Of a stretch of 64,000 nt of DNA, positions 1 to 64,000 are shown one piece after another (position 1 is the stretch's first letter; every line of letters starts with the position of its first letter). Origin of the DNA: Oceanisphaera profunda. Lineage in GTDB: Bacteria > Pseudomonadota > Gammaproteobacteria > Enterobacterales > Aeromonadaceae. The position numbers and the translations under genes are program-made. The stretch spans positions 3,410,001-3,474,000 of the forward strand of contig NZ_CP021377.1 in assembly GCF_002157895.1 (NCBI RefSeq). The letters run 5' to 3'. The notes beneath the pieces are model-generated. The model was not told where the DNA came from, searched no databases, and saw only the letters and a list, made by a program, of their open reading frames with translations.

Positions 1-1038
1 GATGATAAATATAGAGTAGGAATGGGGGCAGATTCTGTTAGAAATAGCGGTTATCGCAGCAGCTCTCTACATCAGTGGAATCTACCTTCATCCGAAGAAG
101 GTAGGACATCTATATCACCTCATCAAATTAAAGATAGCTTGTCACATTTCTGCCCTTTATTTATTGGTGCTAATCGCAGCATTAAATACAAAGAAATACA
201 AGGAATGAAAAAGGAAAGTAAAATAGACCAGAGCTTTAATGAGTATATCAGGAACAATACGAAATCGTTGTATGGGGAATGGCAATCAGATATAAAACAA
301 TGGTTTGTAAATCGTTATTTTATGATTGATAAAGACTGGGCTACTGAAGAAAAAGTTAACTGGGAACACATGCTCGAAAGTCTATCTGTAATTGCCCCAT
401 TTGACAGTAATTTTTCATATGTTGAAACAGGAAAAGATCTAGAACCAATTTTTTCAATTTACGGTAATAAGTGTTACCTAGAAGAGCTTTCTTCAGGGTT
501 TCAGGCTGTACTATCAATTATAGCTAATATATTCGAATGGATAGAAGGTAGCCGTGAAGATGGTAATAGAATTGCCAAAGAGGCGGTTGGTACAGTTTTG
601 ATTGATGAGCTTGATTTACATTTACATCCTGAATGGCAATTTACTTTGAGGGATGGGCTAGAGACTATATTTCCAAAATTACAATTCATAGTAACAACAC
701 ACTCCCCACATTTGTTAGCATCTGCAAAGTCTAATGAGGTGATTGTAATGCCTTCCAATATTGGAAGCTGTGACTTTAATGAATTGCATCCGACTAAAAG
801 CGTTTTTTCAGGTTGGAGTACTGATCAAATATTATTAGATGTTATGGGGGTAGTAAGTCTGGAAAATAAAATATATGAATCTCTAATTACTGAGGCTTTT
901 GAAAGTATCGAACATGGCTCAATAGCTACATTACGTAAAATTATTGAGCAGTTGAAAGCAATATGTCATCCAAATGACACCATAGTAATGGTTTTGAATA
1001 CTAGACTTGCGTCAATGGTCGCTTTGCATAATGGTTAA
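1..1038 (+). CDS. ptuA: PtuA-like AAA/ABC-type ATPase, 5' part outside the window (Septu defence)
   Basis: The frame is open to the first base, so only the C-terminal part is seen; the Walker A motif must lie upstream. Visible ATPase parts are an ABC-type signature region (LEELSSGFQ, nt about 478-504), Walker B with a doubled acidic pair (VLIDELDLHLHP, nt about 595-630) and the H-loop (TTHSPH, nt about 694-711). This order and spacing fit the SMC/OLD-like ATPases of Septu (PtuA). The stop overlaps the start of an HNH nuclease gene, the classic PtuA-PtuB arrangement. In known Septu systems the ATPase and nuclease form an anti-phage complex. Base composition is AT-rich, unlike the core genes. 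A reverse transcriptase upstream would instead make it a retron effector; that cannot be seen here. Confidence 0.75.
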   Translation, partial: DDKYRVGMGADSVRNSGYRSSSLHQWNLPSSEEGRTSISPHQIKDSLSHFCPLFIGANRSIKYKEIQGMKKESKIDQSFNEYIRNNTKSLYGEWQSDIKQWFVNRYFMIDKDWATEEKVNWEHMLESLSVIAPFDSNFSYVETGKDLEPIFSIYGNKCYLEELSSGFQAVLSIIANIFEWIEGSREDGNRIAKEAVGTVLIDELDLHLHPEWQFTLRDGLETIFPKLQFIVTTHSPHLLASAKSNEVIVMPSNIGSCDFNELHPTKSVFSGWSTDQILLDVMGVVSLENKIYESLITEAFESIEHGSIATLRKIIEQLKAICHPNDTIVMVLNTRLASMVALHNG

Positions 1039-1777
1039 ACTAGAAAGGGCGAATGAACCTGAGATTTTAATTGATAACAAAGCGAAATGGACTTCTGATT
1101 TGCTGACGGCAGTTAGAGACAATGGAGGGTATAAAAAAATACCAGCAAAAGACAAAGAAAAGCTTATAACATATTATAGACATCAAGCTATCAAGGATAG
1201 CCTATTCCCAAGTTCAGAAAATAAATGTGCGTTTTGTGAATGTAAACCTTCAGAAGGCGGAAATATAGAAGTTGAACATTTTGAACCCAAGTCTATTTAT
1301 CCTGATAAAACATTTGAGTGGACTAATTTTCTACCATGTTGTCGTCGTTGTAATGGAGATAAATCAGACCACGATACAGTAGTTGAACCTATACTTAATC
1401 CTTATGATGAAAACCCATCTAATGTGTTTTTTTATGAAGATATTCAGATGAAGGTTCAGGATTGTGATTTAAAAAGCAAAGGGTTAAAAACAATAGAAGT
1501 CTGCGGGTTGAATTCGTTACGTTTATGGAAGCCAAGAGCAGCACTATTAATTAATCTGAGAATATTTAGTTCCTCAATAGAGGATGCTATTAAAATATAT
1601 AGTGAAGCCGAAACGGACAGGAAAAAGAACATTAGAATAAAGAATATAAGAGAGGCGGTCGATACCATTGAAATGTTGATTGAACCAAGTGAGAAGTACT
1701 CACATTTTTGTAGTGTTTTTTTACATACATGCGCCTCATATCAAAAAGCAAAAAAAGTTATTTCTGAGCATGGATAA
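1031..1777 (+). CDS. ptuB: PtuB-like HNH endonuclease (Septu defence)
   Basis: A protein of 248 residues of the HNH family found beside AAA ATPases (TIGR02646-like). The N-terminus MVKLERANEPEIL matches the family's usual start. Zinc-type cysteine pairs CAFC (nt about 1228) and CCRRC (nt about 1336) flank an HNH core with VEHFEPKS and CNGDKSDH. I chose ATG 1031, which overlaps the ptuA stop by 8 nt, over an upstream TTG at 1007 because it gives the family N-terminus and a translational coupling overlap. The nuclease is expected to cut nucleic acid when released or activated by PtuA during infection. An attC-like site follows, so the pair appears to be one integron cassette. The functional assignment is by family and context. 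Confidence 0.8.
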   Translation: MVKLERANEPEILIDNKAKWTSDLLTAVRDNGGYKKIPAKDKEKLITYYRHQAIKDSLFPSSENKCAFCECKPSEGGNIEVEHFEPKSIYPDKTFEWTNFLPCCRRCNGDKSDHDTVVEPILNPYDENPSNVFFYEDIQMKVQDCDLKSKGLKTIEVCGLNSLRLWKPRAALLINLRIFSSSIEDAIKIYSEAETDRKKNIRIKNIREAVDTIEMLIEPSEKYSHFCSVFLHTCASYQKAKKVISEHG

Positions 1778-1796
1778 TGTTATTGTAAGTCAAATA

Positions 1797-1893
1797 GGTA
1801 TAACAAGGCGTTTAAACGGAACTTAAAATATCAGCTTAACACAGCTTAACACAGCTTATAACAGGCCACTCATGTTAGCTGTTTGCTTGAAAC
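1797..1893 (+). repeat. Possible partial attC remnant before the main attC site
   Basis: After ptuB the sequence TATAACAAGGCGTTTAAACGG (the first 20 bases are what matter) resembles the left end of a typical attC, but no matching right end follows. Instead there are two short CAGCTTAACA repeats and a block TAACAGGCCACTCATGTTAGC. A close relative of that block sits just before the attC at 3151. It may be an attC fused with, or overwritten by, the next one. Confidence 0.4.
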
Positions 1894-1969
1894 TCATAAC
1901 AAGACCAATCACAAACGCCAGCAAGCTGGCTGGACTCGCTGACGCTCGCCTGTGTTGGCGGCGTTATGA
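1894..1969 (+). repeat. attC-like integron recombination site 1
   Basis: The ends TCATAAC (1894-1900) and GTTATGA (1963-1969) are exact reverse complements, and GTTATGA has the GTTRRRY-like form of an integron R' box. Inside, ACGCCAGCAAG and TGTTGGCGGCGT are imperfectly complementary with unpaired bases, as in the folded bottom strand of attC. Length is 76 bp. Near-identical copies lie at 3151-3225 and 6243-6317. Confidence 0.75.
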
Positions 1970-2053
1970 GGAAATAATCTGTTAGGCGCGGAGTAAATTT
2001 ATAGATTGTTATCGAGTTGTCTAAGCTAAAGCAGCGAAGAATAAGGGTAAAAC

Positions 2054-2266
2054 CCTTAGTAATCCCCTCATTTTAATAGCAGATCGCGTCATGTTAGCTG
2101 CACAATCTAAATATGCACTAACCCCAAAAATCAGCTGAGACCGCATTGTGCCTAGGGATAGGAAATTTTCTAAGTTACGCAGTACCACAGTAGAGTTTCG
2201 TCGTTTCTTGCCACTACTGCTCTCAAACTCAGGTGTGGCGCGGTTTATATGAGGGGATTGGTAAGG
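2054..2266. repeat. MITE-like inverted-repeat element in the cassette leader
   Basis: Arms CCTTAGTAATCCCCTCAT (2054-2071) and ATGAGGGGATTGGTAAGG (2249-2266) are reverse complements with two mismatches. The 13-base direct repeat TAAGGGTAAAACC overlaps both outer ends (2042-2054 and 2262-2274). I find no open reading frame inside. It occupies most of the 1970-2308 gap between the attC site and the next gene. It could be a small non-autonomous insertion or a structured RNA leader. Confidence 0.45.
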
Positions 2267-2308
2267 GTAAAACCAGCATCATTAAAGTTAAGATCAAAAG
2301 GGATGATT

Positions 2309-3061
2309 ATGAAAGGAATAATAAAAACCTATTTACCTGAAAAGAGATATGGGTTTATCAAGGGTGATGATGGCAAGGATTATTTTTTTCATGCAAGCGA
2401 ATTCCGTGACAAGGAGCATGCTGAGCAATTATGTGAGGAGGGCTTCGTCCATTTTGACCAGCAGGCAACGCCTAAAGGATATAAAGCAAAAAATTGCTCG
2501 CTTCTTAACCCTTCTGATATATTAACTTACATCAAACCCGATGAATTTATGACAACTAGATCGAGGCATGTCTCTGGTTGGGAAGTTCTTGAGCAGAGTA
2601 GTTGGATTGTTCATGGTTCCTCAAGAGACTCCCCTGATGCAGCGAAAAAAGAAACCATGGATGGTGCTGTACGCATAGGTGCTAATGCACTTATAAATTT
2701 TGAATATTATAAGACTACTGGTTCTGAGCCCGGAACTGGTAATGGTACTTATAATTATACTATTCATAATTTCCGTGGCCGTGCAGTAACAATAGCTAAA
2801 CGCAATTCTAAAGGAAAGCATCTAGAGAGTGACTTTCTAGGTTTAAATGAAAAAGGGGAACAGTTAAAAGCTAGATTGATTGAAGATACGAAGAAGAGTA
2901 AAAACAAAAGAAATGTTATTTGGCTTATAGTTTCCTTGCTTACTTTTATATCGTTGTCAACTGTATTTTTTAATAGTGTTTTTTATATTATTTTCTTTGT
3001 TTTTATAGGTTTTGTCTTTGGTCGTTCAACTGATTATGACTCTTGGTTAGAGAGGGCGTGA
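2309..3061 (+). CDS. Cold-shock-domain protein with two C-terminal membrane helices
   Basis: A protein of 250 residues. Residues 1-64 form a cold-shock (OB-fold) domain with RNP-like motifs RYGFIK (13-18) and DYFFHAS (24-30), so it should bind single-stranded nucleic acid. Residues about 85-165 are a soluble segment I do not recognise; it has some likeness to YbjQ/dodecin-type small folds (GANALINFEYY). Residues about 205-245 form two hydrophobic helices. I chose ATG 2309 (or 2303, two codons earlier) because AAAAGGG lies just upstream and the domain begins there; the frame is open further upstream. It sits alone between two attC sites. No function can be given beyond nucleic-acid binding at a membrane. 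Confidence 0.7.
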   Translation: MKGIIKTYLPEKRYGFIKGDDGKDYFFHASEFRDKEHAEQLCEEGFVHFDQQATPKGYKAKNCSLLNPSDILTYIKPDEFMTTRSRHVSGWEVLEQSSWIVHGSSRDSPDAAKKETMDGAVRIGANALINFEYYKTTGSEPGTGNGTYNYTIHNFRGRAVTIAKRNSKGKHLESDFLGLNEKGEQLKARLIEDTKKSKNKRNVIWLIVSLLTFISLSTVFFNSVFYIIFFVFIGFVFGRSTDYDSWLERA

Positions 3062-3150
3062 ACTATTTTAATAGTTTATAATTTTCGTTTAGATAATACA
3101 CATTAAAAACCAGCTTAACAGGACACCCATGTTAGTTGTTTGCTTGAAGC

Positions 3151-3225
3151 TCATAACAAGGCCAATCACAAACGCCAGCAAGCTGGCTGGATTCGCTACG
3201 TTCGCCTGTGTTGGCGGCGTTAAGT
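3151..3225 (+). repeat. attC-like integron recombination site 2
   Basis: This is nearly identical to the site at 1894-1969: left end TCATAAC, an internal CGCCAGCAAGCTGGCTGG stretch, right end GTTAAGT. The likeness continues about 40 bp to the left (TTAACAGGACACCCATGTTAG), so the cassette 3' ends share more than the core attC. Confidence 0.72.
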
Positions 3226-3261
3226 GCAATCAGCAATAGTGACATCAAAAAGTAGGGAAGT

Positions 3262-3669
3262 ATGAGTATTAATATAAAGTGGGATGGCGATTGTAATTTT
3301 AGTGTGTTAACTGAAAGCGGCTTTACGTTTAATGTTGACGCTACAAGTAAGAAAGCTCCTTGTCCAACTGAAGTTCTATTGTCGGCTTTAGGTTCATGCA
3401 GTGCGACGGATGTCGTCTTGTTACTGCAAGAGCAAAATTTTGAAGTTAAGGGTTTAGAAAATACGGTTACTTTCGCCCTAACGGAATCAGAACCTCATTT
3501 ATATAAATCGGCAAACTTGCACTTTACAGTACATGGCTGTGGTTTTCAGGAGTCTGATATTTTGCGAGCAGTTCAAGAAGCTGTGGAAAAGCATTGTCAT
3601 GTTTGTCTTATGTTGAGTCCTACGATCGATATCACTTATTCAGCGGAAGTTGGCAATAATTGCACTTAA
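3262..3669 (+). CDS. OsmC/Ohr-family protein
   Basis: A protein of 135 residues with the OsmC fold. It has the conserved cysteine in LGSCSATDV (C46) and the second site in KHCHVCLM (C112, C115), as in OsmC/YhfA-type thiol peroxidases. Such proteins reduce organic hydroperoxides or act in sulfur-related stress in the cytoplasm. Length is normal for the family. An AGGGAAG ribosome-binding site precedes ATG 3262. It is a single-gene cassette between two attC-like sites of different types. YhfA-like and Ohr-like substrates cannot be told apart from sequence alone. Confidence 0.8.
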   Translation: MSINIKWDGDCNFSVLTESGFTFNVDATSKKAPCPTEVLLSALGSCSATDVVLLLQEQNFEVKGLENTVTFALTESEPHLYKSANLHFTVHGCGFQESDILRAVQEAVEKHCHVCLMLSPTIDITYSAEVGNNCT

Positions 3670-3791
3670 TAAATTATTTAAGAATGATTCCCAACGCTTG
3701 GCATTTTCAATTCAAGGTCCTATTCCGTGTTTACGGCGCAATATTCTAGGTTTGATGGTAGCGTTGCTCACACCTTAACGCGGCGTTATGT
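3665..3791 (+). repeat. Long Vibrio-repeat-type attC site 3
   Basis: About 127 bp starting at the osmC-like stop codon. It contains CCAACGCTTGGCATTTTCA, then TTTGATGGTAGCGTTGCTC, and ends CACCTTAACGCGGCGTTATG. From memory this layout matches the long attC sites (VCR-like) of vibrio superintegrons. It differs clearly from the 75-bp sites elsewhere in this array, so this cassette probably came from another integron pool. The left boundary is approximate. Confidence 0.65.
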
Positions 3792-3821
3792 GTCAGCCTT
3801 TAACTCAGTAGTGGAGTCTCA

Positions 3822-5534
3822 ATGCAATTTATTCCAAATACAGTCTTAGGACTATTTGATAGTTCGCAAAAATCATATGAAATCCCTGTTTATCAAAGAG
3901 CGTACTCATGGGAAAAACTAAATTGGAAAACATTTCTGGATGATTTATTAGAACAAGTGCAAGGACATAATAATTATTTTTTTGGTAATTTGTTACTGGA
4001 AGTAATTAGTAAAAATAAAAAATATGAAGTTATTGATGGTCAACAACGCATTACCACATTAATAATATTTATGAGATCAATGCTGAATGTATTGAAAAGT
4101 AGAATCAATGATCCCGTATTAAGCAACTTTGATTATAAAGCAAAAGAAAGTATCTATTTTAAAAATAGTGGAAATATAAAACTACGACCTGTTGAGTATG
4201 ATAGAGCATGTTTCGATGCGCTAATAATTGATAATAAAAGTAATTTCTCTGTAGGAACACCATCACAAAAAAGAATGAAGTCTGCAAAAGAATATTTTGA
4301 AAACGAACTGGATAAAATAGACTCTTTAAAACTACTTGAGATTTTAGATAAAATAGAGAGTACCGATTTAACTATTGTTGAATTAGAAGGTAAGAAAGAC
4401 TCAGCTTTGATGTTTGAGTTGGAAAATAATAGAGGTAAAGAGTTAACCAATATGGAAAAAATTAAATCATATTTCATGTACCAAATGTATGTCTATAGTA
4501 AGCCTGAAGAAGTTGAAATGAATATTGAAAGTATTTCAAACATTTTCAAATTAATTTATTTAATAATAAATGATCTTAAAAATATAAATGAAGATAGTAT
4601 CTTAATTTATCATAATAATGCTTACATAAAAGGTTTTGCTTATCGTACTTTAGATGATGTAAAAGATGCATTTAAGAAGTCAGATGATAAGGTCGAATGG
4701 ATAAAGTCTTATGTCGAAGAATTACACACTACTTTTTCTAATGTAAAAAAATTCGAAGCGTCGAATGACTTTTTTGCACAAAGACTTAATGAGCTAGGAG
4801 CTCCTGCATTCATATACCCTTTTATTATTAAAGGGTATAAGTATTTTGTTGAAGACAATACTAAGTTGAATCAGCTTTTTAATATTCTAGAAGTTATTAC
4901 TTTCAGAGCAAAATTAATAAATAGTAGAGCAAATATACAAGAAAGATTAAATGGGATTTTACTATCATTTAATGGCGATTTGGCAGATTTACTTAAAAAG
5001 ATAAAAAGCAAGCTTAATGAATCTTGGTACTGGGGAGACTCGAATACCAAAAATTATTTAAATGGTTCTATGTATGGTAATAATGTACTGAATTATTTGC
5101 TTTGGAGGTATGAAAACCATATCCAAAACAAAGGTTACAGCATTAGAACGTTTTCAATTGAAAATGAGCAAATAGAGCATGTTTCACCACAGACTCCTAC
5201 AAATGGTGAGCCAATTGAAACGGGATATGAAGTTGACGTTGATAATCAATACTGTGATGAATTTATTGCTGAAAAGTTAAACTCCATGGGGAATTTAATG
5301 CTTATCTCAGGTTCTCATAATTCTTCTATCGGAAATAAGCCGTTTAGTAAAAAGCTTGCCACATATAAAAACAATCCCCTATTAAATCAACAAGCTGAAA
5401 TTGTAAAGTTTGCAAAACATGAAAATAACTTACCTGTATGGAAAAGTAAATCTATAGATGAAAGGCAAGATAAGCTTTTAATATTTGCTATAGAAAACTG
5501 GAGCTTTGATCAAATAAAAGTCATCTGTTTTTAA
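3822..5534 (+). CDS. DUF262/DUF1524 (GmrSD-like) putative nuclease
   Basis: A protein of 570 residues. The N-terminal DUF262 domain shows IPVYQRAYSW (21-30) and IDGQQRITTL (71-80), the ParB-like nucleotide-handling motif. The C-terminal part shows the DUF1524 His-Me/HNH-type motif EHVSPQ (about 452) followed by GNLMLISGSHNSSIGN. This two-domain layout is that of GmrSD type IV restriction enzymes and SspE-like effectors, which attack modified or foreign DNA. It is a single-gene cassette, AT-rich, between attC sites 3 and 4. A defence role is inferred from the family; the substrate is unknown. Confidence 0.75.
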   Translation: MQFIPNTVLGLFDSSQKSYEIPVYQRAYSWEKLNWKTFLDDLLEQVQGHNNYFFGNLLLEVISKNKKYEVIDGQQRITTLIIFMRSMLNVLKSRINDPVLSNFDYKAKESIYFKNSGNIKLRPVEYDRACFDALIIDNKSNFSVGTPSQKRMKSAKEYFENELDKIDSLKLLEILDKIESTDLTIVELEGKKDSALMFELENNRGKELTNMEKIKSYFMYQMYVYSKPEEVEMNIESISNIFKLIYLIINDLKNINEDSILIYHNNAYIKGFAYRTLDDVKDAFKKSDDKVEWIKSYVEELHTTFSNVKKFEASNDFFAQRLNELGAPAFIYPFIIKGYKYFVEDNTKLNQLFNILEVITFRAKLINSRANIQERLNGILLSFNGDLADLLKKIKSKLNESWYWGDSNTKNYLNGSMYGNNVLNYLLWRYENHIQNKGYSIRTFSIENEQIEHVSPQTPTNGEPIETGYEVDVDNQYCDEFIAEKLNSMGNLMLISGSHNSSIGNKPFSKKLATYKNNPLLNQQAEIVKFAKHENNLPVWKSKSIDERQDKLLIFAIENWSFDQIKVICF

Positions 5535-5541
5535 TAAATGC

Positions 5542-5633
5542 AGGTAACAAGTTGCTTAAGCGGAATAAAAACAGTTGGCCATCGATTCGCGATTTTAGCT
5601 AACCATTTTTATCCGCTTATCAAGGCGTTGGTT
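5542..5633 (+). repeat. attC-like integron recombination site 4
   Basis: The left end AGGTAAC is followed by TTGCTTAAGCGGAATAAAAA. The right part TTTTTATCCGCTTATCAAGG is nearly its reverse complement, ending at GTTGGTT. Length is about 92 bp, and the arms are long, as expected for attC. It has a different sequence from the other sites. It lies between the DUF262 gene and the toxin gene. Confidence 0.65.
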
Positions 5634-5637
5634 GCCA

Positions 5638-5913
5638 CTACGTCGGAAATTTTTGTTTCTGGTGTAGTATTCTCATGATACGAATTACTGAGCCATCAAC
5701 TGAATAGGAAACTATCATTGATATCTCAGGGATTATAAGTAATCGACCTTTTATATCATCTCGCTGAACGCTCATTAATGGCTGTTGAAGTAAATTTTCT
5801 ATCTTTTCTTCAATGATCTGATCTGTTTTATCTGCAGCCGCAGGATTAAAGTCATAAAGAAATTCAAAAATTTTTTCTCGGTCGTTCAGAGATTCTTCTT
5901 CCCATAAGATCAC
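5638..5913 (-). CDS. RelE/ParE-family toxin
   Basis: A protein of 91 residues with the RelE/ParE fold pattern: an N-terminal helix pair, RDDIKGRLLIIPEISMIVSY in the middle and a final strand VIRIMRILHQKQKFP. The C-terminal arginine-histidine stretch is typical of ribosome-dependent RelE-type mRNA nucleases. It starts with GTG at 5913, overlapping the antitoxin stop by 4 nt (GTGA), so the two are co-translated. It lies on the strand opposite to the other cassettes; toxin-antitoxin cassettes in integrons often carry their own promoter and are thought to stabilise the array. Whether it is RelE-like (mRNA) or ParE-like (gyrase) is not certain. Confidence 0.82.
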   Translation of the reverse strand: MILWEEESLNDREKIFEFLYDFNPAAADKTDQIIEEKIENLLQQPLMSVQRDDIKGRLLIIPEISMIVSYSVDGSVIRIMRILHQKQKFPT

Positions 5914-6197
5914 TGATTAACACTCCGGCTGCGGATCTTAGCTTTGCGTTCTGCCATTATAGATTTGGCTTGGTCATGTTCAATAAAAGTAGACTTTCCG
6001 GCATCTAACTTTTCGAAAGCTAAATTTACCTGCTCACTTAGCCAAGCATCATGAGACGAGGCTTTACGTTGTTGATCAGCTAATTGCTCTGTAAGTTCTC
6101 TACAAGCATCACTAAGGGTACGGCCTTGGCTCTCAGCCATTTGTTGGGCCAAGCGTTTGGTTTCTTCATCGACTCGAAACTGAATTCTAGTATCCAT
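5910..6197 (-). CDS. RelB/DinJ-family antitoxin
   Basis: A protein of 95 residues. The N-terminal ribbon-helix-helix starts MDTRIQFRVDEETKRLAQQ, and the C-terminal half is a charged helix that should wrap the toxin. I chose ATG 6197 rather than an upstream start at 6227 because RelB/DinJ antitoxins begin at this motif. It precedes and overlaps the toxin gene. Such antitoxins repress their own promoter with the toxin as co-repressor. The promoter should lie at about 6200-6245, beside attC site 5. Confidence 0.82.
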   Translation of the reverse strand: MDTRIQFRVDEETKRLAQQMAESQGRTLSDACRELTEQLADQQRKASSHDAWLSEQVNLAFEKLDAGKSTFIEHDQAKSIMAERKAKIRSRSVNQ

Positions 6198-6242
6198 AAC
6201 AGCATCCAACTTGTTGTGTGTGCACAAACGTTAGCACAGGGT

Positions 6243-6317
6243 AACTAACAAGACCAATCACAACCGCCAGCAAGCTGGCTGGACTCGCTACGCTCGCTTG
6301 TGTTGGCGGCGTTAGCA
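6243..6317 (+). repeat. attC-like integron recombination site 5 (last clear site)
   Basis: This is almost identical to the sites at 1894 and 3151 (CGCCAGCAAGCTGGCTGGAC, then TGTTGGCGGCGTTAGCA), with ends AACTAAC and GTTAGCA. It closes the toxin-antitoxin cassette. No convincing attC was found further right, so the array probably ends here or its later sites have decayed. Confidence 0.72.
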
Positions 6318-6444
6318 TTGAAGGGAAATCATTGGCCACTTTTTTAATATTCTCGCACATGGCATGGAGCTGACTAGTTGATGAAGCAAATTGAGTCACT
6401 CATAGTCAGCATTTTTGCTAAATTTAAGCCTCAGCTCTCACGGT

Positions 6445-6978
6445 TTATATAAAAAACCCAAATCGCCGTACACAAACATCAACATCGAATTCTTGACCTA
6501 TGGCCACCACGGCAATGCTTTTTATCTCTGCTGGTTGCAGCTCTGCTTCGGTGCGATGAGCGAGCAGTTGCTGAAAGGGCACAATGAATCGAGTCCATTG
6601 TGGCTTCACGGACAAAGTGTAGCGAAAAGACTGCCAAGGTCGGGTTAGCTGAGCGGTTTTTACATGCAGATTATAATCGTGGCCGTTGCCAGCCAGCTCA
6701 ATGAAGATCCCTTTGTAGTCAGCACTTAACTCACTCGGCTCAATATCAAGCTTTATCTGCACGAATCCGCCGTTGTTATCAAGGCTGGTGCGGCCCACTA
6801 AACAGGTACAGGGCGAATGATGACGTTCTGCTTGGTGTTGTGTCGCACGAGAGACACCGCCCATTACCTGATCACTGATCACTTTCCAAGGTGAAGGCTC
6901 ATGCTGAGCACAGTTATAAACATCAACTAATTGTTCGGCAAGAACCGCCGGGCCGTGAGTGTTAATATTGTCATTCAT
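6445..6978 (-). CDS. CIA30-family protein
   Basis: A protein of 177 residues (from ATG 6978; an upstream start at 7008 is possible). It shows the CIA30/NDUFAF1-like pattern SDQVMGGVSRA near the N-terminus and a beta-rich galactose-binding-like body with DNNGGFVQIKLD and PWQSFRYTLSVKPQWTRFIVPF. Mitochondrial relatives help assemble complex I; bacterial members have no settled role. The gene follows the last attC site on the opposite strand. It may be a cassette whose attC has decayed or the first chromosomal gene beyond the array. No signal peptide is seen. Confidence 0.72.
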   Translation of the reverse strand: MNDNINTHGPAVLAEQLVDVYNCAQHEPSPWKVISDQVMGGVSRATQHQAERHHSPCTCLVGRTSLDNNGGFVQIKLDIEPSELSADYKGIFIELAGNGHDYNLHVKTAQLTRPWQSFRYTLSVKPQWTRFIVPFQQLLAHRTEAELQPAEIKSIAVVAIGQEFDVDVCVRRFGFFI

Positions 6979-7403
6979 ACGTGATTGCGCTCCTAGGCTT
7001 GCATACAACTTCTGACCGGTTTAATAACAGGCTAGCAGGTAACGCCGGCTGGTTTTTCTTGAGTATCGCAGATTGCAGGTCGTACCCTAACGGGCCACCC
7101 ATGTTAGCTGCTGGATTTTTGGTTTGGGATCTACACTCAAAGAGTTCATTTTTTAGACTCTTTGAGAAGGCCCGGATGCCTAAGCCCCGTTTACTCAAGT
7201 TAGCTTGTTAGATACGCCTGTTACATGGCGTCCTTTATCACTGCGTCAGTCGCACGAGACGAAGGGCGTGCTTGTGTGTACAGAACAGTACTTTTCATCA
7301 GCAATATGGGGCAATGCTTTGAGTATCGCCGCGGTTGGATAGAGTAACGCTTCTGTTGTGGGCGCAGAGGTCTTTTTTAGATACTGGTTAGGAGAGAATA
7401 ATC
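6979..7403. other. Non-coding stretch with cassette-end-like fragment
   Basis: No credible gene is present. CTAACGGGCCACCCATGTTAGCTG (around 7087-7110) resembles the block that precedes attC sites at 1894 and 3151, suggesting a decayed cassette end. A perfect 10-base stem, CTCAAAGAGT/ACTCTTTGAG, spans about 7137-7167 with a T-rich loop. AGGAGAG at 7391 is the ribosome-binding site of the next gene. Confidence 0.4.
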
Positions 7404-8012
7404 GTGAGTCAGGTTGAAGAAGCGTGTCTTCTGGTTGCGTTAAATGCCAAAAGCTTATCTGCCAATAGAAGGCTACACGCCTTGTCGAAGGCACATCCCT
7501 TTGAAAATCCGTTATCTGAACTTGGCCCTATTAAATGGGAAAAAAGCATGCGCGGTGTATTAGTACAAGTACTGCTAATGATACTGTTGTTACTCATGTT
7601 TCTAGTCGCGATACCATTTCTATATTTTTCACATGTGTTAACTAATTACTTATTGAAGAGAAAGATTAAGAAAGAGCTTAAAGCTATCAAGTCAACTCAG
7701 GTATCCATATTCAATCAAGAGAAGACCTTATGCGGTCTTTGGTATGAGATTGGGTTGGAAGATGCCTTATATAATGAAAAAGAAAAAATGCTTGTCCTGA
7801 AGCAGTGGCTGCCCATCCTGTATGGCGATTATATTGATATAAACATTGAATGCAGGATTAGTGCTATTTATGAAAGCCGCTCAGCTGCAAATGTAGCGTA
7901 TTATAATGGTGAGCCTGATGCGCCGCACTTTCATTTTGTACCTGCAATGCAATCGTTAATTGATGCCCTCTCTAGGGTGCGTTCTCAATTATGCCAGCCA
8001 GATAACGGCTGA
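7404..8012 (+). CDS. Small membrane protein gene interrupted by the IS5-family element
   Basis: GTG 7404 is preceded by AGGAGAG at good spacing. The product has a hydrophilic N-terminus, one or two membrane helices (about residues 50-80) and a cytoplasmic tail with no motif I recognise. The last codons, after about 7972, are read into the insertion sequence. If the element and one CTAG target copy are removed, the frame continues cleanly into 8824-8878 (SELGSYECDGIYRHS..., stop at 8876). The original protein was therefore about 208 residues with a different C-terminus. The current product may or may not be functional. Confidence 0.6.
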   Translation: MSQVEEACLLVALNAKSLSANRRLHALSKAHPFENPLSELGPIKWEKSMRGVLVQVLLMILLLLMFLVAIPFLYFSHVLTNYLLKRKIKKELKAIKSTQVSIFNQEKTLCGLWYEIGLEDALYNEKEKMLVLKQWLPILYGDYIDINIECRISAIYESRSAANVAYYNGEPDAPHFHFVPAMQSLIDALSRVRSQLCQPDNG

Positions 8013-8396
8013 CACGAGGCTCAACATTGACTGGTAATTTTTTGCCAGTCGTTCGTACCTAGTTGCTATACGACGAAATTGCTTCAACTTTTGGAAGAAA
8101 CGCTCAACCAAGTTGCGATCTTTATAAACATGACGATCCAACGGCCTTGGCTCCAATCGATTTTTTCTTGAGGGTATAACCGCTTCTGCTCCAACACTTT
8201 GAATACTTTCAACAAACGCATCTGAATCATAACCCTTGTCAGCCAAGACCTGGCTAGGCGTAAAACCATCCAACAATGCCTCTGCTTGATCATATTCTGA
8301 GGCCTGCCCTAGGGTTAACAGTAAGCGCACGGGGTTGCCTAAAGCGTCAACGGCAGCATGGATTTTAGTCGTTAGTCCACCTCTAGACTTCCCCAT
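7989..8396 (-). CDS. IS5-family transposase, frame B
   Basis: The C-terminal catalytic half of the transposase: the second aspartate in VLADKGYDSDAF and the glutamate in RNLVERFFQKLKQFRRIATRYE, so the DDE triad is complete across frames A and B. It ends at SAVIWLA, just inside the left inverted repeat. It is probably expressed only as a frameshift fusion with frame A. No internal stop or truncation is visible, so the element may be active. Confidence 0.85.
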   Translation of the reverse strand: MGKSRGGLTTKIHAAVDALGNPVRLLLTLGQASEYDQAEALLDGFTPSQVLADKGYDSDAFVESIQSVGAEAVIPSRKNRLEPRPLDRHVYKDRNLVERFFQKLKQFRRIATRYERLAKNYQSMLSLVSAVIWLA

Positions 8397-8740
8397 GGCT
8401 TCTGCATCTTGCTCTTTTTTTTAGCCGCCCCATGTTGATGGACACGAACGATACTACCGTCGATCATGAGTTGCTCAAAATCAGCTTCTTTGGATAACTC
8501 CTCCATTATCGTGAGCCAGACGCCTTTGTGAGACCAACGACTATATCGGACGTAAACGCGGTGCCAATGCCCATAAAAATCAGGTAAATCCCGCCAAGGT
8601 GCGCCAGTTCGAGCAATCCAAAGTACCGCTTCAACAAATTTGCGATTATCGAGTGCTGTCACGCCTCTATCGCTAGCTTTACCCGGGAGCAGTTCTTCGA
8701 TGCACTCCCATTGATCATCTCGTAGCAAGTAATGCCTCAT
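8372..8740 (-). CDS. IS5-family transposase, frame A
   Basis: A protein of 122 residues: the N-terminal DUF4096-like domain of IS427-group transposases (LLRDDQWECIEELLPG, ARTGAPWRDLPDFYGHW) and the first catalytic aspartate in LMIDGSIVRVHQHG. Near its end the minus strand reads GCT followed by eight A residues. A -1 slip there enters frame B (KKEQDAEAMGKSRGG), giving the full DDE transposase. Without the slip, frame A ends shortly after. Confidence 0.85.
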   Translation of the reverse strand: MRHYLLRDDQWECIEELLPGKASDRGVTALDNRKFVEAVLWIARTGAPWRDLPDFYGHWHRVYVRYSRWSHKGVWLTIMEELSKEADFEQLMIDGSIVRVHQHGAAKKKSKMQKPWGSLEVD

Positions 8741-8889
8741 AAGTCGTTACCTCACAAGTAGTTACTTCAAATACTATAAAGGTAGCTAATGCAGCCGAAG
8801 CGTCAAATGAGAACGCGCCCTAGTGAGTTGGGAAGCTATGAGTGCGATGGAATATACAGGCATAGCGTAGCCCTGTGAGCCAAGGCGGC

Positions 8890-9864
8890 CTACTCGCTGC
8901 CGTTCGGTTTTTCAGGCTTTGATTCGGTGAGCGACTGTGGGGTACGGATGCGATGGCGGCGGGAAAATGTTCCACTCTCTGCTTGTTCCGCCTGCTTAAG
9001 TGCCGCCGCGGCTACCGGTGCAGGGGAGGCCAGACCGAGCTCCTGCAACGCTGTTTCTGCGTGTGCTGCTCGCGCCTCGAAAGAGTGCAAAGCAGCCAAG
9101 ATTTTCTCATCAAGGCGCCCCTGAGACTCGAAGTACTTCAGTCGCGGATAACGCCCTGCCAGCGCGACACCCCAGTTAAGTGCGGGGTTCCACCATGAGT
9201 TTATTTCACGACCCTTGCCAGTAAGGTGCTGCTTCAGCACGTCATCGAGTGCTCCGTTTAACAGCTGCAGATCGAAATCGGCGCCCGGCACCGGCTCAGG
9301 TACAGAGTTAGGTACAGAGTCAGGTAGAGAGTTAGGTAGAGAGTTAGGTAGGGAATTAGCTACAGGGCCATCGGGCGCAGCAGCATAAGCGTCAACGCCC
9401 GTTTGCGAGGGCCCGGTACGGGTATCGCGATAGCGGGCGAGTGTCATCATATCGCTCGCCAGCACAGGTTCGTTGACCGGTAAACGTATGGCCTCGGGAT
9501 CCCCCATCAGCTGGCCCCAAGACATACGAATGAAGGTGTGCTGATCTTCCATTCCGGGATGGGTGCACCTAAGCCCGATGGCGTAAGCTTCTAGGTGTTC
9601 TTGCAAAAACTGAAACCCGGTGTAACGCGCCCAACGGACCACCAGAAACTCATGGGCAGCGGCGCCGGGCAGATGGAAGTTAACCGCTTGCAGATAGTCC
9701 TGCACAATCTGCACTTGCTCGTCCGACAGCTCAAGATCCTCATGCAGAGGGTACATACCTTCAAAGGTGTTGCGTACCGGTCTGGGGCGCGCGGCAATGT
9801 AAGCATCTAGCTCGGCTTGGGTGCGTGGGCGTGTTTTTTTCAGTGTCATACTTTTTCTCAGCAT
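8890..9864 (-). CDS. Uncharacterised protein next to cytochrome b/Moco fusion
   Basis: A protein of up to 324 residues, not recognised. It is soluble, with no signal peptide or membrane helix; it is aromatic-rich in the first 110 residues (EFLVVRWARYTGFQFLQEHLEAY). A central linker has a Ser-Leu-Pro-Asn-like four-residue repeat (NSLPNSLPNSLPDSVP), encoded by a 12-bp DNA repeat at about 9299-9358 on the plus strand. The C-terminal third is alanine-rich and helical. The start may be ATG 9864 or ATG 9849. It follows the fusion gene by about 34 bp and is probably in the same operon, so it may be an assembly or partner protein. That role is inferred only from position. Confidence 0.55.
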   Translation of the reverse strand: MLRKSMTLKKTRPRTQAELDAYIAARPRPVRNTFEGMYPLHEDLELSDEQVQIVQDYLQAVNFHLPGAAAHEFLVVRWARYTGFQFLQEHLEAYAIGLRCTHPGMEDQHTFIRMSWGQLMGDPEAIRLPVNEPVLASDMMTLARYRDTRTGPSQTGVDAYAAAPDGPVANSLPNSLPNSLPDSVPNSVPEPVPGADFDLQLLNGALDDVLKQHLTGKGREINSWWNPALNWGVALAGRYPRLKYFESQGRLDEKILAALHSFEARAAHAETALQELGLASPAPVAAAALKQAEQAESGTFSRRHRIRTPQSLTESKPEKPNGSE

Positions 9865-9898
9865 AATAACAGCGACTTCCTTTTCTTTGCGCAGACGG

Positions 9899-11416
9899 TC
9901 AGATCAGCTGGTTGCGGTCGTAGAAGTCGGTGTCTTCGAAGAAGCCACCGCGGCCCTTAAGGATAATATCGTAACGATTGGTCACCTCAATACGCTCCAG
10001 CCACTTCAGGCTGCGAAACCCGGTCGAGGTTTCTAGGCGCAGCCGCACCGGCCCGCCATTTTTGGCCGGAATTTCGCCTTCGTCGTTGAGCTCAAAGGCA
10101 ATCAGCGTCTGGGGCATTCGTGCCTCAACCATGGGGGTAGACTCATAATAGGTTCCCCCCTCATACAGCACATCATCGCGGCCCATGTTCTGAAAGCTGG
10201 TGTACACCACGTCAGTCGCACCGGGCAAGGGTTTCACCAGATCCAAAAGGTCGGACACGGTAATGCCGCGCCACCGCCCAATTGAGGTGAAGCCCTGCAC
10301 ACAGTGGTGCAACGTGGTCTGGGAGTGACCAGCGGCAAGTTCGCGAAGCTGCGCAATGGTTAGTGTCATTGGGCGTTCAACGTAACCACCGATTTCAAGC
10401 ACGTAGTCGTCTTCGTAGCAGTTGGCCATCAGCGCCAGGTATTCGGGAGTTTCTGGTGGCCGGCCGCTGCCACGGAAGTTGTGAGTGGTATTATCAATAC
10501 CTACGTCTTTACCCGTGATATTGGAGCGATCGTAGTGCATGCGCGCGGGCAGTTTGTACAGCAGATTAGACCATGGCCGCACAATCACGTTGTGCAACTT
10601 CTCAACGGCACGGCCGTCTGCCAAGGTCCATCGTGTAGCGACCACATGCAGGGTTACTATGAGGGCGAGGCCGATACTGAAAATGACGCCGCCCACAACC
10701 GGACTGTTGGAGTGTCCTAACACCATCTTTGATGTCTCGTGCAAGTAGCCGTGCATAAAGACCAAGATCACGTGTACTGCGAAGAATGCGACGTACCCAA
10801 CCAGGCACAAAAAGTGCGTGCTACGAATTACTTGGCGGCCACCGAGTGCACGGGTAATACGCGAAAAATGGTTGGCAATGGCCGGAGACTGAAATGCCCC
10901 AGTTAAGATGACCAAAGGCGTTAGTATCAGGATCACGAAACCGTAAGACAGTTGCTGCAGGGCATTAAACACCATGCCATCGACGGGGTGGGGCATGGTG
11001 AAGGCAAGGTAGGCCAACATATCCTGACCCGCCTGAGAAAAAACATCCCAACTGGTGGGCACGTAGCGCCGCCACTGACCGGTAACCAGCAGTAACACGA
11101 AGTAGATTATCCAGCAGGTAACAAACCCCGTCACCGCCATAAAGTGCCAGTAACGCCCCAGACCCAGCAGGCCGCGCCCGGGGAGCGAAATGCGGGGAGA
11201 GTAGTTGCTGTCTTCACCGCCCACCGTGTAGTACTTATGCTTAGGTTCGTCTTGAACCGTAAACTGAGCCCAGGATGTGCCGGGCACGGTGTGCTGTGAG
11301 CGGTAAAGCTTAGGGTAGGTACCTAGAATCTCGAGGCCTGAGCGAACGAGGAACGAAATGAAGATGATATTGAGGAAGTGCTCTACACGAAGCCACCACG
11401 GAAATCCGAGATCCAT
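9899..11416 (-). CDS. Cytochrome b561-like / molybdopterin (sulfite oxidase-fold) fusion protein
   Basis: A protein of 505 residues. The N-terminal half has five hydrophobic helices (about 10-28, 88-118, 148-175, 200-226, 240-265) with histidines suited to b-type haems (H13, GRYWHF, THFLC, AVHVILVFMHGYLHE). The C-terminal half (about 310-500) is a sulfite-oxidase-type molybdopterin domain with the cofactor cysteine in HHCVQGFTSIGRWRG (C372). No twin-arginine signal is seen. Positive charges cluster between helices 3 and 4 and after helix 5, which suggests that the molybdenum domain faces the cytoplasm, although related enzymes act in the periplasm. Substrate unknown. It lies 13 bp after a small membrane protein gene and before an unknown gene. 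Confidence 0.8.
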   Translation of the reverse strand: MDLGFPWWLRVEHFLNIIFISFLVRSGLEILGTYPKLYRSQHTVPGTSWAQFTVQDEPKHKYYTVGGEDSNYSPRISLPGRGLLGLGRYWHFMAVTGFVTCWIIYFVLLLVTGQWRRYVPTSWDVFSQAGQDMLAYLAFTMPHPVDGMVFNALQQLSYGFVILILTPLVILTGAFQSPAIANHFSRITRALGGRQVIRSTHFLCLVGYVAFFAVHVILVFMHGYLHETSKMVLGHSNSPVVGGVIFSIGLALIVTLHVVATRWTLADGRAVEKLHNVIVRPWSNLLYKLPARMHYDRSNITGKDVGIDNTTHNFRGSGRPPETPEYLALMANCYEDDYVLEIGGYVERPMTLTIAQLRELAAGHSQTTLHHCVQGFTSIGRWRGITVSDLLDLVKPLPGATDVVYTSFQNMGRDDVLYEGGTYYESTPMVEARMPQTLIAFELNDEGEIPAKNGGPVRLRLETSTGFRSLKWLERIEVTNRYDIILKGRGGFFEDTDFYDRNQLI

Positions 11417-11429
11417 TAAAAAACCCTTA

Positions 11430-11957
11430 TCAGTCCATAAAATTTTGGTTGTCGGGAGCGGCGACGATCATGCCGTAGCGTAGTGCCCAAAAAAGTACCA
11501 TGTAGCCTATTGAGGCAAACAGCGTCAGGTTCCAAATCGCAGCGTCAACCACACTGGCGCCATTCCAGATATAGGGCGCATTGCCGAGCAGGCCGCCAAG
11601 GTAGATCAATAGAGAAGACAGCGCGATGATTAACCCCCATGTCCAAATGCGGGCAGAGGACAGCAAACCAACGGCAACGAACACCACGGCCGCCCCAAAG
11701 ACACTCCACAGCGCCGGGACAGCGAACAGAAATGGCTCATGGTTCGATAGTGCAACCGCTGCCGAAGCACCGCCGATTACGGCGATCACGGCAATGAGTA
11801 GCAGCCGGGTAGTCCGCGGCAGGTTGATACGGATGTAGCGCAACAACGGAGCGCGCTTTTTGCCGGGCCTAATGTGCTCAAGGACTGGCTGCGTCGCATT
11901 TGGGGTGCCACGAAAGTCCACACCGGCCCGCAGAGCAGGAGAGTTTTCATCTTCCAT
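11430..11957 (-). CDS. Small integral membrane protein, first gene of the cytochrome b/Moco operon
   Basis: A protein of 175 residues. A hydrophilic, basic N-terminus (about 50 residues) precedes four hydrophobic helices (about 52-70, 78-98, 105-125, 140-165). I recognise no family. It is 13 bp upstream of the cytochrome b/molybdopterin fusion on the same strand and so is probably its partner subunit, perhaps holding quinone or haem. The block 8890-11957 appears richer in G+C than the cassette region and has no obvious link to the neighbouring core genes, so it may have been acquired. Confidence 0.55.
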   Translation of the reverse strand: MEDENSPALRAGVDFRGTPNATQPVLEHIRPGKKRAPLLRYIRINLPRTTRLLLIAVIAVIGGASAAVALSNHEPFLFAVPALWSVFGAAVVFVAVGLLSSARIWTWGLIIALSSLLIYLGGLLGNAPYIWNGASVVDAAIWNLTLFASIGYMVLFWALRYGMIVAAPDNQNFMD

Positions 11958-12850
11958 TGCTAGGTACTGTCTCCATCTAAGATCATTAATCGCTGGGCGG
12001 TGTTTAGTACCGCTACCAAGGCTACAGCATGAAGGGCACCATTTCGGTACTCATTTCAGTACGCATTTCAGTACAGTGAGACGAGCCCCAAGGGTATGAA
12101 CTCTCATGTCGTTCGCTACGTCAAAGTCACCGGTGGGCTGGTTGTTATGCATAAATTGTGACTAAAAACGGCATATATTTACATTAGTAGATCCTAAATC
12201 AATATGGCTGGGTTCGCAAATCCCTTTGCGAGTCCTGTAAAGAGGTGATCCCAAACACACTAAAGCACCGTTCTAGGCCGTCATGCCGGTACTGGATCAA
12301 GCCCAGCATGACGGCTCCGGTATCTTCTCTAAATCCTAAAAACAGATCCTGAATCTAGTTCAGGAAGACGACTTAGAGCGAGATCCTGACTTTCGTCAGG
12401 AAGACAGCCTAAAGAAAAGCACCGCCCTATGCCGTCTTACCGGTACTGGGTCAAGCCCAGCATGACGGCCCCGGTATCTCGCACTGTGCACTCTGCCTGT
12501 GAATCTAAAAGCGAGATCCTGAATCGAGTTCAGGAAGACGGCCTAAAGAAAAGCACCGCCCTGTGCCGTCTTACCGGGCTCGCCCCGGTATCTCGCACTG
12601 TGCACTCTGCCTGAAATCTAAAATCGAGATCCTGAATCGAGTTCAGGAAGACGACTTAGGGCGAGATCCTGACTTGCTCCGGTATCAGGAAGACGGCTAA
12701 AAGAAATGAAGTGTGAATCGTAAGGCGTGGGGTGAAAAAGCGGCTTGTCAGAAAATAGAATAAAAGAAAATTTTCTCAAAACCGCCGCGATCCATACAGC
12801 CTCTCTTTCTTATCTCAACAACAGCCACCTAATCTAAATTCCACCCAAAT
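11958..12850. other. Long non-coding stretch with promoter region and repeats
   Basis: About 890 bp between the membrane gene start and the rne terminator. It contains CATTTCAGTAC repeated just upstream of the operon (about 12045-12075) and then a dense field of dispersed palindromic repeats (12275-12705, listed separately). I see no credible gene in it. Confidence 0.5.
12275..12705. repeat. Dispersed palindromic repeats, cluster A
   Basis: Several copies of two palindromic units. One reads GATCCTGAATCGAGTTCAGG followed by AAGACG; the other reads CCGTC, then ACCGGTACTGGGTCAAGCCC, AGCATGACGG and CCGGTATCT. They are separated by AAGCACCGCCCT spacers. Variants of the same units recur at 18.4-18.6, 32.4-32.5 and 55.6-56.3 kb, always between genes, as expected for REP/BIME-like elements. 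Confidence 0.7.
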
Positions 12851-12877
12851 AAAAAGGCTCCCGAAGGAGCCTTTTTT
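12851..12877 (-). terminator. rne terminator
   Basis: Stem AAGGCTCC / GGAGCCTT with a CGAA loop and T runs on both strands, 19 bp past the rne stop. It may work in both directions. Confidence 0.85.
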
Positions 12878-12895
12878 AACTGCGGTCATTAATGA

Positions 12896-15800
12896 TTAAT
12901 GACTTTCTGGCTTCGCCATGGGGGCCGATGCCTTGTTTTGTGCCGCAGTGCTGCCTGCGTGACGTCCACTAGTGGCAACGTTTTCGCGTGGCAGCTGCTG
13001 AGGGTACTCAGGCTTTACGTAAGGCACTGGCGCAACCACTTCTGGCTTAACCATGGGCGCAGAAGCTTGGCGTGAGCGACGGTATAAACCGGCGGCCTGT
13101 GGCGCTGCTTTTGCTTCTGGCTGGGCAGCTACTGGTTCAGCTTTAGGCTGAGGAGCAGCTTCAGGCTTTGCCGTAGGCTGGCTAGTGGCTACAGGCTCAG
13201 CTTTTGGCTCGCTTGGCGTTGGTGCAACCGGCGCGGCTGCTACTGGCTCGGCTGGCTGTTGAGTCGGCGCAGGCTCTGCTACTGCAGGTGCCACAGCTAC
13301 TTTATCAACGGCCACGGTTGGCTCAGCTTTAGGTGCAACGGCGGCAGGTGCCACAGGTGCAGCTGGTTCCGCTTTAACTTCCGCTTCAGCTTTAACAACA
13401 GGCTGTTCAACAACGGCTGGCTGCTCAGCTTTCGGCTCTGCTGCTTTTTGCTCTTGAACCTTTTGCTCTTCAACAGGGCGGGCGGCGACAACTGGCTCGG
13501 CGGCTTTAGGCTCAACCGGAGCTTCGGCTTTCGCTGCTACTGGCGCTGTAGCTTCAGGAGTAGCTTGAGTTTCTACTTTCGCTGCTTCTTGCTTAGGCGC
13601 TACTGGCTGTTCAGTGGCTGCTGGCGTTGGCTGAGCTTTAGCTTCTTGCGCTACAGGTTGTGCGGCGGCCAGTGCTTCTTCGGTCGCGACCCACTTGTCT
13701 TCACCTTGAGCGGCAATTAACGCGGCTATGCTGTCTTCGCGACGACGACGACGGCTGTCTTCGTTCATGCGCTTGCGCTTAGGCATGGCACTGCGTTTGT
13801 GGTGCTCTTTGCTACTGTTATCATCTGCCTTGGCAGTGGCTTGCGGCTGAGCAGCAGTTTCAGTGGTTGCGGTTTGCTGTTCTTCACCACCAATACGTAC
13901 TTGTTTTCTTTGCTGACGGCGCTGACGACGTTCAGCCAAGTTCTGCTCTTGAGACTCAGTAGCAGGCGCAGCAGCGGTGGTCGTGACTGCTGTGGTTGCG
14001 GCAGCAGTAGCGGCAGTTGCAGCGTCAGCAGTATCCACTTCATTCAGTTGAGCTGGTGCTGGTTGCTGGTCACGGCGCGGTTTTCTGCGTTCACGACGTG
14101 GGCGATCAGTCTTATTTTCATCCTGAACGGCAACGGTTACCGGTGCTTTAGACTCAGCTTGCACGGCAGTATTGCGTTCTTCTTCACGCGGTTTGCGGCT
14201 GTTGCTATTACGAGGATTACGCTGTGAGCGATCATTACGATCATTGCTGTTGCGATCATTACGGTCACGACTTGAAGAGCGTTGGTTATTGCGGCTCTGG
14301 TTACGCTCGCCGGTGCCATTGTTACTCGCGTTACGACCGTTATTTCCGGCATTGCCATTGTTATTCGCAGTGGCAGGGCGAGGCGTGGCTGTAGATGCAG
14401 CAGCGGCTTCCGCGTCTGTATTACCGTTAAACCAGCTGCTAACCACACTGAAAACACGGCTGATCAAGCCAGGTCCGGCCACTACTGCAGGGGCGGGGGC
14501 AGCAGTAGGTGTTGGAGCTGGGGCAGCAGCAGCCGGTGCCGGGGCGCTAGCCGTCGGCGCGGGAGCGGGGGCAGTAAAGCCCTGCAATGCAGGCTGCTCA
14601 ATACGTGAGCCAGATTGGCTGTCGCGCGGCGTATACGTCGACTTAGGCACATCGGTTTTTAGGTGATAGCTGCTGACACTTTCTTCTTCGCCGCTGCGCA
14701 CACGTTCCACACTAAAGTGCGGAGTTTCTAGCTGCTCGTTAGGAATAATGTAAATTTCAACGCTATAACGCTGCTCTAAGCTAGCGATAGACTTGCGCTT
14801 TTCGTTCAACAGATAAGCGGCTACGTCTACCGGCACTTGGCCGTGAATTTGACCGGTGTTGTCTTTCAGCGCTTCTTCTTCAATCAGGCGCAAAATGGCC
14901 AGAGCGAGAGATTCGGTATCACGAATGGTGCCTTGGCCTAAACAGCGAGGGCAAACATGGGTGCTGGACTCACCAAGAGAAGGGCGCAAACGCTGACGCG
15001 ACATTTCTAGCAAACCAAAGCGAGAAATACGGCCTAACTGAATGCGGGCACGGTCTTGGCGCACGGCATCGCGCAGGCAGTTTTCTACTTCACGCTGATG
15101 GCGCACGGGCGTCATGTCGATAAAATCGATCACCACTAAGCCACCTAAGTCACGCAGGCGTAACTGGCGAGCAATTTCTTCGGCCGCTTCTAGGTTAGTT
15201 TTCAGTGCCGTTTCTTCTATGTCGCTGCCTTTGGTGGCGCGAGAAGAGTTGATGTCGATACTGGTTAAAGCTTCGGTAGGGTCAATCACGATGCTGCCGC
15301 CTGAGGGCAGGCGCACTTCGCGTTGAAAGGCCGACTCAATTTGGCTTTCAATCTGATAGTGGCTAAACATCGGCACGTCGCCGTCGTACAGCTTCACGAT
15401 TTTTAAGGAGTCTGGACGTACCAGCTCAATGTGCTTTTTAGCGCGTTCGTAGACTACGGGATTGTCGATCACAATCTCGCCAATATCACGGCGCAAGTAG
15501 TCACGAATGGCACGCACAATCACGTTACTTTCTTGGTGAATTAAGAAAGGAGCCGCGCCGCCTTCAGAGGCTTCTTGAATCGCTTTCCAGTGGCCTTGCA
15601 GTACGCGCAAGTCCCACTCCAGCTCTTCTGCTGACTTGCCCACACCGGCGGTGCGCACAATCAGGCCCATGCCATCGGGCAGGGCAAGCTGAGACAAGGC
15701 TTCTTTAAGCTCGGTACGCTCGTCACCTTCGATACGACGAGAAATACCGCCGGCACGAGGGTTATTAGGCATCAGTACCAAGTAAGAACCGGCCAAGCTG

Positions 15801-16159
15801 ATAAAAGTAGTGAGTGCCGCGCCTTTATTGCCGCGCTCTTCTTTATCAATTTGTACGATGACTTCTTGGCCTTCTTTGACCACTTCTTTGATGTTGGGTC
15901 GGCCTTGGTAGCTGTATCCGGCAGGAAAATAGTTACGCGCAATTTCTTTTAACGGTAAAAAACCGTGACGCTCAGCACCGTAATCGACAAACGCCGCTTC
16001 TAGGCTGGGCTCTACACGAGTAATTTTACCTTTATAGATATTGGCTTTTTTTTGTTCATGGCCTGGACTTTCAATATCCAGATCGTACAGTTTTTGCCCA
16101 TCTACTAGGGCGACGCGCAACTCTTCTTCTTGAGTTGCGTTGATTAGCATTCTTTTCAT
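12896..16159 (-). CDS. rne: Ribonuclease E
   Basis: A protein of 1087 residues, similar in length to E. coli RNase E (1061). It is the endonuclease that starts mRNA decay and processes 9S rRNA and tRNA, and it scaffolds the degradosome at the inner membrane. It starts [22 protein letters not shown]. An S1 domain lies at about 35-120, the catalytic aspartates in [12 protein letters not shown] and LVVIDFIDM (about 303 and 346), and the zinc-link CPRCLGQG at about 404. After about residue 530 comes a low-complexity tail: an Asn/Arg-rich RNA-binding stretch, then Ala/Pro/Glu/Lys repeats, ending with [14 protein letters not shown], which resembles the tail motif that docks PNPase. It is divergent from rluC, as in E. 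coli. Confidence 0.97.
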
Positions 16160-16541
16160 TAATGACTCTTTTATAAAGTTTTTACTGTTTATACAGTGTT
16201 GGTGTTTTCCCTAGCCTAACCGCGTTATTCCGACTAACACCGGCCTCGAGTCTGGTAGCGCAATAGATACAGCCTCCCGGCTGGGTACGCTTGAGGCGCA
16301 TATTCAGGTGTTTTTCACGGGTAAGGGAGAGCCCAAAGATCGCGAATAAAACGGAGTGCTAGGGGTATTCAGGGTGTGCTACCCACTGTTTGCTAGATAA
16401 CTCTTCTTAATAGCATTGCTATAGAGCGTTATGGAACAAATGGCTAACACGAAATTCTGAGCCATTATCACACTTTAACTGTAATCTTAGCAAGACGCCT
16501 TTTCTGCATCCAATCACACTTCCTAATGATAGAATATTGCC
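16160..16541. promoter_or_regulatory. Divergent rne / rluC intergenic region with long rne leader
   Basis: 382 bp between the divergent starts. In E. coli the rne leader of about 360 nt folds into hairpins through which RNase E controls its own mRNA; the length here suits the same control. I cannot identify the hairpins with certainty, and no strong -35/-10 pair stands out. Confidence 0.5.
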
Positions 16542-17498
16542 ATGAAACCAGAACTACAACACAGCGTGCGACTACTCACTATAGATGCTGAGTACGAAGG
16601 GCAACGCATAGACAACTTTTTACGAACCGAGCTTAAGGGTGTACCCAAAAGCATGATTTACCGCATTGTGCGCAAAGGTGAGGTAAGAGTTAATAAAAAA
16701 CGCATTAAACCCGAATATAAACTGCTGGCCGGTGACATAGTGCGCATCCCGCCGGTACGGGTGGCGGAGCGTGAGGATCCGGTGCCAAGCAATAAGCTTA
16801 GCGAAGTACAACCCTTAGAAGCGGCCATCGTCTATGAAGATGATGCACTCATTGTTATCAATAAACCTTCTGGGCTGGCGGTACATGGCGGCAGTGGACT
16901 CAGCTATGGTCTGATTGAAGGCCTGCGTGCGCTGCGCCCTCAAGCACGGTTTTTAGAATTGGTACACCGTTTGGATCGCGACACCTCCGGCTTATTGTTG
17001 GTGGCCAAAAAACGCAGTATGTTGCGCAATCTGCATGAGCAGTTACGTGAAAAAACCATAGATAAACACTATTTAGCTTTGGTGTGTGGTGACTGGCCTG
17101 CGAAGCAAAGAGCTGTTAAGGCACCACTGCGCAAGTTTGAAATGCCCACCGGTGATCGCGTAGTGAAAGTTGATACCAAAGAAGGTAAACCTTCAGAAAC
17201 GCGTTTTAAGATCCTGCAACAGTTTACCCAAGCGACCTTGGTCGAATGTAGCCCCATTACTGGGCGCACCCATCAAATTCGCGTGCACACCTTGCATGGT
17301 GGGCACCCCATTGCCGGTGATACCAAATACGGTGATGCCCAGTTTGATGAACAAATGGGTAAGCTAGGCCTAAATCGCTTATTTTTGCATGCGTGTCGGT
17401 TGCGTTTCTTCCATCCGGTATTGGAAGAGCAGATGACAGTAGAAGCGCCATTAGAGCCAAGCTTAGAGCGGTTATTAACGCGCCTGACTAAGCGCTAG
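16542..17498 (+). CDS. rluC: 23S rRNA pseudouridine synthase C
   Basis: A protein of 318 residues. An S4 RNA-binding domain (about 20-80: [21 protein letters not shown]) precedes the RluA-family catalytic domain with HRLDRDTSG, catalytic D145, and later GRTHQIRVH. RluC makes pseudouridines 955, 2504 and 2580 of 23S rRNA. Its position opposite rne is conserved in gammaproteobacteria and supports RluC rather than RluD or RluA. Confidence 0.95.
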
Positions 17499-17518
17499 GT
17501 TACGAAAGCCGGTGTTTT

Positions 17519-17632
17519 TAGTAGAAGCCGCTTTAGCCGGCTGGTGGCGCATCGCGGCACGGATGTTGTTGCTTTGTCGTTGTAAAGTTTTGCTACACAA
17601 AACCGGCCAGCTAAAGACGGCCTCTACGAGGG
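17519..17632. repeat. Inverted-repeat element, REP-like family B
   Basis: GTAGAAGCCGCTTTAGCCGG (about 17519-17538) faces an imperfect reverse complement, CCGGCCAGCTAAAGACGGCC TCTAC, at about 17604-17628. A third copy of the same unit, reversed, lies at about 55611-55636. It sits between rluC and the HAD gene and has no coding content. Confidence 0.55.
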
Positions 17633-17701
17633 TAAATCTTTTGTAGTCCTTTATTTTAAGCATTTTTTAGGTATCGGGCGCTGTTATGAGGTTTGTTAAG
17701 T

Positions 17702-18343
17702 ATGAAGTTTCGATTAGTGATTTTTGATTGGGATGGCACGCTCATGGACTCGGTGGCGCGCATTGTGTCTAGCATGCAAACTGCGGCGCTGGATTGTTTG
17801 TTGCCGGTGCCAAGTGCGGAGGCGGTGCGCGATATTATCGGGCTTAGCTTATATAAGGCGTTTCCGATTTTGTTTGGCACTCTTAGTGACGCCCAGTCGA
17901 CTCAACTGTTGACCGTCTATCGCCGTCATTATTTAGAGCTGGATCAAACCCCATCACCCTTGTTTGCCGGTGCATCCGATACCATCAAAGGCTTGCATGC
18001 TAGTGGCTATCAATTAGCAGTGGCCACGGGTAAACAGCGGGTGGGTTTGGATAGCGTATTGGCAGATACCCAATTGGGCAGTTATTTTCATGCACTGCGC
18101 GGGGCCGATCAGGCGGTGTCTAAGCCGCACCCGTTAATGCTCGAGCAAATCTTAGATGAGCTACAAGTGAAGCCCGCTGAGGCGGTAATGGTGGGGGATT
18201 CAAGCTACGACCTAGCAATGGCTCAAGCCATCGGCATGCCGCGCATCGGGGTAACCTACGGCGTGCACGACTCCATTAAGTTAAGCGCTCACCAGCCGCT
18301 AGCGTTAATTGACGATATTCGCCACTTGCGGCAGTGGGTTTAA
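17702..18343 (+). CDS. HAD-superfamily hydrolase (phosphoglycolate phosphatase-like)
   Basis: A protein of 213 residues, a subclass IA HAD hydrolase. Motif I is FDWDGTLMDS (about 8-17), the nucleophile being the first aspartate after the phenylalanine. Motif II is AVATGK, the lysine motif is SKPHP and motif IV is MVGDSSYDLAMA. A helical cap lies between motifs I and II. I use ATG 17702; an in-frame TTG at 17693 would add three residues. It follows rluC on the same strand after about 200 bp that contain a repeat. The substrate is not known; members act on small phosphorylated metabolites. Confidence 0.85.
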   Translation: MKFRLVIFDWDGTLMDSVARIVSSMQTAALDCLLPVPSAEAVRDIIGLSLYKAFPILFGTLSDAQSTQLLTVYRRHYLELDQTPSPLFAGASDTIKGLHASGYQLAVATGKQRVGLDSVLADTQLGSYFHALRGADQAVSKPHPLMLEQILDELQVKPAEAVMVGDSSYDLAMAQAIGMPRIGVTYGVHDSIKLSAHQPLALIDDIRHLRQWV

Positions 18344-18380
18344 GCGCAGCAGGCAGCTTTAAGCTGTCAGCGAGAAAAAG

Positions 18381-18641
18381 CAGATACCGGGGCGAGCCCG
18401 GTAAGACGGCAAAGAGTGGTGTTTGTCTTTAGGTCGTCTTCCTGACGGAAGTCAGGATCTCGCTCTAAGTCGTCTTCCTGAACTCGATTCAGGAGCTGTC
18501 TTTAGGATTTACGGAGCCGTCATGCTGGGCTTGACCCAGTACCGGCAAGACGGCACAGGGCGGTGTTTTTCTGTAGGCCGTTGCTAAATACCAGAGCCGT
18601 GATGCCGAGCTTGACTCGGTACCGGCATGACGGCACAAAGT
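18381..18641. repeat. Dispersed palindromic repeats, cluster B
   Basis: About 260 bp between the HAD gene and maf, made of the same units as the cluster at 12.3 kb (CGATTCAGGA, CTTGACCCAGTACCGGCAAG and GCATGACGG), here mostly in reverse orientation. It is followed by CACACCTCACAATTCACGCC, a CCTCAC-rich spacer seen again at about 29.8 and 34.6 kb. Confidence 0.7.
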
Positions 18642-18685
18642 CGGTGTTTTCGCCTCACACCTCACAATTCACGCCTCACTATAAA

Positions 18686-19306
18686 TCAAGGCACTTGCAC
18701 TCCACACTCAGCCAACAAGTCGACCAGCGCGATTAAGGGCAGGCCGACGAGGGCGTTGGGATCACGGCCTTCCATGCGTTTAAATAAGCTAATGCCTAAG
18801 CCTTCGCATTTAAAGGCGCCGGCGCAGTCCAGAGCGGGCTCTCGCTCAAGGTAGCGATCCACTTGTGCCTCACTTAAGGTACGAAACACCACAGAAAATG
18901 GCTCTACTAAGGAGCGCATTTGCAGCTTTGCGGCATCATACACCGCGAGCCCCGTATAAAAGGTAATGCGCTGGCCACTGGCGGCCAATAATTGTGCGCG
19001 GGCGTTGGTCAAGGTGTGTGGCTTACCCAATATTTGGCTTTGGTTCACACCGGCTTGGTTAATGGACACGGGGTTCACACACACCTGATCGGAGCCAATA
19101 ATCAGGCTGCGGGGATAAAGGTGGCTCAGGGCGCGGGCTTTTTGCTCGGCTAAGCGCAGTACTAACGCCTCGGCACACTCATTGGGCAGGGCGGTCTCGT
19201 CTATGTCTGGGCTATGGCTGCTAAAAGGCAGTTGTAGCTTGCCTAATAGCTGTTGGCGATAGACGGATGACGAAGCAAGGATCAGTGACGGCAGGGCTGA
19301 AGGCAT
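18686..19306 (-). CDS. yceF: Maf-family nucleoside triphosphate pyrophosphatase (YceF type)
   Basis: A protein of 206 residues from ATG 19306; the frame is open upstream, but Maf proteins begin just before [14 protein letters not shown]. It has the conserved ASSS, DIDE, GSDQV and GAFKCEGLG motifs. The YceF subgroup hydrolyses m7GTP to the monophosphate and may clean the nucleotide pool. An unusual insertion ([14 protein letters not shown]) follows GSDQV. It is divergent from yceD, a conserved neighbourhood in gammaproteobacteria. Confidence 0.92.
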
Positions 19307-19547
19307 AAGTAGCAGACCGATAATGGTTAAGGTGCAGCAGTTTAGCACTTTGTGCACTGTGCTTGAGTGTTAGGGGGTAAGTTAACGGCCTGTATGGCTT
19401 TTTCTCGGCCCAAGTATGGCGCATAATGTGTATCTATAACTGATTACTTACGGCTGAAAACGCACCGCCGCTTTCTCGCTATTATTTAACCGTTGAAGGG
19501 AATTTCTCTTTGACTCCCATGATGAGTATCTATAACATGCGCGCCTT

Positions 19548-20069
19548 ATGGAAAAGGTAAAGTTGCCCAATAAGGTTGATCCCGCTCGCTGCGCGCTTAA
19601 TCGTCTTCAATATGAAGGTGAGTATGCTGCGTCGCTAATGCCCAGACTGGCGGAGTCAACCCAAGGTATCCATGGTGATATCAACGTATCTCTAAACTTT
19701 GGCACCGACGCCCAAGGGCTACGCATTATGCTGGGTAAAACTCGCATGACTGTGTCGCTCCAGTGCCAAAGATGTAATGAGCCGTTTGATACTACTATAG
19801 AATCCGAATTTACATACACGCCGCTGCGTGCAAACGCAGATGCGCCAGACGTACCGGAAGATTACGAAACGGTCGAAGTGGATGAAGCTGGTGAAATAGA
19901 TTTGGTTGAACTGGTTGAGGATGAACTTATTCTCAGCTTGCCTCAGATACCGGTTCATGAAAATGAGCATTGTTCTGAAGGTAAATTCGATCAAAGCTTT
20001 GGTACCATTCCAACCGCTGAAGAACGTCCGAACCCTTTCGCCGTTCTGGAAGGCTTAAAACGTAAGTAA
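19548..20069 (+). CDS. yceD: YceD/DUF177 23S rRNA accumulation protein
   Basis: A protein of 173 residues with the DUF177 pattern: VSLQCQRCNEPF near residue 70, with the paired cysteines, an acidic central region and a conserved end GTIPTAEERPNPFAVL. YceD is needed for normal 23S rRNA levels and is almost always followed by rpmF. It starts the operon yceD-rpmF-plsX-fabH here. Its promoter should lie in 19360-19547, between it and divergent yceF. Confidence 0.92.
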   Translation: MEKVKLPNKVDPARCALNRLQYEGEYAASLMPRLAESTQGIHGDINVSLNFGTDAQGLRIMLGKTRMTVSLQCQRCNEPFDTTIESEFTYTPLRANADAPDVPEDYETVEVDEAGEIDLVELVEDELILSLPQIPVHENEHCSEGKFDQSFGTIPTAEERPNPFAVLEGLKRK

Positions 20070-20090
20070 CTGATTTAGGAGTGAGGTCAA

Positions 20091-20261
20091 ATGGCCGTAC
20101 AAAAGAGTAAAGTATCTCGCGCTGTGCGCGGAAGCCGTCGTTCACACGATTCGTTGACTACTGCTGCACTGACTGTAGATAAAACTACAGGCGAATTGCA
20201 TCGTCGTCACCACATCACTGCGGATGGTTTTTACCGCGGTGTAAAGGTTATTAACAAGTAA
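20091..20261 (+). CDS. rpmF: 50S ribosomal protein L32
   Basis: A protein of 56 residues, [20 protein letters not shown]..., ending GVKVINK; this is the gammaproteobacterial L32, without the zinc cysteines of other bacteria. GGAGTGAGG precedes the start. It lies 21 bp after yceD and 6 bp before plsX, so ribosome and fatty-acid synthesis genes are co-transcribed. Confidence 0.96.
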
Positions 20262-20267
20262 TAACCT

Positions 20268-21278
20268 TTGTCGCAGCTTACCGTTGCGTTAGATATGATG
20301 GGGGGAGATTTTGGCCCCTCAATAACAGTGCCTGCCGCCGCGCAGGCACTGTCGCTTCTACCTGATCTGAATCTGTTGATGTTTGGCTTGGAAGCGGAGC
20401 TTTCTCCTTGGCTAACACGCCTGCAATTAGACCAACATCCCAGAGTTCAGACGTACTTTTGTACGCAACAGGTGGGCAATGATCATAAAGCCGCTTATGC
20501 CCTGCGTCATCTAACCGACTCTTCTATGCGCAACGCGCTTGATGCACTAGCATCAGGGCGCGCTTCTGCTTGCGTGAGTGCCGGTAATACTGGGGCGTTA
20601 ATGGCCATGGCTATGAAAGTGCTCAATACCGTACCTGGCGTAGACAGACCGGCGCTTATTACCCGCCTGCCACAAGGTGATGGCGGTTATGCCTTATTGC
20701 TTGATGTGGGGGCCAATATTAGTTGCAGCGCCGAACAATTGGTGCAATTTGCCTTAATGGGAGAGCAGGCCGCCCAGCATATCTTAGGCATCGCCTCTCC
20801 GCGTGTTGCCCTACTGAATGTGGGCGCAGAAGCCAACAAAGGTAATGAGGCGGTACGGGTGGCCGGTACGCGCTTAAGCCAAACCGCAAACCTCAATTAC
20901 AGCGGTTATATCGAAGGCAATGAGTTGTTTATTGGCCGTGCGGACGTCATAGTGTGTGACGGATTTGTCGGCAATGTGGCTCTTAAAACCAGCGAAGGCG
21001 TGGCCCGATTATTATTAGGTCAAAAGCTGAAACGCGGTTTGTTAAGTAAAATGCTGACTTTTTGGTTAAAAAAACGACTCTCCCATCTGAACCCCGACCA
21101 GTATAACGGTGCGAGTCTGATAGGATTACGCGCCAGTGTGGTGAAAAGCCATGGCAGTGCTGGGTCACCTGCCTTCTTCAATGCGATCTTACAGGCCATA
21201 TCTGAAATAGAGCATGACCTGCCTGCGAGCATCGCGCATCGTTTCGATACTGCCCCACAGGACAGTCACGCAAGATAA
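20268..21278 (+). CDS. plsX: Phosphate acyltransferase PlsX
   Basis: A protein of 336 residues. It turns acyl-ACP and phosphate into acyl-phosphate for phospholipid synthesis, at the membrane surface. It starts with TTG 20268, since the family N-terminus ([15 protein letters not shown]) begins two residues later and no ATG is nearby. Conserved stretches include [27 protein letters not shown] and [10 protein letters not shown]. It lies 6 bp downstream of rpmF and 5 bp upstream of fabH. Confidence 0.95.
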
Positions 21279-21283
21279 AGCCT

Positions 21284-22243
21284 ATGAATAGTAAAATATT
21301 GGGAACCGGCAGCTACCTGCCTGCAGCGGTACGTACTAATACCGACTTAGAAAAAATGGTAGACACCAGCGACACCTGGATAGTGGAGCGCACCGGTATT
21401 CGTGAACGCCGCATTGCCGGTATGGACGAAACCATCGCAACTATGTCCCATCAAGCGGGATTGCGTGCCATTGAGGCTGCCGGTATTTCTGCCCTTGATC
21501 TCGATATGATCATTCTTGCCACCACCAGTAGCGAAAACGCCTTTCCGGCCGCTGCTTGTGAAGTACAGGCCTTGCTGGAAGTGCCGGGCATTCCTGCCTT
21601 CGATTTATCTGCAGCCTGTGCAGGCTTTAGTTACGCCTTGAGCGTGGCGGATCAATTTATTAAAAGCGGTGCCGCCCGCCACATATTAGTGATTGGTGCC
21701 GATGCACTGTCACGCATGTGCGACCCAGAAGACCGCGGCACCGTGATCCTGTTTGGTGATGGTGCCGGTGCCGTGGTCATTGGCGCAAGCGAAGAGCCCG
21801 GCATTTTGTCGACACATTTGCACGCCGATGGCCGTTATGCCGATATGCTGAAGTTACCCCATCGTGCTCGTGGTATCAGTGGCGACGAAATGGGTGCCTA
21901 CATGACCATGAAAGGCAATGACGTATTTAAGGTGGCGGTAACACGGTTAAGCGAAATTGTGATCCAGACCTTAGAATCCAATAATATCGATAAGTCTGAG
22001 CTGGACTGGTTGGTGCCGCATCAGGCAAATTACCGTATCATTAACGCCACCGCGCGTAAGTTAGGCATGTCGTTAGACAATGTTATCTTAACGCTCGACC
22101 GCCACGGTAATACCTCGGCGGCCAGTGTGCCCATCGCCTTCGATGAAGGGGTGCGTGACGGTCGTATTCAGCGGGGCCACTTGGTGCTGCTGGAAGCCTT
22201 TGGCGGTGGTTTTGCTTGGGGCTCAGCGTTAATTAGATTTTAA
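21284..22243 (+). CDS. fabH: 3-oxoacyl-ACP synthase III
   Basis: A protein of 319 residues. It joins acetyl-CoA with malonyl-ACP to start fatty-acid synthesis. The catalytic triad is visible: C112 in [12 protein letters not shown], histidine in VPHQANYRI (about 246) and asparagine in HGNTSAAS (about 276). Length and sequence match E. coli FabH (317). It lies in the fab operon after plsX. Confidence 0.96.
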
Positions 22244-22430
22244 GAGTGATTAACATTCCCTGCCCCTGCGCGATCTCGCGTTGGGGGTAGGCATAATGCC
22301 GCCTGCGTTGCACTGTGAGTGAGTCGCTACAGCGCTTGCGGCCTAGCCAGTATGTTTTGAACAATGTGTTTTTAATAACGTGTTTAAATAATATACGTTA
22401 AAAAATATGTGTTAAACAAAAGGACAGACA

Positions 22431-23369
22431 ATGACTTTTGCCATTACCTTTCCCGGTCAGGGCTCGCAAACGGTCGGCATGTTAGCCGGCGTCTTGGCCG
22501 AACATGACTGCGTTAAACAGACTTTTGCCGAGGCGTCCGACGCCTTAGGTTACGATGTGGCCGAATTAGTATTAAACGGCCCCACGGAAGAGCTCAATAA
22601 AACCTGGCGCACGCAACCGGCCTTGTTGACGGCCTCTGTTGCTTTATGGCGCTTATGGCGCGAGCAGGGCGGTGCCATGCCGGATGTGATGGCTGGCCAC
22701 AGCTTGGGTGAATACTCCGCATTAGTCTGTGCTGAGGTATTAAGTCTGAGTGACGCAGTTAAGCTTGTTGAGCTGCGCGGTCAACTGATGCAAGAAGCCG
22801 TGCCAGAAGGCATGGGCGCCATGTCGGCCATTATTGGCCTCGACAATGACGCCATTATTGCCAACTGCGTGCTCGCCGAGCAGGGCGAAGTGGTGTCAGC
22901 GGTGAACTTTAACTCACCCGGACAAGTGGTAATCGCCGGTAATAAAGCCGCCGTAGAACGCGCCAATATCTTAATGAAAGAAAGTGGTGCTAAGCGTGCA
23001 TTGCCGTTACCAGTGAGTGTGCCTTCTCATTGTGCACTGATGCGCTCCGCCGCCGAACATCTTGAGCAAACCTTGGCTGAGATGACCTTTAATGAGCCGG
23101 TAGTGCCGGTGATCAATAACGTAGATGTCGCCCAAGAAAGCAATGCCGCCGCGATTAAAGATGCCTTAGTACGCCAGCTCTATAGCCCAGTACGCTGGAC
23201 TGAAACCGTAGAGTGCATGGTGGTGCTGGGTGTGACATTGGCGCTGGAAATGGGACCAGGCAAAGTATTGTCTGGTCTGACTAAGCGTATTGATAAGCGC
23301 GTAGAAGGATTGGCGGTGAACGATCAAGCTGGCCTTGAGCAAGCATTGGCCGCCGTTGCTGCGCAATAA
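22431..23369 (+). CDS. fabD: Malonyl-CoA:ACP transacylase
   Basis: A protein of 312 residues. It loads malonate onto ACP. The nucleophile S91 lies in GHSLGEYSA, histidine in VPSHCALM (about 200) and the start FPGQGSQ is conserved. AAAGGACAG precedes ATG. The gap of 187 bp after fabH is AT-rich with repeated GTGTTTAA motifs and may carry an extra promoter. Confidence 0.96.
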   Translation: MTFAITFPGQGSQTVGMLAGVLAEHDCVKQTFAEASDALGYDVAELVLNGPTEELNKTWRTQPALLTASVALWRLWREQGGAMPDVMAGHSLGEYSALVCAEVLSLSDAVKLVELRGQLMQEAVPEGMGAMSAIIGLDNDAIIANCVLAEQGEVVSAVNFNSPGQVVIAGNKAAVERANILMKESGAKRALPLPVSVPSHCALMRSAAEHLEQTLAEMTFNEPVVPVINNVDVAQESNAAAIKDALVRQLYSPVRWTETVECMVVLGVTLALEMGPGKVLSGLTKRIDKRVEGLAVNDQAGLEQALAAVAAQ

Positions 23370-23521
23370 GCTGTCGTATTAGTCGTTTAAAAAATAGAGC
23401 AAGGCCGGTGTGGTGTTGAGTTCAAGGAGAAAGCCAAGGATGGTTTTCTGTGCTATTAAGGATAGTTAAGGTCACTTGATCCTATGTCACATCGGCCTTA
23501 GTAATAACTGAAGGAGTCATG

Positions 23522-24256
23522 ATGAGTTTTTCCGGTAAAGTAGTGCTGATTACGGGTGCGAGTCGCGGTATTGGCCGTGCGACGGCTGAACTGTTTATTG
23601 CCCGCGGTGCCACCGTGATTGGCACTGCTACCAGCGAAAAAGGCGCCGAGGCCATTAGCGCCTATTTAGGCGAGCAGGGTGCAGGTCTGGTGTTAAACGT
23701 GACCGACTCAGCCTCTCTGGAGCAGTTTTTAGCCACTGTTAAAGAACGTTTCGGCGATATCGACGTATTAGTGAATAATGCTGGTATCACGCGCGATAAT
23801 TTATTAATGCGCATGAAAGACGACGAATGGCAGGATATAATAGATACCAACCTGACTTCCGTGTTCCGTCTGTCTAAGGCGGTATTGCGTGGCATGATGA
23901 AAAAGCGCTACGGCCGCATCATCTCCATTGGCTCAGTAGTGGGCACTATGGGCAATGCGGGTCAGGCAAACTACGCGGCAGCCAAGGCCGGCTTAATTGG
24001 CTTTAGTAAGTCATTAGGTCGTGAAGTGGCGTCGCGCGGTGTTACCGTGAACGTGGTGTCACCGGGCTTTATTGAAACTGACATGACGCAAGCATTAAAC
24101 GACGAACAAAAAGCGGGTATCTTGTCTCAAGTGCCGGCACAACGTTTGGGTAACCCCAAAGAAATTGCTTCTGCTGTGGCTTTTTTAGCTTCAGAAGAGG
24201 CCGCATATATTACGGGTGAAACGCTGCACGTAAATGGCGGCATGTACATGGTGTGA
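23522..24256 (+). CDS. fabG: 3-oxoacyl-ACP reductase
   Basis: A protein of 244 residues, the exact length of E. coli FabG. It is an SDR enzyme that reduces 3-oxoacyl-ACP with NADPH. Motifs: GASRGIG (about 12-18), NNAGIT, a serine in SIGSVVG, and YAAAKAG holding the active tyrosine and lysine. Two ATG codons are adjacent (23519 and 23522); the second has the better spacing from AAGGAG. Confidence 0.96.
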   Translation: MSFSGKVVLITGASRGIGRATAELFIARGATVIGTATSEKGAEAISAYLGEQGAGLVLNVTDSASLEQFLATVKERFGDIDVLVNNAGITRDNLLMRMKDDEWQDIIDTNLTSVFRLSKAVLRGMMKKRYGRIISIGSVVGTMGNAGQANYAAAKAGLIGFSKSLGREVASRGVTVNVVSPGFIETDMTQALNDEQKAGILSQVPAQRLGNPKEIASAVAFLASEEAAYITGETLHVNGGMYMV

Positions 24257-24414
24257 TGAAAATGTCCGCAGTTGGCAGCTGTTTGGTGGATAATGCAGCA
24301 TTTTAGGCATGAATTCTGGTTAGACCAGCCCTAAATAGTCTTGCAAACGACGGCTAATTTAATACACTACCGCAACGACACGCACTTGCGTATTTCTAAA
24401 GGATAATACTGGTT

Positions 24415-24651
24415 ATGAGCAACATCGAAGAACGCGTAAAAAAAATCATCATCGAGCAACTGGGCGTTAAAGAAGAAGAAGTTAAATCTGAAGCTTCTTT
24501 CGTAGACGACTTGGGTGCCGATTCTCTGGACACCGTTGAATTAGTAATGGCGTTGGAAGAAGAATTCGATACTGAAATTCCTGATGAAGAAGCTGAAAAA
24601 ATCACTACCGTTAAAGCGGCAGTTGATTACATCAACGCGAATCAAGAGTAA
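24415..24651 (+). CDS. acpP: Acyl carrier protein
   Basis: A protein of 78 residues, strongly acidic. The phosphopantetheine serine is S37 in [10 protein letters not shown]. Codon use is typical of a highly expressed gene. It is preceded by 158 bp with a possible promoter (TTGCAA at 24341 and TACACT at 24363, 16 bp apart), which would raise acpP above the rest of the operon. Confidence 0.97.
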
Positions 24652-24660
24652 TATCTTTGC

Positions 24661-24691
24661 GCCGAAGTGGCAGTTTGTCACTTCGGCTCTT
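24661..24691 (+). terminator. Hairpin between acpP and fabF (partial terminator)
   Basis: A perfect 9-bp stem, GCCGAAGTG / CACTTCGGC, followed by TCTTT, 10 bp after acpP. It would let most transcripts stop after acpP and protect the acpP 3' end, lowering fabF expression. Confidence 0.75.
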
Positions 24692-24724
24692 TCCCCGTTT
24701 TAACCCCCATTCGGAGACGCTCCT

Positions 24725-25966
24725 GTGTCCAAACGCAGAGTCGTGGTGACTGGCCTCGGTATGCTATCTCCTGTCGGTAACACGGTTGATGCCAGCTGGC
24801 AGGCCTTGTTGGCAGGTCAAAGTGGCATCAGCAATATCGAACACTTTGATACTACCGATTACAGCACCAAATTTGCAGGCCTGGTCAAGGACTTCGATCC
24901 CGAAGATCATGGTATCGCAAAGAAAGAAGCCCGCAAGATGGACTTGTTCATCCAATATGGCGTGGCAGCCGGTTTACAGGCAATGGCCGACTCCGGACTC
25001 GAAATTACAGACGCCAATGCAGAGCGCGTTGGTGTATCCGTTGGTTCAGGTATTGGTGGTCTTGGCTTAATTGAGTCTAACCACACCAATTTACTGGCCA
25101 GTGGCCCGCGTAAATTAAGCCCGTTTTTTGTGCCTTCTACCATCATCAATATGGTGTCTGGCCACTTATCGATCATGAATGGCTTACGCGGCCCAAATAT
25201 CGCAGTCACTACCGCCTGTACCACAGGCACGCACAGCATCGGGCTGGCGGCGCGTATGATTGCTTACGGTGACGCCGACGCCATGTTGGCTGGCGGCACT
25301 GAAAAAGCCTCTACCAATTTAGGTATGGGTGGCTTTGCGGCGGCACGTGCGCTTTCTACGCGCAACGACGAGCCACAAAAAGCCAGTCGCCCTTGGGACA
25401 AAGACCGTGACGGTTTTGTGCTGGGTGACGGCGCCGGTGTGATGATGCTGGAAGAGTATGAGCATGCCAAAGCGCGCGGTGCCAAGATTTATGCCGAATT
25501 AGTCGGTTTTGGCATGAGCGGCGATGCGCATCATATGACGGCTCCTCCTGCCAATGGTTGTGGCGGGGCGAAAGCCATGGCCAATGCCATTAAAGATGCA
25601 GGCATAGCACCGAGTGCGGTCGGTTACGTGAATGCGCACGGTACCTCAACGCCATTAGGCGATGTGGCCGAGTTGCGTGGCATGAAGCAGGTATTTGGTG
25701 AGCATGCGAATCAGTTAATGATCAGCTCCACCAAATCGATGACCGGTCACCTATTAGGTGCCGCCGGTGCCATTGAAGCCATCTTTAGTGTGCTGGCGTT
25801 GCGTGACCAAATTGCTCCACCCACCATCAACTTGGATAATCCAGATGATGAGTGCGACTTGGACTTGGTTGCACACACTGCAAAAGAAGGTCAATTTGAC
25901 TATGCCTTATCCAACTCCTTCGGGTTTGGTGGCACCAATGGCTCATTGATTTTCAAACGCATATGA
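24725..25966 (+). CDS. fabF: 3-oxoacyl-ACP synthase II
   Basis: A protein of 413 residues. It elongates acyl-ACP and, in E. coli, adjusts membrane fluidity with temperature. It starts with GTG 24725 ([17 protein letters not shown]). The nucleophile cysteine lies in [10 protein letters not shown] (about 163), with histidines in [11 protein letters not shown] and [12 protein letters not shown]. Length equals E. coli FabF. Confidence 0.96.
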
Positions 25967-25985
25967 TGGCTCTTTGGCCATCTTT

Positions 25986-26012
25986 AAGCCCGGCCCAGCG
26001 CCGGGCTTTTTT
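25986..26012 (+). terminator. fabF terminator
   Basis: Stem AGCCCGGC / GCCGGGCT with a short loop and a T6 run, 20 bp after the fabF stop. Confidence 0.88.
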
Positions 26013-26050
26013 ATAGGCGCTGAGTAGAGCGGCATAACGGATAAAGATCT

Positions 26051-26250
26051 TCTTTGCCACGGAATCCACGGAATCCACAGAAAAATAGAGATAAGAGTGA
26101 CAGTGCTAAATTATTAAGGGGCAAGACCAGCCTTGGGCAGCGATTAGTTAAAAATATCCTTATCTGATCCTAGCCCTTACCAGTTAAAGCTCTGTTCACT
26201 TGTCGCTTGTGATCTTTTCCGTGCGTTCCGTGTTCTTCCGTGGCAAAAAT
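26051..26250. repeat. MITE-like element with long inverted ends
   Basis: The left end TTTGCCACGGAATCCACGGA and the right end TTCCGTGTTCTTCCGTGGCA face each other about 190 bp apart and are reverse complements with a few mismatches over some 33 bp. The interior has no open frame. Similar CCACGGAA-type intergenic elements are known in other gammaproteobacteria. It lies between fabF and pabC. Confidence 0.55.
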
Positions 26251-26285
26251 ATTTTGATGGTTAAAAGCTAACGGAGTATGGCGGC

Positions 26286-27116
26286 ATGGATTCCATTATC
26301 ACCGATACCACCGCTTTATCAGCCGTAAGTCGCGGTTGGCAATTGGGTGATGGGCACTTTACTACCGTGCATGCCAAGCACGGCCAGTTGCGCCATTGGG
26401 CGTATCATCAGGCCCGACTCACGGCAGCTTGCACTCGATTACAAATGCCCATGCCCGATTGGGCAGCAGTGAAAGCCCGCGCACAGGCTTGCCTAGACGT
26501 TAAAGCTGACCAAGTATTGCGCATCACCTTAGTGCGTGGCGCGGGTGGCCGTGGCTATAGCATGCAAGGCTGCACAGATACTCAAGTGTTGCTCAATACG
26601 GCGCCGTTTCCAGCGCAATATTATCAGTGGCGTGAACAGGGCATCACTATCGGTGTTTGCCAAGGTCGTTTGGGTAATAGTTCGCTACTGGCGGGCTTAA
26701 AAACCGTTAACCGTTTAGAACAGGTACTGTTGAAAGCAGAGTTAGACGCGCAACACTGGCCCGAGGCTTTGGTATTGAACAGCCAACACCAAGTGGTGGA
26801 AGCGGTCACCGCCAATGTGTTTTGGCGTGAAGGCGATGTTATCTATACGCCAGACTTAACCGAGCTTGGGGTGTGGGGTACTCTACGCGCTTGGTGTATG
26901 GATTATTTGGGCGCGCGCCTTGTGCACACTCAAGCTTTATTACCGCGCGTATTGGCCGCCGATGAAGTGTGGCTGAGCAATGCGCTGATAGGAATAGTAC
27001 CAGTGACGGGTATCATTGAGCCTAATACGGGCACCAATACTAAGACCGAGCATTTAAACGTCGCTGAGTTAACAATAACTAGGGAATTACAACAAGCTTA
27101 TGAACAAACTAATTAA
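26286..27116 (+). CDS. pabC: Aminodeoxychorismate lyase
   Basis: A protein of 276 residues, a class IV PLP enzyme that makes p-aminobenzoate for folate. The PLP lysine is K139 in LLAGLKTVNRLEQ, and EAVTANVFW is conserved. It overlaps mltG by 17 bp. The order fabF-pabC-mltG-tmk-holB is conserved in gammaproteobacteria and separates it from the related branched-chain aminotransferase. Confidence 0.93.
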   Translation: MDSIITDTTALSAVSRGWQLGDGHFTTVHAKHGQLRHWAYHQARLTAACTRLQMPMPDWAAVKARAQACLDVKADQVLRITLVRGAGGRGYSMQGCTDTQVLLNTAPFPAQYYQWREQGITIGVCQGRLGNSSLLAGLKTVNRLEQVLLKAELDAQHWPEALVLNSQHQVVEAVTANVFWREGDVIYTPDLTELGVWGTLRAWCMDYLGARLVHTQALLPRVLAADEVWLSNALIGIVPVTGIIEPNTGTNTKTEHLNVAELTITRELQQAYEQTN

Positions 27117-28107
27117 GTGGCTGGGGCGCATCTTTTTGTTAGCGGTGCTGGTGATTGGCGGTGTATCCATCTATGGCTATCAGCAATGGCAGCAGTTAGA
27201 AAAAACACCGATTGCCACTACAGAGTCACCTCTGTTTGTGGTGTCGCGCGGTGAAACCAGTGGCAGTTTGATCTCGCGTTTAAGTCAGCATGAAGTGCCG
27301 TCTTATGTCAGAAAGTTGTGGCTACGGGTTCATCCAGAATTAGCCGCGGTGCGCCAAGGTACTTATAAGTTTGCTCCCGAGGCTTCGGTGCGCGAAGCGC
27401 TGCAAGCCATCGTTGACGGCGATACCTATCGTTTGCAAGTTACCCTGGTAGAAGGGCTGCGTTTAAGCGATTGGTTGCAACGTTTGGCTAATGCGGAGTA
27501 TTTAGACGTTATCTTAGATGGCCAGAGTGAAGCTGAGATTGCTAAGCAGTTAGGCTTAGATAATAAAAAGCTCGAAGGTTGGTTGCTGCCAGAAACCTAC
27601 AGCTACACCCCAGGTGACACGGATCTGTCCATTTTGCAGCGCGCCTTTGATGAGATGAAGGTATTTGTTGAGCAGGAATGGCCAGAGCGACAGTCGGACT
27701 TACCCATTACTACGCCCTATGAAGCCTTGATTTTGGCCTCCATCATCGAGAAAGAAACTGGCATTGCTGAAGAGCGACCGTTGATCGCCTCGGTATTTGT
27801 GAATCGGATGCGGGTCGGCATGCGCTTGCAAACCGATCCCACAGTGATTTATGGCATGGGTGAAGACTATGACGGCAATATTCGCAAGAAAGACCTGCAA
27901 ACTCATACGCCTTATAACACTTATATGATTGATGGCTTACCGCCAAGCCCTATTGCCATGGCCAGTAAAGAAGCGATTATGGCCACCTTGCATCCATTGG
28001 ACAGTTCCTATTATTATTTTGTGGCCATGGGCGAAGGGCGACACTATTTTTCGAAATCCTTGCGCGAGCATAATAACGCCGTGCGTCGCTACATATTAAA
28101 AAGGTAA
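27100..28107 (+). CDS. mltG: Endolytic murein transglycosylase MltG
   Basis: A protein of 335 residues. It cuts new glycan strands at the inner membrane and may set their length. A single N-terminal membrane helix (about 7-27), a LysM-like region and the YceG domain with the catalytic glutamate E217 in ASIIEKETG are visible, followed by RMRVGMRLQTDPTVIYG. The start overlaps pabC. Confidence 0.95.
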   Translation: MNKLIKWLGRIFLLAVLVIGGVSIYGYQQWQQLEKTPIATTESPLFVVSRGETSGSLISRLSQHEVPSYVRKLWLRVHPELAAVRQGTYKFAPEASVREALQAIVDGDTYRLQVTLVEGLRLSDWLQRLANAEYLDVILDGQSEAEIAKQLGLDNKKLEGWLLPETYSYTPGDTDLSILQRAFDEMKVFVEQEWPERQSDLPITTPYEALILASIIEKETGIAEERPLIASVFVNRMRVGMRLQTDPTVIYGMGEDYDGNIRKKDLQTHTPYNTYMIDGLPPSPIAMASKEAIMATLHPLDSSYYYFVAMGEGRHYFSKSLREHNNAVRRYILKR

Positions 28108-28110
28108 GTT

Positions 28111-28737
28111 ATGAGCCAGTTTATTGTGATTGAAGGGCTCGAAGGAGCCGGAAAAAGCACGGTGCACGCCCACGTAGTGGCCTGGTTACAAGCCCGCGGT
28201 ATCAGTGTGGTCAATACCCGAGAGCCAGGCGGTACGCCGTTGGCCGAAAGAATGCGCGACTTGGTAAAAGAAGTGCATGACGAACCCATGACCATGGAAG
28301 CCGAACTGCTGTTAATGTACGCGGCACGGGTACAATTAGTAAGAAACCGTATTCAGCCTGCGTTGGCCGCTGATTGCTGGGTGGTGGGGGATCGCCACGA
28401 TTGGTCTTCACTGGCCTACCAAGGCGGCGGGCGCGGTATAGACCTGCAGCTTATTCGCCAAATTAAGCAGGCGGTATTGGGTGATTTTGGTCCCGACTTT
28501 ATTTTGTATCTGGATCTAGACCCGGCCATTGGCTTAGCGCGCGCCCAAGAGCGTGGCAAGTTAGATCGTATCGAACAAGAGCAGTTAAGCTTTTTTCAAC
28601 GCACTCGTGCCACTTACTTGGCGTTGGCCGCCGCTGAGCCTAATTGCCGATTAATTGATGCCAGCCTTGATGAAGAAGGCGTGAAAGAAGCGGTATTAAC
28701 CGCCTTGGAGCAATGGTTTGTATCCTTGGCTAAGTGA
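28111..28737 (+). CDS. tmk: Thymidylate kinase
   Basis: A protein of 208 residues. It converts dTMP to dTDP. P-loop GLEGAGKST (9-17), DR-type motif [12 protein letters not shown] and the lid region [12 protein letters not shown] are seen. It lies 3 bp after mltG and overlaps holB by 20 bp. Confidence 0.96.
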
Positions 28738-29779
28738 TACTCAGCAGCAATTGTTGCCGCTGATTGCACGGCAACAATTGAGTCATGCGCTGTTAATAAA
28801 AGGCACCGCGGGTTTGGGCAAGCTGAGCTTAGCGCAACATTTGGCGCAAGCACTGCTCTGCCAACAAGAGCCTATTTCCCGCACGCTCTCGCAAGAGTCT
28901 TCGCAACAAGATTTATGCCAACATACAAGTACTGAGCTAACAGCAAATATTCAGTCTAATGTCAGCACCGAGTTACCTTGTGGCCTGTGTCATGCTTGTC
29001 GGCTCGTGCAAGCTGGTACCCACAGCGATTTGCATGTGCTTAACAGTGATACGCGCAGCATTGGCGTCGACAGTATTCGCCAGCTTTCTCAGGTGTTGAG
29101 TGAAAGCCCGCGCTTGGGTCGCGCCAAAGTCGCCATTATTAATGACGCAGAAAAAATGACTGAGGCTGCAGCCAATGCGCTGCTTAAAACCCTAGAAGAG
29201 CCGGCAGGTCAAGCCACACTAATGCTGGTGAGTGCCTACCCAGAGCGCTTACTGCCTACTATTCGCAGTCGCTGCCAGCAGTGGCTAGTTCCATTACCTA
29301 AACCGGAGTTGGTGCTGGCTTGGCTGGCAGAGCACGAGCTTACTGCCGGCAGTGAGCAAACTTGGCTGGGCGCACTGAATGTTAATCAAGGCTCGCCGCT
29401 GGCCACCTTGGCCTATTTGCAGGCGGGACAGGATCAAGGTCGACATACCTTATTAAGTCAATTTAGCCAATTGCGTGAGCAGCCCCAAACGCTAATGGCG
29501 GTACACAGCGCCTTGCTCGCCGAAAAAGTGCATGTGATTTGGCTGCAGTTATTATTACAAGATGCCTTGCAGCTAGCGTTAGGCTTAACGCCGGCGGCCC
29601 TGCGCTTAATTGATAGTCTGGACTTATCACGCCACGTTAGCCAAGTGGGTGCCGTGCGCTTAGAGCGTGCCTTAACCAGCTTGCTACAGCTGCAACAAGG
29701 TGGCCAATCCAGTTTAGGGCGACCGGTCAATGCCGGCTTACAATTAAGCCTGTGGCTGAACGATTGGCTGGCTGCTTAG
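28718..29779 (+). CDS. holB: DNA polymerase III delta-prime subunit
   Basis: A protein of 353 residues, part of the clamp loader. It starts with TTG 28718 inside tmk, because the family's start (YPWL) follows at once and no in-frame ATG is suitable. A zinc-binding cysteine cluster lies in [17 protein letters not shown]. The P-loop is degenerate ([11 protein letters not shown]), the serine/threonine after lysine being absent, as expected for the non-hydrolysing delta-prime. [10 protein letters not shown] and SRCQQW (arginine finger type) are present. It is slightly longer than E. coli HolB (334), with a Ser/Gln-rich insert before the zinc site. Confidence 0.94.
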
Positions 29780-29867
29780 AACGTGAGGAGGAGGCTAATG
29801 CTTCTGCACTTTCGTTTACGCCTCACACCTCACGATTCACTCTTCACAAAAAACAAAGGAGACGGTT

Positions 29868-30659
29868 TTGCTGGTTGACTCACATTGCCACTTAGACAGA
29901 CTCGAATACGGAAAAAAACACACAGATATGGCCGAGGTGATTGCCAAGGCCGCACGGCGCGGCGTGGATCATATGTTATGCATTGGCGTGAGCTTAAGCA
30001 CTTTTCCCGATATGCTCGCGGCCATTAAACCCTTCCCACAGGTGTTTGCCTCCTGCGGCGTGCATCCGCTGCATCAAGACGATGAAGCTAACGATCCCGA
30101 ATTGCTACTTAAGCTGGCGTCTGATCCTGCGGTGGTGGCGATTGGCGAAACGGGCTTAGATTATTTTTATGCGCCTGAATCTGCCGAACTGCAGCGCCGT
30201 TCTTTTGAACAGCACGTGGCGGTGGCAGTAGCGGTGAATAAGCCTTTGATCATTCATACGCGCAGTGCTCAAGAAGACACGCTGCAAGTATTGCGTGATG
30301 GCGGCGCCGAGAAAGTCGGCGGTGTGTTGCACTGCTTTACCGAATCATTGGAGATGGCAGAAGCGGCCATTGAGCTGGGTTTTTATATATCAATCTCGGG
30401 TATCGTGACCTTTAACAGTGCCGCGGCTTTGCGTGAGGTAGTGAAAGCCTTGCCATTAAATCGACTGTTAGTTGAAACCGACTCGCCTTGGCTGGCACCG
30501 GTACCGTTTCGCGGCGAAGAAAATGAGCCGGCTTACACCCGCACCGTGGCGGAGTTTATTGCTAAGCTTAAAAACATTTCACCGGAAGAAGTGGCGGCAC
30601 AAACCACGGCTAACTTCTTTGAGTTATTTAAATTAGCGAAGCCGGTGAATGTCAGGTGA
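29868..30659 (+). CDS. TatD-family metal-dependent hydrolase (YcfH type)
   Basis: A protein of 263 residues. It starts with TTG 29868 after AAAGGAG, giving LVDSHCHLDRL. Metal-binding histidines in SHCHLD, the glutamate in IGETGLDYFY, HTRSAQ, LHCFTES and VETDSPWLAP match TatD/YcfH DNases. YcfH-like proteins have 3'-5' exonuclease or D-tyrosyl-tRNA-like hydrolase activity; the exact substrate is uncertain. It follows holB as in E. coli. Confidence 0.9.
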   Translation: MLVDSHCHLDRLEYGKKHTDMAEVIAKAARRGVDHMLCIGVSLSTFPDMLAAIKPFPQVFASCGVHPLHQDDEANDPELLLKLASDPAVVAIGETGLDYFYAPESAELQRRSFEQHVAVAVAVNKPLIIHTRSAQEDTLQVLRDGGAEKVGGVLHCFTESLEMAEAAIELGFYISISGIVTFNSAAALREVVKALPLNRLLVETDSPWLAPVPFRGEENEPAYTRTVAEFIAKLKNISPEEVAAQTTANFFELFKLAKPVNVR

Positions 30660-30823
30660 GTGGTAAATCGTGAAGGGTGAGGTGTTAAACACAGACAAGT
30701 GCTGATCCTCAATATTTAAGCTCATCAGTTGATAGCCCGCTGTTTTATTTCTGTTTTTACGTACGCTAGCCGTCTGTGTTATAAACGAAGTGATTCATTG
30801 GTGTCTTTATCAGGAGGTGCGCC
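30660..30823. other. Short gap before nfeD
   Basis: No gene. A strong ribosome-binding site AGGAGGTG at 30812 sets the TTG start of the next gene. Confidence 0.4.
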
Positions 30824-31237
30824 TTGCTTGCATGGCATGCGTGGCTAATTGCCGCCTTATTACTGTTATTACTGGAATTGCTGAGCCTAGGCTTCTTTGC
30901 ACTGGCGTTGGGGTTAGCGGCATTAGTGGCCATGAGTGCTGCGTTGTTAGGGCTGGGAGCAACCGTGCAATGGTTTGTGTTTGCCCTAGCAGCGGGCTTG
31001 TTGGCTCCTGGCTTAAAGTGGCTATTTCGCCGGTATGCGCCGTCACGGCGTACCAGCTTCTTGGCCGGCGAAGGTCAACGGCAAGAAGGCGAGATTACCC
31101 AGCTTGAAACAGGAGAGTATCGGCTGCGGTTTGAAGGTGACTTATTTATGGTGCGCAGTGCCTCAAACGCCCCGTTAATAGTGGGTGCGCGAGTAAAAAT
31201 TTGTCGCTTTGATGGCATTACTGCCATTATCGATTAG
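30824..31237 (+). CDS. NfeD-family membrane protein
   Basis: A protein of 137 residues. Two or three N-terminal membrane helices (about 5-70) precede a small beta-barrel OB-type domain (EGEITQLETGEYRLRFEGDLFMVRS). It starts with TTG 30824 behind AGGAGGTG at ideal spacing. NfeD-like proteins pair with SPFH proteins at membrane microdomains; the next gene is such a partner (YbbJ/QmcA pair of E. coli). Confidence 0.88.
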   Translation: MLAWHAWLIAALLLLLLELLSLGFFALALGLAALVAMSAALLGLGATVQWFVFALAAGLLAPGLKWLFRRYAPSRRTSFLAGEGQRQEGEITQLETGEYRLRFEGDLFMVRSASNAPLIVGARVKICRFDGITAIID

Positions 31238-31314
31238 TAAAAAGCTGATTAATAAAAAAGCCGATTAATAAAAATCCGATTATTAAAATTTGATAAATAA
31301 AATAAGGGAATAGC

Positions 31315-32280
31315 ATGGGGTTTGAACCAACATTTATCGTGGCATTGGTGTTTGCGGTGCTTATTTTAGTATTTGTGATCAAGGGATTGATGATAATACA
31401 GCAGTCTGAAGCGGTAGTGATTGAACGCTTAGGCAGTTACAACAAGACCTTAGGCCCAGGTGTGAACTGGGTGATCCCTTTTATTGATCAACCGCGCTCC
31501 ATAAAAGTGCGCCGTTATCGTGCGATTGGCGGCGAGAATGTGGCCATGGTAACCGAAGAAGTGCGTATTGATCGCCGCGAAACCGTACTCGACTTTCCTG
31601 GGCAGTCGGTGGTGACCGCAGATAATGTCAGTGTGAACGTCAATGGTGCTTTGTATTTTCAGGTGATAGACCCGGAGCGCGCGGTTTATCAAACCGAGAA
31701 CTTAATCCAAGCCATCGAGATTTTGGCAAAAACCTCCTTGCGTTCAGAGATGGGCAAGATGGAGCTAGATAAGTTATTTGAATCCCGCCAAGAAATTAAC
31801 GACAAACTGCAATTGGTGATGGACGAAGCGGGCAACAAGTGGGGCGTTAAAGTCACCCGTGTTGAAATTCAAGATATTATCATCCCCGCAGAAGTTGAAG
31901 ACGCCATGCGTAAACAAATGGCCGCCGAGCGTGAGCGTCGTGCACTAGTATTGCGCGCCAGTGGCGAGCGTGAAGCCGCCATTGCCAAAGCCGAAGGCGA
32001 AAAGCGCTCCAGCATCTTGGTGGCAGAAGGCAGCAAAGAAGCGGCGATATTAATGGCAGAAGGGCAGCGCAAGGCCATCGATGAGGTATTGTCTGCCGGT
32101 GATTCAAGGCTAGATCCGCAACTGATGGTCGGTTATTTACTCGGCCTTGAGTATTTAAAAACCTTGCCTGAGATCGGCAAGAAAGGCGATCGCATCTTCT
32201 TACCCTTTGAAGCCAGCAGCGTATTAGGCGCGGTAGGCAGCATAGAAGCGCTGCTTAATCCTCGCAAAATCAGTGGTTAA
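31315..32280 (+). CDS. qmcA: SPFH/Band 7 protein, QmcA-like
   Basis: A protein of 321 residues. One N-terminal membrane helix (about 8-28), then the SPFH domain (EAVVIERLGSYNKTLGPGVNWVIPF), then a long coiled coil (about 190-250) with ERRALVLRASGEREAAIAKAEGEK. This matches QmcA/YbbK, which forms membrane scaffolds and, in E. coli, can suppress loss of FtsH/HtpX. It forms an operon with nfeD. Confidence 0.9.
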   Translation: MGFEPTFIVALVFAVLILVFVIKGLMIIQQSEAVVIERLGSYNKTLGPGVNWVIPFIDQPRSIKVRRYRAIGGENVAMVTEEVRIDRRETVLDFPGQSVVTADNVSVNVNGALYFQVIDPERAVYQTENLIQAIEILAKTSLRSEMGKMELDKLFESRQEINDKLQLVMDEAGNKWGVKVTRVEIQDIIIPAEVEDAMRKQMAAERERRALVLRASGEREAAIAKAEGEKRSSILVAEGSKEAAILMAEGQRKAIDEVLSAGDSRLDPQLMVGYLLGLEYLKTLPEIGKKGDRIFLPFEASSVLGAVGSIEALLNPRKISG

Positions 32281-32313
32281 CGTTTAACGGAAACAGCGAA
32301 TATTCGCTTATAT

Positions 32314-32350
32314 AAAAGCCCAGTGCTACTGACAGCACTGGGCTTTTTTT
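32314..32350 (+). terminator. qmcA terminator
   Basis: Stem AAAGCCCAGTGCT / AGCACTGGGCTTT with a T7 run. Confidence 0.88.
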
Positions 32351-32390
32351 GTTGGAGGAGACAGTCTCTCACTCTTAGCTTTCATACCTT

Positions 32391-32524
32391 AACCAAGATC
32401 CTGATGTTCATCAGGAAGACGGCCAAACCATAAACCACACACTGTCATACCGGGCTTGCCCCGGTATCTTGCCCTTAGGTTATAAAGTCACAACCGAGAT
32501 CCTGATGTTCATCAGGATGACAGC
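32391..32524. repeat. Dispersed palindromic repeats, cluster C
   Basis: Two copies of GATCCTGATGTTCATCAGGA, with CATACCGGGCTTGCCCCGGT between them, of the same family as the clusters at 12.3 and 18.4 kb. It lies between the convergent qmcA and MFS genes. Confidence 0.7.
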
Positions 32525-32532
32525 ACTAAGAG

Positions 32533-33726
32533 CTACCCCTCAACCTGCGCGCGGCGCTCACATAAAACGAAATACGCGAGGGCGGCGAGTAAGGTGCAGC
32601 CGCTCATGGTAATTAGCATATATAAGGGTGAGCCATCAGGCAGTAGCGCCACAAAACCGGCCACTAACGCCGCTGAGCCAAAGCGCAAGGTGCCGGCCAT
32701 GGACGAGGCGGTGCCAGCCAAGTTGGGTAAGCTGCTGAGCAAGCTGGCCATGCTGTTACTGCCGATGGTGGAGATCACTCCCACATACAACATAATGGGT
32801 GCCACTACCGACCATAAACCCCAGCCCATTAACGGGCCTATGGGCAAGAGGAGACCCGCCAATAACTGTAAGCCTAAGGCCAATCGCAACATATTGCGTG
32901 AGCCTAAGCGGTGCACCCAACGGCCATTAAAAATGGTGAACGCCATTAGGCTAATGACGTTTAAGCCAAATAAGTAGCCCACATGCTGCGGGGCTATGCC
33001 ATAAATCTCGATATAAATAAATGAAGCACCGGTTAAGAAGGCAAACATACCGGCAAAGGAAAAGGCGCCGCACAACATAAAGCCTAACGCCACTGGGGTA
33101 GTGAGCAGGCGCAGATAACTGCGTAATATAGAGCCTAAATGCAGCGGTTGGCGTCGTGCTTGGGGCAAGGTTTCGGGTAGGCGAAAACTGCACAACAGGG
33201 CAATAATGGCGGTAAAGCCCGCTAACACCCAAAAAATAGAGCGCCAACCAAACCAGTGGGCCAAATGCCCGCCCAGCATGGGGGCGATTAAGGGGGCGAG
33301 CGTCATCACTAGCGTGATATAGGACATGGTGCGGGCAAAGTCTTCACGATTAAATAAGTCGCGCACTAAGGCTTGCACTACCACTGCTGAAGCCGCGCCG
33401 GCAAAGCCTTGAGCGGCGCGCAGCCAAGTGAGGCTTTCTACGCTGGTGGCCATGGCACAGAGCATGGCGGCGATGGCGAACACGACCATGCCACCTAACA
33501 GCACGGGGCGACGGCCTTTGGCATCGGACCAAGGGCCAAACAACAATTGACCCAAAGCAAAGCCACCGGTGTAGGCGGCGAGCGTGGCTTGCACGCGATG
33601 GGAGTTAGAGCCCAGCGTTTCTGCAATAGCTGGCATGGCCGGCAGATACATATCGATGGCGAGTGGGGTAAGGGCGGAAACGGCGCCGAGCAAGATAATT
33701 AACGGTAACGATGCATTAGCAGACAT
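32533..33726 (-). CDS. Bcr/CflA-family multidrug efflux transporter
   Basis: A protein of 397 residues from ATG 33726 with twelve membrane helices. It has the Bcr/CflA start (LLGAVSALTPLAIDMYLPAMP), the MFS loop motif GPWSDAKGRRPVLLGG and LVMTLAPLIAPMLGGHL. Such proton-driven pumps export bicyclomycin, chloramphenicol or similar drugs across the inner membrane. GGAGG lies 12 nt before the start. The upstream leader holds three hairpins including an intrinsic terminator, so expression may be attenuated. Substrate unknown. Confidence 0.9.
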   Translation of the reverse strand: MSANASLPLIILLGAVSALTPLAIDMYLPAMPAIAETLGSNSHRVQATLAAYTGGFALGQLLFGPWSDAKGRRPVLLGGMVVFAIAAMLCAMATSVESLTWLRAAQGFAGAASAVVVQALVRDLFNREDFARTMSYITLVMTLAPLIAPMLGGHLAHWFGWRSIFWVLAGFTAIIALLCSFRLPETLPQARRQPLHLGSILRSYLRLLTTPVALGFMLCGAFSFAGMFAFLTGASFIYIEIYGIAPQHVGYLFGLNVISLMAFTIFNGRWVHRLGSRNMLRLALGLQLLAGLLLPIGPLMGWGLWSVVAPIMLYVGVISTIGSNSMASLLSSLPNLAGTASSMAGTLRFGSAALVAGFVALLPDGSPLYMLITMSGCTLLAALAYFVLCERRAQVEG

Positions 33727-33785
33727 ACGTCGCGCAGTCCTCCAAGCAAACAAGCGCTCCCTGCGATTGTCGACAAAAATAAAGC

Positions 33786-33880
33786 AAAAAAAGCCAGGTA
33801 CGAAATCCGTGTACCTGGCCTAGGGGAATGGCTCATCTATTGAGCCGTGCGCTAGTGCGACGCCACAATTGCGGCGTCAC
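33786..33880 (-). promoter_or_regulatory. Structured leader with terminator upstream of the efflux gene
   Basis: Read on the minus strand: hairpin GACGCC...GGCGTC (33878-33859), hairpin GGCTCA/TGAGCC (33846-33830), then stem GCCAGGTAC / GTACCTGGC (33819-33793) followed at once by T7 (33792-33786). The last is a complete intrinsic terminator about 60 nt before the efflux start codon. It suggests attenuation or riboswitch-type control, or the 3' end of a small RNA. Confidence 0.6.
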
Positions 33881-34056
33881 CCTCAAACTATCGACCACAA
33901 TAGCGAAGCTTGCCAGTCCCGAGCGTAAAAACAGCCCAGTATAAGCCTAAGCGCGCCGCAAAGTCATAACCCGGTGCCAAGTATAAGCATAAAAATGGAC
34001 TCAATTATTTACCTTGGTTAATACGCGAGGCTTGCAACTGAGAGTACATAATATTA

Positions 34057-34072
34057 CTGTATGTCCATACAG
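34057..34072 (+). promoter_or_regulatory. LexA (SOS) box of yebG
   Basis: CTGTATGTCCATACAG, a perfect CTGT-N8-ACAG LexA operator, 14 bp before the yebG start and overlapping its promoter region. Confidence 0.92.
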
Positions 34073-34086
34073 ATAAGGAGTCAGTT

Positions 34087-34413
34087 ATGGCAGTGACAAT
34101 ACAGTATCTCGTGGTTAGAAACGGAATCGAAAAAATGACGTTTACCAATAAAAAAGAAGCCGATGCCTACGATCGTCTACTCGATTTGGCAGAACACTTA
34201 GATGAAGTGCTTGAGCGCGCACCGATCTCATTAAATGAAACCGATCGCGAAGCCTTAGCGCTATTCTTGGCCGAAAACCAAGACTTGCTCAGTGGGCCCA
34301 AAAAGCAACCCGCCAAAAAGGCCGCTAAACCCGCCAGTAAAGCCGCAGACGCTGAGCTAACAACAGACGATGTAGCTGATGAGCCAGCAGACCAAATACA
34401 CGCCGTGGCTTGA
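34087..34413 (+). CDS. yebG: YebG-family SOS-induced protein
   Basis: A protein of 108 residues. The N-terminal 65 residues match YebG (MAVTIQYLVVRNGIEKMTFTNKKEADAYD); the tail is Lys/Ala-rich and then acidic. YebG is a DNA-damage-inducible protein controlled by LexA, and the perfect LexA box just upstream supports the call. Its biochemical role is not settled. Confidence 0.93.
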   Translation: MAVTIQYLVVRNGIEKMTFTNKKEADAYDRLLDLAEHLDEVLERAPISLNETDREALALFLAENQDLLSGPKKQPAKKAAKPASKAADAELTTDDVADEPADQIHAVA

Positions 34414-34846
34414 GCAGTAGCAATGAGGCGGGAATAGTGAGGCGTGCAGGGCAAACTGTCTTACGCCTCACATCTCCTGACAACAGTTGGGTTTGTGATC
34501 TCAGAACCGGCGTTGCCGGTTAAAACGCGCGACTACCGCAAAGCTACAGCTTTGCTGCACCATGCCGAATTCGGTGCCACTGCTGTTTTGTTTAGCTGGG
34601 CGCTTGGAACTGGGCGCTCGGCGTTGTATTTTTGCCTCACGCCTCACGCCTCACGCCTCACGCCTCACGCCTCACGGGTTAGCTTGTTACATCAGAAGCT
34701 GCTGCGCAGGTTTTCGCGGTTAAAAAACGCGACTACCGCAAAGCTACAGCTATGCTGCACCATGCCGAACCCGGTGCCACTGTTATTTTGTTTAGCTGGG
34801 CGCTTGGAGCCGGGCGCTCGGCGCTGTATTTCTGCCTCACTAACCA
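34414..34846. repeat. Pair of 123-bp direct repeats and GCCTCAC heptamer tract
   Basis: Two copies (34518-34640 and 34718-34840, exactly 200 bp apart) share CGACTACCGCAAAGCTACAG, GCTGCACCATGCCGAA and TTGTTTAGCTGGGCGCTTGG with a few substitutions. Between them the heptamer GCCTCAC is repeated about six times (34633-34675). No gene is credible here, although an open frame runs through. Confidence 0.7.
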
Positions 34847-36676
34847 TTAATTATACAAAGTCCGATACAAGCCTTCTTGCGCCAACAATTCATGATGAGT
34901 GCCAGACTGGCTGATTTTCCCGTCTTCAAATACCAATACTCGATCCGCTTGTCGTACCGAGCTTAAGCGGTGGGCGACAATCAAGGTGGTGCGTCCGCGT
35001 AAGAAGTCTTCCAGTGCCGCATGCAGCTTGTTTTCGGTGTCGGTATCCAGTGCCGAAGTGGCTTCATCTAAAATCACGATGGCCGGATTTTTTAACACCA
35101 TGCGGGCGATGGCTAAGCGCTGCTGTTGGCCGCCAGAGAGCTTCATGCCGCGCCGACCCACTTGGGTGTCTAGCCCTTCAGTCATGGCGAACACCACCTC
35201 AAATAATTGCGCCACTTTCAATGCCTGCCACAGCGCTGCATCTTCATGCTCATCGCCTAAGCACAAGTTGGCCCGCACGGTGTCGTTAAACAGCACCGGC
35301 TGTTGTAACACTGTGGCAATGTGCTCGCGAATAGTGGGAAAGCCAATTTGTTGGCTGCTTACGCCGCCAAAGCTGATGTCGCCGCTGTCGGCCGGATATA
35401 AGCCTAATAACAATTGAATAAAGGTCGACTTGCCGCCGCCGCTGGCACCCACTAGTGCTACTTTTTCGCCGGCGTTAATGTGCAGATTTACTGCATCTAG
35501 CACCTTACGTTCACCGTTATAGGAAAAGCTTAAGTCCTGTACGTTAATGGGCAGGGTAGTGGCGCCCAAAAACGGATTGTGGTGCGTGCCCGTATCTCTT
35601 TGTTCAGCACCTATGGTATGAGGATCTTTTTCGGTATCGGTATCTGTGCCTAAGGCCAGCATGTTATTGATGCGCTTGAGAGCGGCACTGGCGGCATAAA
35701 ACGAATACTGCATATTCAGTAGGTCTTGTACTGGGCCCATCATAAACCACAGGTAACTGAACACCGCAAAAATCTGGCCCACGGTAAGATCGGTATATAA
35801 CACCATGATCATCCCCGCGGCGCGAAACAGCTCTACCCCAGATAAAAACAGCAAAAAACTGGCGCGACTGGCCGCTTCGCTCTTCCAAGCGTAATCGATG
35901 GCGGTATCGCGCACGCCGCGGGCACGGTCAATCACCCGTAACAAGTAATGACGCTCACGGTTGGCGGCACGAATTTCATGAATGCCGTCTAGGGTTTCGA
36001 TTAAGGCTTGCTGAAACAGCTCGAAGGCGCTGTTTTCATTGCGTTTTAAATGCTTAACCTTGGCACCCAGGCGGCTTGAGAAATACACCACGACCGGATT
36101 GAGCAGTAAAATAAATAACGCCAACTGCCAGCTCAGTAACAGTAACACCACGGCGGTGCCAATCACGCTGAGCAAACTGATCAGCAAACGGCTGAGGGTT
36201 TCCCCTAAGAATTTATCGAGGGTTTCTACGTCAGTCACAAAGTGGGAGCTAATGCTGCCCGCACCCACCGACTCAAACGCGCGCAAGGGCGTGCGCATCA
36301 ACTGCTTGGCTAATAAGGAGCGAATTTGAAAGGTGAGGTGCTTGGCCACCCGCGCAAATTGCCGACCTTGAATAATATTAAACACCAAGGAAAAAATACG
36401 CAGCAATAAGGTGATGACTAAGATGGCTAAAATAAAGCCTACCCCAGTTTGCCAATTGCTGGGGAGTACCCAGCTTAAGCCGGCGAGTAAACGGCCCGGT
36501 TGGTCGAGCAAAACTTCATCAACCAATAACGGCATTAGCAACGGCACGGGCACGGCTAATAGGGTGCCGCATAAGGCAAAAATATGTGCATAAATCAGCG
36601 CAGACTTGCGTTTTCGCATCATATTGACAATATCTGACCACTGTAAATACGGCGTCAGGGAATTTTTTTTATCCAT
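34847..36676 (-). CDS. ABC transporter, fused membrane and ATPase domains
   Basis: A protein of 609 residues. A type IV exporter membrane domain (six helices, about 25-320) precedes the nucleotide-binding domain with Walker A GASGGGKST, Q-loop VLQQPVLFND, signature LSGGQQQRLAIA, Walker B VILDEATSALD and H-loop VAHRLSS. A hydrophilic Asp/Thr/His-rich insert (TDTDTEKDPH) links the domains. I chose ATG 36676 behind GAGGG. It is probably a homodimeric exporter; it is MsbA-like in layout, but lipid A export cannot be assumed. Substrate unknown. Confidence 0.88.
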   Translation of the reverse strand: MDKKNSLTPYLQWSDIVNMMRKRKSALIYAHIFALCGTLLAVPVPLLMPLLVDEVLLDQPGRLLAGLSWVLPSNWQTGVGFILAILVITLLLRIFSLVFNIIQGRQFARVAKHLTFQIRSLLAKQLMRTPLRAFESVGAGSISSHFVTDVETLDKFLGETLSRLLISLLSVIGTAVVLLLLSWQLALFILLLNPVVVYFSSRLGAKVKHLKRNENSAFELFQQALIETLDGIHEIRAANRERHYLLRVIDRARGVRDTAIDYAWKSEAASRASFLLFLSGVELFRAAGMIMVLYTDLTVGQIFAVFSYLWFMMGPVQDLLNMQYSFYAASAALKRINNMLALGTDTDTEKDPHTIGAEQRDTGTHHNPFLGATTLPINVQDLSFSYNGERKVLDAVNLHINAGEKVALVGASGGGKSTFIQLLLGLYPADSGDISFGGVSSQQIGFPTIREHIATVLQQPVLFNDTVRANLCLGDEHEDAALWQALKVAQLFEVVFAMTEGLDTQVGRRGMKLSGGQQQRLAIARMVLKNPAIVILDEATSALDTDTENKLHAALEDFLRGRTTLIVAHRLSSVRQADRVLVFEDGKISQSGTHHELLAQEGLYRTLYN

Positions 36677-36755
36677 CAATCACCCTCGCTGGGTTTTCAT
36701 TTGGAGAAAGGGCAGGTAAGTTAAGCAAAATTTAACGGCTTTCTCGTATACAAAC

Positions 36756-37220
36756 ATGACTATGTCTACAAAATCTGATTTTTATAACAGTCTTACCGCG
36801 CAAGCCGTTGCCTTGTGTGAGGGCGAACCTAATCGACTGGCGAAACTTGCCAATTTATCTGCCTTGCTGAATTTAGCGCTCGATGACATTAATTGGGTAG
36901 GCTTTTATTTGCGTGAGCAAGACAGCCTAGTGCTGGGGCCGTTTCAAGGCAAGCCGGCCTGCATGCGTCTACCCTTGGGCAAAGGCGTGTGCTCGGCGGC
37001 GGTGACCACAGGCACCATTCAGCGCGTGGCTAATGTACATGAATTTTCTGGCCATATCGCCTGCGACGGGGCCAGCAATTCGGAAATAGTGCTGCCATTA
37101 AGTGACGGCGAGCATGTTTGGGGGGTATTGGACATTGACAGCCCCTCGTTTGATCGCTTTGATGAGCAAGATGAGGCCGGATTACGGCTTTGGCTAGCGG
37201 CAGTGAGTCCCTTACTGTAA
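36756..37220 (+). CDS. msrC: Free methionine-(R)-sulfoxide reductase (GAF domain)
   Basis: A protein of 154 residues. One GAF domain with the three cysteines of fRMsr (C69 in [10 protein letters not shown]79 in GVCSAA, C103 in HIACDGAS). It reduces free Met-R-SO in the cytoplasm using thioredoxin. Length matches E. coli MsrC (YebR). Placed before proQ-prc, as in E. coli. Confidence 0.93.
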
Positions 37221-37308
37221 CGTCGGGGTCGCTTTTGTCTGCGCGCTCTTTATAATATGCACAGTTTCAGTGGGCGGTGCGCCCTTAGGTCTTAAACCAA
37301 GGTATTTC

Positions 37309-37932
37309 ATGGAAAACTCGGAAAAATTGAAAAACAGTAAAGAAGTCATTGCTTACTTAGCAGAACGCTTCCCTCAGTGCTTTATCGCCGACGGCGAAGC
37401 CAAGCCTTTAAAAATAGGTATCTTTCAGGATCTAGCCGCTCAGTTAGGTGAAGATCCTAAGGTGTCTAAGACGTTATTGCGTACGGCGTTACGCCAGTAC
37501 ACGTCAAGCTGGCGCTACCTGCATGGCTTAAAAGCGGGTCAAACCCGTGTTGGTTTAGATGGCGAAGCGTGCGGCGAGTTGACCGAAGAGCACGTTGAGC
37601 ATGCCAAAGGCGCACTCAAAGAGAGCAAAGAAAAAGTTTTTGGTGCGCGCAAAGACAAGCCTGCCGCTAAAAAAGCCAAGCCAAAAGCTAAAACTCAGCC
37701 TAAGTCAGAATCTAAAGCTAAGCTTGAGTCTCAGCCAAAGCCTGCCGCACAGCCCCAGGCTAAGCAGCAGCCGGTTGATCCTGCGACCTTAAAAGTCGCA
37801 CAAGATGTCAGAGTATTACTGGGCTCGTCGCCAGTGGCCGCTACTGTTAAAGAAATTACGCGCGATGACGTGCAGGTTGAATTGAAAACGGGCCTGTCGC
37901 TACGCGTTAAATTTGAGCATCTTATTCTTTAA
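37309..37932 (+). CDS. proQ: RNA chaperone ProQ
   Basis: A protein of 207 residues from ATG 37309 (the frame is open upstream, but [17 protein letters not shown] is the family start and CCAAGG precedes it). An N-terminal FinO/ProQ domain (about 5-115) is followed by a Lys/Pro/Ala-rich linker and a C-terminal SH3/Tudor-like domain ([17 protein letters not shown]). It binds small RNAs and mRNA 3' ends. It lies 10 bp upstream of prc. Confidence 0.95.
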
Positions 37933-37942
37933 GGAGTAGGGT

Positions 37943-39949
37943 TTGATCAGTCACGGAATTCGTTTGTCCTTGGTAGCCGCCGGCATCATGGCGGCGAGTA
38001 TTGCTTGGGCGGTACCGCCGACCACGGATGCTTCCGCCATTCCTGTATTGGCACCAGAAAGTCAGCATGCGGCTGCCAGCAAGCGGGTTGCCGCGCTGTT
38101 CACCCGTTCTCATTATCGTCAGTTTCAGCTTGATAACGCATTTTCTGAGCTGATATTTGAGCGTTATGTTGAGAGTCTTGATTTCGGTAAGAATATTTTT
38201 ACTCAAGCTGACATCAAGCGCTTTGAGCGTTATCAAGATGGTTTTGATGACGCCCTCAGAACGGGGCAGTTAGATGTGGCCTATCAGATGTATAACGAAA
38301 GCTTGAAAAAGCGTTATGAGCGGTTTGTGTACGCTCTATCGTTACTTGATACGCCCATCACCTTTGATAACGATGATGAATATCAGTTTGACCGACGTGA
38401 GGCCGACTGGCCGACCAGCCAGGCAGAGCTCGATACTCTTTGGCAACAAAGAGTCAAATACGATGCGCTTAGCTTAGCCCTCACGGATAAAGACTGGGAA
38501 GAGATCAAAGAAACGCTCACCAAGCGCTATAACAATGCCATTAAGCGGTTAGCGCAAAGTGAAAGTGAAGATGCCTTTCAAAGCTTTACTAATGCCTTTG
38601 CTCGCGTCATTGAGCCCCACACCAGTTATTTAAGCCCGCGTAACGCTGAGCGTTTTGAGACCGAAATGAACCTTTCGCTCGAAGGCATAGGTGCCGTGTT
38701 ACAGGGTGAAGATGATTACACGGTGATCCGCTCACTGGTGCCGGGCGGGCCTGCGGCTAAGTCTGGTGAATTACAGCCAGATGACCGTATTATTGGCGTG
38801 GGCCAAGCGGCCAATAAAATCACCGATGTGATTGGCTGGCGCTTAGATGAAGTCGTGGACTTAATCAAAGGCAAAAAAGGCACGCAAGTGTGGCTACAAA
38901 TTCAGCGTGGCAAAGCGGTAAGCGGCACGCCTAAATTAGTGGAGATCACCCGAGATACGGTGCGCCTTGAAGACAGAGCCGCCAGCGGCAAAGTTATTGA
39001 GGTAAACGGTGAAAATATCGGTGTGATTGAAATACCGAGCTTTTACGTCAACTTGAGCACGGATGTTGCCAAAGAAATTACTAAGCTGAAAAAAGAGCAG
39101 ATTAAAGGCTTGGTGATTGACTTGCGCGGTAACGGCGGCGGTGCGTTAACCGAAGCTTCTACCTTAACTGGGCTGTTTATTAAAAGCGGTCCTGTGGTGC
39201 AAATTCGTGATGGCTTGGGCCGAATCTCGGTGAATGGCGATGACGATGATTTGTTGGCCTACGCGGGTCCGATGACGGTGCTGGTTGACCGTTATTCTGC
39301 CTCTGCCTCCGAGATTTTTGCTGCGGCCTTAAAAGACTACGGTCGTGCAGTCATCTTGGGCGAAAATACCTTTGGCAAGGGCACGGTACAGCAGCATCGC
39401 AGCTTGTCGCGCATGTATGACTTGTATGAACACCCCATGGGTTTTGTGCAATTCACCATTGCCAAGTTTTATCGCATTAACGGCGGCAGTACCCAAAATA
39501 AAGGCGTGAAGCCAGACATTCCTTTCCCAACGCCCATTGCGGCCGAAGAAACCGGGGAAAGTCTGGAGAAAAACGCCTTGCCGTGGGATCAAGTGGACAG
39601 CTTAGATTATGAGCGAGTACAAGATCTTACGCCGCTGTTCGGCCCCTTGCGCCAGCGCCATCAGGCCCGTATTGAGCAAGACCCTGAATTTGTGTATGTG
39701 TTTGAAGATATTAAAGAATACAAAAAACTCAAAGACAAACATTCAATGTCACTCAATCTTGCCGAGCGCAAGGCCGAGATGGAAGAGCAAGATGCCAAAG
39801 CCTTGGCACGCTTAAACGACCGCTTAAAGCGGGCGGGTTTAGATACTGTCTCTGACTTAGATGACACGCCCACCGACTTTGAGCCAGAAGACAGCTATTT
39901 GGAAGAAGCGGCACGCATTACCGCCGATCTGGTCCGCGCTCAGGGCTAA
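37943..39949 (+). CDS. prc: Tail-specific carboxy-terminal protease Prc
   Basis: A protein of 668 residues. A signal peptide (about 1-23) directs it to the periplasm, where it trims proteins such as FtsI and MepS. A PDZ domain (about 230-330) precedes the catalytic serine in YSASASEIFAAALKD (about S454) and lysine in GENTFGKGTVQ. It starts with TTG 37943 behind AAGGAGTAGG. It is co-transcribed with proQ. Confidence 0.95.
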   Translation: MISHGIRLSLVAAGIMAASIAWAVPPTTDASAIPVLAPESQHAAASKRVAALFTRSHYRQFQLDNAFSELIFERYVESLDFGKNIFTQADIKRFERYQDGFDDALRTGQLDVAYQMYNESLKKRYERFVYALSLLDTPITFDNDDEYQFDRREADWPTSQAELDTLWQQRVKYDALSLALTDKDWEEIKETLTKRYNNAIKRLAQSESEDAFQSFTNAFARVIEPHTSYLSPRNAERFETEMNLSLEGIGAVLQGEDDYTVIRSLVPGGPAAKSGELQPDDRIIGVGQAANKITDVIGWRLDEVVDLIKGKKGTQVWLQIQRGKAVSGTPKLVEITRDTVRLEDRAASGKVIEVNGENIGVIEIPSFYVNLSTDVAKEITKLKKEQIKGLVIDLRGNGGGALTEASTLTGLFIKSGPVVQIRDGLGRISVNGDDDDLLAYAGPMTVLVDRYSASASEIFAAALKDYGRAVILGENTFGKGTVQQHRSLSRMYDLYEHPMGFVQFTIAKFYRINGGSTQNKGVKPDIPFPTPIAAEETGESLEKNALPWDQVDSLDYERVQDLTPLFGPLRQRHQARIEQDPEFVYVFEDIKEYKKLKDKHSMSLNLAERKAEMEEQDAKALARLNDRLKRAGLDTVSDLDDTPTDFEPEDSYLEEAARITADLVRAQG

Positions 39950-39956
39950 ACCTCAC

Positions 39957-39994
39957 AAAGCCCGGCCTGTATTCACAGTGCCGGGCTTTTTTTA
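39957..39994 (+). terminator. prc terminator
   Basis: Stem AGCCCGGC / GCCGGGCT with a 13-nt loop and a T7 run. Confidence 0.88.
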
Positions 39995-40029
39995 TTCTGC
40001 TTTTTCCCCTAATTAACGAGGCCTCCGCT

Positions 40030-42657
40030 ATGACCCAAATAAATCCTAAAGTGCAATATCGTGACGATTATCAAGCACCTCATTACTGGATTGATACTCT
40101 AGACCTAGACATTCAGCTGCACGACAACGCCACCCAAGTGGTGGCCATCAGTCGTGTGCGCCGTAATGGAGAGCACGATGAGCCTTTGGTGCTGGATGGT
40201 GAGCAGTTAACCTTGTTACAAGTAGCGGTAAATGGCATCGATATTAGCCAGTATCAGCAAACGGACAGCAGTTTAATCTTGTCGCAACTGCCGCAAGAAT
40301 TTGTGCTGACCATTAAAACTGAGCTGGATCCGGCGGCCAATACGGCGCTAGAAGGACTGTATAAATCCGGCTCCGCCTTTTGCACCCAGTGTGAAGCACA
40401 AGGCTTTCGCCGTATTACCTATTATTTGGATCGCCCCGATGTATTGGCGCGTTTCAGCACCCGTATTACCGCCGACCTCGCCACTTGCCCTTATTTATTG
40501 TCGAACGGCAATAAGGTGGATGAAGGCACACTTGATGACGGTCGTCATTGGGTACAATGGCAAGACCCGTTTCCTAAGCCTGCTTACCTGTTTGCGGTGG
40601 TGGCCGGTGATTTTGATGTACTGCGCGACAGTTTTACCACTCTCAGTGGTCGCGAGGTGGCGCTGGAAATCTTCGTCGATAAGGGCAATTTGCATCGGGC
40701 AGAACATGCAATGGACAGCCTAAAAGCGTCCATGACCTGGGATGAGCAGCGCTGTCATTTGGAGTACGACCTCGATATCTACATGATAGTGGCGGTGGAC
40801 TTCTTCAATATGGGCGCCATGGAGAACAAAGGCTTAAACGTCTTTAACTCCAAGTTTGTGTTGGCTGATGCCAATACCGCCACCGATGCGGATTATCTGG
40901 ATGTAGAGCGGGTCATTGGCCATGAATATTTTCATAACTGGACCGGTAATCGCGTGACCTGTCGTGACTGGTTTCAGTTGTCGTTAAAAGAAGGCTTAAC
41001 GGTATTTCGTGACCAAGAGTTCTCTTCGGATTTAGGCTCGCGCACGGTTAATCGCATCCAAAATGTGCGCACCTTGCGTGGCCCACAATTTGCCGAGGAC
41101 GCCGGCCCTATGGCGCATCCCATTCGCCCCGATGCGGTGATTGAGATGAACAACTTCTACACCCTAACCGTGTATGAGAAGGGCGCAGAAGTGATCCGCA
41201 TGTTGCACACCCTAGTGGGTGAAACGGCATTTCAACGGGGCATGGCGTTATATTTACAACGCTTTGATGGCCAAGCGGCTACCTGTGAAGATTTTCTTAG
41301 CACCATGAGTGAGGCCAGCGGGCGCGATTTAACGCGTTTTGCCCGCTGGTACAGCCAGTCGGGTACGCCTGTGTTACAGGTGAGCGATAATTATGATGCC
41401 AGCAGCCAGCGCTATACCTTAACCGTGCGCCAACATACGCCGCCCACCTTGGATCAACCGCAAAAGCTGCCGTTGCATATTCCCTTAAGCGTGGCCTTGT
41501 ATACACAGCAAGGCGAGCCATTAATGCTCACCTTGCACGGCGAAAGTGTCAGTCCGATATTGGATGTAATGGAAGCCGAGCACGAGTTTGTGTTTGAAAA
41601 TATTCCCACGCGCCCCGTGCCAGCCTTGCTGCAGTCGTTTTCAGCACCGGTAAAACTCGAATATGACTATACCGATGCTCAGCTCACCTTGTTGGCCAAG
41701 CACAGTATCGATGAGTTTGTGCGTTGGGATGCGGTGCAAATGCTGATTAACAATGCGGTACGCGACAATGTGTCGCGATTGCAACGCCCACAGACGGAAC
41801 AGCAAAGCCAGCAGACGGTACAGTTGCCTCAAGCTTTGTTAGAGGTATTTAGCGCCACCCTCGACGATCAAAGCTTGGATGCTGCCTTGCAAGCCGAGAT
41901 GCTGGCCTTGCCGGATATCAACAGCTTGCTGGAGTTATTTGAGCAGGTTGATATCAGTGTCTTAGGCCAAGTACATGCCGAGCTGCAGTTAGCGCTAGCG
42001 CAAGCACTGACTCCCTTGTGGCGCCGTGCCTACCAACAACATTTGACGCCACAATATCGCATTGATCATCAAGATATCGGCAAACGTGCACTGAAGAACG
42101 TGGCGCTCAGCTATTTAGCGTTAGCCGGTGATGGCGGCTTGGCACAAACGCAATATCAGCAAGCCGATAATATGACAGATACGCTGGGTGCCATGAAGGC
42201 GGCGGTGCGAGCGGAGTTAGGTGAAGCGAGCGCTATGCTGGCGGACTTTGAGCATAAATGGCAGCACGATGGCTTAGTGCTGGATAATTGGTTTCGCTTG
42301 CAAGCCACGGCCCCGGGGGAGGATGTATTAGCGCGCATTGCGCAATTAATGGCACACCCCACCTTTAGTTTGAATAACCCTAATCGGGTGCGGGCCGTAA
42401 TTGGCGCCTTTGTTAACGGTAATCCGCTGGCTTTTCATCGTTTAGATGGCGGCGGGTATGACGTATTAGTGTCGGTGCTGATTGCGCTTAATAAGAGTAA
42501 CCCGCAAATAGCATCACGTTTAATTACGCCTCTGATCCAGTTTGCGCGTTTGGATGATGTCCGCCAGGGATTAATTAAGGATCGGTTAAATCAACTGATG
42601 GCATTGCCTGAGTTGTCCGGTGATTTGTACGAGAAAATTGCCAAGGCGCTAGCTTAA
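40030..42657 (+). CDS. pepN: Aminopeptidase N
   Basis: A protein of 875 residues, an M1 zinc aminopeptidase. The GAMEN substrate-binding motif (GAMENKGLN, about 260) and the zinc site HEYFHNW plus E of KEGLTVFRDQE (about 297-320) are present. It degrades peptides in the cytoplasm. Length matches E. coli PepN (870). It overlaps the next small gene by one base. Confidence 0.96.
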   Translation: MTQINPKVQYRDDYQAPHYWIDTLDLDIQLHDNATQVVAISRVRRNGEHDEPLVLDGEQLTLLQVAVNGIDISQYQQTDSSLILSQLPQEFVLTIKTELDPAANTALEGLYKSGSAFCTQCEAQGFRRITYYLDRPDVLARFSTRITADLATCPYLLSNGNKVDEGTLDDGRHWVQWQDPFPKPAYLFAVVAGDFDVLRDSFTTLSGREVALEIFVDKGNLHRAEHAMDSLKASMTWDEQRCHLEYDLDIYMIVAVDFFNMGAMENKGLNVFNSKFVLADANTATDADYLDVERVIGHEYFHNWTGNRVTCRDWFQLSLKEGLTVFRDQEFSSDLGSRTVNRIQNVRTLRGPQFAEDAGPMAHPIRPDAVIEMNNFYTLTVYEKGAEVIRMLHTLVGETAFQRGMALYLQRFDGQAATCEDFLSTMSEASGRDLTRFARWYSQSGTPVLQVSDNYDASSQRYTLTVRQHTPPTLDQPQKLPLHIPLSVALYTQQGEPLMLTLHGESVSPILDVMEAEHEFVFENIPTRPVPALLQSFSAPVKLEYDYTDAQLTLLAKHSIDEFVRWDAVQMLINNAVRDNVSRLQRPQTEQQSQQTVQLPQALLEVFSATLDDQSLDAALQAEMLALPDINSLLELFEQVDISVLGQVHAELQLALAQALTPLWRRAYQQHLTPQYRIDHQDIGKRALKNVALSYLALAGDGGLAQTQYQQADNMTDTLGAMKAAVRAELGEASAMLADFEHKWQHDGLVLDNWFRLQATAPGEDVLARIAQLMAHPTFSLNNPNRVRAVIGAFVNGNPLAFHRLDGGGYDVLVSVLIALNKSNPQIASRLITPLIQFARLDDVRQGLIKDRLNQLMALPELSGDLYEKIAKALA

Positions 42658-42875
42658 TGCGTCGGCTGCGGTTTCGCTTGGCTATTTCGCGGCCGCAGCT
42701 GTTGCAATACTACCAAGGTCGCACCGCGGCCTTATCGGTACAAACCGAACAAGGGCTGCGGCTGCAAATTGCGCTGCACCACTTTCGCAGCTTCGTCAGT
42801 CACGATGGCCTACAGGGTTATTTTGAAATCACTCTCAATAGTGATAATCAATTTCAACAGCTAATGCGTTTGTAG
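42657..42875 (+). CDS. DUF2835 family protein
   Basis: A protein of 72 residues, beta-rich and basic (RLAISRPQLLQYYQGRTAALSV, ending with NSDNQFQQLMRL). This is the DUF2835 family, usually next to pepN in gammaproteobacteria. The start ATG shares its first base with the pepN stop (TAATG), so translation is coupled. Function unknown. Confidence 0.85.
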   Translation: MRRLRFRLAISRPQLLQYYQGRTAALSVQTEQGLRLQIALHHFRSFVSHDGLQGYFEITLNSDNQFQQLMRL

Positions 42876-42917
42876 TCGTTAGATGGCGTTGCGCCTTATG
42901 ACCCAAATAAACACTTT

Positions 42918-42944
42918 ATACCGAGCTTGTCTCGGTATTTTTTT
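42918..42944 (+). terminator. Terminator of the pepN operon
   Basis: Stem ATACCGAG / CTCGGTAT with a CTTGT loop and a T7 run. Confidence 0.85.
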
Positions 42945-43314
42945 GTTCTTAAACAACACCAGCGTTAGCGGATGATTTTTAATTACAGAAAACCGAGCCG
43001 AATAAATTGGCTCCTACAAGGTCAAAACCAACCGCAAAGGTGTTTATAGCGTATCGCATTCAACGCAGCGCTTTCTTTTTCTCCTTAATAACTATTCAAT
43101 ATTTTTACTAACTTATTCATTAACTTGCAAACTCGTATCGGGTTTGAGAGAGTAGCAAGCTGCACAATATTCTATGAAGCAGTGATCGAGTCGATGCTTT
43201 AGCATCTTTTCCCCGCGTGCTACTCGCATTCAATATAAGGCGGGCATACACTGTTTTATTACCTGAGGGCGTTAAGCTCTTTTGGCTCTTGCTTGTATTC
43301 GAGGAAGATAAGAT
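42945..43314. other. Region upstream of the glutamate dehydrogenase gene
   Basis: About 370 bp with no gene. It is AT-rich around 43075-43130 and must hold the promoter. GAGGAAGATAAG sits before the ATG. I could not assign -35/-10 boxes with confidence. Confidence 0.45.
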
Positions 43315-46300
43315 ATGGCATTTAAATCCGCAGCAAGATCCGTTTTGCTCGATAATGTAGCCCAGCACATCACCGATAAATTCCCAGAACCCCTCGCTCC
43401 CTTAGTGAACAATTTCGTCACTCAGTTATACAGCGGCATTACTGATTATGACTTGTATCATCGTAACGCCAGCGATGTGTACGGCGCAGCCATTAACTTA
43501 TGGCAAGCCTTTGCTACGCGTCCAGACGCTGCTTTACATGTGCGGGTTTATAACCCAGAGCTCGGCCGTCACGGCTGGCAGTCACCGCATACCTTGGTAG
43601 AAGTGATCTGTACCGATGCGCCATTTTTAGTGGACTCCATTCGCATGGTGCTCACCCGCATGGGCATCACCTCGCACCTTATGTTGCATCAACCCATGCA
43701 AGTGGTACGCGATGCAAAAGGTGAGCTCACCGAAATCAGAGAGCGAGAGCAGGAACAAAACGAGGAGCAAGCCAGCGCCAATCAAGCGCTTGAAACCGCA
43801 TTTTTAATTGAAATAGACCGCTTAGCCGCTCCAGAAACCCGTGATGCCTTAACCGCCGAATTAGTGTCTGTGGTCACAGAAGTGCTGCAAGTGGTGTCTG
43901 ACTGGCAGCCCCTGGTGCAGCGCTTGGAGCAAGTGATAACCGAGCTACCTACCCAAGCCTGCGGCGCGCACCCCAATGAAATGGCGGAGACGCTAGCGTT
44001 TTTAAACTGGGTGGTGGATCACAAGTTCACCATTATGGGCTATCGTCGCTATCAATTAACCGGTGAGGGCGAGTCTCAAGAGCTATTGCCGGAGCTAGAG
44101 AGCAGCTTAGGTTTATTGCGTAACATCAGCCACGCCCAGCCGTTAGTGCTCAGTGATTTGAGCCCAGCGGCGCGCGAGGCGGCGTTAAATAAAAACATTT
44201 TAATTCTTACCAAAACCAATCATCAATCTCGGGTTCACAGACCGTCTTATATAGATTACATCGGCATTAAACGCTTCGATGCTCAGGGCAGGGTGATAGG
44301 TGAAGACCGCTTTATCGGTCTTTATGCCTCGAATGTCTATAACTTGAGTGCCCTCGATATTCCGTTGATTGGCGCTAAGTTACGCCGTATTTTGGCTCAT
44401 TCTGGTTTAGTGGCGGGCAGTCACGCCTATAAATCCTTAGTTAATATTCTGGAAAGCTACCCGCGCGATGAGCTTATTCAAGCCACCGAGCAAGAGCTCA
44501 CTACCATAGGTATGGGTGTGCTGGGCATGCAAGAGCGGGACATGACGCGGCTGTTTGTGCGCCGTGACTTATTTGAACGCTTTTTCTCTTGCATGGTGTA
44601 TGTCAGCAAAGAGCGATTTAACACTACGTTGCGCCAAAAAACCCAAGCAATTCTACAAGATTACTTTGGTTCAGAAGAAGAAGTGGAATTTAGCACTTAC
44701 TTTTCTGAGGGCGTATTTGCACGCACCCACTATTTAATTCGGGTGCAAGATAACGCAATGGACATTGATGTGAATAAAATTGAAGCAAACTTAATCGAAG
44801 CCGCCCGCAGTTGGGAAGATCAATTTAGCCAAGCGTTATCCGTGAGCTTGGGCGAAGCCGAAGGTAAGCGCCTGTTCGATAAATACGGTGCCGCTTTTGG
44901 TCATTCATACACTGAAAGAGTAATGCCCGGCTCTGCCGTGGCCGATATTGAAAAACTGGAGGCGCTCAGTGATGAGCAGCCACTGGGCATGTTGTTTTAT
45001 CGCGCCCAAGAAGAAAAGCCCGACTCTAATCGCGTGCGCCTTAAGCTCTATCACCGCAATGAGCCCATCCATTTATCTGATGTGATGCCAATGCTGGAAA
45101 ACTTAGGCCTGCGCATCATAGGTGAAACTCCGCATCAGGTAAGTTGTGGCGATGACACTTACTGGGTATTGGACTTTTCCATGTCCTACACAGGCGCGCC
45201 GCTCGATCTTGACCATTGCCAAGCCCGTTTTCAGCAGGCATTTGCCCAAGTGTGGAATAAAGAGCTGGAAAACGACGGCTTTAACCGCTTATTGCTGGCC
45301 AGTGATCTTACCGGTCGTGATATCAGCGTATTACGCGGTTATGCTAAATATATGCGCCAAACTGGCGTTAGCTTTAGCCAGCAATACATTGAAGAAACCT
45401 TGGCCCGTTATCCGCAATTAGCTCAATTGTTGTTTACGCTGTTTGAACAGCGCTTTTCTTTGCTGCAAACCCAAGACGCGACGCAAGAAGCTGAGCTGCA
45501 TCAGCAATTAGTAGCAGAGCTCGATAAAGTCGCCAACCTCGATGATGACCGTATTATTCGCCGTTTTATGGAAATGATTGAAGCCACGGTTCGTACCAAC
45601 TTCTATCAGACTGCGGCCAATGGCGAGCCCAAGGCTTATATCTCCTTTAAGCTGGCGCCAGCCACCATTAGCGACATGCCGCAACCGCTACCGATGTTTG
45701 AGATTTTCGTCTACTCGCCGCGAGTAGAAGGCGTGCATTTGCGCTGGGGTAAAGTGGCGCGCGGTGGCTTGCGCTGGTCGGATCGTCGTGAAGACTTCCG
45801 CACCGAAGTATTAGGTCTGGTAAAAGCACAGCAAGTAAAAAATACCGTGATTGTGCCCGTGGGTGCCAAGGGCGGTTTCGTGTGTAAGCAACTGCCAGAG
45901 GGCGATCGCGCTGCTTTCTTAGCCGAAGGTAAGGCCTGTTATCGTCTTTTTATTCGCGCGCTGTTAGACGTGACCGACAACATTATTGAAGGCGTGGTGA
46001 TACCGGCTAAAGACGTAGTACGCCACGACGAAGATGACTACTACTTGGTGGTGGCCGCCGATAAAGGCACCGCCTCTTTCTCTGATATTGCCAATGAAAT
46101 CAGTGCTGAATACCAGCATTGGTTAGGGGATGCCTTTGCCTCTGGCGGCTCTGTAGGCTACGACCATAAGAAGATGGCCATTACCGCTCGCGGTGGTTGG
46201 GAGTCGGTGAAGCGCCACTTCCGAGAGCTGAATATTAACTGCCAAACCACAGACTTTACCGTGGTCGGCATTGGCGATATGGCCGGTGATGTGTTTGGTA

Positions 46301-48168
46301 ATGGCATGTTGCGCTCAGAACACACCTGTCTGGTGGGTGCCTTTAACCACTTACATATCTTTATTGACCCCACCCCCAATGCGGCGGCCACCTATGTGGA
46401 GCGAGAGCGATTATTTAACACGCCGGGTTCAAGCTGGAGCGATTTTGATGCAAGTTTGATTTCTAAAGGCGGCGGTGTGTTTGAGCGCTCGGCTAAGTCT
46501 ATTAGCTTAAGCCCTGAAATGCAGCAGCTACTGGATACGGATAAAACGAGCTTGGCACCAACGGAAGTCATTCATCACTTGCTGATGGCCAAAGTGGATT
46601 TGATTTGGAACGGCGGCATCGGCACTTATGTGAAGTCCACGCGGGAAAGTCATAACGACGTGGGTGATCGCGCCAACGATGCAGTACGTGTTAATGGCGC
46701 ACAGCTTCGTACCCGCATCGTCGGCGAAGGTGGTAACTTAGGTTGTACTCAGCTAGGCCGCATTGAATATGCCAGCCAAGGTGGGCGCATTAATGCCGAC
46801 TTTATCGATAACGTAGGCGGGGTAGATTGCTCCGATAACGAAGTAAACATTAAGATTTTATTGACCACTTTGGTCGATAAAGGCGAGCTGAGCATGGAGC
46901 ACCGCAACCAGTTACTGTTCGACATGACGGAAGATGTGGCCAACAAAGTGCTGACCAACGCCTATCGCCAGTCGCAAACAATTTCGATTACCGAGCACAG
47001 TGGGGCGGCGGCAATCAAAGAGCAGCAGCACTTTATTCATTGGCTAGAACGTAAAGGCAAGCTGGATCGTCAATTAGAGTATTTACCGAGCGACGATGAG
47101 CTGACTGAACGCATGGCGGTAGGTAGCGGCTTAACGCGTCCTGAGTTAGCGATTTTGGTGGCTTACGCCAAGATGACCTTGAAAGAGACGCTTAATATTA
47201 GCGAGATCACCGACAATGATTTTATCGCCCAATTATTGCCGCTGAGTATGCCTCAACCGTTAGTGGCGCAGTTTGGTGAAGCGCTGATGGCTCACCCGTT
47301 ACGGGGTGAGATCATTGCGACCCGTTTGGCCAACATCATGGTTAACGACATGGGCTTTAACTTTGCCATGCGTTTGCAAGACGAAACCGGCGCCAGCATC
47401 TGCGATATTGCGCACAGCTTTATGATAGCGCGTGAGGTGTTTGGTATGGACGCTCTGCTGCGTGATATTGAAGCACTGGATAATATAGCGCCGGCCGCTG
47501 TGCAGTTAGCACTCTTTACTCAAGTGAGACGTACGGTTCGTCGTGCGACTCGCTGGCTGTTGCGTAACCGGGATCGTAAGTTGTCTATCGAGCAAGCCAT
47601 CATTCTCTTTAAACCCGCTTATGCCAGCTTGGCAGAAGACTTGTACTCGGTGATGGTTGAGTCAGAAGTGGCGGAGATTAAACAGGAAGTGAGCGAACTC
47701 ACGGCCCAAGGCGTGTCGCAATCTGTCGCCGAGCGAGTGGCGCAGTTAAGTAGCGCGTTCTCATGCCTAGACTTGGCACAAATCGCCAAAGAAAAAGGCA
47801 AAGACATAAAAGTGGTGGCCAAGCTGTACTTCCACTTGGGCGTGGAGCTTGAGCTGCATTGGTTCTTAGACCAAATAAACCAGCAAGAAGTCAGTAATCA
47901 TTGGCAGGCACAGGCGCGTTCTGCATTTAGAGAAGACTTGGATTATCAGCAGCGTAGCCTCACGGCTGTAGTGCTGAAATACTGTAATGCGAACGATGAA
48001 TGCGCTAATATGCTAGCCCAATGGCTTGAGGAACATGAGCAAGCATTGAACCGCTGGCGCCATTTATTAGCAGACTTTAAGGCATCTTCTAGCCATGAGT
48101 TTGCTCAGTTCTCAGTGGCTTTACGCGAGCTGAATTTACTGCATCTGCATTGTGTGAACGCGGTTTAA
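43315..48168 (+). CDS. gdhB: NAD-specific glutamate dehydrogenase, large (180-kDa class)
   Basis: A protein of 1617 residues, the length typical of the large NAD-GDH class (Pseudomonas GdhB and Vibrio homologues). It catabolises glutamate to 2-oxoglutarate and ammonia in the cytoplasm. A long regulatory N-terminal region with ACT-like segments (about 1-700) precedes the catalytic domain (about 780-1250) with [34 protein letters not shown] and [13 protein letters not shown]; a C-terminal helical region follows. Such enzymes are often allosterically controlled by arginine, citrate or aspartate. No frameshift is seen. Confidence 0.94.
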   Translation: [1617 protein letters not shown]

Positions 48169-48204
48169 TTGCGGGCTTAGTCCAACTATAGCCATCACCA
48201 CACC

Positions 48205-48233
48205 CAAGCCCTGGTCAATACCGGGGCTTTTTT
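48205..48233 (+). terminator. Terminator after glutamate dehydrogenase
   Basis: Stem AGCCCTGG / CCGGGGCT (one G-T pair) with a six-base loop and a T6 run, 16 bp before the pyrD start codon. Confidence 0.8.
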
Positions 48234-48248
48234 ACAAGGATAAGAACT

Positions 48249-49256
48249 GTGTATTCACTGGCTAAACCCCTAATGTTTCAATGTGACCCAGAGCATGTGC
48301 ATGAGCTCACCATCAAGGGGTTGGCAAAAACGCAACATAACGCCTTGGCGGCTTTATATCGTCGGCCGCAAATTATTAATCCCGTAGAGGTAATGGGCTT
48401 AACCTTCGACAACCCCGTGGGATTAGCGGCAGGTTTAGATAAAAACGGTGATTGCATCGATGCCTTCGCTGCCATGGGCTTTGGCTTTATTGAGATTGGT
48501 ACCGTGACGCCCAAGGCACAAGAGGGCAATGAGAAGCCGCGCCTGTTTCGTATTAAACAAGCCGACGCCATCATCAACCGCATGGGTTTTAATAACCACG
48601 GCATCGATTACTTAATTGAAAACGTCAAACGCGCCCGCTATAGCGGCGTGCTCGGCATCAATATCGGTAAAAATAAAGATACCCCGATTGAGCATGGCAA
48701 AGACGATTATATTATCTGTATGGAAAAAGCCTACGCTCACGCCGGCTACATTACGGTGAATATTTCCTCGCCCAATACGCCTGGCCTTCGTAGCTTACAA
48801 TACGGTGAAGCGCTAGATGACTTATTAGGCTCGCTCAAAGAAAAGCAGGCTGAGTTAGCGCTGATCCATAATAAGCAGGTGCCCTTACTGGTGAAGATTG
48901 CCCCAGATTTGTCGATGGCGGAAATTGAGCAAGTGGCGGACAGCTTAGTGCGCTTTAATATCGACGGTGTGATCGCCACTAATACCACGCTGGATCGCGA
49001 GTTAGTGTTTGATTTGCCTCATGCCCATGAAGCGGGTGGCTTAAGTGGTCGACCGGTGCAAAGTAAAAGCACCTGGGTTATCCAAGAATTGTCGCGTCGC
49101 TTAAATGGTCACTTGCCGATTATTGGTGTGGGTGGCATCGACTCATTGACCGCAGGTCGTGAGAAGATGGCGGCTGGCGCTAGCTTGGTGCAGATTTATT
49201 CTGGATTTATTTATCAAGGGCCAAAGCTTATTCAGCAATTGGCGCGCCATTTATAA
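48249..49256 (+). CDS. pyrD: Dihydroorotate dehydrogenase (quinone), class 2
   Basis: A protein of 335 residues. It makes orotate for pyrimidine synthesis at the inner membrane, passing electrons to quinone. It starts with GTG 48249 after AAGGATAAG. The N-terminal amphipathic helix, [12 protein letters not shown], the catalytic serine in [11 protein letters not shown] (about 175) and GVGGIDS are conserved. Length matches E. coli PyrD (336). Confidence 0.96.
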
Positions 49257-49404
49257 AGGCGGCATGGCGTACCATAATTTACCTTTAGCTCCAAATGGGT
49301 TATAAGTTAGCGTATTAATGAACAATTAAACATTTGGTTTGATAAATGACGTCTATTATCAAGTATCAAACCATAATGTTTTATAACTAAAAGGTGTGAC
49401 TTGG

Positions 49405-49941
49405 ATGTTACTTCAACCAAATGATCAGTGGCGCTGGTTTATGGGCGAAGACAAACACCTAATGCTGGATTTGGGGGCGGAAATGCTATTTAGCAGCCCC
49501 TATATGGAGAAGCATTTAGTGTGTTCTGCCTCATTAGATCAGTGCTTTTCGGTCGAAGATACCGGCCTATATTATCGATTTATCGATCAGCTCAACACTA
49601 TGGGTTCATCAGCACAACGGGTGCAAGCTGCGTTAAATGGCGTGGCCGTGGCTCGATTTTATAAACCCTTGATGCCTCAAAGTTGGTTTTTTGAACCACA
49701 AGCTGATTATCATCAACCCGAGCTTGGCGAGCTCATTGGCTTAGATGTAGAAAATGAACAGCTCACCATGATGGTGGTGGAAACCTCACCGTCTGCATCT
49801 GTGTGCATTTCATTGTCGGCACCTCGCTTATTGTCCGGCAGCAAGCAACTCAACACCTTTAGTGCCATTAAGGTGATGAACGATCGACTGGTTAGTTTAG
49901 ATATCATCAGCAATATCGACGATATTAGGCAAGTCGGTTAA
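49405..49941 (+). CDS. zapC: Cell division protein ZapC
   Basis: A protein of 178 residues from ATG 49405 (AAAAGG upstream; a GTG at 49396 would add three). It matches ZapC: LQPNDQWRWF at the start, LDLGAEMLFSSPY, KPLMPQSWFF and IKVMNDRL. ZapC stabilises FtsZ bundles at the division ring. It follows pyrD exactly as in E. coli, which supports the call although sequence identity is only moderate. Confidence 0.9.
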   Translation: MLLQPNDQWRWFMGEDKHLMLDLGAEMLFSSPYMEKHLVCSASLDQCFSVEDTGLYYRFIDQLNTMGSSAQRVQAALNGVAVARFYKPLMPQSWFFEPQADYHQPELGELIGLDVENEQLTMMVVETSPSASVCISLSAPRLLSGSKQLNTFSAIKVMNDRLVSLDIISNIDDIRQVG

Positions 49942-49970
49942 CGATTGGCCGCCAGTAAGAAAAATTAAAG

Positions 49971-50010
49971 CACAAAGCCAACAGTAGAGAGCTCTACTGT
50001 TGGCTTTGTG
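49971..50010 (-). terminator. Perfect 40-bp palindrome between zapC and the tRNA array
   Basis: Two 19-base arms (CACAAAGCCAACAGTAGAG and its complement) separated by AG. On the minus strand it is followed by CTTTAATTTTTC, so it can end the tRNA transcript; on the plus strand it may also stop zapC. Confidence 0.7.
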
Positions 50011-50210
50011 CTGCTTGTTTGACAGCGATATTACAACAGATAGCAATCTGCTGGGCTATGTTTTGTGTGAGCTTGCTGAAAGACAGGATCGATAGAATCG
50101 AACATAGGTTCGCATGGGGTATATTTAATTGAACGTGTTTTGAAAGGGTAGGGGAGTGCTGAGGTAAATGTAGAATAATTGTCTTGAACAGACTGATTTG
50201 TAAACTTAAG

Positions 50211-50287
<77 letters not shown>

Positions 50288-50363
50288 TCCGATACTTAAC
50301 GCTTTACTCTTTATTCATACTAACTTAGTACATTACTACTTTACATATTGCATAACGTTTAAG

Positions 50364-50440
<77 letters not shown>

Positions 50441-50515
50441 TCCGATACTTAACGCTTACTTTTTATTCATACTAACTTGGTACATTATTACTTTACATGC
50501 TGCATAACGTTTAAG

Positions 50516-50592
<77 letters not shown>

Positions 50593-50667
50593 TCCGATAC
50601 TTAACGCTTACTTTTTATTCATACTAACTTGGTACATTATTACTTTACATACTACATAACACTTAAG

Positions 50668-50744
<77 letters not shown>

Positions 50745-50816
50745 TCCGATACTTAAACGCTAATGCCGTACTACTTTACTACAAAATTCTTACTTAAGAT
50801 ATTGCTATCACTGAGT

Positions 50817-50893
<77 letters not shown>

Positions 50894-51122
50894 TCCTCAG
50901 GTTGTGCATATTAGTGATCTGTCTCACTGAATGCAAGCGCGGATGCAGAACTTTATTCTACTTGCCTAATATAACGCCAAGACGCTTCAAATACGTACGA
51001 TACGCGGCAAATTATACAGAATCTTCCAGCTTTGAGCGCCATACCGAACAAAGTACCCTTATAAATCAATCAATCATTCATCGCTCCTGTTAGCTTCTAT
51101 TAATCTCTTCTCTGTTTTCAGG

Positions 51123-51128
51123 TATAAT
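51123..51128 (+). promoter_or_regulatory. Likely -10 element of rlmKL
   Basis: TATAAT, 32 bp before the start codon at 51160. No good -35 hexamer is seen at the normal distance (TATTAA at about 51099 is weak). Confidence 0.45.
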
Positions 51129-51159
51129 GTGCGCCTCTTTTGTTTGGATACGCCTGACT

Positions 51160-53283
51160 ATGCTACTGCCGTTTTTTGCTACCTGCCCTAAAGGCTTGGA
51201 ATCTTTGCTCCTTGATGAACTTACCCAGTTAGGTGCCACTCATCTACAGGAAACTGTGGCCGGTATCGGCTTTAAGGGTGAGTTGGCCACCGCGTACCGC
51301 GCCTGTATGTGGTCGCGTTTAGCGTCGCGCATTATGTTGCAGCTGACCGAGTTCACCATGCGCACCGATATGGACTTATATCTGGGTGCGGCAAACGTGG
51401 CGTGGGAGGATCATATCCAACCAGGACAGACTTTTTCGGTAGACTTTTCGGGCACCAACGAAGCCATTACTAATACCCAATATGGTGGCTTAAAAATTAA
51501 AGACGCCATCGTGGATCGCTTAACTAAGCGCCATGGTGAACGACCTAACGTTGATAAACGCACGCCTGATGTGCGGATCTTGGCGCATTTAAAGCGTAAT
51601 AATGAGCTGAGCATTACCCTCGACTTATCTGGCCCGGCACTGCATCAGCGCGGTTATCGCCAGCAGGCGGGTGATGCACCGCTTAAAGAGAACTTAGCGG
51701 TAGCGATTTTATTGCGCAGCGGTTGGGATAAAACCTCACCCTTAGTCGACCCTATGTGTGGCTCGGGCACCTTACTAATAGAAGCGGCATTGATGGCCGC
51801 GGATCATGCGCCGGGTTTATTGCGGGTGCGTTTTGGCTTTATGGCTTGGAGCGGTCACGACAGAAATGCTTGGCAAGAGATCAGCGCCGAGGCCACAGTG
51901 CGAGCCACTCGTGGTTTAAAGCAAACTCAAGTACAGCTCATTGGTTTTGACCAAGACAAGCGAGTGCTGGGCTTTGCTCAAGACAACGCCATGGCAGCGG
52001 GTGTGGGCAACCTTGTTGACTTGCGCCAAGGCACGGTCGAGAATTTAGTCAATCCTATTGTTGATGAGCAGACCGGCTGGGTTATTTCTAACCCGCCGTA
52101 CGGCGAGCGCTTAAGCGAATTTCCGTCCTTGTTGGGCTTGCATCAGTTACTGGGTGATAGGTTGCGTGAGCAATTTAAAGGCTGGCATGTCAGCTTGATC
52201 TCCAGCTCACCGGAGTTGCTGAGCTGCTTGCGCCTGCGTCATGATAAAATCTACAAGCTGTTTAACGGCGCCTTGGCCTGTGAGCTGCGTAATTATCAGA
52301 TTGCTGCAGACGCTAAAACCGCGCGACCTTTGGCCGTGGATTTCGCGAATCGCCTGACCAAAAACATCAAGCAGCTCGAGAAGTGGGCCAAGACTGAAAA
52401 CATCGATTGCTATCGTTTGTATGATGCAGATTTACCCGAATACAATGCCGCCATCGACCGTTATCAAGATTATATCGTTATTCAAGAGTACGCCGCCCCT
52501 AAGACCATCCCTGAATACAAGGCGCGCGGTCGTTTCTACGATTTAGTGCAAGCTACCATGGCGGTTACTGGTGTGACGGCTAATAAGTTGATCATGAAAG
52601 TACGAGCACGCCAAGTGGGCCGTGAGCAATATGAAAAGCTGGACAGACGAGACCAGTGGTTGGAAGTGCAAGAGCATAACGCTAACTTGCTGGTGAACTT
52701 ATACGATTACTTGGATACCGGCTTGTTCTTGGATCACAGACCGACCCGCAAGCGCATCGGTGAATTGGCCAAGGGCAAAGATTTCTTAAATCTGTTTGCT
52801 TATACAGGCAGCGCGACGGTACATGCCGGTTTGGGTGGCGCTAAGTCCACCACTACCGTGGATATGTCCAACACCTATTTAGGTTGGGCCGAGCGCAATA
52901 TGGCGCTGAACGGCTTAAATGGCCGTGAGCATCAGTTTATTCAGGCTGATTGTTTAAGCTGGTTACGCGAGCCAGGTGAGAGCTACGACTTGATCTTCGT
53001 CGATCCGCCAACCTTTTCTAACTCCAAGCGCATGGAAGATAACTTCGATATTCAGCGTGATCATCTGGAGTTGCTGGGCTTGTTGAGCAAGCACTTACGC
53101 CCGAATGGCTTGGTGATTTTCTCCAACAATAAGCGCCAGTTTAAAATGGATTTAGAAGGCTTGGCAGAGTTAGGCTTAAAAGCCAAAGACGTAAGCAAAA
53201 ACAGCCTACCCAAAGACTTCGCCCGTAACCCACATATTCATAATTGTTGGGAAATCACCTGGGCCGAAACGCCACAGTCGTGA
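51160..53283 (+). CDS. rlmL: 23S rRNA methyltransferase RlmKL (bifunctional)
   Basis: A protein of 707 residues from ATG 51160; an earlier ATG at 51127 overlaps the -10 element and is unlikely. A THUMP domain (about 45-155) is followed by the RlmL methyltransferase (m2G2445; PMCGSGT and NPPYGERL) and a second RlmK methyltransferase (m7G2069; FLNLFAYTGSATVHA and VDPPTFSNSKRM). Length matches the E. coli enzyme (702). Confidence 0.96.
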   Translation: MLLPFFATCPKGLESLLLDELTQLGATHLQETVAGIGFKGELATAYRACMWSRLASRIMLQLTEFTMRTDMDLYLGAANVAWEDHIQPGQTFSVDFSGTNEAITNTQYGGLKIKDAIVDRLTKRHGERPNVDKRTPDVRILAHLKRNNELSITLDLSGPALHQRGYRQQAGDAPLKENLAVAILLRSGWDKTSPLVDPMCGSGTLLIEAALMAADHAPGLLRVRFGFMAWSGHDRNAWQEISAEATVRATRGLKQTQVQLIGFDQDKRVLGFAQDNAMAAGVGNLVDLRQGTVENLVNPIVDEQTGWVISNPPYGERLSEFPSLLGLHQLLGDRLREQFKGWHVSLISSSPELLSCLRLRHDKIYKLFNGALACELRNYQIAADAKTARPLAVDFANRLTKNIKQLEKWAKTENIDCYRLYDADLPEYNAAIDRYQDYIVIQEYAAPKTIPEYKARGRFYDLVQATMAVTGVTANKLIMKVRARQVGREQYEKLDRRDQWLEVQEHNANLLVNLYDYLDTGLFLDHRPTRKRIGELAKGKDFLNLFAYTGSATVHAGLGGAKSTTTVDMSNTYLGWAERNMALNGLNGREHQFIQADCLSWLREPGESYDLIFVDPPTFSNSKRMEDNFDIQRDHLELLGLLSKHLRPNGLVIFSNNKRQFKMDLEGLAELGLKAKDVSKNSLPKDFARNPHIHNCWEITWAETPQS

Positions 53284-53344
53284 AGCATTAGGGTAGTGAA
53301 GAATTAGATAGTGAGTATTAGCTATGAGTAGCGAGGAATCAGCC

Positions 53345-53575
53345 ATGGGCTTAACGCTATTTTCAACAGATGGTTGCCATCTGTGTGAACAAGCTTGGGG
53401 CTTGCTTGAGCAAATGGGCTTAAGCAACAGCACTGTGCTGGAAGATATTATCAACGACGAACGGTGGCTAGCAGCCTATGCGGTGCGCATTCCGGTGTTG
53501 CGCCATATGGATGGCCGCGAGCTGGATTGGCCTTTTACGGCCGCCGACATTATTGCCTTTAATCGAGAGATTTAA
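53345..53575 (+). CDS. Glutaredoxin-family protein
   Basis: A protein of 76 residues from ATG 53345, chosen because AGGA sits 7 nt upstream; ATG 53324 would add seven. A thioredoxin-fold protein with CHLC near the N-terminus and the cis-proline segment VRIPVLRHMDG. It belongs to the small DUF836-like glutaredoxins. It lies between rlmKL and uup, its stop overlapping the uup start by one base. Role unknown. Confidence 0.85.
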   Translation: MGLTLFSTDGCHLCEQAWGLLEQMGLSNSTVLEDIINDERWLAAYAVRIPVLRHMDGRELDWPFTAADIIAFNREI

Positions 53576-55485
53576 TGAGTTTATTGACCCTACAAAACGC
53601 GCAACTAGCGTTTGGTGATGCCCCTTTATTGGATGGCGTGGAATTTAATATTTTAGCCGGCGAGCGCGTGTGTATCGTTGGCCGTAACGGTGCCGGTAAG
53701 TCGACGCTGATGAAAGTGATCGCCGGTGAGCTGCAATTAGATGATGGCCGCCGTCAGTTATTGCAAGGCATTAACATTGCCCGCCTTGAGCAAGATCCTC
53801 CGCAAGTGGATGACGATCAAACTGTGTTTGATTATGTGGCCGGTGGCCTTGCTGAAACCGGTGAGATACTCAAAAAATATCACCACCAGTTAGAAGTAGT
53901 GGGCCACGATTTTTCAGATAAAGCCATGAATGAGCTAATGCGTCTGCAAGAGCAAATTGACGCCTGTGATGGCTGGGGCTTTGATACTAAAATTAATCAA
54001 AGTCTTACTTTGTTAGAACTGAATGGCGATACCCGCTTAAACGATTTATCCGGTGGTTGGTTGCGTAAAGTGGCACTGGCCCGCGCGTTAACGAACGATC
54101 CCGAAATTTTACTGCTCGATGAGCCGACCAACCACTTGGATATCGACGCCATTGCTTGGCTCGAAAGCTTCTTGCTGGATTTTAAAGGTGCCATCGTATT
54201 CGTCAGTCACGACCGTGCTTTTATCCGTAAGATGGCAACCCGCATCGTAGACTTGGATCGCGGTAAGTTGTCTAGCTGGCCGGGCAATTACGACGACTAT
54301 CTTGTCAATAAAGAAGAAGCGCTGCGCGTAGAAGCAGATCAAAATGCCTTGTTTGATAAGCGCTTAGCTCAAGAAGAAGCCTGGATCCGCCAAGGCGTAA
54401 AAGCCCGTCGTACCCGTAACGAAGGCCGCGTGCGTGCCCTAAAAGAGCTGCGCGTTGAGCGCAGCGAACGTCGCGAAACTGTCGGCAAAGTCAACGTCAC
54501 GCTGGATGATGTTCGTCGCTCAGGCAAGATAGTATTTGAGGCGGAGAACTTAACCTTCGCCTACGAAGACAACCTGTTACTCAACGATTTCTCCACGCTT
54601 ATTCAGCGCGGCGACAAAATTGCCTTGGTCGGCCCGAACGGCTGCGGCAAGAGTACCATGATCAAATTGTTACTCGGCAAACTGGAAGCGGACTCAGGTA
54701 CTTTAAAGTGCGGCACCAAGTTAGAAGTGGCCTACTTTGATCAGTATCGCGAGCAGCTTGATCCCGAGCGCACCGTGATGGATAACTTGGCCGAAGGTAA
54801 GCAAGAAGTTGAAGTGAATGGTCGCAGCCGCCATGTATTAGGCTACTTACAAGACTTCTTGTTTGAGCCAAAGCGTGCGCGTACTCCGGTTAAAGCTTTG
54901 TCTGGCGGTGAGAAAAACCGTTTATTACTGGCGCGTTTATTCTTAAAGCCCAGCAATCTTTTGGTACTCGATGAGCCGACCAACGACTTGGACGTAGAAA
55001 CCCTCGAGTTGCTGGAAGAATTACTGGCTGATTACAAAGGCACCTTATTACTGGTGAGTCATGACCGTGACTTTATCGATAACACGGCAACCCATTGCTG
55101 GTTATTTGAAGGGCAGGGCAAGGTCAGCGAGTTTGTGGGCGGTTATCAAGATATGCAGCATCAGCTGTCTTATCGTAAGCCGGTGGCAGAAAAAGCCAAA
55201 AACAAGCCAGAAGCTAAAGTTGAAGCTGCTCCTAAAGTAGAGAGCAAACCTAAAGCTAAAAAATTGCCGTATAAAATTCAGCAAGAGCTAGAAGGTTTGC
55301 CAGCTAAGCTTGAACAACTCGAGCAAAAAATTGAAAAGCTACAAGGCACCGTTAACGCCCCTGACTTTTTCAGCAAGAGCGAAGACGTCACCCAAAAAGC
55401 CTTACAACAATTAGCCGATACGGAAAGCGAATTCGAAACCGCTTTCGCTCGTTGGGAAGAATTAGAAGCCCAAGCCAACGCGTAA
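53575..55485 (+). CDS. uup: ABC-F ATPase Uup
   Basis: A protein of 636 residues with two ABC domains and no membrane helices: Walker A GRNGAGKST (about 37-45) and GPNGCGKST, signatures LSGGWLRK and LSGGEKNR, and the ABC-F linker between them. A charged C-terminal coiled coil (about 545-630) binds DNA in E. coli Uup. It acts on ribosomes and limits precise transposon excision. It is translationally coupled to the glutaredoxin-like gene (TAATG). Confidence 0.95.
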   Translation: MSLLTLQNAQLAFGDAPLLDGVEFNILAGERVCIVGRNGAGKSTLMKVIAGELQLDDGRRQLLQGINIARLEQDPPQVDDDQTVFDYVAGGLAETGEILKKYHHQLEVVGHDFSDKAMNELMRLQEQIDACDGWGFDTKINQSLTLLELNGDTRLNDLSGGWLRKVALARALTNDPEILLLDEPTNHLDIDAIAWLESFLLDFKGAIVFVSHDRAFIRKMATRIVDLDRGKLSSWPGNYDDYLVNKEEALRVEADQNALFDKRLAQEEAWIRQGVKARRTRNEGRVRALKELRVERSERRETVGKVNVTLDDVRRSGKIVFEAENLTFAYEDNLLLNDFSTLIQRGDKIALVGPNGCGKSTMIKLLLGKLEADSGTLKCGTKLEVAYFDQYREQLDPERTVMDNLAEGKQEVEVNGRSRHVLGYLQDFLFEPKRARTPVKALSGGEKNRLLLARLFLKPSNLLVLDEPTNDLDVETLELLEELLADYKGTLLLVSHDRDFIDNTATHCWLFEGQGKVSEFVGGYQDMQHQLSYRKPVAEKAKNKPEAKVEAAPKVESKPKAKKLPYKIQQELEGLPAKLEQLEQKIEKLQGTVNAPDFFSKSEDVTQKALQQLADTESEFETAFARWEELEAQANA

Positions 55486-55534
55486 TATGGTAATGCCGCT
55501 TACGGCACGTTAAGTGCAGCAAGCAGTAAAACAA

Positions 55535-55569
55535 AAATACCCGCATGGTAAACATGCGGGTATTTTTTT
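55535..55569 (+). terminator. uup terminator
   Basis: Stem AATACCCGCATG / CATGCGGGTATT with a GTAAA loop and a T7 run. Confidence 0.9.
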
Positions 55570-55610
55570 GCCTGCGACACGCAGACGATAACCACAGTGC
55601 TGCTTCGCAC

Positions 55611-56330
55611 CACCAGCCGGCTGAAGCGGCTTCTACACAAATCACCGAGCTTGCTGCGGTATCTCGTTTTTTGCAGTAAGACCTAAAGCGAGATCCTGAT
55701 ATGCATCAGGATGACGGCCAAATTTACACCGAGCTTTTGCTGTCATGCCGCGCTTGCCGCGGTATCTCGTTTTTTTGCAGTAAGACCTAAAGTGAGATCC
55801 TGATGTGCATCAGGATGACAGCCAAACCTACATCGAGCTTTTGCGGTCATACCGCGCTTGCTGCGGTATCTTGTTTTCGCATTAAAATCTAAAAGCAGAT
55901 CCTGATGTGCATCAGGATGACGGCCAAACCTACATCGAGCTTTTGCGGTCATACCGCGCTTGCTGCGGTATCTTGTTTTTTGCATTAAAATCTAAAAGCA
56001 GATCCTGATGTGCATCAGGATGACGGCCAAACTTACACCGAGCTTTTGCGGTCATACCGCGCTTGCCGCGGTATCTCGTTTTTTGTATTAAGACCTAAAA
56101 CCAGATCCTGATGTGCATCAGGATGACGGCCAAACCAAAACCGTGTCTCATACTCTTTATTGAAAACGAGGCCACCCACAAAAAACACGGTATCTTGTAA
56201 CCGCCCGTCTATTTAGTAAAGAGGACTTCGGCGGTCCTGCGAAGCAGGATTGTTTTTAAAAATCCCCGCTGTGCCGGGGCTGCAAACTAAAGTGGCGGAC
56301 TACAAAATCAGAACCTGATGGTCATCAGGA
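55611..56330. repeat. Tandem and dispersed palindromic repeat field, cluster D
   Basis: It begins with one REP-like family B unit (55611-55636). Then five tandem units of about 103 bp follow, with GATCCTGAT at about 55692, 55796, 55898, 56001 and 56104. Each unit holds CCTGATGTGCATCAGG, GATGACGGCC, CGAGCTTTTGCGGTCAT and CCGCGCTTGCCGCGG. A last degenerate unit lies at about 56305-56335. It fills most of the gap of about 1 kb between uup and fabA; I see no gene. Confidence 0.8.
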
Positions 56331-56339
56331 TGACGGCAA

Positions 56340-56371
56340 TAAAAAAGCCCCGCAGGTAGCGGGGCCTTTTG
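56340..56371 (-). terminator. fabA terminator
   Basis: On the minus strand: stem GCCCCGC / GCGGGGC followed by T6. Confidence 0.8.
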
Positions 56372-56482
56372 GCTGGTTACTCATGCTAATACTTTGTGAA
56401 GAGTAAATGGGTAAGAGTAAAGAGGAACACCAAACCTATGTTCTGTCCCTTCACAATTTACCCTTCACTTATCACGCAAAGA

Positions 56483-57037
56483 TTAGAACTTAGAAGTATC
56501 AGTAAACAAACCTACTTTCAAATCTTTGGCTTCGTAGATAACGCGGCCATCTACTTCAACGGTACCATCTGCGATGCCCATGATCAGCTTGCGCCAAATC
56601 ACGCGCTTTAAGGTGATCTTGTACGTCACTTTTTTCGCAGTTGGCAAAATTTGACCGGTAAATTTCACTTCACCTACACCCAGTGCACGACCCTTACCTG
56701 GGCCGCCTTTCCAGCCTAAGAAGAAGCCGACCAGCTGCCACATGGCATCTAAGCCTAAGCAACCTGGCATCACTGGGTCACCGGGGAAGTGGCAATCAAA
56801 AAACCACAAATCAGGGTTAATATCTAACTCGGCAATGATTTCGCCTTTGCCGTGCTCGCCGCCGTCATCAGAGATCTGCATGATGCGGTCCATCATCAGC
56901 ATATTAGGAGCGGGCAACTGGCTGTTACCTGGACCAAATAATTCACCCTGGCTACAGGCCAGTAATTCTTCACGGGTAAAGCTATGCTTGCCCAGTTCTT
57001 TTTGCGAAGGCAAGGCTTGAGGCTGTTCTTCAGACAT
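56483..57037 (-). CDS. fabA: 3-hydroxydecanoyl-ACP dehydratase/isomerase
   Basis: A protein of 184 residues from ATG 57037. It introduces the cis double bond at the C10 stage for unsaturated fatty acids. The catalytic histidine (H83, [14 protein letters not shown]) and aspartate (D97, GCLGLDAMW) are present. The N-terminus is about 12 residues longer than E. coli FabA. A FabR-like operator lies upstream. Placed beside ycbZ as in E. coli. Confidence 0.96.
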
Positions 57038-57095
57038 AGTCACAGTATTCCATTATGTTCAGGCAAAGGCCTAGATGGTAAATTGGCGTCACTTT

Positions 57096-57113
57096 AGCGA
57101 ACACTTGTTCGCC
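57096..57113 (-). promoter_or_regulatory. FabR-like operator upstream of fabA
   Basis: AGCGAACACTTGTTCGCC is a palindrome (one mismatch) about 59 bp before the fabA start. It resembles the operator that FabR uses at fabA and fabB in E. coli. This suggests repression of fabA in response to unsaturated acyl thioesters. Confidence 0.7.
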
Positions 57114-57154
57114 AGACAAGTCCGATCACTGTTAAATCGAAACTAAATCCGAAA

Positions 57155-59110
57155 TTAAATTCGAAACAAGCGCCGTAAAAATCCACGTTCTAAAGTATGA
57201 CCATTCAGCTCATCGAGCCGATCACGAATGCGGCCAAAGAGCGTATCTGGTTGCTCCACATCACCGGCTACGCTGCCAGTAAGCAGCTCAATGGCTTGCT
57301 CTACGCGGGCCACCGGGAAAATATGAAACTGGCCAGCGCTGACCGCGGCGGTCACTTCATCAGATAAATTTAGTTGTAAACGGTTACTGGCTGGCAAAAT
57401 AATGCCTTGCTGACCGGTAAGCCCCTGAATTTTACACAGGCGATAAAAACCTTCAATTTTTTCGTTCACGCCGCCCACCGGCTGCACATTACCAAACTGA
57501 TCTAGCGCACCGGTTACGGCAAAGTGTTGATAAATCGGCTCTTTGGCCATGGCAGAAAGTAAAGCACACAAACCGGTTAAGGAGGCACTGTCACCGTCTA
57601 TCTCATGGTAAGACTGCTCAAACACCAAGTTAGCCGATAAGGGTGAAGGGTGCTCAGCCCCAAATAAGTTCGACAAATAGCCGTGAATAATCATCATGGC
57701 TTTGGCGTGAATATGGCCTGCTAATTCAGCTTTGCGTTCAATGTCTGCCACATCGCCATCGCCCAAGTGTACGGTGGCGGTTAAGCGCACCGGCTCACCA
57801 AAGTCATAAGGGTGGCCGATAATTTGAATAACGGACAAACCGTTAATTTGCCCAACGGCTTTGCCTTGCGTTTGCATTAGGTATTGGCCGTCGCGTACGC
57901 CGATATCTGACTGCTCAACTAAGAAACTTAAACGATGGTCTTGCTCTTGTTGGGCCAATATCAAATGAGTGGCGCTGATAATGTCACTTTGCTCACGGCG
58001 CGCGATCACATCCGCCAGCTGCATCATGGCCACTAACTGCGCTTCAACTAAGGATACTTTATGCTGATGGTCGGTTAAACGACTGCTATAGCGGCACAAA
58101 CGCAACACCGCGCTCGCATCTAAATCCAGCAATTGATATTTTTGACGCAAATGCGCCAAATAGCCTAAATAAGTCGGCAAATCTTCACGGGCATCCCATT
58201 CTGGCAAGATGTCAGCCCGCAAAAAGGCCAGCGTATCTAAGTCTCGATCCATTAAATACAGCTCGGCGACCGCTGAGCGATCTCCCACCAAAATCAGATG
58301 AAAATCCAGCGGCGGCGCTTCTGGCTGAAAGTAAAAGGCGGCCATTTCAGCGGGGCGGCTCCACTCGATTTGGCGGCTAACCAGCGCATTTTTTAAACGG
58401 AACCACAAATTAGGCTGCTCAAGCAGCTCTTCGATGGGCACGATTAAATAGCCGCCATTGGCCTGATGGATAAGACCGGGCTCGAGTAAATGATGATGAC
58501 TAAAAATGGAGCCTTGCTCGGTTTGAAAGTGCACGGCACCAAACAATTGCTCAGGGGTAAATTGGCGCGCATGCACGATAGGCATGCTGTCGTCATGGCG
58601 ATGTACCATAAGATTGATCAGCACCGGATGGCTAAAGCCTTCACCGGCGGCCACGTGCTGAGCCAATAAGGACAGATAGTTGGCAACCTTGGGGTCGTTA
58701 TCTTGTTTCTTTAAGATACGCTCCACAATATGCTCCGCATCCAGATGGCGCGACGACAATTCCAATAGTTGGCCAACTAACTCACAAAACACTAAACCGC
58801 TGCCGGCTTTCAATCGCAGCCAAATGGGCTTTTGTGGGTGCGTTAAGTTTTCCGCATAACAAAGGTCGAATAAATTAGCATGATCAGAATGCTTGGCGAC
58901 CAAGTCGTGTACCAGCTCTTCGTAGTCCACACCGGCAAAACCATTTAATAATAAAATGGGATTCACGGCTTTGAGGGCCGAAAGAGTGGCAAAGGCGGAG
59001 TCTGCTCTGTCTTGCAGTGCACTGAACGCTATAGGAGGCAGCTGGCTCAGGGTGCTGATTTCAGGCAGGGTAAAAATCGGATTTAGTTCGTCGGGACTCA
59101 GTGGGTGCAC
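57155..59110 (-). CDS. ycbZ: Lon-family protease YcbZ
   Basis: A protein of 651 residues with a GTG start at 59110. The N-terminal half is an AAA-like region without a canonical P-loop. The C-terminal Lon protease domain carries the catalytic serine in HEIDGDSASLTGL and lysine in NEKIEGFYRLC. This is the LonB-like YcbZ family, next to fabA in E. coli; its substrates are little known and ribosome-related roles have been proposed. The exact start is uncertain. Confidence 0.9.
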   Translation of the reverse strand: MHPLSPDELNPIFTLPEISTLSQLPPIAFSALQDRADSAFATLSALKAVNPILLLNGFAGVDYEELVHDLVAKHSDHANLFDLCYAENLTHPQKPIWLRLKAGSGLVFCELVGQLLELSSRHLDAEHIVERILKKQDNDPKVANYLSLLAQHVAAGEGFSHPVLINLMVHRHDDSMPIVHARQFTPEQLFGAVHFQTEQGSIFSHHHLLEPGLIHQANGGYLIVPIEELLEQPNLWFRLKNALVSRQIEWSRPAEMAAFYFQPEAPPLDFHLILVGDRSAVAELYLMDRDLDTLAFLRADILPEWDAREDLPTYLGYLAHLRQKYQLLDLDASAVLRLCRYSSRLTDHQHKVSLVEAQLVAMMQLADVIARREQSDIISATHLILAQQEQDHRLSFLVEQSDIGVRDGQYLMQTQGKAVGQINGLSVIQIIGHPYDFGEPVRLTATVHLGDGDVADIERKAELAGHIHAKAMMIIHGYLSNLFGAEHPSPLSANLVFEQSYHEIDGDSASLTGLCALLSAMAKEPIYQHFAVTGALDQFGNVQPVGGVNEKIEGFYRLCKIQGLTGQQGIILPASNRLQLNLSDEVTAAVSAGQFHIFPVARVEQAIELLTGSVAGDVEQPDTLFGRIRDRLDELNGHTLERGFLRRLFRI

Positions 59111-59383
59111 TCAAAAAACTCATCACTATTGGTAAATTACCGCCAGTATACTGCAGCCAGCCGAGGGGTCGACAGCTGGATGGCGAATATGCGTGAAAAA
59201 GCGAGTTAAATGCACCTAGCTGGCTTTGGTTGCGCGTAATTTAAGCATTATTTAGGCATAAGTTTAGCCATGAGTTGTGCCAGATCAAAAACAGCACCTA
59301 AATGTGGGATACCACAATGGAGCCCATATTGATAAATGGTCATCCTATAATAAGAAAACATTGTAATTTTAGGGGCACCTCGT
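59111..59383. promoter_or_regulatory. Divergent ycbZ / cytochrome operon region
   Basis: 273 bp without a gene. A perfect -10 hexamer TATAAT lies at 59346-59351 on the plus strand, 33 bp before the cytochrome start; no matching -35 is found, so an activator may be needed. Confidence 0.45.
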
Positions 59384-60835
59384 ATGGGCAAAACACCAAA
59401 AATAATCACACTGCTGGCCGCATTGGCTGCGGTGGGGATAGGGGGTGGCATGCTCGGTGCCCATTTTCTCAGTCAACACAGGGCCAGCAACGATACAGAT
59501 CAGGTGAGAGAGTCCAGTGCTCAGCCTGACTTAACCGATCCGCGTCTTATTCAACAAGGGGCTTATATTGCGCGCACCGCCGATTGTGCGGCCTGTCATA
59601 CCACGCCTGGCGGCGCGCCTTATGCAGGTGGCTTGGCCATGCAAACGCCATTAGGCGCCATTTACAGCACTAATATTACACCGGATCTCAACACCGGTAT
59701 TGGCCACTATAGTTTGGCGGATTTTACCCGCGCGGTGAAACATGGGGTGCGAGCCGACAATCAACCTTTGTATCCGGCCATGCCGTATCCCTCCTATGCC
59801 ATTATGCCCGATGAAGACATTGCGGCTCTATACGCCTTCTTTATGCATGAAGTGGACGCCGTAAACCAAGCGAACGGCGAGTCGACGATTCCTTGGCCAC
59901 TGAATATGCGCTGGCCCATGAGCTGGTGGCAGCTGTTATTTGCGCCGGAACGAGAGTTTGTGGCTAATGAGCAATTAACCCCAGAAGAAAATCACGGTGC
60001 TTATCTGATTGAAGGGCCCGGCCATTGTGGCGCGTGTCATACGCCGCGCGGCTTGGCGTATCAAGAAAAAGCCATGAATCTGGCCAAGCTCGAGAAGAGT
60101 GACTTTTTGTCTGGCGCCGTGATTGATGGCTGGCGCGCGAAGAGCTTACGTAGTGAAGCCCGTGGATTGGATTCTTGGAGTAAGGAAGAGCTGGCGCTGT
60201 TCTTTAAAACCGGCCGTACCGATAAGGTCGCCGCCTTTGGTGCCATGGCGGATGTGATTGAGCACAGTACTCGCTATATGACTGACGCCGACATTAACGC
60301 CATGGCGGCGTATTTAAAGCAGTTACCGCCCGCCAAAAATAAAATTTTGGCCTTTGAACCTAAAGAAGATACCACTACCGCCTTGTTACAAGCGGGTGTG
60401 AATTTAGATAAAGGCGCCACTGTGTATGTGGAGAACTGTCAGGTTTGTCACCGCGCCGATGGCTTAGGTATGCCTCGGGTGTTTCCTGCTTTAGCGGGGA
60501 ACTCGGCCATTTTTGCCAAAAATCCGCAGTCGGTGATCCAAATCACGCTAGAAGGCGGCAAGACGCCGAGTAATGATGTGGATGTGATGGATTTTGCCAT
60601 GCCGTCCTTTAACCATTTAAGCAATCAAGAGTTGGTGGCGGTGATCAACTTTATCCGTAACGGTTGGCAAAATCAGGCGCCAGAAATTAGCGCTAATCAG
60701 ATTGATCATATTCGCAAATTTTTACTCAACAAAGCGCCGAATTTAGTTTTTAACACAGTTTCTAACCCAGGCTCCCACTCCGTTACTAGTCCAGGCGCTA
60801 GCGCTAGCGCAAGCACAAGAGGTGTAGATGAATAA
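59384..60835 (+). CDS. Triheme cytochrome c
   Basis: A protein of 483 residues. An N-terminal signal or anchor helix (about 7-30) leads to the periplasm. Three haem c sites are visible: CAACH (68-72), CGACH (about 214-218) and CQVCH (352-356). The layout matches the cytochrome subunits of membrane-bound alcohol, aldehyde and gluconate dehydrogenases, but no such dehydrogenase gene is near. It overlaps the TsdA-like gene by 8 bp and is probably its electron acceptor. A Ser/Ala-rich tail ends the protein. Confidence 0.88.
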   Translation: MGKTPKIITLLAALAAVGIGGGMLGAHFLSQHRASNDTDQVRESSAQPDLTDPRLIQQGAYIARTADCAACHTTPGGAPYAGGLAMQTPLGAIYSTNITPDLNTGIGHYSLADFTRAVKHGVRADNQPLYPAMPYPSYAIMPDEDIAALYAFFMHEVDAVNQANGESTIPWPLNMRWPMSWWQLLFAPEREFVANEQLTPEENHGAYLIEGPGHCGACHTPRGLAYQEKAMNLAKLEKSDFLSGAVIDGWRAKSLRSEARGLDSWSKEELALFFKTGRTDKVAAFGAMADVIEHSTRYMTDADINAMAAYLKQLPPAKNKILAFEPKEDTTTALLQAGVNLDKGATVYVENCQVCHRADGLGMPRVFPALAGNSAIFAKNPQSVIQITLEGGKTPSNDVDVMDFAMPSFNHLSNQELVAVINFIRNGWQNQAPEISANQIDHIRKFLLNKAPNLVFNTVSNPGSHSVTSPGASASASTRGVDE

Positions 60836-61736
60836 AGCATTGCAGGGGAGCAGGTTCACCCCATTAGTGGCGGCGCTATTAGTGAGTGCCGCTGTGAGTT
60901 TCACCATTAGCGCCAGCCACGCCGCCGAACCCACTCGTTATTCGGTATTGGATAAAGACGGCCAAACCTTGGCAGATTATGTGATCCCCAAAGATGCCGA
61001 CATTAGTCATCATGAAAATGCTGAACAAATCTTGTATGGCAAGCGCTTGCTGAACGAAACCAAGCACCTGATGCCCGACAACGTGGGCTCACACATGAAC
61101 TGCAATAGCTGCCATGTGGCGCAAGGCAAAAAGCCCCAAGGGGCGCCCTATATCAATACCTATAATTCGTTCCCGCAAATGAACCCCAGAGCAGAGCGCA
61201 TCTTTCAGCTTGAAGATAGGATCAACGGTTGCATGCAGCGCTCCATGAACGGCAAGCCGCTGGCAGAAGACTCAAAAGAAATGCGTGCCATGATTGCTTA
61301 TATGAAATGGCTGGCGCAAGACGTACCCCACGGCGCTAAAGTGCAAATCCAAAACAGCGGCGCTATCGACATGAGCCTAACGCCAGACCCAATGCGCGGG
61401 GCGGCCATTTACGCCCAACAATGTGCGGCTTGTCATGGTGCCAACGGCGAAGGACGGCGAGACGCCTCTGGTACTATGGCGTTTCCGCCCTTATGGGGAG
61501 ACGAGTCTTTTAATCTTGGTGCCGGCATGGCGCGCACCTATAAAGCCGCCGCCTTTATTAAGTACAATATGCCGATGGGCGTCAATACTCATGGCGGTTG
61601 GGGCGAAGGGGGCGTGCTTAATGATCAAGATGCGGTGGATGTGGCCGAGTATTTTACCCATCAGCCCAGACCTGGTTATCCGGATAATATTCACGACTTT
61701 CCCAGTGGCAAGCGGCCAAAGGATTTTCGTGAGTAA
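60828..61736 (+). CDS. tsdA: Diheme cytochrome c, TsdA-like thiosulfate dehydrogenase
   Basis: A protein of 302 residues with a signal peptide (about 1-31, cut near SHA-AEP). Two haem c sites: CNSCH (92-96) and CAACH (199-203). The cysteine in INGCMQRSMNGKPL (C135) fits the unusual haem-ligand cysteine of TsdA enzymes, which join two thiosulfates into tetrathionate or run the reverse reaction. Co-transcribed with the triheme cytochrome, which would carry electrons to or from it. Direction of reaction in the cell is not known. Confidence 0.82.
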   Translation: MNKALQGSRFTPLVAALLVSAAVSFTISASHAAEPTRYSVLDKDGQTLADYVIPKDADISHHENAEQILYGKRLLNETKHLMPDNVGSHMNCNSCHVAQGKKPQGAPYINTYNSFPQMNPRAERIFQLEDRINGCMQRSMNGKPLAEDSKEMRAMIAYMKWLAQDVPHGAKVQIQNSGAIDMSLTPDPMRGAAIYAQQCAACHGANGEGRRDASGTMAFPPLWGDESFNLGAGMARTYKAAAFIKYNMPMGVNTHGGWGEGGVLNDQDAVDVAEYFTHQPRPGYPDNIHDFPSGKRPKDFRE

Positions 61737-61768
61737 TGGCTGAGATCTGACGAGTAATACACACCAAA

Positions 61769-61795
61769 ATGCCGAGCTAAGCTCGGTATTATTTA
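61769..61795 (+). terminator. Likely terminator of the cytochrome operon
   Basis: CCGAG / CTCGG stem with TATTATTT after it, 30 bp past the tsdA-like stop. Confidence 0.55.
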
Positions 61796-61896
61796 TGGTG
61801 TGAAACAACGCTTACCGTTCAACACCTTACGCCGTACGTTAAAAGCTCATCGTCTCTGGGTTGCCGCGCTGCGCTCGCAATGAACTGTGCTTTTTT

Positions 61897-62790
61897 TCAA
61901 GCAAATTCTGGTGAATAGGCTGTTTTTTTAGTTGCCACTGCAAATGCTTGAAGTCGTTCATACAGAGCCACGCAGGATGGATTGCATTTTCTTGCTGTCC
62001 AGCTGCATAGATACAGCAGTTGACGTAGCCGGCCTTGCCCCATTTTGGCTATGCCACCTCGCCCTCTAACAGAGCTGCCAGATTCGTAAGTCGTGGGGCT
62101 TACGCCTACATAAGCGCTGAGCTGTTTAATACTAATAAACTTAGTAAATCCACCCGTAGATATAATCAACTGAGTCGCTGTTTTACTACCGATTGAGGGA
62201 ATACTGTTGAGTAGCTTATACAACTCAGCAAAATGCTTTTTTACTTGTTTTTCCAAGTGCGCTTCGCACTCTGTAATGTCCTGTTTAAGTTGCTCTTTGC
62301 GCCTTAAAAACTGCCTGTCTACCATTGCACTTCTGACCACTAAGTAGCTCTGTGCATGCCCACGATTAGACAAGCGTGTCATGTCTTCAGTGAGGTCGTC
62401 TAGCCAGCCTTGAGCGACTTTCAGCTCTTGTATGTGGTGAGGCTCAGGCTTCCAGAGCATAAACTCCACGCTTTCGCCGTAGCTCAAAATCAAGCTTGCA
62501 TCAGCGGTGTCTGTTTTAACGCGAGACAGCCTCATTTGCCCATAGCGCTTAATTACTAACGGGTTTATCACCGCCACGTTACGCTCGGTTTCAAAGAGCG
62601 TGACAGCTAAGCGAGCATGATAAACGCCCGTGGCTTCCATCACGTAAATTGCGTCTGCTGGCGTGGCCTTCATAAGCTGATTTATTCCACTAGCAGTGGA
62701 GTCAAAGCGCTGAGTTTTAATGCGGTCATTTTCTTTCCAGGCAATATCAAACCAGTCTTTGCTAACATCTATACCTACAACCACTTTCAT
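61897..62790 (-). CDS. IS110-family transposase, probably internally deleted
   Basis: A protein of 297 residues. The DEDD domain is visible: GIDVSKDWFDIA, VMEATGVYH and KTDTADA. The Tnp20 domain has IPSIGSKTATQLI and the presumed catalytic serine region GSSVRGRGGIAKMGQGRLR. At the C-terminus CVALYERL is joined directly to QAFAVATKK. Relatives have about 20 more residues there (GKPKKLALIA...KLLK type), so an in-frame deletion seems likely. It may be inactive. Confidence 0.85.
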   Translation of the reverse strand: MKVVVGIDVSKDWFDIAWKENDRIKTQRFDSTASGINQLMKATPADAIYVMEATGVYHARLAVTLFETERNVAVINPLVIKRYGQMRLSRVKTDTADASLILSYGESVEFMLWKPEPHHIQELKVAQGWLDDLTEDMTRLSNRGHAQSYLVVRSAMVDRQFLRRKEQLKQDITECEAHLEKQVKKHFAELYKLLNSIPSIGSKTATQLIISTGGFTKFISIKQLSAYVGVSPTTYESGSSVRGRGGIAKMGQGRLRQLLYLCSWTARKCNPSCVALYERLQAFAVATKKTAYSPEFA

Positions 62791-63188
62791 TCTTGTTTCT
62801 CCTGTTGCACATACCGGTGCTTAAGCAGTTTCAGCAATCCTAAATACGAGGTCTTAGCCTCAATGAACTGTTCGAAATTTACTTAAACAAGAGAGGGCGG
62901 CTATCATTGCGAACAGTCTTCAAAGACTAAAGACAAATAAAGCCTCAGCCCCTCTCTTTTGGTTGTTGGATTATACGTCTATAACCAACAGGGAAAGCAT
63001 AGGATGACAAAGCGTGGTCTTTGCGAGCGTAGCGTGGCAATCCATTCTGTACGTCTGCACAGGGTCCCAACCATGGATTGCCGCGTCGTGGCGCTCCTGG
63101 TAATGAACCAAAGTGGGGGTTGGGCTCTGACCTTTTATAGGGTCGCCTTACTTAGGTAGGAAGTATTCGACCTCTTTTACTTATACTG
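62791..63188. other. IS110 non-coding end and flanking REP-like hairpin
   Basis: About 400 bp without a gene. 62886-62961 can fold through AAGAGAGGG and CCCCTCTCTTTT; as the region just before the transposase start, it may encode the IS110 bridge RNA. 63014-63112 is a REP-like palindrome: TTTGCGAGCGTAGCGTGGCA faces TGGATTGCCGCGTCGTGGCG. A related half (GTTGCCGCGCTGCGCTCGCA) lies at about 61860-61880, on the other side of the element. Confidence 0.5.
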
Positions 63189-63914
63189 TTATTTCCTCGC
63201 AAATTTCCGATAATTCGCCAGTTGTACCACGTTATCTGCCTTAGGCGGGGCAGGGTATGGGCAAGGAAAGTTCCCCACTTTAATGCCCGGGAAAGCATTC
63301 TCAGATAAGCCATCACCAAAGCGATACAAGCTATCGTCTAGAAAACGGATCATGGGTAGAAAGCTCTTTTTATTTCCCCGCACTTTTCGGCGCAAGCGAT
63401 TAAGGTGGGTGGCTAAGCCATAGCAGTGGTTAGCATCTAAAAAGTCGCTACCTTCGTCGTCTAAGGTGTCCATGAGCCAGGTGCCCGCATCGGAAATATG
63501 GCTTTGAATGCTGAGATCGGTATTGTTCACCCACTGAGACTGACAAGGATGGTGAGTAAAGGCCTCTACCATAATAGGCAGCTCATCGTCGGTGACGGCG
63601 CCGCTTTCAAGAGCCAAAAATAAGGCCTCGTTGCCCCAACGTTCCAGTAACACCTGCTCAAACTCCGCTTGGGTAGGGGGCGTAGCAAAGGGGATCATAA
63701 TCAGGTAGCGACTGTAGGCTTCCATGGCCAGCACCGTGAAATAAGGGTTAGCTCTTGGGCCATGGCTTAGCACATGGCATTGCCAAGACACCTGTGTGGT
63801 GTCGGTATGCAGCGGTTGGGTGCCAATGCGTTTACCATCAAAGCTCGGCAGGCGAGGCAGTGACACTTTAAGCCAGCGCGCCATGGCGTTGCTGACGGAA
63901 ATAATGAGATTCAT
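63189..63914 (-). CDS. Uncharacterised protein
   Basis: A protein of 241 residues with no signal peptide or clear membrane helix. The sequence TDTTQVSWQCHVLSHGPRAN, then FTVLAMEAYSRYLIMIPF, suggests a domain like the DUF6933 family seen in proteins that begin with a short RNA/amino-acid motif, but I am not sure. The C-terminal third has a basic stretch (HLNRLRRKVRGNKK). A start at 63914 fits the RBS GGATC. Function unknown. Confidence 0.5.
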   Translation of the reverse strand: MNLIISVSNAMARWLKVSLPRLPSFDGKRIGTQPLHTDTTQVSWQCHVLSHGPRANPYFTVLAMEAYSRYLIMIPFATPPTQAEFEQVLLERWGNEALFLALESGAVTDDELPIMVEAFTHHPCQSQWVNNTDLSIQSHISDAGTWLMDTLDDEGSDFLDANHCYGLATHLNRLRRKVRGNKKSFLPMIRFLDDSLYRFGDGLSENAFPGIKVGNFPCPYPAPPKADNVVQLANYRKFARK

Positions 63915-64000
63915 GGTGATCCTTTGGTGCTAATCATGATTTGTGCTGCTGTTTTATAGCCAGAGTGTTTATCACGCTAAAAAATGGCTGATATCGAGGT

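Follow-up and report, generated by a model that had tools for sequence, protein, structure and literature searches.

The window, a 64,000-nucleotide stretch of the Oceanisphaera profunda genome (NZ_CP021377.1, positions 3,410,001 to 3,474,000), contains near its start a gene encoding a protein that combines a cold-shock domain (CSD), a YbjQ-like domain and a predicted membrane hairpin (Table 1). The gene lies in an array in which two small genes are followed, going downstream, by a RelA/SpoT-domain gene, the PtuA–PtuB pair (Septu), the CSD gene, OsmC, GmrSD and a RelE/RelB-like pair, the last named by eye as a probable toxin–antitoxin. PtuA has 418 residues and its start lies before the window. 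The RelA/SpoT-domain cassette, just upstream of PtuAB (L129 10410–11573, genome 3408410–3409573), had no match among the PADLOC models.

Table 1 Features of the CSD cassette, in window coordinates.
Feature	Position	Strand	Evidence
attC upstream of the CSD cassette	1897..1970	+	Repeat stretch 1890–1975
MITE-like short repeat element, inserted between attC and start codon	2055..2271	.	Second genomic copy
CSD + YbjQ-like + membrane-hairpin protein, 250 residues	2309..3061	+	ATG 2309, stop 3061
Cold-shock (OB-fold) domain, residues 1–63	2309..2497	+	Pfam CSD, E 2.9e-11
YbjQ/UPF0145-like domain, about residues 80–170	2546..2818	+	AF2 model, Foldseek, VIA, hhalign
Charged helical linker, about residues 171–201	2819..2911	+	Sequence; low-confidence helix in full-length model
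Hydrophobic hairpin, residues 202–238, two predicted membrane helices	2912..3022	+	Hydropathy
Short C-terminus with WL motif common to the window clade	3023..3058	+	Tail comparison
attC downstream of the CSD cassette	3154..3225	+	Repeat stretch 3147–3222; boundary homology to Vibrio plasmids

The CSD gene is the sole gene of a roughly 1.26-kb cassette between two predicted attC sites, the arrangement by which an integron cassette is recognized. Across the whole genome, the upstream site has copies of 94–96% identity only at 3147–3222 and 6246–6314, and other attC-like sites occur near 3690–3790 and 5546–5632 and upstream of the window. DNA folding is clear for two of the sites (z of −4.0 and −5.4) and weak for the rest, including both that flank the CSD gene, so the identity of this pair is drawn mainly from repeat structure and boundary homology. 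In the neighbouring OsmC cassette (3216–3669), the stretch homologous to Vibrio plasmids begins approximately where the attC site has its GTT crossover, which provides independent support for the cassette boundary. The OsmC leader reaches 98% identity with OsmC leaders on Vibrio plasmids, and on one such plasmid OsmC is near SduA-domain and GNAT genes. A search of the complete genome for an integron integrase yielded nothing above the TIGR02249 cut-off, and the array is therefore classed as a cluster of attC sites without an integrase rather than as an integron proper. It resembles the defence cassettes of chromosomal integrons in that an attC-bounded cassette is arrayed with PtuAB and GmrSD, and differs from them in having no detectable integrase and in that the CSD gene has no known defence activity. 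The preliminary description, which placed the gene alone in a cassette among defence genes, was correct on both counts.

The repeat element has inverted arms at 2052–2076 and 2244–2268, and a 10-bp direct repeat, GGGTAAAACC, lies on either side of it (2045–2054 and 2265–2274). A second copy of 217 bp, 100% identical, is located at genome position 1702087–1702303, and an Oceanisphaera plasmid with five matching places contains a sequence 88% identical to the element. The ATG at 2309 is preceded by a plausible ribosome-binding site, AAAAGGGATGATTATG. An alternative in-frame start at 2249, which would give a longer open reading frame, falls within the inserted element and is unlikely. No match was obtained in an Rfam scan of window positions 1–7000, and a promoter and terminator scan gave results at chance level.

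The open reading frame, the Pfam CSD match and hydropathy agree on a three-part order, in which a CSD (residues 1–63) is followed by a compact domain (about 80–170) and a hydrophobic hairpin (about 202–238), as had been read from the sequence initially. The same architecture is found in relatives from other classes at identities down to 36–37%, which argues against a chance fusion. Comparison with three relatives indicates purifying selection on the coding sequence (pN of 0.21–0.30 against pS of 0.77–0.87), with constraint strongest in the CSD, intermediate in the middle domain and lowest in the linker and tail (pN of 0.32–0.41 for linker and hairpin). The CSD passes the PF00313 cut-off (43.5 bits against a curated 27), and residues K12, G15, F16, I17, Y25, F26 and H28 are invariant in an alignment of 12 relatives. 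Its closest sequence in the PDB is entry 2kcm (E of 1.4e-16, with the runner-up at only 1.7e-4). Most of the positions through which cold-shock proteins such as CspB bind single-stranded nucleic acid are retained (K12, Y14, F16, F26 and H28), and two canonical aromatic positions of the domain are altered (T7 and A29, in place of W8 and F30 in CspB). Proteins that join a CSD to DUF1294 resemble the window protein in that membrane helices come after an N-terminal CSD. In the window protein, however, a YbjQ-like domain lies in between, and no Pfam match to DUF1294 was detected up to an E of 1.

The middle domain is the segment of 80 residues that the preliminary description did not recognize and for which it proposed structure prediction. 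The full-length AF2 model, built from five sequences, was of low confidence (pLDDT 56) and unusable for fold comparison, and the middle domain was modelled by itself instead, from nine sequences (pLDDT 84.2, pTM 0.70). The predicted model has the β-α-β-β arrangement of the YbjQ fold. All eight Foldseek matches in the PDB below an E of 1e-3 are to YbjQ/UPF0145 proteins (1y2i, E of 6.9e-5, and 1vr4, E of 7.8e-5) or to DUF74 (3qkb). With VIA, the model is most similar to PDB entry 1vr4 (Z-score of 12.2 over 74 residues, 1.2 Å), followed by 1y2i (Z-score of 10.3), 3qkb (Z-score of 10.0) and RcsF (Z-score of 9.6). When a profile built from 15 sequences of the segment was aligned by hhalign with six bona fide YbjQ proteins, the E was 7e-6 and the probability 84. 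In a profile search of PDB sequences, four of the five top entries belong to the YbjQ/DUF1471 fold group, at E values of 0.026–0.046 that are individually insignificant. The Pfam YbjQ_1 model was matched by two of 12 relatives (best E of 0.018). The window protein itself does not match the Pfam YbjQ model (PF01906), and for this reason the assignment is based on the fold and on family profiles, and the domain is named YbjQ-like rather than a PF01906 member. YbjQ/UPF0145 proteins (PF01906; 1vr4 and 1y2i) share the fold of the middle domain, but are free-standing, with about 105 residues and without a CSD or membrane helices. YbjQ, DUF74, DUF1471 and RcsF have one common fold, and YbjQ and DUF74 appear to be pentameric (PMC4092069).

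The hydrophobic run that follows the linker extends over 37 residues, with hydropathy peaks at 203–219 and 219–237; since it exceeds the length of one helix and has two peaks, two membrane helices are predicted. A basic patch at the end of the linker, KKSKNKR, suggests that the N-terminal side lies in the cytoplasm, and the C-terminus is probably cytoplasmic as well. A membrane-anchored nucleic-acid-binding protein, as first proposed for this gene, is well supported at the sequence level by the conserved ligand-binding positions of the CSD together with the hydrophobic tail.

Full-length relatives occur in Neptunicella (64% identity), Marinobacter (58%), the same-family genome G036 (53%) and G026 (32%), and further ones in Rhodanobacter, in Campylobacterota MAGs including Sulfurimonas, and on an Arcobacter plasmid. 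At an E of 1e-4, a profile of the middle domain had matches in 47 of the 394 genomes searched within the order, the weakest matches being doubtful, and a class-wide search with a full-length profile was swamped by ordinary cold-shock proteins. No match to the family was found in the phage records searched; among viral contigs there was one clear full relative, from the one-helix clade (L044), and further queries found none. The 23 proteins of the tree fall into three main groups: the window clade, a clade of Pseudomonas megaplasmids, and one whose members have a short tail with a single helix (hereafter the sister clade). The window clade (eight tree rows, support 95/91) is marked by a longer, two-helix tail and a terminal WL motif, and is scattered across Gammaproteobacteria and Campylobacterota. 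Its hydrophobic run of 37 residues in the window protein compares with about 20–26 residues in the sister clade.

The sister clade holds near-identical relatives of Shewanella oneidensis SO1732. The N-terminal OB domain of SO1732 has been solved as PDB entry 2kcm (PMC10412457), which differs from clade member L118 at one residue over 66. SO1732 has 224 residues; its C-terminus has been described as resembling no known protein, and it showed neither cold induction nor an effect on growth in the cold (2011 review, PMC3168786). The window protein has the features of the SO1732-type family, with a 2kcm-type CSD, the same second domain and a hydrophobic C-terminal tail, and the near-identical SO1732 relatives L117 and L118 have the same three-part order. 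However, it lies outside the SO1732-type clade both in the tree and in its tail. Members of that clade have about 220–228 residues, one predicted tail helix and no WL motif, share about 25% identity with the window protein, and are chromosomal rather than cassette-borne. In one genus of this clade, each of the 11 genomes carries a single copy of the gene, and the two loci read there have the same neighbours (peptide deformylase-like and HAD phosphatase-like, named by eye). As far as sequence can tell, the window gene is a horizontally moving member of an existing family with a CSD, a YbjQ-like domain and a membrane tail. The architecture had been noticed earlier; for its domain content and for the two-helix clade, no description was found in the literature searched.

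Computation shows the three-part architecture, the YbjQ/UPF0145 fold of the middle domain, conservation of the CSD ligand positions, purifying selection and the attC-bounded cassette. The best explanation, to which we give about an even chance, is that the gene encodes a cassette-borne, membrane-tethered, oligomeric RNA-binding regulator and is a stand-alone accessory gene. The CSD and the YbjQ-like domain would be cytoplasmic and tethered to the inner membrane through the helical hairpin. By analogy with YbjQ pentamers, the YbjQ-like domain may oligomerize and thereby set several CSDs side by side. At the membrane, such an assembly could bind single-stranded RNA or DNA and alter the fate of transcripts, with a putative role as a stress-linked post-transcriptional regulator. 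The gene would be carried as an accessory on its own and not as part of a multi-gene system; no partner gene common to the loci was found.

An unlikely alternative is an envelope-stress or metal-linked sensor, in which a ligand or stress at the membrane would be sensed by the YbjQ-like domain and signalled to mRNA through the CSD. The fold matches to RcsF and YbjQ, the kinship of the fold to DUF1471, the Pfam label of YbjQ as 'putative heavy-metal-binding' and the lipoprotein-like genes adjoining two Campylobacterota relatives are all in keeping with it. However, the YbjQ-like domain shows no cluster of conserved Cys or His residues in the alignment, the loci have no stress-regulon neighbours, and RcsF acts in the periplasm, whereas the domain is fused here to a CSD that should be cytoplasmic.

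The preliminary description went on from a membrane-anchored nucleic-acid binder to the effector of an undescribed defence system, and this second step we consider unlikely. In that reading, phage RNA or single-stranded DNA would be sensed by the CSD, the YbjQ-like ring would assemble or be reshaped, and the hairpins would form pores in the membrane or perturb it, as in abortive infection. Membrane attack in abortive infection has been proposed for two-helix membrane effectors. The genomic context was assessed with PADLOC models (E of 1e-10 or better, within 5 kb of the gene). Among the best 25 of 110 matched families, defence-type genes were counted near at least four of 11 window-clade loci: PtuAB and GmrSD in the window, BrxL and a PDC-S26 nuclease in Marinobacter, AbiEi/AbiEii in a same-family relative, and PDC-S31 (DUF2971) in Neptunicella. 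PD-T4-2_B and PD-Lambda-2_B were strong further matches in the 11-locus set, outside the count of four. No sister-clade locus of six was counted, the six model matches there (HTH_VI, CSD_V, ZorD, PD-Lambda-2_B and DpdE twice, E of 4e-15 or weaker) being judged incidental. One of 12 evenly spaced control stretches from two genomes was counted, for JetD, the other matches being of helicase, regulator and dGTPase type. The enrichment that the preliminary description had suggested examining is thus suggestive (at least 4/11 against 1/18 pooled), but not significant (one-sided Fisher p of 0.13 and 0.14 for the two comparison sets taken singly and 0.054 when they are pooled), and as the hits to count were chosen by eye after viewing, the controls come from two genomes and the window is itself among the four, it constitutes weak evidence.

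The cassette array and the scattered, horizontally moving clade also favour a defence role. Against this, no defence-type gene was counted at seven of the 11 loci, again among the best 25 of 110 matched families, the neighbouring defence genes vary by locus and each belongs to a known system itself, no retron or other known partner travels with the gene, the linker and hairpin are the least conserved parts, and the sister clade is a fixed chromosomal gene. SO1732, the one relative to have been tested, is likewise chromosomal, and the published work on it addressed cold alone. A more specific proposal, distinctly improbable, takes the two-helix clade as an anti-phage effector encoded by a single gene: a CSD ring, anchored in the membrane, that would recognize phage nucleic acid and then attack the membrane. 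To our knowledge, the combination of a CSD-ring sensor with membrane attack has not been described for any known defence system; should the mobile clade turn out to encode a defence effector, this would be a new design of sensor.

The effector of a type V (Se72-like) retron whose reverse transcriptase was lost or lies elsewhere is rejected as very improbable: the top NCBIfam/PADLOC models for the CSD are the retron Se72 effector and CSD_V, and the CSDs are related at the domain level, but these models span a bare CSD of 62–64 residues, the score of 41.7 bits is below the curated cut-off of 82, among the neighbours in the sister-clade set, where an ordinary cold-shock protein also occurs, one is matched by CSD_V too, 2kcm is a far closer CSD relative, and the reading is contradicted by the whole genome, which has no match to a reverse transcriptase (RVT_1).

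The predicted model supplies a fold for that part of SO1732 which had been reported to resemble no known protein, and the analysis defines three clades of membrane-tethered cold-shock proteins as one family; one clade is fixed and chromosomal in a genus, and another is mobile. The findings suggest that CSDs are used at the membrane as well, and the function becomes testable in an easy host.

Several further features of the family were observed. A simple attC pattern search at the relatives' loci was uninformative, as it also matches inside ordinary genes. The Pseudomonas megaplasmid clade (L040, L041 and L043, including pQBR103) is located among plasmid backbone genes. Three of 11 window-clade copies are damaged (L006 6001–6726, L004 3793–4542 and L005 1640–2376) by in-frame stops, two in Rhodanobacter and one in a Campylobacterales MAG, or by a frameshift; the stop in the MAG falls at the conserved W99. 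Such damage would be expected for a dispensable gene, or for assembly errors. In a more distant branch (family f3, L122–L128), the YbjQ-like domain and the tail helix are kept and the N-terminal domain has diverged, so that these two retained parts may form the conserved core.
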